This document shows positions 1 through 24,777 of a stretch of DNA of 24,777 nt, one piece after another (position 1 is the first letter of the stretch; the number at the start of each line of letters is the position of its first letter). The stretch covers positions 1 through 24,777 of IMG/VR virus record IMGVR_UViG_3300037010_000096; one strand, written 5' to 3'. Source of the stretch: a virus. The translations under genes were made by a program, and so were the position numbers. A model generated the notes under the pieces. The model ran no database searches and had not been told where the DNA came from. It saw only the letters and a list, made by a program, of their open reading frames with translations.

Positions 1-1
1 A

Positions 2-235
2 CAATCTATCGACCCTAGCCGCTATAGCTCTATTAAAGAGGACTTAATGCCTATGGGAGGAGGAGGTACTGATCCTACCTGTTTAGATGAGTACATGAAA
101 GACGAAAGTGTTACTGTAGTTCTTACAGATGGTTATTTTTCTAATTACACACCCCCTCAAGATAATACTATCTTCCTAATTATCCCAGGAGGTACAAGTA
201 GTTATATTAAGAAGGGGACTATTATTGAAATGTAA
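2..235 (+). CDS. VWA-like (DUF2201-type) protein, C-terminal fragment
   Basis: The reading frame is open from the first bases of the window, so this is the 3' end of a longer gene; the ATG at 47 is probably internal. The 77 visible residues resemble the C-terminal part of the VWA-like domain of DUF2201 proteins. A glycine-rich MGGGGTDP segment is followed by a hydrophobic strand ending VVLTDGYF and a final strand containing IIPGG. N4-like phages usually carry such a VWA-like gene next to a MoxR-type AAA ATPase; that partner would lie upstream of the window. By family knowledge the domain binds metal and mediates protein contacts, and its role in these phages is not established. The next gene starts inside its 3' end, which suggests one transcription unit. 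Confidence 0.6.
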   Translation, partial: QSIDPSRYSSIKEDLMPMGGGGTDPTCLDEYMKDESVTVVLTDGYFSNYTPPQDNTIFLIIPGGTSSYIKKGTIIEM

Positions 236-665
236 ATCAAAGATTAAAACATTTGCAGAGCTGTATATTGAAACCATACAGCATCTAGATGTTTATGTGA
301 AGTTGGGTGTAATACCTCACGGAGAACTTTATAACATATCCAGAAGTCAGTACGAATTGCTCATACCTATGAAGCAGGGATCTACTATTATGGGGTACAC
401 CACTGTAGCTATGCACAGACTTAGGCAGGTATTCAAAGATGAGTGCTATTTAGATAGGTCTATACCTGAATTAGTAGAAGCTTCTATTTTTGGAGTACCT
501 ACACCAGATGCACCTGCACCAACACACTTCTTCTTATACCACCACTTTATAACTATACTGGTATTGCTGAATAAACTTAAAACTGTAATACATGAGGATT
601 TAGTAAGGAATCAACTTATAACAGCAGTTAAGGAGTACAACCTTGAAATACAATCAGCAAGTTAA
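225..665 (+). CDS. Hypothetical protein, TTG start
   Basis: This encodes 146 residues of unrecognised function. The start is a TTG that overlaps the end of the VWA-like gene. The first in-frame ATG comes about 48 codons later, so TTG is preferred, and a purine-rich AAGGGG lies about eight bases upstream. No signal peptide is evident; residues around 100-118 form a mildly hydrophobic stretch (FFLYHHFITILVLL) that is not a convincing membrane helix. Every arginine is encoded by AGA or AGG, and isoleucine is mostly ATA. This differs from the CGT-rich nrd genes and fits the tRNA-Arg(UCU) and tRNA-Ile2 carried further along. The 3' end overlaps the next gene by 23 bases. Confidence 0.7.
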   Translation: MKCKSKIKTFAELYIETIQHLDVYVKLGVIPHGELYNISRSQYELLIPMKQGSTIMGYTTVAMHRLRQVFKDECYLDRSIPELVEASIFGVPTPDAPAPTHFFLYHHFITILVLLNKLKTVIHEDLVRNQLITAVKEYNLEIQSAS

Positions 666-1005
666 AGAGTTAACCGAATACTTTGAAGTATTAAAAGCTT
701 TAGGACAACCCGTAGATTTACACACTTATATAGTACATTTTGATACTCGTGTTATTAATAACATCCGCAGATCATTACTTAAAGACTTTAGTATAGCTGA
801 AGTATGGAAATCTCCTCTATTAGAGTTTTTTACTATGCTGGAAAACTCGTTAGGAGATCAAGTTTTTAAACTACATGGTTACTGTACTATCTACTCTAAG
901 AACGTAATGTATACTGCGGAAACAGAACATCAAGTAGAGGGTCCTAGCAACATTTTAACTGTTGGTATGATAATCAGCCTACATAAATCAATAACCAGAA
1001 CCTAA
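643..1005 (+). CDS. Hypothetical protein, TTG start
   Basis: This encodes 120 residues of unrecognised function. The start is TTG at 643, with a strong Shine-Dalgarno sequence AAGGAG at 630-635 (seven bases of spacing) located inside the preceding gene. Translation is therefore probably coupled to that gene. The protein has no obvious motif or membrane segment and looks mixed alpha/beta. It is the second consecutive gene here to use TTG. The next gene begins 11 bases downstream. Confidence 0.7.
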   Translation: MKYNQQVKELTEYFEVLKALGQPVDLHTYIVHFDTRVINNIRRSLLKDFSIAEVWKSPLLEFFTMLENSLGDQVFKLHGYCTIYSKNVMYTAETEHQVEGPSNILTVGMIISLHKSITRT

Positions 1006-1016
1006 ATGGAATCAAC

Positions 1017-1274
1017 ATGAACAATGAACAACGTAAAGCTTTACTGCAAGTAGAGCAGATTATCGAATTAGAACTTCAAGAGATGCGCCAATTCTTACCT
1101 AATCGTTTTGCACGATTACAGAATGCTATCTCTACAGTACAAGCTATTTATATGTCCGAAGAAGATGAAGAATACCTGGAAGATGCTGAATATGAGATCG
1201 TTATGACTTCTCAGTTCTTATCTGGATTATTAGAAGACTTACCACCGTATGTATCCAATAAACAAACCAACTAA
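1017..1274 (+). CDS. Hypothetical small acidic helical protein
   Basis: This encodes 85 residues and starts at ATG with only a weak GGA-type ribosome site. The N-terminal half (residues 4-45) is rich in Glu, Gln and Leu and reads as helical, possibly coiled. An acidic patch, SEEDEEYLEDAEYE, occupies roughly residues 47-60. No family was recognised. Its position among small rightward genes suggests an early phage accessory role, which is only inference. Confidence 0.7.
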   Translation: MNNEQRKALLQVEQIIELELQEMRQFLPNRFARLQNAISTVQAIYMSEEDEEYLEDAEYEIVMTSQFLSGLLEDLPPYVSNKQTN

Positions 1275-1293
1275 ATACACTTGAGGTGATTAT

Positions 1294-1683
1294 ATGGGAT
1301 ATTACACAGATGTGGTATTAGACGTCTACTCAGTAGCTAAAACTGAGGAAGAAAAGTCAGCTGTAGAAGCAACTATTGCACTAACGCTCAAAGACACGAT
1401 AGATAAGTTTGCGATTAGGCTAGAAAGTAGTAATTTGGATCTAAATACAGATCTATCCTTAGAAAGTGAATCAATACTATTCTATTCAGGGTGTATTAAA
1501 TACCATTGGCGTGAAGAAATTATAGATGCTTTAATTGCCGAACTTGAGGTATTACAGAAATTGGGTATACAAATAGCTCATGAATTAATCACTGTAGGTG
1601 AAGATTACTCTGATATTACAACAATATCTAGTGATAATTCTGACTGCCGTTGGTATGTAGCACGACATATTGAACGTTACTAA
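1294..1683 (+). CDS. Hypothetical phage protein with MGYYTD N-terminus
   Basis: This encodes 129 residues from an ATG preceded by GAGGTG, a good ribosome site. The N-terminus MGYYTDVVLDV, an internal KYHWREEI segment and a C-terminal GEDYSDI stretch resemble a widespread group of small phage proteins that begin MGYYTD. Their function is not known to me. The protein is acidic and has no membrane segment. The stop codon is one base from the ATG of the next gene. Confidence 0.75.
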   Translation: MGYYTDVVLDVYSVAKTEEEKSAVEATIALTLKDTIDKFAIRLESSNLDLNTDLSLESESILFYSGCIKYHWREEIIDALIAELEVLQKLGIQIAHELITVGEDYSDITTISSDNSDCRWYVARHIERY

Positions 1684-1684
1684 T

Positions 1685-1924
1685 ATGCAACGTAAGTATG
1701 CACATGAAATGGACGTACATAAGTACATCATTACCAAATCTAAACCAGTAATCAAAATGTACACACTTAATTTTAATAGGTCATTACGCTATTGTGAATC
1801 TTGCAAGTCATACCAACCTAGAACAGATAAAAATATGGTTAAAGGTTGGAAATGCGATAGCTGTAAAGAAAAGGAAGTAACCGAATGTACAGAGCAACCA
1901 GAACAACTCTTAAACAAAAAGTAG
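1685..1924 (+). CDS. Small zinc-ribbon-like protein
   Basis: This encodes 79 residues from the ATG at 1685, directly after the preceding stop; a TTG at 1670 would add five residues and overlap that gene. Two CxxC pairs, CESC and CDSC, are separated by about 18 residues in the second half and should form a zinc ribbon. The N-terminal part is basic. Such small phage zinc ribbons often bind nucleic acid or host proteins, but no target can be named. The 3' end overlaps the next small gene by 40 bases. Confidence 0.65.
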   Translation: MQRKYAHEMDVHKYIITKSKPVIKMYTLNFNRSLRYCESCKSYQPRTDKNMVKGWKCDSCKEKEVTECTEQPEQLLNKK

Positions 1925-2022
1925 TTAACTTAGAAAACCAACTAAAACAGGCTATAGTCTTTAACAGAATTACAATTACATTGGCATTAGTAATCGGTTT
2001 TGTTTTAGGAAAACTCTCTTAA
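1885..2022 (+). CDS. 45-residue single-pass membrane peptide
   Basis: This short ORF starts at ATG 1885 with AAAGGAAG upstream, and its 5' part lies in another frame of the zinc-ribbon gene. The peptide has a basic N-terminus (MYRATRTTLKQK), a short polar helix (about 14-27) and a hydrophobic segment at residues 28-44 (ITITLALVIGFVLGKL). It resembles a small inner-membrane protein with its basic end in the cytoplasm. Overlap with the preceding gene and the good ribosome site support translation. No family was recognised. Confidence 0.5.
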   Translation: MYRATRTTLKQKVVNLENQLKQAIVFNRITITLALVIGFVLGKLS

Positions 2023-2072
2023 AACAGTTAGTATCATTTCTAAAATAAATCTTAATAAACAGGAATCAAAAC

Positions 2073-2834
2073 ATGCAATTAAAAATAACAAATACATTTG
2101 AAAGTTATTTGAATAACTATAATAATAGTATTATGGATCGTATAAACGTATCTGAGATGGTTTCTACAACAAGTACTGTAAAAGACAGATGTGTATTTAA
2201 GTACAGTAGAGATACAGACTTAATTAAACAGTACTACAGAGACTGTTTAGTATCAATTTCTACGCAGGATTCCTTTACACTAGTTAAAAACTATTTTCCA
2301 AGTGTATTAGATATTATCCATATTCCAGCGGGTATTGAATACATTGCCAGTTTTAATAACGAAAAAATTATCAGACTTATATTCGTAAATCCAGTTACAC
2401 AAAAAGATTATGTAACAAAAACGTATATTGCTTTAAACCTCAGATCTGGAAACATGACTTGGGATATTTCAGGCAATTTACTAACACCTTTGGAACACAA
2501 ATGGGTACATACTGTTATTGACATCAAATATGTCAATTCTTGGATTAAAAATAATATGCAAGAATTGGTATCTATGCGTAGTAATAATAAGAGGTTAAAT
2601 CCTAGTACTAGTAATCATAGTGTGATTGCTTACATTTCAGACATACAAGCTTATCTTGATAACACTATTATAGATGTAAGGTTAACTAGATTACTAGAAG
2701 CATCAGACTTTAAAAAACTTGTAGCACACTATCTAAAATCTATTGGTGATGATCGTGCTCACATTAATACGTACTTTGATACATACGAAGAACTTGAACA
2801 ATACAGAGCTAACAGACTAAAGGAAAATAAATGA
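2073..2834 (+). CDS. Hypothetical protein
   Basis: This encodes 253 residues from an ATG preceded by CAGGAA. No motif was recognised. The composition suggests a soluble alpha/beta protein with a helical, charged C-terminus ending YRANRLKENK. Its stop codon overlaps the ATG of thyX (ATGA), so it is co-translated with the nucleotide-metabolism block and may belong to it. The 50 bases upstream (2023-2072) show no clear promoter or hairpin. Confidence 0.75.
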   Translation: MQLKITNTFESYLNNYNNSIMDRINVSEMVSTTSTVKDRCVFKYSRDTDLIKQYYRDCLVSISTQDSFTLVKNYFPSVLDIIHIPAGIEYIASFNNEKIIRLIFVNPVTQKDYVTKTYIALNLRSGNMTWDISGNLLTPLEHKWVHTVIDIKYVNSWIKNNMQELVSMRSNNKRLNPSTSNHSVIAYISDIQAYLDNTIIDVRLTRLLEASDFKKLVAHYLKSIGDDRAHINTYFDTYEELEQYRANRLKENK

Positions 2835-3802
2835 AAGTAGAATTACTTGAAAATACTCAAGATGATACATTTATCGCAAATGTAGCTAGAGTTAGTTTCG
2901 ATAAGTGGAGCACAGAACCTCAAGAACGAGATGCAGGATTGATTAAATATCTTGCTACTAATAAACACATTAGTCCATTCTTCCACGTAAGGCTTACATT
3001 CTTACTTAATGAAAATGATATCGACTTTAAAGTTATCACAGATCCAACATTGTTAAGAGGAGCTGTATGGGATTATTCTAAAGCAGAACAGACATTACTG
3101 TTTCGTACCTCTTATTACGGATGGGTTCGTTTAATCCAATCAGGACAACTAAACAATCTCGCCAGTAATCGTATTGCTAAATTACTCTTAGATATGAGTA
3201 CTTTGAAATATGTAAATGAAGCTTATAAGTTAACTTATAATGCGGATTTGGTTTTGCCAGCACAGCGTGAAAGATATATTCCTAATTCTAGTTCATCTTT
3301 AACAGCTGAAATGGTAGATGTAAGCTTACGTATTACATGTGCTATTCCTGTAGCTCGACAACTATTTACACACCGCATGTTTGATACTAATGAGATTAGT
3401 CGTAGATATGTATCTGCTAGTCCTACAGTACATCTATTTGATTCGCTACGTTCTAAACCAGAAGGTAGTGTTAAACAAGGTAGTGCTGGAGAGCATCCTA
3501 ATAGTACTATGTGGATCAATGCTATGCAGTATAGCTATAAAGAAGATTTAGCTTTGTATGATAACATGATTGCTGATGGTGTAGCACCTGAGCAAGCCAG
3601 ATTTGTATTACCTCAAGCTATGGAGACTAGTATTATCTTTACTGGGTCTATCGCTTCTTGGGCTAAATTGATAATTAGCCGCACAGATTCCCATGCTCAA
3701 CTTGAAATCCAAGATGTAGCTAACGACATTCACGATATTCTTAGTACTGATAAACGATATGCTGAGCTATATTTACAAAACTTTGATTATACCAACTGTT
3801 AA
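2831..3802 (+). CDS. thyX: Flavin-dependent thymidylate synthase, divergent and enlarged
   Basis: ThyX converts dUMP to dTMP using methylenetetrahydrofolate, NADPH and FAD. The signature is visible at residues 180-193 (THRMFDTNEISRRY), corresponding to RHRx7S followed by RRY; the active-site Ser is S190. The C-terminal block, with LPQAMET, SRTDSHAQLEIQ and the conserved Arg, also fits. The N-terminal HISPF block lies at residues 46-50. The protein has 323 residues against about 220-250 normally. The excess lies between residue 62 and about 160, where the family has only a short connector. The first Arg of RHR is Thr, and the usual SPFEH reads SPFFH. ATGA overlap with the preceding gene and AAGGA upstream support this start. 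Confidence 0.85.
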   Translation: MKVELLENTQDDTFIANVARVSFDKWSTEPQERDAGLIKYLATNKHISPFFHVRLTFLLNENDIDFKVITDPTLLRGAVWDYSKAEQTLLFRTSYYGWVRLIQSGQLNNLASNRIAKLLLDMSTLKYVNEAYKLTYNADLVLPAQRERYIPNSSSSLTAEMVDVSLRITCAIPVARQLFTHRMFDTNEISRRYVSASPTVHLFDSLRSKPEGSVKQGSAGEHPNSTMWINAMQYSYKEDLALYDNMIADGVAPEQARFVLPQAMETSIIFTGSIASWAKLIISRTDSHAQLEIQDVANDIHDILSTDKRYAELYLQNFDYTNC

Positions 3803-3817
3803 AAAAGGAAACTGCTT

Positions 3818-4441
3818 ATGGCACACGAACCACAACTAGAAAATACTACGGATTTTGATTACGCACAGGATGAGGATAGAATTGACACTTTTATGCGGAT
3901 TACGGGTATGTATGATCATCCTGAAGAAGCATTACAGAATCAGTACAGACAGCTTGATGAAGAAGTTGAAGAATTATATTCTGCTTGTGTATCCCACAAT
4001 CAGGTTGAAATTTTAGACGGCATTGGTGACTGTGTATTTGTGTATGTCACAATAATCTTATTAAAAGCTCACTTACAAGATGTAAGTATCCCTACGAAAG
4101 CTTTTTTCACTTTACAAGGTCTAATCTCATTGGTAGATACTACACAAGATATCATCGAGTACTGTTTAGATGTAGTGGTTGAATCAAATCTAAGTAAATT
4201 TGATAAAGATATGACTGAAGCATCTAATACTGTAGCTCACTATGCTACTCTAAACATTAAAACAGAAGCACTATTCGATACAAAATCAGGTCTATGGTTT
4301 GTTAAAGTTACTAGAGATTGTACTGATATTAACGGTAAAACTTACCATAAAGGTAAGATTCTTAAATCTGTAACTAACTATCGTGGACCTGATTTCAGTC
4401 TTGCTTTAAAGGATACAATTAATGACAACAGCATTCAGTAA
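3818..4441 (+). CDS. MazG-like nucleotide pyrophosphohydrolase
   Basis: This encodes 207 residues with an AAAAAAGGAAA ribosome site. Residues 43-75 carry the all-alpha NTP pyrophosphatase pattern. E48, E49 and E52 lie on one helix (LDEEVEEL), and E64xxD67 with D71 lie on the next (EILDGIGD); together they would bind Mg2+. MazG-like enzymes hydrolyse (d)NTPs to monophosphates, and in phages may also affect alarmone levels. The C-terminal part (about 150-207) is a separate small domain with DINGKTYHKGKI that I do not recognise. Position between thyX and nrdB supports a nucleotide-pool role. The substrate cannot be told from sequence. Confidence 0.7.
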   Translation: MAHEPQLENTTDFDYAQDEDRIDTFMRITGMYDHPEEALQNQYRQLDEEVEELYSACVSHNQVEILDGIGDCVFVYVTIILLKAHLQDVSIPTKAFFTLQGLISLVDTTQDIIEYCLDVVVESNLSKFDKDMTEASNTVAHYATLNIKTEALFDTKSGLWFVKVTRDCTDINGKTYHKGKILKSVTNYRGPDFSLALKDTINDNSIQ

Positions 4442-4673
4442 CCAAGTAGGTGGAGATCACTACAAAAATCTAGTTATTCAGCCTGTAGAGTATATTACTG
4501 CTAATAATATCCCTTATATTGAAGGGAATGTTATTAAGTATATTACTCGATGGCGTAATAAGAATGGTACACAAGACTTACACAAGATCATCCACTATGT
4601 GCAACTGTTGATTGAGTTAGAGCAAACTAAAGCTTCTAACATACAAAAACACAATGCAGATGAGTGGGCATGA
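4422..4673 (+). CDS. DUF3310 protein
   Basis: This encodes 83 residues. The whole length matches the DUF3310 pattern: QVGGDHYK at the N-terminus, then QPVEYI, EGNVIKYITRW, and a DLHKIIHYVQLLIELE helix. DUF3310 is common in phages next to nucleotide-metabolism genes. It is often labelled as a nucleotide kinase without strong evidence, so no reaction is claimed here. The start overlaps the MazG-like gene by 20 bases and has AAAGGAT upstream. The stop overlaps the start of nrdB, indicating translational coupling. Confidence 0.85.
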   Translation: MTTAFSNQVGGDHYKNLVIQPVEYITANNIPYIEGNVIKYITRWRNKNGTQDLHKIIHYVQLLIELEQTKASNIQKHNADEWA

Positions 4674-5758
4674 TGAGTGTATTTAGACCGACAGCAGTAT
4701 CCCACCTAGAGCAGCCAATGTTTCTAGGTGAAGGTGTAGATGTAGCTCGATATGATGACATGAAATATCCTTGGATTGATAAGTTTACAGAACGTCAATT
4801 AAGCTTCTTTTGGAGACCAGAAGAGATTGATCTGACTAAAGATAAGCATGACTTCAATAAGCTTACAGAAGCTGAACAGCATATGTTTACTAGCAATCTA
4901 AAGTACCAAATCCTCTTAGATTCGGTACAAGGTCGTAGTCCTAATTTAGCATTTCTACCTATCGTTAGTTTACCTGAATTAGAGACTTGGATTGAAACAT
5001 GGGCATTTAGTGAAACTATCCATAGTAGGAGTTACACCCACATTATCCGTAATGTGTACCCTAATCCTAGTGAAGTACTTGATCAGATTACCTCTATTGA
5101 GGAGATTTTAGAAAGAGCTGCTAGTGTTGGGGAAGAGTACGATTTATTAATTAAAATGAATCAAACACCTGAGATTGGTCCAATTAGATGTATGTCACAA
5201 ATATATAGAACTTTGTTCAGTGTGTATGCACTTGAATCAGTTAGATTCTATGTATCATTTGCCTGCTCATTTAGTTTCAATGAAAGATCTCTGATGGAAG
5301 GTAACTCTAAGATCATCACTCTTATTGCTAGAGACGAAAGTCTTCATATGAGTGCAGTTCAGCATATCCTTACAACGCTTGCAAATGGCTCTGAAGGAGA
5401 GTTGTGGGCTAGTGTAGCAAATGGTAACTCTACTTGGATTAAAACAACTATGGACGCTGTAATTAAGCAGGAAACAGCTTGGGCTGAATACTTGTTTAGT
5501 AGAGGTCCAGTTCTTGGTCTTAATGCAGAAATTCTTACACAATATATCCGTTATATAGCTGACATCCGTATGAAAGCTATCGGAGTAGTTACAAACTATT
5601 CTGGAGATAAGAAAAAGAATCCAATCCCCTGGATTAACAAATACTTAAATTCAGATACAGTACAAGTAGCTCCTCAAGAGACAGAAATCAGCTCTTACCT
5701 TACAGGTGCAGTTGATAGTACAATCGACAGTTCTTTATTTGGAGGTATGAGTTTGTGA
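4670..5758 (+). CDS. nrdB: Ribonucleotide reductase class Ia, small subunit
   Basis: NrdB houses the diiron-tyrosyl radical used by NrdA to reduce ribonucleoside diphosphates. From the ATG at 4670 the protein has 362 residues. The diiron ligands are all present: D84, E115, H118, E189, E223 and H226. The radical tyrosine falls at Y122, in the SETIHSRSYTHIIRN segment. Long blocks match the E. coli protein closely, such as QLSFFWRPEE, QGRSPN and NPIPWIN. The C-terminal tail ends FGGMSL, which should dock on NrdA. ATG 4670 overlaps the preceding stop by four bases and is chosen over GTG 4664; ATG 4673 is equally possible. Confidence 0.95.
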   Translation: MMSVFRPTAVSHLEQPMFLGEGVDVARYDDMKYPWIDKFTERQLSFFWRPEEIDLTKDKHDFNKLTEAEQHMFTSNLKYQILLDSVQGRSPNLAFLPIVSLPELETWIETWAFSETIHSRSYTHIIRNVYPNPSEVLDQITSIEEILERAASVGEEYDLLIKMNQTPEIGPIRCMSQIYRTLFSVYALESVRFYVSFACSFSFNERSLMEGNSKIITLIARDESLHMSAVQHILTTLANGSEGELWASVANGNSTWIKTTMDAVIKQETAWAEYLFSRGPVLGLNAEILTQYIRYIADIRMKAIGVVTNYSGDKKKNPIPWINKYLNSDTVQVAPQETEISSYLTGAVDSTIDSSLFGGMSL

Positions 5759-7989
5759 TAATTAATGTATTAAAAAGAAATGGTGAATCAGAACCACTGG
5801 ATATCAAGAAGATCGAAAATGTACTTTCATGGGCAGCAGAAGGATTAGATGTATCTGTATCCGAAGTTGCTCTAAAAGCACATATCCAGCTTGCTGATGG
5901 TGTCAGTACTGATAGCATTCATGAGTTACTTATTAAGTCAGCTGCTGATCTTATTAGTGTTCATGAGCCTGACTATCAGTATATGGCAGCTAAGCTTGCT
6001 ATGATGGCTTTAAGAAAGCGTGTACATAACAGCAATAACCCAACTTACTTTACTGATGTAGTTAAAACTAACGTTAATCTAGGTAAGTATGATCCAGAAG
6101 TATTAGAATTGTATTCTACAGATGAGCTTAATGAGTTAGCCGATCATATTGATTATGATCGAGATTTCTTATTCAGCTATGCTGCAACAATCCAACTACT
6201 TACTAAGTATCTAGTACAAGATCGTGTTACAGGTCAACATTATGAGACTCCACAAGCAGCTTATATGATGATTGCTGCAACATTGTTTGGTAAGTACTCT
6301 AAAGTTATTAGAATGATGTATGTTAAAGCTTTCTATGATGCAGTATCACTTCATAAGATTAGCTTACCTACACCGATTATGGGAGGTTTAAGAACTCCTA
6401 CACGTCAGTTTAGTTCATGTGTATTAATTGAATCGGATGATTCTCTGAAATCAATTAATGCTACAGCAGCAGCCGTTATTAACTACATTTCTCAAAAGGC
6501 AGGTATTGGTCTTAACGTAGGACGTATTCGTACTGAAGGTTCTAAGATCCGTAATGGAGATGCTAGACATACTGGCGTAATTCCATTCATGAAACACTTC
6601 CATTCAGCTGTTAAAAGCTGTTCACAGGGAGCTATTCGTGGAGGTAGTGCTACTATGTTCTACCCACTGTGGCGATTAGATATTATGGATCTGTTAGTAC
6701 TTAAAAATAACAGAGGTACTGAAGAGACGCGTATTCGAGGTAGTGACTATGGTGTGCAACTAAATAAGCTTATGTATCAACGTTTGTTAACAAATGGTGT
6801 TATTACTTTATTTAGTCCTAGTGATGTGCCTGGATTGTACGATGCTTTCTTCCAAGACCAAGATGAGTTTGAACGTCTATATGTTCAGTATGAGCATGAT
6901 ACTTCTATTCGTAAAGATGTAATTAAAGCTTCTGCTTTATTTGCTGCTCTTATGCAAGAACGTGCTCAGACAGGACGTATCTATATTCAGAACGTAGATC
7001 ACTGCAATACTAACAGTGCATTTATTGCTGAAGTAGATCCAATTAAGCAATCCAATCTGTGTATGGAAATCACTTTACCTACTAAACCGATGGGTACAGA
7101 AGATGAAGAGATTGCTCTATGCACATTAGCAGCTATTAATTTAGGTGCTATTGATGAGTTGCATGAATTAGCACACTTATCTGACTTACTAGTTAGAGGT
7201 TTAGATGCACTATTAGACTATCAAGATTATCCTGAAGAAGCGGCTTTAAAAGCTAAATCTCGTAGATCACTTGGTATTGGTGTAACTAACTTTGCTTACT
7301 ATCTAGCAAAGAATGGTGTTTACTATTCCAACGGTTCTGCTAACAACTTAGTCCATAGAACTATGGAAGCACTCCAATACTATCTTTTAGATGCTAGTAA
7401 TACATTAGCTTTTGAAGTAGGTGCTTGTGAATACTATCGGAATACATCATATTCGCAAAACGTTCTACCTATTGACCGTTACAAGAAAGATGTAGATACT
7501 GTCCATACACAAGAACTTTTATTGGATTGGGAGCTGTTACGTAGGAATATTGCAACTCACGGTTTACGTAACTCTACTGTAACTGCTCAGATGCCTTGTG
7601 AGACTAGTTCTGCAGTAACTAACTCAACTAACGGTATAGAACCTCCTAGAGGTCTTGTATCCGTTAAAGCGAGTAAGTCTGGTACATACAATCAAGTAGT
7701 TCCAGATGTAGGTACTGTTAACTATGAGCTTTTATGGGATATTCCTGATAATACAGGCTATTTGGAGATTGTTGCTATTATGCAGAAATTTATCGATCAA
7801 TCGGTATCTGCTAATACTAACTATGATCCGATGCGGTTTGAAGGGGAAAAAGTTCCCATGAACATCTTGATTCGTGATTTAATTACTACTTACAAGCTAG
7901 GTATCAAAGCCCTCTATTACCATAACACTCGTGACGGTAATAACCAAGATAGTGATGATGGTTGTGCTGGTGGAGCATGTAAATTGTAA
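5755..7989 (+). CDS. nrdA: Ribonucleotide reductase class Ia, large catalytic subunit
   Basis: This 744-residue subunit reduces NDPs to dNDPs. Catalytic residues are complete: the redox pair C222 and C456, thiyl radical site C436 with N434 and E438 (SNLCMEITLP), radical-transfer tyrosines Y721 and Y722, and the C-terminal shuttle pair C737 and C742 in CAGGACKL. Residues 1-90 form an ATP-cone, but two positions linked to dATP inhibition in E. coli (D57 and H88) are S54 and A85 here. GTG is the start codon, in a GTGA overlap with nrdB, with GGAGGT eight bases upstream. No intron or intein interrupts it. The thioredoxin or glutaredoxin partner is not in the window. Confidence 0.95.
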   Translation: MIINVLKRNGESEPLDIKKIENVLSWAAEGLDVSVSEVALKAHIQLADGVSTDSIHELLIKSAADLISVHEPDYQYMAAKLAMMALRKRVHNSNNPTYFTDVVKTNVNLGKYDPEVLELYSTDELNELADHIDYDRDFLFSYAATIQLLTKYLVQDRVTGQHYETPQAAYMMIAATLFGKYSKVIRMMYVKAFYDAVSLHKISLPTPIMGGLRTPTRQFSSCVLIESDDSLKSINATAAAVINYISQKAGIGLNVGRIRTEGSKIRNGDARHTGVIPFMKHFHSAVKSCSQGAIRGGSATMFYPLWRLDIMDLLVLKNNRGTEETRIRGSDYGVQLNKLMYQRLLTNGVITLFSPSDVPGLYDAFFQDQDEFERLYVQYEHDTSIRKDVIKASALFAALMQERAQTGRIYIQNVDHCNTNSAFIAEVDPIKQSNLCMEITLPTKPMGTEDEEIALCTLAAINLGAIDELHELAHLSDLLVRGLDALLDYQDYPEEAALKAKSRRSLGIGVTNFAYYLAKNGVYYSNGSANNLVHRTMEALQYYLLDASNTLAFEVGACEYYRNTSYSQNVLPIDRYKKDVDTVHTQELLLDWELLRRNIATHGLRNSTVTAQMPCETSSAVTNSTNGIEPPRGLVSVKASKSGTYNQVVPDVGTVNYELLWDIPDNTGYLEIVAIMQKFIDQSVSANTNYDPMRFEGEKVPMNILIRDLITTYKLGIKALYYHNTRDGNNQDSDDGCAGGACKL

Positions 7990-7997
7990 TCTATTAG

Positions 7998-8078
7998 TAC
8001 CCCCAGCTATGGGTTAAATAGCTTTGCTATAACCGTTTGCTAGTTTAGGTTTCTCAAACTAGCTTACCTACGGGGGTA
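7998..8078 (+). ncRNA. Candidate three-way-junction structured RNA
   Basis: This lies in the 200-base non-coding interval after nrdA. TACCCCC (7998-8004) pairs perfectly with GGGGGTA (8072-8078). Inside are two hairpins. One has GGTT (8012-8015) with AACC (8031-8034), then ATAGC (8018-8022) with GCTAT (8026-8030) around a TTT loop. The other is a perfect 8-bp stem, GCTAGTTT (8039-8046) with AAACTAGC (8056-8063). The second loop contains AGGT (8047-8050), complementary to ACCT at 8066-8069, so a pseudoknot is possible. It has no T-run after it, so a simple terminator is unlikely, and it lacks tRNA T-arm features. Pairing is seen in the sequence; function is unknown. Confidence 0.4.
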
Positions 8079-8174
8079 TCGCTTAATGTAAAGCATCTTG
8101 TCCCAAGAGACACGCAGTACTATATGGAACGTATATCGGGTCTAGACATATTGGTGCAAATCCAATTACCTCCA
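8072..8174 (+). other. Degenerate tRNA-like element
   Basis: GGGGGTA (8072-8078) can also pair with TACCTCC (8167-8173; one G-U) as a 7-bp acceptor stem. Directly before the latter is a T-arm-like hairpin, ATTGG / CCAAT, with the 7-base loop TGCAAAT. A D-arm-like hairpin GCTT / AAGC follows the 5' strand. An anticodon-arm-like hairpin (TCTT, loop GTCCCAA at 8100-8106, GAGA) comes next. About 39 bases then separate it from the T-arm, far more than a normal variable region, and they contain a TATAT/GTATA hairpin. No CCA is encoded, unlike the two good tRNAs here. It may be a decayed tRNA, a tRNA with an insertion, or a tRNA mimic. Confidence 0.3.
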
Positions 8175-8189
8175 CAATTTAATTATGAT

Positions 8190-8265
8190 GCGCTTGTAGC
8201 ATAACGGATACTGCAACGGATTTCTACTCCGTCGATTGGGGGTTCGATTCCCTCCAAGCGCACCA
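8190..8265 (+). tRNA. tRNA-Arg (anticodon UCU)
   Basis: This is a complete 76-base cloverleaf including encoded CCA. The acceptor stem is GCGCTTG with CAAGCGC (8255-8261) and discriminator A. The anticodon stem ACGGA/TCCGT encloses the loop TTTCTAC, giving anticodon TCT, which reads AGA. The T-arm has the loop TTCGATT. AATTATG (8181-8187) and CATAATT (8264-8270) flank the gene as an inverted repeat that could extend the helix in the precursor. AGA is common in several genes here, particularly the one at 225-665. It sits upstream of the DNA polymerase gene in the same orientation. Confidence 0.95.
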
Positions 8266-8304
8266 TAATTGAATTAATAACCATAAACAGATCTAAGGTA
8301 TGCT

Positions 8305-10875
8305 ATGAAACAGATAACATTTGATGTTGATACGTCAGGTATCACTACCGCTATTTTAATCAAGTCAGATAACATGATTAAGCAGCAGTTAGAGTACTTC
8401 TACATCAAGCCTTTAGCTAAATTAGGTATTGATCCAAAGACTATAATTGCATTCGAGTTAGCTTACACTAACGGTAAAGTGAGTGCTAAAGACGGTAAAG
8501 CTTACGCAGTAGATCTTTTAAAGATGCTTAACTTTATGGGTATCCAACACATCATTGTTGCTGATAGTAACTACTTTAAGTTCTTAACAGGAATCCAAAA
8601 GACTACTACAGCTAGAGGATATGTACATAAATGTAGTATCTATCCCTACAAGGATATGAATGTAGTTCTGTCTATGAACTATGGTGTTATCTATCATAAT
8701 GATAGTGCTATTATTGATCTAGAACGTTCTCTAGTTACTTATACTGGTTTAGTATTATCAAACCAAGGAAGTAACTTCAATCATAAAGTGATTCAGAGTA
8801 GTAACTACCCGAGTAACCTTCTCGATGTATACACACAACTTCAAAGATTGCACTTACAACCTATGCTCACATGTGATATTGAGACTTTCTCATTACGCTT
8901 TGAGAAGGCAGGTATTGGTACTATTGCATTTGCATGGGACTTACATAGTGGTATAGCTTTTGAAGTAGACTGTTTAAAGTCTATGCAAGAGAATCATATT
9001 ATTAGAGGTATGTTAAAAGACTTCTTTGATACCTACCAAGGTAAGCTTATCTTTCATAATGCTCTATTCGATGCAAAGATTTTAATCTATCAATTGTACA
9101 TGGAACATGATGCAGACTGGGAAGGTTTAGAAAAAGGTCTTGAGATCTTTAGCGACATACATGATTCAATGATTGTGGCATTCCTAGCTACCAACTCTAC
9201 TGCAGATGCTCCTATAGGTCTAAAAGAGCTTGCATATGACTATGTAGGTGATTACGCAGAAGATGTTAAAGACATTCGCTTAGTAGATAAAGCAAACTTG
9301 TTGGAATATAACCTAACAGACTGTCTAGCTACTTGGTATGTTTATAACAAGTACTATCCTGTGATGGTGAATGATAATCAGATAGATTTTTACTATTCTA
9401 TGGCTATCCCTACTCTTAGAGTATCATTAAAGATGATGCTTGTAGGTTTACCAATGAATATGCAACAAGTAGCTAAGACTAAGAGTAAACTTCTTTTACT
9501 TAATCTTAGATATGCATCTCAAATCACTAATAACACTTATGTTAAGCACGCTAGACACATAAATAACGTAGCTAGATGGAGTAAAGCAAATTCTAAACTC
9601 AAAAAGAAAATCAGACCTTTATCTGAGTTTAATGAACCATTTAACCCTAATTCAGGTGATCAACTGAGTGTACTGCTTTATGACGTACTAAAACTTCCTG
9701 TAATTGATACTACTAAGTCAGGTGCTCCTAGTACCTCATCTAAAGTAATTAAGCGTCTCAAGGACCATGAGTTAGCGCAACCTCATATACATCTATTAGA
9801 TAGTATTATTGGTGTATCTGAGACAAGTACTATCATGAATACGTTCATTAGTGCATTTGAATCGTATGCGTTTACTAGGAAGTCTCCTACAGAGTTTAAT
9901 GGTACTGTTTGGCTTAATGGTAACCTCAAGTCTACAGGAACTGTCTCAGGTAGATACAGTAGTGGAGAACCTAACCTTCAAAACTTACCTAGCAACTCTG
10001 CATGGGGTAAACCTGTAAAAGAATGCTTTGTAGCTCCAGAAGGTTATTTATTTGTATATGCAGACTTTGCAGCTTTAGAAGCTAAGATTAATGCATTACT
10101 TACAGCTGATCCAAATAAGATTAAAGTATTTGCTGAAGGTTATGATTCTCATAGCTTAAATGCCTATACCTATTATGGTGATCAGATGGAAGGTATTGAT
10201 CCAACAGATCCAGAGAGTATTAACGCTATTGCTGAAAAGTATAAGTCTTTACGCTCTAGAAGTAAGTCTCCAACCTTTGCCTTGCAATATGGTGGTAGCT
10301 GGAAAACTTTAGTAAAGAACCTAGGTTTTAGTAGAGAAGAAGCTGAAAGTACCGAAGCTAGGTATCATCGTATGTACGAGGTATCTAACAACCATGCTGC
10401 TTATGTAAATCTACAAGCTTCACGCAAAGGATACACAGATCTAGCCTTTGGTTTACGTTTAAGAACTCCTATTCTCAAAAACACAGTAATGAATGTAAAG
10501 AACTTACCTGCATTAGCTGCTGCTGAAGGTAGGACTATTAACAATGCTGAAAGTCAGTCTTATGGCATGTTATTAAATAGAGCACTCATTGAGTTAGATC
10601 AACGTTTACGTAGAGATAACTTAACCAATGAGATTCTAATGTCTAACTGTATTCACGATGCAGCTTACTTTATTGTTAAGAAAGATCCTGAGACTATCTA
10701 CTGGCTTAACCAGAACCTTATTGAGGTTATGAGTTGGCAAGAAGATCCCGCAATCCAAAGTACAGAAGTACTATTAGGCGCAGAGTTAGATATTGGCACT
10801 ACATGGGCTAATGGTAAGACTATTCCTAACAATGCTTCGATTGAATATATAACAGATTTCTTGGAAAATTTATGA
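8305..10875 (+). CDS. Family A DNA polymerase with 3'-5' exonuclease
   Basis: This 856-residue replicative polymerase has both expected domains. The exonuclease part shows D191/E193 (CDIETF), the Exo II block FHNALFDAK and the Exo III block YNLTD. Polymerase motif A is DFAALE with D587 and E592. Motif B has K654, F658 and Y662 in the spacing of the Pol I O-helix; Phe at 658 predicts discrimination against dideoxynucleotides. Motif C is IHDA (H784, D785, A786), where Pol I and T7 have HDE. It matches the role of N4 gp39. The ATG has AAGGT upstream, and its stop overlaps the next gene by four bases. Confidence 0.93.
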   Translation: MKQITFDVDTSGITTAILIKSDNMIKQQLEYFYIKPLAKLGIDPKTIIAFELAYTNGKVSAKDGKAYAVDLLKMLNFMGIQHIIVADSNYFKFLTGIQKTTTARGYVHKCSIYPYKDMNVVLSMNYGVIYHNDSAIIDLERSLVTYTGLVLSNQGSNFNHKVIQSSNYPSNLLDVYTQLQRLHLQPMLTCDIETFSLRFEKAGIGTIAFAWDLHSGIAFEVDCLKSMQENHIIRGMLKDFFDTYQGKLIFHNALFDAKILIYQLYMEHDADWEGLEKGLEIFSDIHDSMIVAFLATNSTADAPIGLKELAYDYVGDYAEDVKDIRLVDKANLLEYNLTDCLATWYVYNKYYPVMVNDNQIDFYYSMAIPTLRVSLKMMLVGLPMNMQQVAKTKSKLLLLNLRYASQITNNTYVKHARHINNVARWSKANSKLKKKIRPLSEFNEPFNPNSGDQLSVLLYDVLKLPVIDTTKSGAPSTSSKVIKRLKDHELAQPHIHLLDSIIGVSETSTIMNTFISAFESYAFTRKSPTEFNGTVWLNGNLKSTGTVSGRYSSGEPNLQNLPSNSAWGKPVKECFVAPEGYLFVYADFAALEAKINALLTADPNKIKVFAEGYDSHSLNAYTYYGDQMEGIDPTDPESINAIAEKYKSLRSRSKSPTFALQYGGSWKTLVKNLGFSREEAESTEARYHRMYEVSNNHAAYVNLQASRKGYTDLAFGLRLRTPILKNTVMNVKNLPALAAAEGRTINNAESQSYGMLLNRALIELDQRLRRDNLTNEILMSNCIHDAAYFIVKKDPETIYWLNQNLIEVMSWQEDPAIQSTEVLLGAELDIGTTWANGKTIPNNASIEYITDFLENL

Positions 10876-11852
10876 ACATAAAATACACAAATACAGGTGG
10901 CGTACCTTTAGCTATGCTACCTTGGTTAGTACATGATACCTATGATCATTCGGCTAATCCAAATCAGATAAGTGCTACAGGTCTTTTAAAACCTATTAAG
11001 CAAGCTGTACTAACTTCTAGAATTGCTGATGCAGCTGTAGAGGTTAGCACACTTACAGCTTCTCGTATCGGTACTGCTATTCATGATGCTATTGAACGTG
11101 CATGGATGACTCCAGAATCTGTGCAAAAAGCATTCAAATTAGCTGGCTATCCTTCAAAAATAACCAACTCAGTAGTAGTCAATCCTGCTGCTGATATAGA
11201 TTTAACGGATAAACTTCCTGTATATATAGAACAACGTGTTGATAAGGAATTTCTTGGATATACATTGTCAGGTAAGTTTGATATTGTAATTGATGGTACA
11301 CTAGGCGACTTTAAAAATACCTCTGTATTTACTTACATGAACCAAACCAATGCAGAGAAATATATCCAACAAGGAAGTATCTATCGTTGGTTGAATCCTT
11401 CAATCATTACTCAAGATTATATGGAGATTTATCATCAGTTTACTGATTGGTCAGCACTAAATGCTCAAACTCAGAAAGACAAAGGGTATCCACAAAGTAA
11501 GCTTATGACTGTTAAGTATGAGCTTATGTCACTTAGAGATACAGAGCGTTTTATCAAAGACCGCCTAAATAGCCTAACTCAAGCAAAATCTATGACTCAA
11601 GAAGAGTTGCCAGATTGTACTGATGATGAGTTATGGCGTAGTGAACCAGTATATAAATATTATGCTGATCCAAATAAGTTAGGAAGATCTACTAAAAACT
11701 TTGATGACTATCTCAGTGCTCATACTCATTTAGCAAATATGGGTAAAGGTATTGTGTTAGAAGTTAAAGGTAAAGCTAAAGCATGTAACTACTGCTCAGC
11801 TAACCCAATGTGCCTACAGGCAGAATCATTAAGACAACAAGGACTACTATAA
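10872..11852 (+). CDS. PD-(D/E)XK (RecB/Cas4-like) nuclease with C-terminal cysteine cluster
   Basis: This encodes 326 residues. The nuclease core is seen as GTAIHDAIERAW with H71, then GKFD with D137, then GDFKN with D146 and K148, and a downstream YIQQGSIYRWL helix. This order is that of RecB-family PD-(D/E)XK exonucleases. Near the C-terminus C305, C308 and C314 form C-x2-C-x5-C, the spacing seen in iron-sulfur nucleases such as Cas4 and AddB. The only other cysteine is C249, so a four-Cys cluster is possible but not certain. The gene lies between polymerase and helicase-primase with short overlaps, so a role in replication or recombination end-processing is likely. Confidence 0.8.
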   Translation: MNIKYTNTGGVPLAMLPWLVHDTYDHSANPNQISATGLLKPIKQAVLTSRIADAAVEVSTLTASRIGTAIHDAIERAWMTPESVQKAFKLAGYPSKITNSVVVNPAADIDLTDKLPVYIEQRVDKEFLGYTLSGKFDIVIDGTLGDFKNTSVFTYMNQTNAEKYIQQGSIYRWLNPSIITQDYMEIYHQFTDWSALNAQTQKDKGYPQSKLMTVKYELMSLRDTERFIKDRLNSLTQAKSMTQEELPDCTDDELWRSEPVYKYYADPNKLGRSTKNFDDYLSAHTHLANMGKGIVLEVKGKAKACNYCSANPMCLQAESLRQQGLL

Positions 11853-12178
11853 TGTTACATAGATTCGTTAAATCAATTAAATCAGTATTCTCTAAAGAAC
11901 CAGAAGTAGTAAGTACTGAAACACCTATTACTATGACTACTGCTTATAAAACACGTAAAGAAGTAGATAGATCAACACTTACTAGCTTTCAAGTTGCTGC
12001 AGGGTACGCAGCTCTTATGAAATATCAGCAAGATAAACTACTAGGTAAAGCTATTTATGATACTTTAGATGATATGTATGCCGAGCTTAATCAACGTCTA
12101 GGTACTAATAAATCAAGATCTGCTTGGACTGTAGCTATTAAAAACTATATGAACACTATTCAGTATATGGGAGATTAG
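11852..12178 (+). CDS. Hypothetical small protein in the replication operon
   Basis: This encodes 108 residues. ATG 11852 overlaps the last base of the preceding TAA and has AAGGA upstream, so it is preferred over an earlier GTG at 11810. The first 20 residues are basic (MLHRFVKSIKSVFSK), followed by a Thr-rich stretch and a helical C-terminal half (residues 45-108). No family was recognised. Its tight position in the replication operon suggests a helper for DNA processing, which is inference only. Confidence 0.7.
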   Translation: MLHRFVKSIKSVFSKEPEVVSTETPITMTTAYKTRKEVDRSTLTSFQVAAGYAALMKYQQDKLLGKAIYDTLDDMYAELNQRLGTNKSRSAWTVAIKNYMNTIQYMGD

Positions 12179-12179
12179 T

Positions 12180-14306
12180 ATGTACCATGCACGTTCAGAA
12201 CAGATCGTAGATGTGCTGGCAGGACGTACTGGTGGAGAAGATAGACACTTCTTCCGTATCATGACAGCTTATTATATGTCCTTAATTGCTTCTATGATGC
12301 GTACAGAGATCAAGACACATGATAGAGGTACTATTCCAGTAAACCTTTACGCATTGGCTCTACAACCTTCAGGAGCAGGTAAAACATTTACCATGACTAC
12401 TCTTGAAGAGTTGCTTGTAGATCCATTTAAAGATGATTTCATGGATGAGGTCTTTAACGTAAATGCTGCCAAGAATCTTAATGCTATTGCATTAAAGACG
12501 GCATCAGCTACTGGTAATGATCCAGATCGTATCCTGGAACAATTAACCGCTGAGTATGAAGGTCTAGGGACTCTACCATTTACTTTTGACAGTGCTACTA
12601 GTGCTGCCATTAAGCAGTTACGCAGAAAGCTTCTAATGGCTCGCACTGGTTCATTAAACTTAATTGTTGATGAAGTAGGCTCTAACTTAGCTGGCAATAT
12701 TGAAGCTTTAGTAGACTACCTATCATTATTTGATAAAGGTCTTATTAAGCAAAAAATTACTAAAAGTACTGCAGAGAACAAACGTTCTGTAGAAATGAAT
12801 GGCGCAAGTCCAGCCAATCTACTTATGTTTGGGACTCCTAGTAAGTTGTTAAATGCGTCTAAAACTGAAGAAGACTTTGATGATTTACTTCGTACTGGTT
12901 ACGCTAGACGTATGTATTTTGCGTATACTCAATCAGCCCGTAAAGCCGATACACGTACACCTGATGAAGTCTATGATGCAATGACATCATCTGCTATGGT
13001 TACGTCTGTACAAGACATCTCAGACTGGTTTAATGAGTTAGCAGACTCTCAGTACTATAGTGTAGCTCTCAGTATGGACAAAGCTACTAGTCTTAAACTC
13101 ATTGAGTATAAGATTAACTGTGAACGTTTAGCAGAGAATATTCCAGATCATAAAGAAGCTTTAAAAGCTGAGGTAACTCATCGTTATTATAAGGCACTTA
13201 AATTAGCTGGTGCATATGCATTTGTTGATAAGGCTAAGTCTATTAGTCAACATCATCTAGATTGTGCAATTCAGTTAGCGGAAGACTCAGGTGCAGCATT
13301 CAATTCGATCATGTATCGTGAAAAGCCTTACATTAAATTGGCTAAGTATTTAGCTAACGTAGAGCATCCAGTAACACATGCCGATCTACTTGAAGACTTG
13401 CAGTTTTATAACGGTACTGAATCTCGTAGACGTGATCTTATGAACTTAGCGATTGCTTATGGATATAAACATAACATCGTTATTACTAAAAGTTTTGATA
13501 GTACAGTTGAGTTCTTTAAAGGTGAATCTCTGAAAGAGACTAATCTAGAAGAAGTTACTATAGCCTATAGTGATAATATTACTACTGGTTATGAGAATAT
13601 ACTAGCTAACTGGGATGACTTACATAAGTTGGTATGTAGTGATAACTTACATTTCACAGCACACCACTTACGTAATGGCTATAGAAATTCTGAAAGTGTT
13701 ATGCCAGGGTTTGATATGGTAGTTTTAGATGTAGATGGTGGTACATCCATTGATACAGTTAGAATCTTATTACAAGATTACAAGTACCTAATTTATACAA
13801 CTAAACGACATACAGATGCTGCTAACAGATTCAGAATTATTCTACCTATGACACACAAGCTTTTACTTGACCAAGAAGCCTACAAAGCTTTTATGGCTAA
13901 TGTATTTGATTGGTTACCATTTAAGGTAGATGAAGCTACTGCTGACTATGCTCGTAAATGGGCTACTAACGCAGGTACACATTATTATAATGATGGTATG
14001 TTATTCGACGATACTTTGTTTATTCCTAAGACGAAGAAAGCCGATGAACAAGCTACTTTTATTAATGAACATAGTAATCTAAATAACTTAGAACGCTGGT
14101 TCGCATCTAAAGCCACAGAAGGCAGTAGAAGTAATACCCTCATTAAATATGCTTATGCTTTAGTAGATAAAGGTTACGACCTAGATGTAATCAAGTCTGC
14201 TATCAATGAGTTTAACAGCAAATTACCTAAACCATTACCCGTATCTGAACTAGATACAACAGTGATGATTAGTGTACATCGTAAATATATGGAGAAACGT
14301 TCGTGA
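12180..14306 (+). CDS. Helicase-primase fusion: P-loop ATPase plus AEP-like primase domain
   Basis: This encodes 708 residues. Residues 62-70 are a Walker A loop (QPSGAGKTF; K68, T69) and residues 160-165 a Walker B strand (NLIVDE; D164, E165). Together these resemble DUF3987-type phage helicases. In the C-terminal part, VVLDVDGG with D517 and D519, a TTKRH segment and R550-F-R552 before IILP fit the metal- and nucleotide-binding motifs of archaeo-eukaryotic primases. The likely job is unwinding and priming at the phage fork, matching N4 gp42/gp43 by position. The domain assignments come from motif reading, so the primase part is less certain. It starts one base after the previous stop. Confidence 0.75.
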   Translation: MYHARSEQIVDVLAGRTGGEDRHFFRIMTAYYMSLIASMMRTEIKTHDRGTIPVNLYALALQPSGAGKTFTMTTLEELLVDPFKDDFMDEVFNVNAAKNLNAIALKTASATGNDPDRILEQLTAEYEGLGTLPFTFDSATSAAIKQLRRKLLMARTGSLNLIVDEVGSNLAGNIEALVDYLSLFDKGLIKQKITKSTAENKRSVEMNGASPANLLMFGTPSKLLNASKTEEDFDDLLRTGYARRMYFAYTQSARKADTRTPDEVYDAMTSSAMVTSVQDISDWFNELADSQYYSVALSMDKATSLKLIEYKINCERLAENIPDHKEALKAEVTHRYYKALKLAGAYAFVDKAKSISQHHLDCAIQLAEDSGAAFNSIMYREKPYIKLAKYLANVEHPVTHADLLEDLQFYNGTESRRRDLMNLAIAYGYKHNIVITKSFDSTVEFFKGESLKETNLEEVTIAYSDNITTGYENILANWDDLHKLVCSDNLHFTAHHLRNGYRNSESVMPGFDMVVLDVDGGTSIDTVRILLQDYKYLIYTTKRHTDAANRFRIILPMTHKLLLDQEAYKAFMANVFDWLPFKVDEATADYARKWATNAGTHYYNDGMLFDDTLFIPKTKKADEQATFINEHSNLNNLERWFASKATEGSRSNTLIKYAYALVDKGYDLDVIKSAINEFNSKLPKPLPVSELDTTVMISVHRKYMEKRS

Positions 14307-15049
14307 GTGACAACTCAAATTCAGAAGAAGATACTATCCAGAATGACCACTTAGTATTGATTAGCGGTGCTTCTGCAACAGGTAAGAGCGCATGTCTTAT
14401 GGATCTTAAAAATCCAGAAGGTGTAATGTACTTAAACTGTGAATCTAAAAAATTACCCTTTAAAAGTAAATTTGAGGAATATCAAATTACAGATCCATTG
14501 GAGATAGTACAAGGATTTGCAGCTGCTGAAGGTATGCCTCACATTCACACTATCGTAGTGGATACTTTAACGTTTCTAATGGATATGTTTGAATCTACTT
14601 ATGTTATTAATAGTGCAAATACTATGAAAGCATGGGGAGATTACGCACAATTCTTGAGAAATTTGATGCTACAAACTGTAGCTAAATCTACTAAGAATGT
14701 AATCTTTTTAGCACATACACGTCAGATTATGAATGAATCTGAAATGGTGTTAGAAACTAAAGTACCTGTTAAAGGTTCGTTAGCTAATGCTGGTGTAGAA
14801 GCTTTCTTTTCTACTGTAATTAGTACTAAAAAAGTATCTATGAAACAGTTAAAAGCTACTAACCCTTTATTAGAGATTACACCAGAAGAAGAAGCTTTAG
14901 GATTTAAGTATGTATTTCAAACACGCTTAACTAAAGAAACTGTAAATGAACGCATTCGTAGTCCTATGAAGATGTGGTCTATCGACGAAACATTTATTGA
15001 TAACAATCTTCAACACGTTATTGATCGTTTACATGAATATTACGATTAA
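14303..15049 (+). CDS. RecA-fold ATPase (Sak4-like)
   Basis: This encodes 248 residues from GTG 14303, which overlaps the stop of the helicase-primase gene (GTGA). The Walker A loop is GASATGKS at residues 22-29, and a Walker B-like strand TIVVDT has D87. A Gln/Arg-containing strand, VIFLAHTRQ, follows as in RecA-fold proteins. It resembles the small Sak4-type ATPases of phages, which assist single-strand annealing and recombination-dependent replication, usually with the phage SSB. The next gene is SSB-like, supporting that pairing. It corresponds in position to N4 gp44. Confidence 0.75.
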   Translation: MSDNSNSEEDTIQNDHLVLISGASATGKSACLMDLKNPEGVMYLNCESKKLPFKSKFEEYQITDPLEIVQGFAAAEGMPHIHTIVVDTLTFLMDMFESTYVINSANTMKAWGDYAQFLRNLMLQTVAKSTKNVIFLAHTRQIMNESEMVLETKVPVKGSLANAGVEAFFSTVISTKKVSMKQLKATNPLLEITPEEEALGFKYVFQTRLTKETVNERIRSPMKMWSIDETFIDNNLQHVIDRLHEYYD

Positions 15050-15105
15050 CTTTAACTCTCAACAATTTAACAAACCAAACTCTATCAATTATAAGGAATC
15101 CCATT

Positions 15106-15834
15106 ATGTCACTATTAGCTAATTTAAAACGCAGCGCAGATATCGAAGTTGCAACTGATCGTCCTAAAATGACTACAGGTATTCATAACATGACTATCGA
15201 AATGGCTTATTTAGAAGAATCTGCTAGTGAAGCTTTGGCAGTAGTATTAAAATTAGTATCACCAGCAGGTGTTACACTCAATACTAAAGAGTATGTAACA
15301 TCTGGTCGTGAAAAAGGTAAGAAACATTACTATATCGACAAGCAATCAGGTGCTCAGAAGTACTTACCTAGCTTTACTACCATGAACGATATGTCTCGAT
15401 TGACTGCTGATCAAGAATTGTTTGAGCTAGAACCAGAAGAAAAAACAGTTATGGTGCGTAACTACGATCTTAATAAAGATGTACCTACTACTAAGCAAGT
15501 TCTTACCGATCTAATTGGTAAAGAGATTACTGTAGGTGTTACAGCTACTTTGGAAGATCAATTCAAAGATCCTACAAAATCACGTACAGTCTTTAGTATT
15601 GATAAAGTATTCCATACAGAAACAGGCTGTACTGTAGTAGAACTCGAATCTGGTTTAACAGAAGGTGTTTATATTAAGTCATGGGCTGAACGTAACACAC
15701 CTACCACTGAGAATCCTAACTTAGGTACTAAAGATAAGCGTGTACAGTCTAAAGGTGGTACAGGTGCTTCAACTACAGTTGCACCTTCTGTAGGCGGAAC
15801 TTCTATTAGTAGTAAGTTCGGTAAAAAAGTTTAA
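15106..15834 (+). CDS. Single-stranded DNA-binding protein, N4 gp45-like
   Basis: This encodes 242 residues with a strong AAGGAATCCCATT leader before the ATG. The identification rests mainly on position (after the RecA-like ATPase, last gene before a terminator), size (N4 SSB is about 265 residues) and architecture. A beta-rich body is followed by a Gly/Ser/Thr-rich tail from about residue 205. The tail ends basic (SSKFGKKV) rather than with the acidic tip of bacterial SSB. In N4 the SSB also helps host RNA polymerase at late promoters; whether that holds here is unknown. No direct OB-fold motif can be proven by eye. Confidence 0.65.
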   Translation: MSLLANLKRSADIEVATDRPKMTTGIHNMTIEMAYLEESASEALAVVLKLVSPAGVTLNTKEYVTSGREKGKKHYYIDKQSGAQKYLPSFTTMNDMSRLTADQELFELEPEEKTVMVRNYDLNKDVPTTKQVLTDLIGKEITVGVTATLEDQFKDPTKSRTVFSIDKVFHTETGCTVVELESGLTEGVYIKSWAERNTPTTENPNLGTKDKRVQSKGGTGASTTVAPSVGGTSISSKFGKKV

Positions 15835-15837
15835 CTA

Positions 15838-15854
15838 ACACTTGCCATAAGTGT
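15838..15854 (+). other. Small hairpin upstream of the terminator
   Basis: ACACTT (15838-15843) and AAGTGT (15849-15854) form a 6-bp stem around GCCAT, starting three bases after the SSB stop. It lies just before the intrinsic terminator and may protect the 3' end of the transcript or form a tandem terminator structure. Confidence 0.4.
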
Positions 15855-15859
15855 GCCTT

Positions 15860-15890
15860 GCTCTCTGCTCATAACAGAGAGCTTTTTTAT
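15860..15890 (+). terminator. Intrinsic terminator after the replication operon
   Basis: An 8-bp perfect stem, GCTCTCTG with CAGAGAGC, has the loop CTCATAA and is followed by six T residues (15883-15888). This is a textbook rho-independent terminator for the rightward operon ending in the SSB gene. Confidence 0.9.
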
Positions 15891-15892
15891 TT

Positions 15893-15924
15893 AAATATCT
15901 TTTCTAGGATATTTTAGGATATTT
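15893..15924 (+). promoter_or_regulatory. Repeat-rich control region before the dCMP deaminase gene
   Basis: Transcription must restart, or read through, after the terminator. AAATATC (15893-15899) can pair with GATATTT (15908-15914). AGGATATTT occurs twice in tandem (15906-15914 and 15916-15924). These are AT-rich and could hold a phage promoter or operator. No consensus for a known polymerase was recognised. Confidence 0.3.
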
Positions 15925-15939
15925 AGCTAAGGAACAGAT

Positions 15940-16356
15940 ATGAAACCAGCAGACGTAACTTTCTATTCTAGTATGGCTACATTAGTGGCTTCTAGAAGTC
16001 ACTGTAGAAGGCGTAAAGTCGGAGCAGTACTAGTTTCAGAAGATGCTAGTAACATCCTTGCATATGGCTTTAACGGAAGTCCTAGAGGTATGGATAACTG
16101 TTGTGAAGACCTGGAAGGTATTACTAAGTCTACAACAATACATGCAGAACTTAATGCTATTTCTAAAGCAGCTAAGTTAGGTCATTCAACAGATAGAGCT
16201 ATTATGTTTGTGACCCTAAGTCCATGCATAAACTGTGCTCTGTTGATTATTCAGGCAGGAATTAAAACTGTGTACTTTAACGAGTACTATAAAGATACTC
16301 TTGGTTTAAAACTACTACAAGATAGTGGTATTAAAACTAAGTTTGTCGGTAACTAA
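15940..16356 (+). CDS. Deoxycytidylate deaminase
   Basis: This 138-residue enzyme deaminates dCMP to dUMP, the substrate for ThyX. The zinc site is clear: H68-A-E70 (HAELNAI) and PC96xxC99 (SPCINC). GFNGSPRGMDNCC at residues 46-58 matches the substrate loop of phage T4 dCMP deaminase. It lacks the long insertion of the T4 enzyme and is compact. ATG 15940 has AAGGAA upstream. It is transcribed separately from the nrd/thyX block, after the terminator, and tRNA-Ile2 begins four bases after its stop. Allosteric control by dCTP/dTTP is usual in the family but not demonstrable here. Confidence 0.93.
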   Translation: MKPADVTFYSSMATLVASRSHCRRRKVGAVLVSEDASNILAYGFNGSPRGMDNCCEDLEGITKSTTIHAELNAISKAAKLGHSTDRAIMFVTLSPCINCALLIIQAGIKTVYFNEYYKDTLGLKLLQDSGIKTKFVGN

Positions 16357-16359
16357 TAT

Positions 16360-16434
16360 AGGACTGTAATTCAAAGGTTAGAATAGGCGACTCATAATCG
16401 TTCAATCAGGGTTCAAGTCCCTGCGGTCCTACCA
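16360..16434 (+). tRNA. tRNA with CAU anticodon, tRNA-Ile2 type
   Basis: This is a 75-base cloverleaf with encoded CCA. AGGACTG pairs with CGGTCCT (16424-16430; one G-U), and the D-stem is ATTC/GAAT. The anticodon arm reads GGCGA, loop CTCATAA, TCGTT. The T-arm CAGGG/CCCTG has loop TTCAAGT. Anticodon CAT could mean elongator Met, but GGCGACTCATAATCG is the same as in E. coli tRNA-Ile2, whose C34 is changed to lysidine by TilS so that it reads AUA. ATA codons are frequent in this phage. I favour Ile2; initiator tRNA is unlikely because the anticodon stem lacks the three G-C pairs. Confidence 0.9.
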
Positions 16435-16448
16435 TATAAACCATATAA
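16431..16448. repeat. Tandem 9-bp direct repeat at a tRNA 3' end
   Basis: ACCATATAA occurs twice head to tail (16431-16439 and 16440-16448). The first copy includes the ACCA tail of tRNA-Ile2, and the second runs into the ribosome site of the next gene. It may be a simple slippage duplication or a scar of recombination at the tRNA end. Confidence 0.6.
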
Positions 16449-16460
16449 AGGAAATACAGA

Positions 16461-16961
16461 ATGTATACCACAACACATATTGGGTTAAAGAGTGTTAAAG
16501 CTACGCCTATGACACGTGGAGACTACAACACATACAGAGGGTGGTCATTACCTTCAGATGAGAAATTCGATGACGAAGGGTATCTAATCGAGTACGAACC
16601 TCGTCAAGGGGAAGAATCGAATGTTCAGGGACACGAAGGCTATGTATCTTGGTCTCCAGAACAAGTATTCGACGATGCATACCATAACGTACATAGTAAT
16701 CTACCATTCGGACTAGCGTTAGAGCTGGCAAAGCAAGGCTTCGCCATCGCACGACGCGGCTGGAACGGTAAAGGCTTAAAAATCTCTGTGCAACAGCCTT
16801 TAGAAGGCTCAGACATGAGTCTACCTTACCTGTATATGCAGTATCCGACTACCCCTGCAAGTGACAGTGCGCCCAGCTCACACATTAACGCAAAAGTACC
16901 TTGGTTGGCGAGCCAGACAGACCTTCTAAGTTCTGACTGGTATGTAGTAGAGGAGAACTAA
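16461..16961 (+). CDS. Tad2-like (DUF2829) anti-Thoeris candidate with N-terminal extension
   Basis: This encodes 166 residues. From about residue 80 onward it follows the DUF2829/Tad2 pattern: PFGLALELAKQGFAIARRGWNGKG, then PYLYMQ, then VPWLASQTDLLSSDWYVV. Tad2 proteins are phage-encoded sponges that bind the cyclic ADP-ribose-type signals of the Thoeris defence. Residues 1-79 (PMTRGDYNTYRGW, EGYLIEY, EGYVSWSP) form an extra domain seen in other phage proteins of this kind; its role is unknown to me. G+C over 16681-16920 is about 50% by hand count, against about 30% just downstream, which suggests recent acquisition. AAAGGAAA precedes the ATG. Anti-defence function is inferred from family membership. 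Confidence 0.75.
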   Translation: MYTTTHIGLKSVKATPMTRGDYNTYRGWSLPSDEKFDDEGYLIEYEPRQGEESNVQGHEGYVSWSPEQVFDDAYHNVHSNLPFGLALELAKQGFAIARRGWNGKGLKISVQQPLEGSDMSLPYLYMQYPTTPASDSAPSSHINAKVPWLASQTDLLSSDWYVVEEN

Positions 16962-17186
16962 ATGGAAAATCAACATCGTTTAATCACTGGTTATCGAGAA
17001 TTAAGTCAAGAAGAAATTAACTTAATGAACGCTATTAAGCAAGCAGGTCAAACACTTGAAACGTTAGTTCAGTATTTATTAGATACAGACTCGACTGATA
17101 AACGTTGGGTAAGTATCGGACGAACTGACTTACAAACTGGCATTATGGCATTAGTCCGTAGTGTTGCTAAACCAACTTCTTTTTAA
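16962..17186 (+). CDS. Acb2-like anti-CBASS candidate (Acb2/Tad1 hairpin domain)
   Basis: This encodes 74 residues directly after the stop of the Tad2-like gene, with GAGGAG upstream. GYRELSQEEINLMNAIK at residues 10-26, then RWVSIGRTDLQTGIMALVRS and VAKP near the C-terminus, match the helical-hairpin pattern of Acb2-type proteins. Those form oligomers that bind cyclic di- and trinucleotides and block CBASS signalling. Length and the two-helix layout fit. The ligand-binding residues cannot be verified by eye. Its adjacency to a Tad2-like gene supports an anti-defence role, and G+C here returns to the phage average. Confidence 0.7.
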   Translation: MENQHRLITGYRELSQEEINLMNAIKQAGQTLETLVQYLLDTDSTDKRWVSIGRTDLQTGIMALVRSVAKPTSF

Positions 17187-17205
17187 TTATCAAAAGGATA
17201 CATGC

Positions 17206-17244
17206 ATGGATAAATTTAATTTACTGGTGAGAATTTATGATTAG
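17206..17244 (+). other. Possible 12-codon leader ORF
   Basis: An ATG at 17206 opens a 12-codon frame (MDKFNLLVRIYD) with AAAAGGA about eight bases upstream. Its stop codon overlaps the ATG of the following gene at 17237. It could couple translation into that gene, or be chance. A second ATG at 17202 gives only three codons. Confidence 0.2.
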
Positions 17245-17518
17245 CATAACTACTAATTCAAATTATAATGTAGATATTGTACAAATTCATACAAAACTAT
17301 CACCGAGTAAGAATACAGCTACAGCTGTTGTGTTACTTAACACTGGTTTTGAGATGGTAGGTTCAGCACAATTTGCTGTAAGTATTGTAGAACCTGACGA
17401 AGAAGCTTATAAAAAATTACGTGCAGCAGCAGTTATGGATGCAGTTGATAATATTATCGATATAGATTCACAATCTACACCTGTACGTGATTTATTTTAC
17501 GATCTGTATTTCGTATGA
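17237..17518 (+). CDS. Small protein, possibly N4 gp49 / Sf6 gp66 family
   Basis: This encodes 93 residues. The central segment with VVLLNTGFEMVGSAQF and the following EEAYKKLRAAAVMDAVDNI helix resemble the N4 gp49/Sf6 gp66 family, which has a strand with NGF, a G-x-SA segment and then an acidic helix. The match is weak. The location, near the end of the rightward genes and before vRNAP, is where N4 gp49 lies. Function of that family is not known to me. The stop overlaps the next start (ATGA). Confidence 0.6.
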   Translation: MISITTNSNYNVDIVQIHTKLSPSKNTATAVVLLNTGFEMVGSAQFAVSIVEPDEEAYKKLRAAAVMDAVDNIIDIDSQSTPVRDLFYDLYFV

Positions 17519-17922
17519 TTAACTTAACACTTCCTGTCTACTATGAAGAAACATTCAAGACTAAGCCAAGTAAAACTTTCCTATTAGGTATGAATGTGTA
17601 TAGAAATATACACTTTCATCTTAAAAATAAGGTTAAAGTCCATTTTGAACGGTTAATAGTTCACCAACTACTTAATCTTGATCCTCCTAAAATAGTAGGC
17701 AAATACCAGATTGAATATGTCTATTACTATAAAAGTACAGTTAGTGATCTGATGAACGTAGTAAGCTTAATTAGTAAATTTACTAATGATGCTTTACAAA
17801 ACTATGGTGCAGTTGTAAATGATAATGTCCAATATTGTATTAAAGAGTCTGCAACAGTAGGAGGACAAGATAAGCTAAATCCAAGAGTAGAAATCAAGAT
17901 TACACCATATATCGAGGTGTGA
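17515..17922 (+). CDS. RusA-like Holliday junction resolvase
   Basis: This encodes 135 residues. The N-terminal FLLGMNVYRNIHFHLKNKVK segment and the later block with SDLMNVV, KFTNDALQ and DDN-like NDNVQY, then VGGQDKLNPRVEIKI, resemble phage RusA-type endonucleases. In that family spaced Asp residues bind Mg2+ and cut four-way junctions. Candidate metal ligands are the Asp in SDLMN, the Asp in NDALQ and the Asp in NDNVQ. The order of strands and the terminal GQDKxNPR motif are typical of phage versions. It would resolve branched DNA before packaging. It overlaps the preceding gene by four bases. Confidence 0.65.
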   Translation: MINLTLPVYYEETFKTKPSKTFLLGMNVYRNIHFHLKNKVKVHFERLIVHQLLNLDPPKIVGKYQIEYVYYYKSTVSDLMNVVSLISKFTNDALQNYGAVVNDNVQYCIKESATVGGQDKLNPRVEIKITPYIEV

Positions 17923-17924
17923 TA

Positions 17925-18083
17925 ATGATTAAGTCAATATTGTGGTTTATAGGTATACTGCTCATATTGCTAATACTGGGTGTAGTAGTATTTTTTATAA
18001 AACCTCTACTATGGGTAATAGCAGCTGCTTTAATAGCGTTTGTAATTGCCTACGATAAAGCAAAAAAGGATAGTGATTACTAA
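17925..18083 (+). CDS. 52-residue two-helix membrane peptide
   Basis: This short gene starts at ATG 17925, two bases after the stop of the RusA-like gene, and ends at TAA 18081-18083. It has two hydrophobic segments, residues 5-24 (ILWFIGILLILLILGVVVFF) and 27-43 (PLLWVIAAALIAFVIAY), followed by a charged tail DKAKKDSDY. A helical-hairpin inner-membrane protein with a cytoplasmic tail is expected. It could be a lysis or superinfection factor, but nothing proves this. The last codons overlap the terminator hairpin of the opposing vRNAP transcript. Confidence 0.6.
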   Translation: MIKSILWFIGILLILLILGVVVFFIKPLLWVIAAALIAFVIAYDKAKKDSDY

Positions 18084-18092
18084 TCGCTATCC
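18062..18092 (-). terminator. Intrinsic terminator of the leftward vRNAP operon
   Basis: GGATAGTGAT (18068-18077) pairs with ATCGCTATCC (18083-18092), 10 bp with one G-U, around a 5-base loop. Read on the minus strand it is followed by six T residues (A-run at 18062-18067), beginning about 17 bases after the vRNAP stop. On the plus strand the hairpin is followed only by TATTCT, so it would work mainly for the leftward transcript. Confidence 0.85.
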
Positions 18093-18108
18093 TATTCTAC
18101 CAATAACA

Positions 18109-21100
18109 CTACTTAGGAGTCATAAATTTAAATAAATCCATATATATCTCTAAACCGCTAGGTGTAACACCAGTTTCAACTATATCTAAAGGATTAAGGT
18201 GCATCATAATACCTAAGTCTTTAACGAACATAGAAGAATCTTGTATTACACTTAAATCTAGTAATGCATAGTTAGCAGTTAATGCTAATGCAGAACTTAA
18301 AGATCTATCTTTAACCTGTTTTCTAATCACTTTCTGAATACCAACAAAGTATTTAGTAAACATAAACAAACCAATAGAGTTAGCGAAATCTAGGCTCTTA
18401 GGATCAGGTAGATCATATTGGATAAATGCTTCAGCTATGAAAGTCATAATATCTGATTTAGATAATTGCTTATCTTTAGGTAATTTATTATTCTCAGCTA
18501 TAGTATGTTTATGCAGTACGTATCTACCAACAAAGTCACTATATTTAACAGTATTGTTTAAAAGCTTAAACATACTAGTATTAGGATTCATCATCAAATG
18601 ATCCACTACAGCACCAGCATAAGGTATCTTACTGAGCTTATCTATACCTGTACTAGCTAAAGCACTTTTACTACTAATGAATGTAGCAGCCATCTTAGGA
18701 AGACTTAATAACGGATCTGTTAAGTTATTAGCACCTACGTCTTCTGTAATAGATTGGAAGAAGCCTTCTTTAACTAAATCTCTAATAGGACTCTTATCAA
18801 GTACGTTATTCAGCATTTCAATTCTACGTTGAGTAGCTGTTTTAGCTGAACCAGTCATACCAGATAGTTTAGCTTGCAGTGTTAACATCTCTGCTCTTAT
18901 GTCTAAGAATTTCTTAAGTTCTAAAGCACCATCCCTATAACCATTATAAATGTCTTTTAGAGGTACACCTTGGATAGCTAAGTAGATAGTGTTAGATATT
19001 AAGTTAGCTTCTACTACTTTAGGCATACGAATAACAATTTTGTTCTTTGTTAAAGATACAAAATCTTGCCAAGTTCTGGTAATCAGGTTACTAAAGTATT
19101 TGACAGGTACTTTAGGCATCTTAGCTTGCATAAACTTAACAATAGAAGAGTCACCTACTAAGTATTTTTCAAAACCAAGAGCCAAAGGTACAGAGCCTTT
19201 TGGTACAGGTATTCCTGATCTACCGAAAGTACTTTCTATATCTGCTTTAGTTTGAGCAGGTAAACTCTTATACAAATCACCATATTCTTTATGGTTAGCG
19301 TCTATCCATTCAAACTTATTAGCGTTAGTAGCTTTTTCAGCATCCCACTGACGTTTAGCTACTTCTACCATCTTAGTATTATGATTAGGAGTCAGTTGCT
19401 TATTTAACTTACTTCCATACATTCTACCTAAAGCTTCTGATGCGCTATACTTTTTATTCAGATGCTTAACTCTATTACTTTCAGAAATATTGATTACATA
19501 ATCAATAATTTCACCATTATTATTAAGAATAGGTACGAAATCCCTAGAAGCATTTAAGTTATTAACACGTTTTGCTATCTCTTTTGGATCAGTAATTCCA
19601 GCATCTCTAAGCATGTCAGAATAAGAAGTACCTTTACGTCTGTTAGACATTAAACTAAATACGCCTGAATGTACTTGAGCTTTCATGACATTAGAGCGTA
19701 CATACATACTGAGGCTAGTACCTGTAATAGGATCTTGTACCATTAGTTCTGTAGTATTCCAACCGTCTGCTTTAAGCTCTTTAACATCACTTGTACGCAT
19801 AAAAGCATATTCTTTAGTGTTATCGATAGCTTCTCTAGTGTAGCCTTTAATCATCTGTAGCTCAGAACCGTGGAATATAGTTTCTTTAGTATCCTGTACA
19901 TAGCCTCTATGGAACTCTAGAAGGTTATTCAACCCTTCCTCTAGACCGCCAATACCATCTAATGTAGTTACATCTACAGAAGCTTTTTGAATAGCTAATG
20001 CAGTTATGTATGCATCAAGGTCAGGTACACTAATTTCAGATTTAGCATGTAAAGCAATTGCTGTAGAGTTTCTTAACTGGTTCTTCTGTGAAGTTTTACC
20101 TGTAATCATATACTCAGCTAAACCGTTAGCTTGGCTGATAATAGCAGGAGACAGTTTAAGTCTTGCTTCAGTATCTTTAATGAACTTAGCTAACTTAGAG
20201 GAATCTTTAAGCATATCAATAGTAGCTTTAACGTCGTAGTTTAAATGAGCGTGTAGAGCTTGTAGATCAGTTCTGAGTACAGTACGCTCTAAGAAGTCAT
20301 CCTGCTCTTCCGTGAGCTTTGTAAAGCCATTTTTAACACTACCAGTAACAGTCTCTTGAATAGCTTTACGATGCATCTCAATACCTGCTTTAGTGACACG
20401 TAAAGCTTTTATCCAAGGTTTAGATAATGGATCTTCAGTGAAGACCTGATGATACAGATGCTTCAATAAGCCAGTATCTTTAAGGACAGTAGCATGTGCT
20501 AAAGTGCTTAGTGCTTGAGTTCTATCTTCATAGGTTAAAATGCTACTAGCAGCTCTTAGAGCTTCTACATCTGTATAACCCATAGTTGATTTAGCTAAGT
20601 TGTAGTAAGCCCACTGAGCTAATTTAAGCTGTTCTGGATCCAGTCTTGTAGACGTAGTAGATGTAGTTGTAGGTTTGTTAGATTGCTTCTCATACCAAGC
20701 ATCATACTTCTCACTAAACTTATCGAAAGTAGTACTTACTTTCTTGTTAGCTGCTTCTACAGCATTGTCAACTTTGTTTAAAAAGCCATCTGAACTAGCT
20801 GCAATTTTACTCTTAGCTTCTACTTCAATTAAGTGTTGAGCTAAACTTATTAAAGCATCATGTACATTAGTTGGTTTACGTCCTTCAACAGATTTATCTA
20901 ACAACTTACCAATAAGATTAAGCACTGCTGTAACAATCTTATCTAAGAAAGAACCTTCTTTAACTAGTTTTAGAATAGCTGAAGGAGTTTGGATAGTATT
21001 AGTATCCTTAATATTCTTAAGAGCATCTCTAAAGTTAGGATTAGATAAACCAAAAGAAATAAACTCTAACAATCCTACGTTAGTGCCGTTAATACTCTTT

Positions 21101-24100
21101 GTGTTATTGAAGATATAGTCATAAAGAGCTTTAGCTTCTGCAATCTCTTGAGCAGTATTAGTTAGAGTATTGTTAGGCAGAAATACTGTGTAATCCAAAG
21201 CATCCTTAGCCATAGTCCAAAGGTCTAACAACTCTTTAGATTTAACTCCCTCTAGTGCAGATGCAGTAGTAGCTACGTGTAAGAATTCATGTAATAGAAT
21301 TTCAGTATTAGACTGAGTAACGTTATTTACTGGACTAGCTTGACGAATAACATCAATCTTACGGTTGATAGTATCAGCTGAACCTGTGTTTAAAGAACCA
21401 TCATGTAGTTCTACTAATACTGGATCTATAGCAGTCGATACTTTACTGTAGAGTTTGCCTAAAAGGTCTTGCATCTCTTTTAAATAACTAGGATTTACAT
21501 TCTGGTTATCTTTAGCTGCAACAGTTGTAGCTAGTGTAAGGATGTCTTCTACACTATTAACTGTATCACTAGAAACCAAAGAAGTAAGGGTAGCTTTGTC
21601 AGCATTAGGATTACCAAATAAGCTTCCGTCTTCTTTAGATGTATCTTCAGTAGTGTCTTTAGAAGTATCCGCTAAAGAATCAGGATCTAACATACTCTTA
21701 TAACTAGTAATCATATCCTGTAAGCTTGGTAGCTTTTTAGGTGTAATTTTAGCTCTAATAGCTCCCATACCACCAGCAGTAGGGTATTGATCTACTGTGG
21801 CTTCATTACTGAATAATATTGAGTTATTGTCATTAATATACTTAGTATACATGTCGTATATACCATATAGATCAACAGCTTCATCACTATTTTTTGAAGA
21901 TCTTGGTGTAAGCATCTTAGAATTGACTGTTTTAAGCTCTTCATCAGTAAAGTGACCTAGTACTTTATCACTATCTGAAGAATTTAGACTAACTTCAAGT
22001 CTAGCTAGTAAAAATCTTTTGTTCAATAATGATGACATAGAATCCTCTAAAGGATTATACATCTCCATCAATTCAATAGTAGATTCGTTCAGGAATCTAG
22101 ATACTTGAGCTGCGTGTTCACTACTGGTTTTAACAGCATCAAATACATGCAATCCTGTAATACCAGCAGCTTTCATTTTCTTAATGGTTAGAGCCATAAT
22201 AGCCGCATCTTGAGCATGAGTCATTAATGCAGAAGCAGCTACACCAGGATCACCTACATCTTTACGTTCGACACCAATATTTCTAGAAGCTACTGTTTTA
22301 CCAACTATGGTAGGCTGCATATCTTCAGATATACCAGCATAGCTATTAGCTGAATGCTTCATGTTAACTGTAGCTCTATCATTAGTACCTTCAACTACTA
22401 ATGTAAATACAGGAGAACCTACTATTTGCTTATCGTCCTCAAAAAGGTAAGGCTTACTATCCTTTAACCCAAAAGGCCCGTTAAATGATGGTATGAAAGG
22501 TCTTAACTGTTTAGCTAAACTTTCAGCCTGCTTAATAGTCATATCATTATCATTAGGATTAATACCTAAAGACTCTTTAATACGCTTCTCAGCCTCTTTA
22601 TATATAGTGTACTGCTCTTGGAATATTTTAGTAGTTAACTTAGCAACATTACGTTGATTAGACATAATTTCAGATACAGCTATAGTTAAGGATTCAGCGG
22701 TAGGTTTTATTAACTTATCTTTTAATACATTTAGTTGTTTAGGTGTAAGTCTAAAATTAATAGCATTTTCAGGTGAAAGGCTATCTATATTCCTCATACC
22801 GTTAGTGTCAGTAATGTCTTTAGCTAAAGCTTGTTTCAAAGACTTTTTGAAAGCATCAAATGCTGTTCTATCGCCTTGTTTAGCTAAATTAGCTACATAC
22901 ATTATACGGTTAGGTATATGTGTACTAAAAATTTCATCGGTAACATTACCATCAATGGTAGATTCACCAGCATTGTATGAGAATACCATTAATGGGTTTT
23001 TATTCAGTTCTCTAGCAATTTTTGATATAATACCATCATCACTTACTAATACTTCACCTAGCAGATTGGAAATAGCTTTTAATTTAGCTTGTGCAACTTC
23101 AGGTGCATCGTTAGAGAATACACTTTTCAATACTCCAGACATACCCTCAGCATTATGCTCGTATATGTCAGATTCATGATGCCCTACTAAACCATTTTTA
23201 TTAGAAGCCCAATCAGCAAATGATTTAAAAGAGTTATTTAAGTATATACCTACTTTACGTAATAACGTTTCTTGAGTTGCTAAGTCACCAATAGGACTCT
23301 GTACTAAAGCTAAGAATACGCCATTAGATTTACCATCTACTTCTACTACTAGAGTGGATGTAAATTTATGTTTAGTTGCTTTACCTTCTCTAGGGAAACG
23401 GAGAGTAAGGTTAGCTAAATCCATAAGAGTACTTAAGTCTTCTACTTTACCTACCATACCTTCAGTAGTATTGATTGCTTTATATAGCTTACCAATATCT
23501 ACAGATGTAGATATAGATGTGTCTTCATTTAAAAGCTTCTGTAGGTCATTTAAAGCGTCCTCTGAGAGGTTCTTAGACAGTGTTGTCATAAGTTTTCTCA
23601 TGCTTTTACGAGCACTCTCTACAGCAGCAGTATCAGACTTCTCGTCTATTAAACCAAGGTTAGATGCTAAAGCATCTTTATAGTCATTATTGGTAGCAGG
23701 AGCTTTAATTACATTATGTGAGTTGCTGTCTACTAAGAACAGTCTATGAATAGCTTTATCACTTCCTGGATTGATTGTAGAATCTAATCTGATACGATCA
23801 TTCACATCAACTGCATATCTGGCAAAGAAGTCATTATCTAACTTAGAAGTATCTTGACCAATATCATTATCAATAAAATCTAGTAGTCTCTTAACACTAC
23901 GAATATGATCAGTTATTACAGCTTCTTGCTCTATACGCTTCATAGCCTGTACATTGTTATCAACGAAGTATCTTACACTCTCAGTAATTTCAGTATCATC
24001 TAAACCAGTAAGTTTAAAGTTGCCTAAATCACTTAGTGATTGGATGACTTGTTGGGCAGCAGCTACTCTAGTAGAAGGTTCTACTAATAACCTAACCAAG

Positions 24101-24777
24101 TATGGATTAAACTTAAATGGAGTTTCATTTAAAGTCTTAGCAGCATTTGTAACTTCTTTAGGCGGTACTCTATTCGCAGCTCTAGTAGTTTTGACACTGC
24201 CATAGGCAGCAGGTTGTAGAGCTTTGGTATCAGTTCGCGATTCACCTCTAAAAGCTTCTAGAATGTCTTTACCTGAAGGATCTTTTAACTGCTTCATCAG
24301 TTCTTCCCAAACAGCTTCGTTATCTACATTAAACTTAAAATATAAGTTTGTAGCTACACTCTTACTCGGTGTTGGTGCTCTTGTTGGATTCTGCAGAATT
24401 TGTTTAAGCTCTGCAACTGCACTATTAGGTACTTCAGAATAGGTTACTAAACCAAGGATGTTCAAGTAGTTTAGTGCTGCTACACCTAGAGCTGTATGCA
24501 TAGCATCTTTATCTTCTACAAAAGATTCCTCAGAAAATTCGATATTACTCATTCTAGCAATATCTTTACCAATACTCATCGCAGCAGTACTTACAGGTAA
24601 GCCTACTGTCTTTAAGAATGCTTCAGCTTTACGTACATATTCAACAGGTACTTTTGCCAAACTCTTAGCACCAAAAACCTGCTCTACCGTACTTAAAGTA
24701 ATGTCGGTAGTACTCTTAAGCATGAATTTAGCATAATCTAAAGCAGCAACTACTACATGTGCTGCAACTGTAGGATC
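18109..24777 (-). CDS. N4-like virion-encapsidated RNA polymerase (5' end outside window)
   Basis: The frame is open to the window edge; the 18 codons beyond Met 24723 read as normal protein (start DPTVAAHVVV), so that Met is internal and over 2,220 residues are visible. Numbering from Met 24723, single-subunit RNAP motifs are: T/DxxGR-like D306-V-N-D-R310; motif A EVDGKSNG with D463; motif B R571-x3-K575-x3-M579-x3-Y583; motif C GLHVFDA with D862, preceded by THAQDAA. K575-Y583 spacing equals that of N4 vRNAP, and D463-K575-D862 spacing is nearly the same. It would be packaged, injected and transcribe early genes. The C-terminal half has HEFLH at 1145-1149, a Thr/Ser linker near 1350 and a long helical region. 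About 1,000 further residues probably lie upstream. Confidence 0.9.
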   Translation of the reverse strand, partial: DPTVAAHVVVAALDYAKFMLKSTTDITLSTVEQVFGAKSLAKVPVEYVRKAEAFLKTVGLPVSTAAMSIGKDIARMSNIEFSEESFVEDKDAMHTALGVAALNYLNILGLVTYSEVPNSAVAELKQILQNPTRAPTPSKSVATNLYFKFNVDNEAVWEELMKQLKDPSGKDILEAFRGESRTDTKALQPAAYGSVKTTRAANRVPPKEVTNAAKTLNETPFKFNPYLVRLLVEPSTRVAAAQQVIQSLSDLGNFKLTGLDDTEITESVRYFVDNNVQAMKRIEQEAVITDHIRSVKRLLDFIDNDIGQDTSKLDNDFFARYAVDVNDRIRLDSTINPGSDKAIHRLFLVDSNSHNVIKAPATNNDYKDALASNLGLIDEKSDTAAVESARKSMRKLMTTLSKNLSEDALNDLQKLLNEDTSISTSVDIGKLYKAINTTEGMVGKVEDLSTLMDLANLTLRFPREGKATKHKFTSTLVVEVDGKSNGVFLALVQSPIGDLATQETLLRKVGIYLNNSFKSFADWASNKNGLVGHHESDIYEHNAEGMSGVLKSVFSNDAPEVAQAKLKAISNLLGEVLVSDDGIISKIARELNKNPLMVFSYNAGESTIDGNVTDEIFSTHIPNRIMYVANLAKQGDRTAFDAFKKSLKQALAKDITDTNGMRNIDSLSPENAINFRLTPKQLNVLKDKLIKPTAESLTIAVSEIMSNQRNVAKLTTKIFQEQYTIYKEAEKRIKESLGINPNDNDMTIKQAESLAKQLRPFIPSFNGPFGLKDSKPYLFEDDKQIVGSPVFTLVVEGTNDRATVNMKHSANSYAGISEDMQPTIVGKTVASRNIGVERKDVGDPGVAASALMTHAQDAAIMALTIKKMKAAGITGLHVFDAVKTSSEHAAQVSRFLNESTIELMEMYNPLEDSMSSLLNKRFLLARLEVSLNSSDSDKVLGHFTDEELKTVNSKMLTPRSSKNSDEAVDLYGIYDMYTKYINDNNSILFSNEATVDQYPTAGGMGAIRAKITPKKLPSLQDMITSYKSMLDPDSLADTSKDTTEDTSKEDGSLFGNPNADKATLTSLVSSDTVNSVEDILTLATTVAAKDNQNVNPSYLKEMQDLLGKLYSKVSTAIDPVLVELHDGSLNTGSADTINRKIDVIRQASPVNNVTQSNTEILLHEFLHVATTASALEGVKSKELLDLWTMAKDALDYTVFLPNNTLTNTAQEIAEAKALYDYIFNNTKSINGTNVGLLEFISFGLSNPNFRDALKNIKDTNTIQTPSAILKLVKEGSFLDKIVTAVLNLIGKLLDKSVEGRKPTNVHDALISLAQHLIEVEAKSKIAASSDGFLNKVDNAVEAANKKVSTTFDKFSEKYDAWYEKQSNKPTTTSTTSTRLDPEQLKLAQWAYYNLAKSTMGYTDVEALRAASSILTYEDRTQALSTLAHATVLKDTGLLKHLYHQVFTEDPLSKPWIKALRVTKAGIEMHRKAIQETVTGSVKNGFTKLTEEQDDFLERTVLRTDLQALHAHLNYDVKATIDMLKDSSKLAKFIKDTEARLKLSPAIISQANGLAEYMITGKTSQKNQLRNSTAIALHAKSEISVPDLDAYITALAIQKASVDVTTLDGIGGLEEGLNNLLEFHRGYVQDTKETIFHGSELQMIKGYTREAIDNTKEYAFMRTSDVKELKADGWNTTELMVQDPITGTSLSMYVRSNVMKAQVHSGVFSLMSNRRKGTSYSDMLRDAGITDPKEIAKRVNNLNASRDFVPILNNNGEIIDYVINISESNRVKHLNKKYSASEALGRMYGSKLNKQLTPNHNTKMVEVAKRQWDAEKATNANKFEWIDANHKEYGDLYKSLPAQTKADIESTFGRSGIPVPKGSVPLALGFEKYLVGDSSIVKFMQAKMPKVPVKYFSNLITRTWQDFVSLTKNKIVIRMPKVVEANLISNTIYLAIQGVPLKDIYNGYRDGALELKKFLDIRAEMLTLQAKLSGMTGSAKTATQRRIEMLNNVLDKSPIRDLVKEGFFQSITEDVGANNLTDPLLSLPKMAATFISSKSALASTGIDKLSKIPYAGAVVDHLMMNPNTSMFKLLNNTVKYSDFVGRYVLHKHTIAENNKLPKDKQLSKSDIMTFIAEAFIQYDLPDPKSLDFANSIGLFMFTKYFVGIQKVIRKQVKDRSLSSALALTANYALLDLSVIQDSSMFVKDLGIMMHLNPLDIVETGVTPSGLEIYMDLFKFMTPK

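Follow-up and report, generated by a model that had tools for sequence, protein, structure and literature searches.

The locus

The window, i.e., the whole stretch of 24,777 nucleotides that was analysed, carries two small open reading frames side by side on the + strand, one at 16461-16961 (166 amino acids) for a Tad2-like protein and one at 16962-17186 (74 amino acids) for an Acb2 protein. Together they fill exactly the stretch (16461-17186) described in the first-pass annotation, which had proposed that a Tad2-type sponge of Thoeris signals is followed, with no gap between stop and start, by an Acb2-type sponge of CBASS signals. The features of the region are as follows (loci compared with the window are given L numbers).

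15860..15882, + strand: terminator-like hairpin and T run after ssb (consensus match only)
15940..16356, + strand: dCMP deaminase gene (PF00383, 9.2e-24)
16360..16434, + strand: tRNA-Met(CAT) gene, part of the block common to L003
16361..17195, + strand: block of tRNA, tad2 and acb2 (79.5% to L003; L002 has 16426-17195, 75.6%)
16461..16961, + strand: Tad2-like gene, 166 amino acids, positional counterpart of N4 gp49
16461..16697, + strand: N-terminal domain (N-domain) of the Tad2-like protein, about residues 1-79/80, unnamed in Pfam, also present in some proteins with Acb2, Acb4 or PF21825 domains
16707..16949, + strand: Tad2 domain, residues 83-163 (PF11195, 6.3e-17; Z 11.4 with Myroides phage Tad2)
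16962..17186, + strand: Acb2 gene, 74 amino acids (PF24729, 1.2e-17)
17237..17518, + strand: 93-amino-acid protein of no named family, kept in the N4-like L001, L004, L005 and L006
17515..17922, + strand: RusA-like Holliday junction resolvase (phrog_1682, 5.9e-27)
17919..18083, + strand: small hydrophobic membrane-like protein, judged from sequence (no profile over the cut-off)
18109..24723, − strand: virion RNA polymerase (vRNAP), C-terminal part, the frame leaving the window (phrog_2206, 8.4e-211, profile search)

Judged by its sequence, the phage is N4-like, i.e., related to E. coli phage N4. It has the Schitoviridae trait of a giant virion RNA polymerase encoded on the opposite strand after the middle genes, with a layout as in N4. 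The gene order common to the window and to N4 gp43-gp50 is primase, Sak4-like protein, SSB, tRNA, Tad2-like protein and vRNAP, and the small genes between these shared genes differ between the two phages; the full order in N4 is primase, Sak4, SSB, gp46-gp47, tRNAs, gp48, gp49 and vRNAP. A near-identical relative contig, 73,858 bases long, has 99.97% identity to the window over 7,014 bases. Elsewhere in the window there are genes for a thymidylate synthase-like protein (2831-3802; phrog_85) and for the large subunit of ribonucleotide reductase (5755-7989). PADLOC, the library of which consists of defence, not counter-defence, proteins, gave no match for 10 window proteins.

At the junction of the two genes the TAA of tad2 abuts the ATG of acb2 (GAGGAGAACTAAATG), and an AGGAG resembling a ribosome-binding site lies within the last codons of tad2, six bases before the acb2 ATG. 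In the stretch from the tad2 start codon to acb2, a consensus scan found no promoter-like or terminator-like match starting on the + strand. In the surrounding region, promoter-like matches were at the level of shuffled sequence (9 versus 9.2), and there were 3 terminator-like matches versus 1.2 in shuffles; the hairpin at 15860..15882 may bound the transcription unit upstream. The two genes would form one such unit and would be co-transcribed, the putative ribosome-binding site of acb2 being located inside the end of tad2.

The two predicted sponges

The assignment of the first gene to DUF2829/Tad2 was borne out: residues 83-163 match PF11195 with 62.3 bits, the Pfam cut-off being 25, and the solved relatives in a sequence search are chains of Tad2, AcrIIA7 and Gp34.65. 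A monomer model of the 166-residue protein, from a 46-row alignment, has a pLDDT of 91.2, and its C-terminal half superimposes on solved Tad2 with Z 10.0-11.4 and rmsd 1.6-2.2 Å over 71-76 aligned residues, the top match being 8v3e_B (Z 11.4, rmsd 1.6, 72 residues). In Foldseek, each of the first 24 matches is a chain of Tad2 or AcrIIA7, and complexes of SPO1 Tad2 with gcADPR are among them. Tad2 is a tetramer with two shared ligand pockets, which sequesters messengers of the gcADPR type and inhibits Thoeris. The window protein has the same C-terminal profile and predicted fold as the known Tad2 proteins (SPO1 Gp34.65, HgmTad2/AcrIIA7, SptTad2 and ModTad2; PF11195), together with the motifs GWNGKG and WLASQTD..DW. 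It differs from them in having an extra N-terminal domain of about 80 residues, which lies outside the matches to solved Tad2 chains, and in that its gene is paired with the gene for a CBASS sponge.

Acb2 is a hexamer that binds cyclic di- and trinucleotides and inhibits CBASS. In agreement with the hairpin family that had been proposed for the second gene, PF24729 (Acb2_Tad1_hairpin) matches residues 10-70 with 64.2 bits (cut-off 27), and the closest solved relative is p26 (8h2j, 2.9e-19), which we take to be Acb2 of phage PaMx33. The likeness to known Acb2 (p26, T4 Vs.4; PF24729) extends over the whole length, and the window protein keeps the invariant positions, which include Y11, K26 (presumably with a role in the pocket), R48 and R66. 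The inter-helix loop, however, is shorter than in p26 (74 versus 93 amino acids for the proteins), whereas the helices are not shortened, and the window gene differs further in abutting a Tad2-like gene.

Positions studied in T4 Acb2 can be located in the window protein, using an inferred offset of one residue between chain and T4 numbering. Y8, the Y8A change of which disrupts binding (PMC12657218, PMC12657230), aligns with window Y11, which is invariant in 24 of 24 Acb2 sequences, and T68, where T68M reduces affinity (PMC12657230), aligns with the nearly invariant T55. F82, which stacks on the ligand in T4 Acb2 (PMC12657218), has no equivalent: the window has A69 in its place, and p26 has alanine too, so F82 does not define the family. 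Both genes are under purifying selection, with dN/dS of 0.07-0.15 for tad2 and 0.03-0.15 for acb2 (window and four relatives, 10 pairs for each gene).

Comparison with N4 and other Schitoviridae

In N4, gp48 directly precedes gp49, with an overlap of one base, and matches PF13876. This is the Acb4 family, eight of eight tested homologues of which bound 3′3′-cGAMP (PMC11722364); gp48 itself goes under the name Acb4, and both knocking it down and expressing it affect Panoptes in the way expected of Acb4 (PMC12657230). The window has the same site (after the tRNAs, before vRNAP) and the same Tad2-like gene with its N-terminal domain, but in N4 the sponge is Acb4 and lies upstream of the Tad2-like gene, whereas the window has the unrelated Acb2, downstream of that gene.

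A PF13876-type gene is located at most 1.3 kb before vRNAP in seven of seven further N4-like records, which were picked via matches to the Tad2-like protein (Bas96, PE007, ECBP1, KP8, Moonfish) or to PF21825 (Kpn16-P2, nithesis) and are not a sample of the family; the call was made by a custom profile for PE007 and by Pfam for the other six. A Tad2-like gene follows the PF13876-type gene in six of the seven, the exception being nithesis, and its presence in five is expected, since these were picked via Tad2-like matches. The sponge at the locus is thus Acb4 in all eight N4-like records examined (N4 included) and Acb2 in the window. Around the Acb2 gene of Zuri (Schitoviridae), which lies near terminase, no Tad2-like or N-domain gene was found in 5.2 kb, nor was one found in the 5.2 kb surrounding the Acb2 gene of Vibrio phage CHOED; in Vibrio phage 41E34.2 a Tad2-like gene is present, with no recognised Acb2 or Acb4 in 5.5 kb. 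A tblastn query of Tad2 and Acb2 joined end to end ran up to 28 residues into its Acb2 part in N4-like phages, but this was not Acb2: by translation, the downstream gene of Bas96 encodes a different protein of 97 amino acids with no Pfam match, so the overrun is an end-run alignment.

Read from gene order, the locus is a counter-defence site of N4-like phages between the tRNA genes and vRNAP, not a random accessory slot. The first-pass description of an accessory slot was therefore half right, in that the CBASS sponge beside tad2 varies but the Tad2-like gene sits at the fixed site of N4 gp49. The advice to look for further anti-defence functions in the neighbouring genes holds for the related loci, with their Acb4 and PF21825 genes; in the window itself, the genes for the 93-amino-acid protein, the RusA-like resolvase and the membrane-like protein come next.

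The same block in unrelated phages

The abutting tad2-acb2 pair occurs in six viral contigs, L001-L006. Four of these are N4-like (L001, which is nearly identical to the window, L004, L005 and L006), and two, L002 and L003, are otherwise unrelated to the window, their DNA matching it only in the block listed above. The edges of the block are sharp in both (identity at most 0.42 in 40-base steps beyond), and in L003 it includes the tRNA-Met. An assembly artefact is an unlikely source of the shared block, since the copies diverge by 20-25%. The uncorrected synonymous difference between the window and L006 is 0.63 in tad2 and 0.53 in acb2 compared with 0.25 in SSB, as if the cassette had been replaced relative to the L006 lineage. 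The alignments suggest that tad2-acb2 is an exchangeable cassette at a counter-defence locus.

How general is the pairing?

Three scans of viral contigs, with Acb2, N-domain and Tad2 alignments as queries, confirmed at least 578, 560 and 586 loci, respectively, and the best 80 of each were kept. Iterated profiles served to mark the families over 293 loci in all, and identical proteins were removed before counting. The survey covers the closest loci instead of a random selection, and a few contigs belong to more than one of the three sets. For these reasons, and because the null, random gene order, takes no account of the clustering of small genes, the P values should be taken as nominal.

Among the Acb2 loci (best 80 of 578), a partner, i.e., a Tad2 or N-domain gene, is present in 6 of 71 and is adjacent in all six (0.6 expected; nominal P 5e-7), four of these cases belonging to the window's clade or the shared block. 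The N-domain loci (best 80 of 560) have a CBASS sponge in 15 of 74, adjacent in 11 (1.9 expected; nominal P 8e-8) and fused in 3 more, and none of the 11 comes from the window's clade. For the Tad2 loci (best 80 of 586) there is a sponge in 9 of 74, adjacent in 6 (1.3 expected; nominal P 5e-4), two of them from the window's clade or block, with 1 more fused. Bacterial genomes show the same arrangement: at 49 loci found with the N-terminal domain as query, a separate sponge is present in 7 and adjacent in 6 (1.1 expected; P 7e-5), and 3 are fused.

Over the 293 loci, the adjacent pairs form 25 groups when clustered at 70% identity (one doubtful), in both gene orders, and the two genes are present but apart in 11 loci. 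The commonest neighbours at 152 N-domain or Tad2 loci are CBASS sponges, with 20 cases (12 Acb4, 8 Acb2) that make up one single-linkage cluster; the next families have 5. Thus, where the surveyed loci have a sponge in the vicinity of a Tad2-like gene, the two mostly lie next to each other, and in some cases they are fused.

Several individual loci may be mentioned. The pair in L258 is doubtful, its maximal frames overlapping by 277 bases. Enterobacteria phage IME10 (Lederbergvirus) has unannotated Tad2-like and Acb4 genes (L300:2504-3004 and 3296-3676), separated by 291 bases, in the interval from the lysis genes to terminase. Divergent PF24729 hairpin genes, missed by the first Acb2 profile, lie directly after Tad2 at L261:5249-5452 and L256:1009-1251.

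The N-terminal domain and PF21825

Residues 1-80 of the Tad2-like protein form an extra domain, which is absent from the first-pass annotation. The domain has no match in Pfam at E up to 1, its best match among PDB sequences has E 0.19, its best Foldseek match has E 1.4 and, modelled alone, its best Z is 2.5. Within the full model there are weak Tudor-like matches with Z 3.8-4.5 (CarD 4.5, Mfd, UvrD); matches of a model at this level show neither a known nor a new fold. The domain has 13 invariant columns in 56 sequences and stands alone as a gene of 73 amino acids in L055.

There are 97 distinct N-domain proteins, in which the remainder of the protein is Tad2 (69), Acb4 (2), Acb2 (1), other (22) or shorter than 30 residues (3). 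Twenty of the 22 other remainders match a profile built from 16 of them, and all four given to Pfam are PF21825 (crAss001_48). Fused proteins with two or three of the N-domain, Tad2, Acb2, Acb4 and PF21825 occur in L356, L387, L404, L175, L161, L188, L200 and L263. Pfam searches bear out Acb2 in L161, Acb4 in L200 and the two halves of the Acb4+Tad2 protein in L263, and find PF21825 fused to Acb4/PF13876 (L356, L387) or to Tad2/PF11195 (L404, L175). At L066:5339-5941 the N-terminal domain has an unassigned C-terminal part and lies beside an Acb2 gene, and at L201:4974-5594 it is joined to a weak PF24729-type hairpin, which is under the cut-off.

A scan seeded with PF21825 added 55 loci with 49 distinct proteins, of which 32 have none of the other domains, 14 have the N-domain and 3 have Acb4 or Tad2; all six seeds were N-domain proteins, so that N-domain partners were favoured, and several contigs had already been surveyed. 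Nine of the loci contain a sponge or N-domain gene, which is the direct neighbour in 6 (1.6 expected; nominal P 0.001); L385, among these 6, is a contig that the survey had already included. PF21825 genes are located at L295:2977-3180 (KP8), L296:3198-3401 (Moonfish), L406:1501-1704 and L407:1501-1707; KP8, Moonfish, Kpn16-P2 and nithesis each have one further along the Acb4/Tad2 locus, and that of Moonfish carries the annotation "putative terminase ATPase subunit". T4 DenB.1 is also PF21825 (4.3e-19; L405:3244-3438), its gene having rIIB and denB, and no known sponge, as its neighbours, and the KP8 member is matched by 514 of 50,697 phage records. The idea that PF21825 is a remote form of Acb2 gained no support, as hhalign of the alignments found nothing (probability 1.9%).

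We infer the functions of the adapter domain and of PF21825 from their genomic company only. On a tentative reading, which we hold possible rather than likely, the sponges would be a modular, exchangeable toolkit, in which the N-domain is an adapter for Tad2, Acb2, Acb4 and PF21825, and PF21825 is an unrecognised counter-signalling family, possibly a new sponge.

A probable cassette against two kinds of messenger

The two genes probably constitute a counter-signalling cassette of an N4-like phage, i.e., predicted sponges of Thoeris and CBASS messengers in an exchangeable unit. This upholds the two-gene anti-defence cassette of the first-pass annotation, and it is supported by the profiles, the predicted Tad2 fold, the two Acb2 positions, selection, recurrence in the survey and presence in unrelated phages. 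By analogy with other members of the two families (PMC12043709), the Tad2-like protein would hold the TIR-made messengers of Thoeris (glycocyclic ADP-ribose and relatives) and Acb2 would hold the cyclic di- and trinucleotides of CBASS, so that neither effector would be triggered during phage replication and the infected cells would not destroy themselves. At this locus in N4-like relatives, the partner of the same Tad2-like gene is Acb4.

Both proteins might instead target one class of messenger, with the Tad2-like protein mainly binding cyclic dinucleotides in a layered anti-CBASS device. Some Tad2 proteins do bind cyclic dinucleotides, so overlap with the ligands of Acb2 is possible: a review describes binding of cGG and 3′3′-cGAMP by Tad2 besides gcADPR (PMC12043709). 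In addition, Acb2 alone is described as giving partial protection, and adjacent, synergistic counter-defence pairs are described (PMC13083879). However, 3′3′-cGAMP was not bound by SPO1 Tad2 (PMC11722364), and we regard the layered device as unlikely. No difference in Tad2 length by partner status was found that could decide between the readings. A related hypothesis, in which Tad2 proteins encoded beside a CBASS sponge are without the insertion that is linked to cyclic-dinucleotide binding, was not supported by the distance between the Tad2 motifs, with medians of 44 beside Acb2 (n = 10, about half from the window's clade), 44 beside Acb4 (n = 12) and 40 without a partner (n = 106), six proteins being unmeasured.

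Another explanation is that the N-terminal domain is the working part, binding a host or phage target, and that Tad2, Acb2, Acb4 and PF21825 are exchangeable units for sensing or oligomerisation. The domain is strongly conserved, can stand alone and has four different partners, and its weak Tudor-like matches include CarD, Mfd and UvrD, which bind RNA polymerase. Those matches are nevertheless below a meaningful level, with none above Z 2.5 for the domain alone, and three of its four partners are established sponges, which function elsewhere without the N-domain, which makes this explanation improbable.

It is very improbable that two small genes common in phages are neighbours here by coincidence. 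In favour of chance, the majority of the surveyed Tad2-like and Acb2 genes are unpaired, and some of the adjacent cases come from the window's own clade; but where a partner is present in the locus it is mostly adjacent (6/6, 11/15 and 6/9, and 6/7 in the bacterial loci), the same domains are found fused, the block is common to unrelated phages and CBASS sponges are the commonest neighbours. Decay or inactivity of the two genes, for which the short Acb2 and its lack of an F82 equivalent might speak, is scarcely credible given the low dN/dS of 0.03-0.15, the common Acb2 relatives of the same length and the shortening of the loop rather than the helices.

The proposed cassette for two kinds of messenger can be compared with Dap1/Dap2 of Pseudomonas phage PaoP5, which are likewise two adjacent counter-defence genes acting together (PMC13083879); those, however, protect one phage protein from Lon protease, and the available text describes no nucleotide messengers. 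Searches of the open-licence literature, which leaves out most subscription papers, turned up no description of tad2 in a pair with acb2 or acb4 or of the wider pattern, no published test of N4 gp49 and no paper naming crAss001_48.

What the locus means

The single pair is a new arrangement of known families, and the wider pattern is more interesting. N4 gp49 is implied to be a Tad2-like protein beside a known Acb4. Panoptes is triggered by Acb2 and Acb4 (PMC12657218, PMC12657230); sponges thus carry a price, namely exposure to Panoptes, and what the locus contains may follow the host's defences. Different immune messengers would be countered by sponges stacked in one exchangeable unit, in which the CBASS partner varies and the Tad2-like gene is retained, and the adapter domain and PF21825 (including T4 DenB.1) are testable candidates for new counter-defence functions.

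Follow-up and report, generated by a model that had tools for sequence, protein, structure and literature searches.

Zincin-like domains in phage virion proteins

The virion RNA polymerase (vRNAP) of phage N4 has been under study for decades. The closest described relative of the domain discussed here is a highly conserved HEXXH domain within N4 vRNAP itself, which Iyer et al. mapped in 2017 to amino acids 2130-2448 and unified with the zincin-like metallopeptidases (PMC5512222). It was proposed at that time that the domain processes its own protein, either in the head or after injection, or that it cleaves host proteins (PMC5512222). N4 vRNAP is packaged unprocessed and its C-terminal region is required for encapsidation. 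DdrB of P1, another MPTase-bearing polyvalent protein, undergoes processing ahead of packaging (PMC5512222). The description of the zincin has been extended to Pectobacterium phages (PMC8472413). In the 2025 preprint of Bellis et al., based on cryo-EM (9PNR), a "conserved HExxH motif" is reported in C1 (residues 2124-2375), no structural homology was found for C2 (2376-3500), and the role of the C-terminal region is called unknown; the CTD lowers the activity of the N4 polymerase, i.e. autoinhibition, and no degradation of recombinant N4 vRNAP was observed (PMC12633501).

Related combinations are found outside the vRNAPs. In Thermus phage P23-45, the giant virion protein gp96 likewise combines an RNA polymerase with a metallopeptidase domain, but gp96 is a tail tape measure protein, and its polymerase belongs by homology with cellular RNAPs and is not T7-like (PMC10770324). 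The internal virion protein 9sfn_G (1337 aa) has the same active-site pair as the domain studied here, HEAVH and ELVAWGLT within residues 412-535 (E=4e-7), and a weak match was obtained with the ejection protein gp48 (8vb2_A, E=0.014). Both are much shorter ejection proteins, and unlike our polymerase they are not vRNAPs by name. The zincin type with the HExxH...ELVAWGLT pair is shared with ejection proteins of other phages (9sfn_G).

A zincin-like domain in N4 vRNAP is already published, and the basic claim is not new. The original prediction, made on the window (the whole 24,777-nucleotide stretch of viral DNA that was analysed), had stated that no such activity was known to be described for N4 vRNAP, whereas Iyer et al. 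describe exactly such a domain and suggest similar kinds of role for it (PMC5512222). In the open-access papers searched, no report was found that the intact copy of the window differs from that of N4, or of the regular pattern in which one intact copy is retained across vRNAPs.

The virion RNA polymerase gene of the window

The minus-strand ORF 18109-24723(-) encodes 2204 residues. Its ATG is only the first in-window one and is internal: the frame is open up to the window edge at 24777, and the window cuts the protein off at its N-terminus. An IMG/VR copy (L001) has a 100% identical ORF, which reaches its full 3300 aa from an upstream ATG, so HEFLH and E1220, as numbered below in the window, fall at about residues 2241 and 2316 of the real protein. 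The ORF matches PHROG 2206, "virion RNA polymerase", with E=8e-211, and the window vRNAP was matched in 455 phage records. A T7-type RNA polymerase motif C region lies at residues 836-909 (21997..22218, minus strand); PHROG 414, RNA polymerase, matches the ORF with E=2e-7, and Pfam PF00940 matches the region with E=0.0012, under its gathering score. The gene fits an N4-type (Schitoviridae) vRNAP, made of a T7-type RNAP and a long C-terminal region. It is oriented opposite to the replication genes of the window, and the gene order is N4-like.

The polymerase is followed by a low-complexity linker (residues about 1013-1044, 21592..21687, minus strand), and then by a zincin-like metallopeptidase domain delimited by HMM at residues 1094-1317 (20773..21444, minus strand), which we assign below to tandem copy type Y. 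The window zincin is the first folded unit past the polymerase in this N4-type vRNAP. Behind it comes a C2-type C-terminal region (18112..20772, minus strand), collinear with the PHROG 2206 alignment and 887 aa long, compared to 893 aa in N4. The end of the protein (residues 1884-2140, window positions 18304-19074) matches PHROG 19273 with E=2e-22, a 4846-aa profile of unknown function; this end domain thus also occurs in a further family of giant phage proteins.

The HExxH site and its third ligand

As originally predicted, HEFLH stands at residues 1145-1149 (21277..21291, minus strand). It is the sole HExxH of the 2204-residue product, where composition predicts 0.03. By motif and alignment, H1145 and H1149 are putative zinc ligands and E1146 the putative catalytic base. 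E1220 (21064..21066, minus strand) is located where it had been placed, within GLLEFISFGLSNPNF, in an EFxAxGLTN motif. An alignment was made of 15 divergent vRNAP domains, 17-26% identical to the window domain. E1146, H1149 and E1220 were invariant in 15/15, and H1145 was present in 14/15. The proposal of E1220 as third zinc ligand is thereby borne out, and settled as far as sequence can settle it.

Alignment of homologues, suggested as a check on the HExxH, showed the motif recurring at the homologous place in distant vRNAPs, including N4 gp50. Among 16 phages chosen by tblastn, all with the N4-type copy X (see below), only 5 positions were fully invariant over an 800-residue stretch: N1965, which is a polymerase residue, H2228, E2229, H2232 and E2310 (N4 numbering). 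These phages are free of the bias of the ALNEFMAW search pattern, by which the conservation of E2310 is partly built in for the 80 IMG/VR loci; the latter were retrieved by exact match to peptides from the N4 domain, and N4-like sequences are over-represented among them. Searches of the window domain against Pfam, NCBIfam and, as a single sequence, the PDB gave nothing significant, and scans with L004, L005 and L009 as queries found no relatives.

The metzincin motif is HExxHxxGxxH/D. The window reads HEFLHVATTAS, and the metzincin reading was rejected. With its HExxH and distal Glu, the window domain is a predicted gluzincin-like zinc metallopeptidase domain; the invariant columns and the predicted order of secondary structures uphold the idea of a gluzincin-type domain of the kind found in polyvalent proteins.

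The AF2 model of the window domain (mc33af7c05039, 35 aligned sequences, pTM 0.58) has helices at model positions 9-29, 70-85 (with HExxH at 76-80) and 147-158 (with E1220 at 151), and strands at 34-40, 44-48 and 53-59, i.e. residues 1103-1109, 1113-1117 and 1122-1128. The strands would form the three-stranded beta sheet of a zincin core (residues 1103-1128, 21340..21417, minus strand), a prediction of modest confidence. The succession of a helix, three strands, the HExxH helix and the Glu helix is the zincin order, in a model with a mean pLDDT of only 63.6; in ten-residue blocks, the pLDDT was 81 around HExxH and 87 around E1220. TEILL, first read as a hydrophobic strand, is modelled instead as the start of the active-site helix (model positions 70-85, residues 1139-1154). 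A Foldseek search of the PDB with the window model yielded no match at E<=0.001. The best ranks, none of which reached this threshold, comprised the zincins 4l7a, abylysin 4jiu (probability 0.77), lethal factor, selecase and IrrE, interspersed with unrelated helical folds.

Two tandem copies, X and Y

The profile of the 15 domains matches N4 gp50 twice, at 2179-2410 (C1) and at 2440-2641 (E=1e-5), the second match being devoid of HExxH. We therefore distinguish two profiles, X for the N4 C1 type and Y for the window type, with which 97 vRNAPs were scanned; 12 genomes were held out of profile building. With Y built leave-one-out, the window domain reaches 88 bits, compared to 32 bits with X. 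The Y alignment scores 38.8 bits with residues 2438-2641 of N4 and 5.9 bits with C1, and hhalign joins intact Y and dead Y over 210 columns (E=1e-20). As a control, shuffled or reversed sequences gave at most 4.7 bits on the Y profile, compared to 42.5 for the N4 dead copy; the assignment of a few dead copies, with scores down to 6-9 bits, is uncertain. These profile scores rule out that the window domain is the orthologue of the C1 zincin of N4 (copy X). Judged by the same profiles, it is the counterpart of the dead copy of N4, at about 2438-2641.

In this dead copy, the columns of H, E, H and the third E read F, Q, T and T, and in the Y of N4 and most relatives both histidines and the third Glu are gone. 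E1141 of the window (21301..21303, minus strand), a conserved Glu 4 residues ahead of HExxH, is retained in many dead copies too. In most vRNAPs, copy Y occupies the same place ahead of a C-terminal tail of 846-938 residues. In phage N4 gp50 (L016), the decayed zincin at 2438-2641 opens C2, directly past the intact C1 zincin, and on this sequence evidence we reassign the start of C2 to a decayed zincin. Because the AF2 model of the N4 dead copy is all helical and its only Foldseek match is N4's own region (TM 0.51), its zincin ancestry is drawn from sequence profiles and position; the beta sheet may have been lost.

The window domain thus resembles the N4 and polyvalent zincin-like MPTase (PMC5512222) in its superfamily, in the phage protein that carries it, in its HExxH and distal Glu, and in its place between the RNAP and the C-terminal region. 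Like N4 C1 (9PNR), it lies directly past the RNAP-CTD linker. However, the working copy of N4 is X (C1, 2124-2375) whereas that of the window is Y; its homology to C1 is only distant, and its counterpart in N4 is dead and inside C2. In the open-access literature searched, we found neither the dead copy nor complementary retention mentioned.

Which copy is kept

Among the 109 vRNAPs, which fall into 86 clusters at 80% identity, nearly all combine an intact X with a dead Y. This is the state of 69 of the 86 clusters; in 3 others X is intact and Y was not found, and 1 has two X-type sites. Nine clusters include vRNAPs with Y only, 2 include vRNAPs with both, and 3 show no intact site, 2 of which (L088 and L095) correspond to contig ends. 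The Y-only state concerns the window and 10 others among the 109 vRNAPs. An intact Y directly past the polymerase is found in the window, PT15-A5, pYD6-A, D456 and MS02, as well as in JA-1, VCO139, phi50-12 and L099. Both copies are intact in PG11 and phi 1 only. All 12 held-out genomes keep one intact site, X in 10 of them (a dead Y was detected in 9 of these 10) and only Y in the remaining 2.

The Vibrio phages allow a close comparison, as the vRNAPs of phi 1 (L098) and of VCO139 and JA-1 (L097 and L010) are 96-97% identical. Between phi 1 and VCO139, a single in-frame block of 218 aa differs (phi 1 residues 1849-2066), and this block is copy X. The difference is a clean in-frame deletion of X, so a vRNAP with an intact Y can lack X. 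In a quick tree of the tail, at least 3 changes are forced by well-supported branches. It suggests that the Y-only state arose or persisted in several places, with the uncertainty that comes with long branches.

The Alteromonas AD45 phages are the only true exception, with neither copy intact. Their site reads EEVVH, with the third Glu retained and no further HExxH in the vRNAP gene, which is marked frameshifted in the record; the first codon of the motif, GAA, is two base changes away from His. The site can thus be lost. Close to the 3' end of the vRNAP gene of AD45-P1 (L006, L100), a gene is annotated as a ClpP-like protease.

Proposed function and alternatives

The site of one copy was repeatedly lost while the other copy stayed intact, from which we propose that one working zinc site per polymerase is selected, either copy supplying it, and that it would serve as a peptidase after ejection, on a host or ejectosome substrate or on the protein itself. 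We give this reading a probability of about 0.7. The complementary retention of the two zincin copies argues that selection acts on an enzymatic site, and catalysis is the most likely role of the domain, ahead of one as a simple spacer; the AD45 phages, without an intact site, count against one-site selection. N4-type vRNAPs would then probably go back to an ancestor that had two zinc peptidases in tandem, of which lineages silenced or deleted either, nearly always keeping one that works. The peptidase activity of the injected polymerase would be under strong selection, and C2 of N4 would begin with a dead protease.

The zincin would stay inactive inside the virion, N4 vRNAP being packaged uncut, and would work as a peptidase once the protein has been ejected and has refolded in the host cell. 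The unprocessed state of packaged N4 vRNAP (PMC5512222) speaks, at least in that phage, against the role in virion-protein maturation that was first suggested. The target would be a host or ejectosome protein, or the protein's own chain near the RNAP-CTD junction, in which case the cut would detach the polymerase from the CTD, an inhibitor in N4. The evidence does not separate these substrates; self-cleavage and a host or ejectosome target are equally compatible with it. No report of proteolysis by any vRNAP was found in the open-access literature searched.

Self-cleavage after ejection, for instance in the linker between polymerase and CTD, which would relieve autoinhibition, is a tentative option. 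It would account for the position of the working copy beside the linker, the intact copy being the first domain past it in both architectures. The inhibition of N4 RNAP by the CTD (PMC12633501) and the processing of P1 DdrB before packaging (PMC5512222) point the same way. However, conservation within the region is lowest in the RNAP-CTD linker (majority residue 16-17%), and a conserved cut site sought in this linker of the vRNAPs was not found. N4 vRNAP is moreover packaged uncut (PMC5512222), and the recombinant protein was obtained without degradation (PMC12633501).

We hold with the same reserve that the zincin is a host-directed effector, cleaving at entry a host or envelope protein involved in defence, transcription or the membrane. 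The active residues are retained while the surrounding sequence diverges, the same motif pair is present in the solved internal virion protein 9sfn_G, and roles in conflict were proposed for the polyvalent-protein context (PMC5512222). On the other hand, conservation of the site across phages of many host genera calls for a conserved target, or for a self target.

A structural metal site, where zinc would only stabilise the fold that the protein needs to be encapsidated or to refold once ejected, seems unlikely, even though encapsidation needs the C-terminal region (PMC5512222) and the dead copies are still present as predicted helical domains. The Glu of HExxH, which is catalytic and no metal ligand, equals the ligands in conservation while dead copies are maintained, and this argues against a purely structural role; the dead copies also show that loss of the site is tolerated, yet one intact site is nearly always retained. 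Finally, a chance HExxH in a helical region, for which about 0.03 is expected per protein and which could well occur somewhere in a genome, is refuted by the retention of HExxH and the distal Glu across the vRNAP family, in very distant members and far beyond chance.

Other HExxH motifs in vRNAPs

An extra HExxH of another type (e.g. HEMAHIID) was observed ahead of the polymerase domain, at residues about 950-1180, in L079, L084, L086, L089, L090, L099, L104 and L105; its carriers include EE36phi1, RPP1 and several metagenomic vRNAPs. In L096, a second X-type zincin is located at 357-553.
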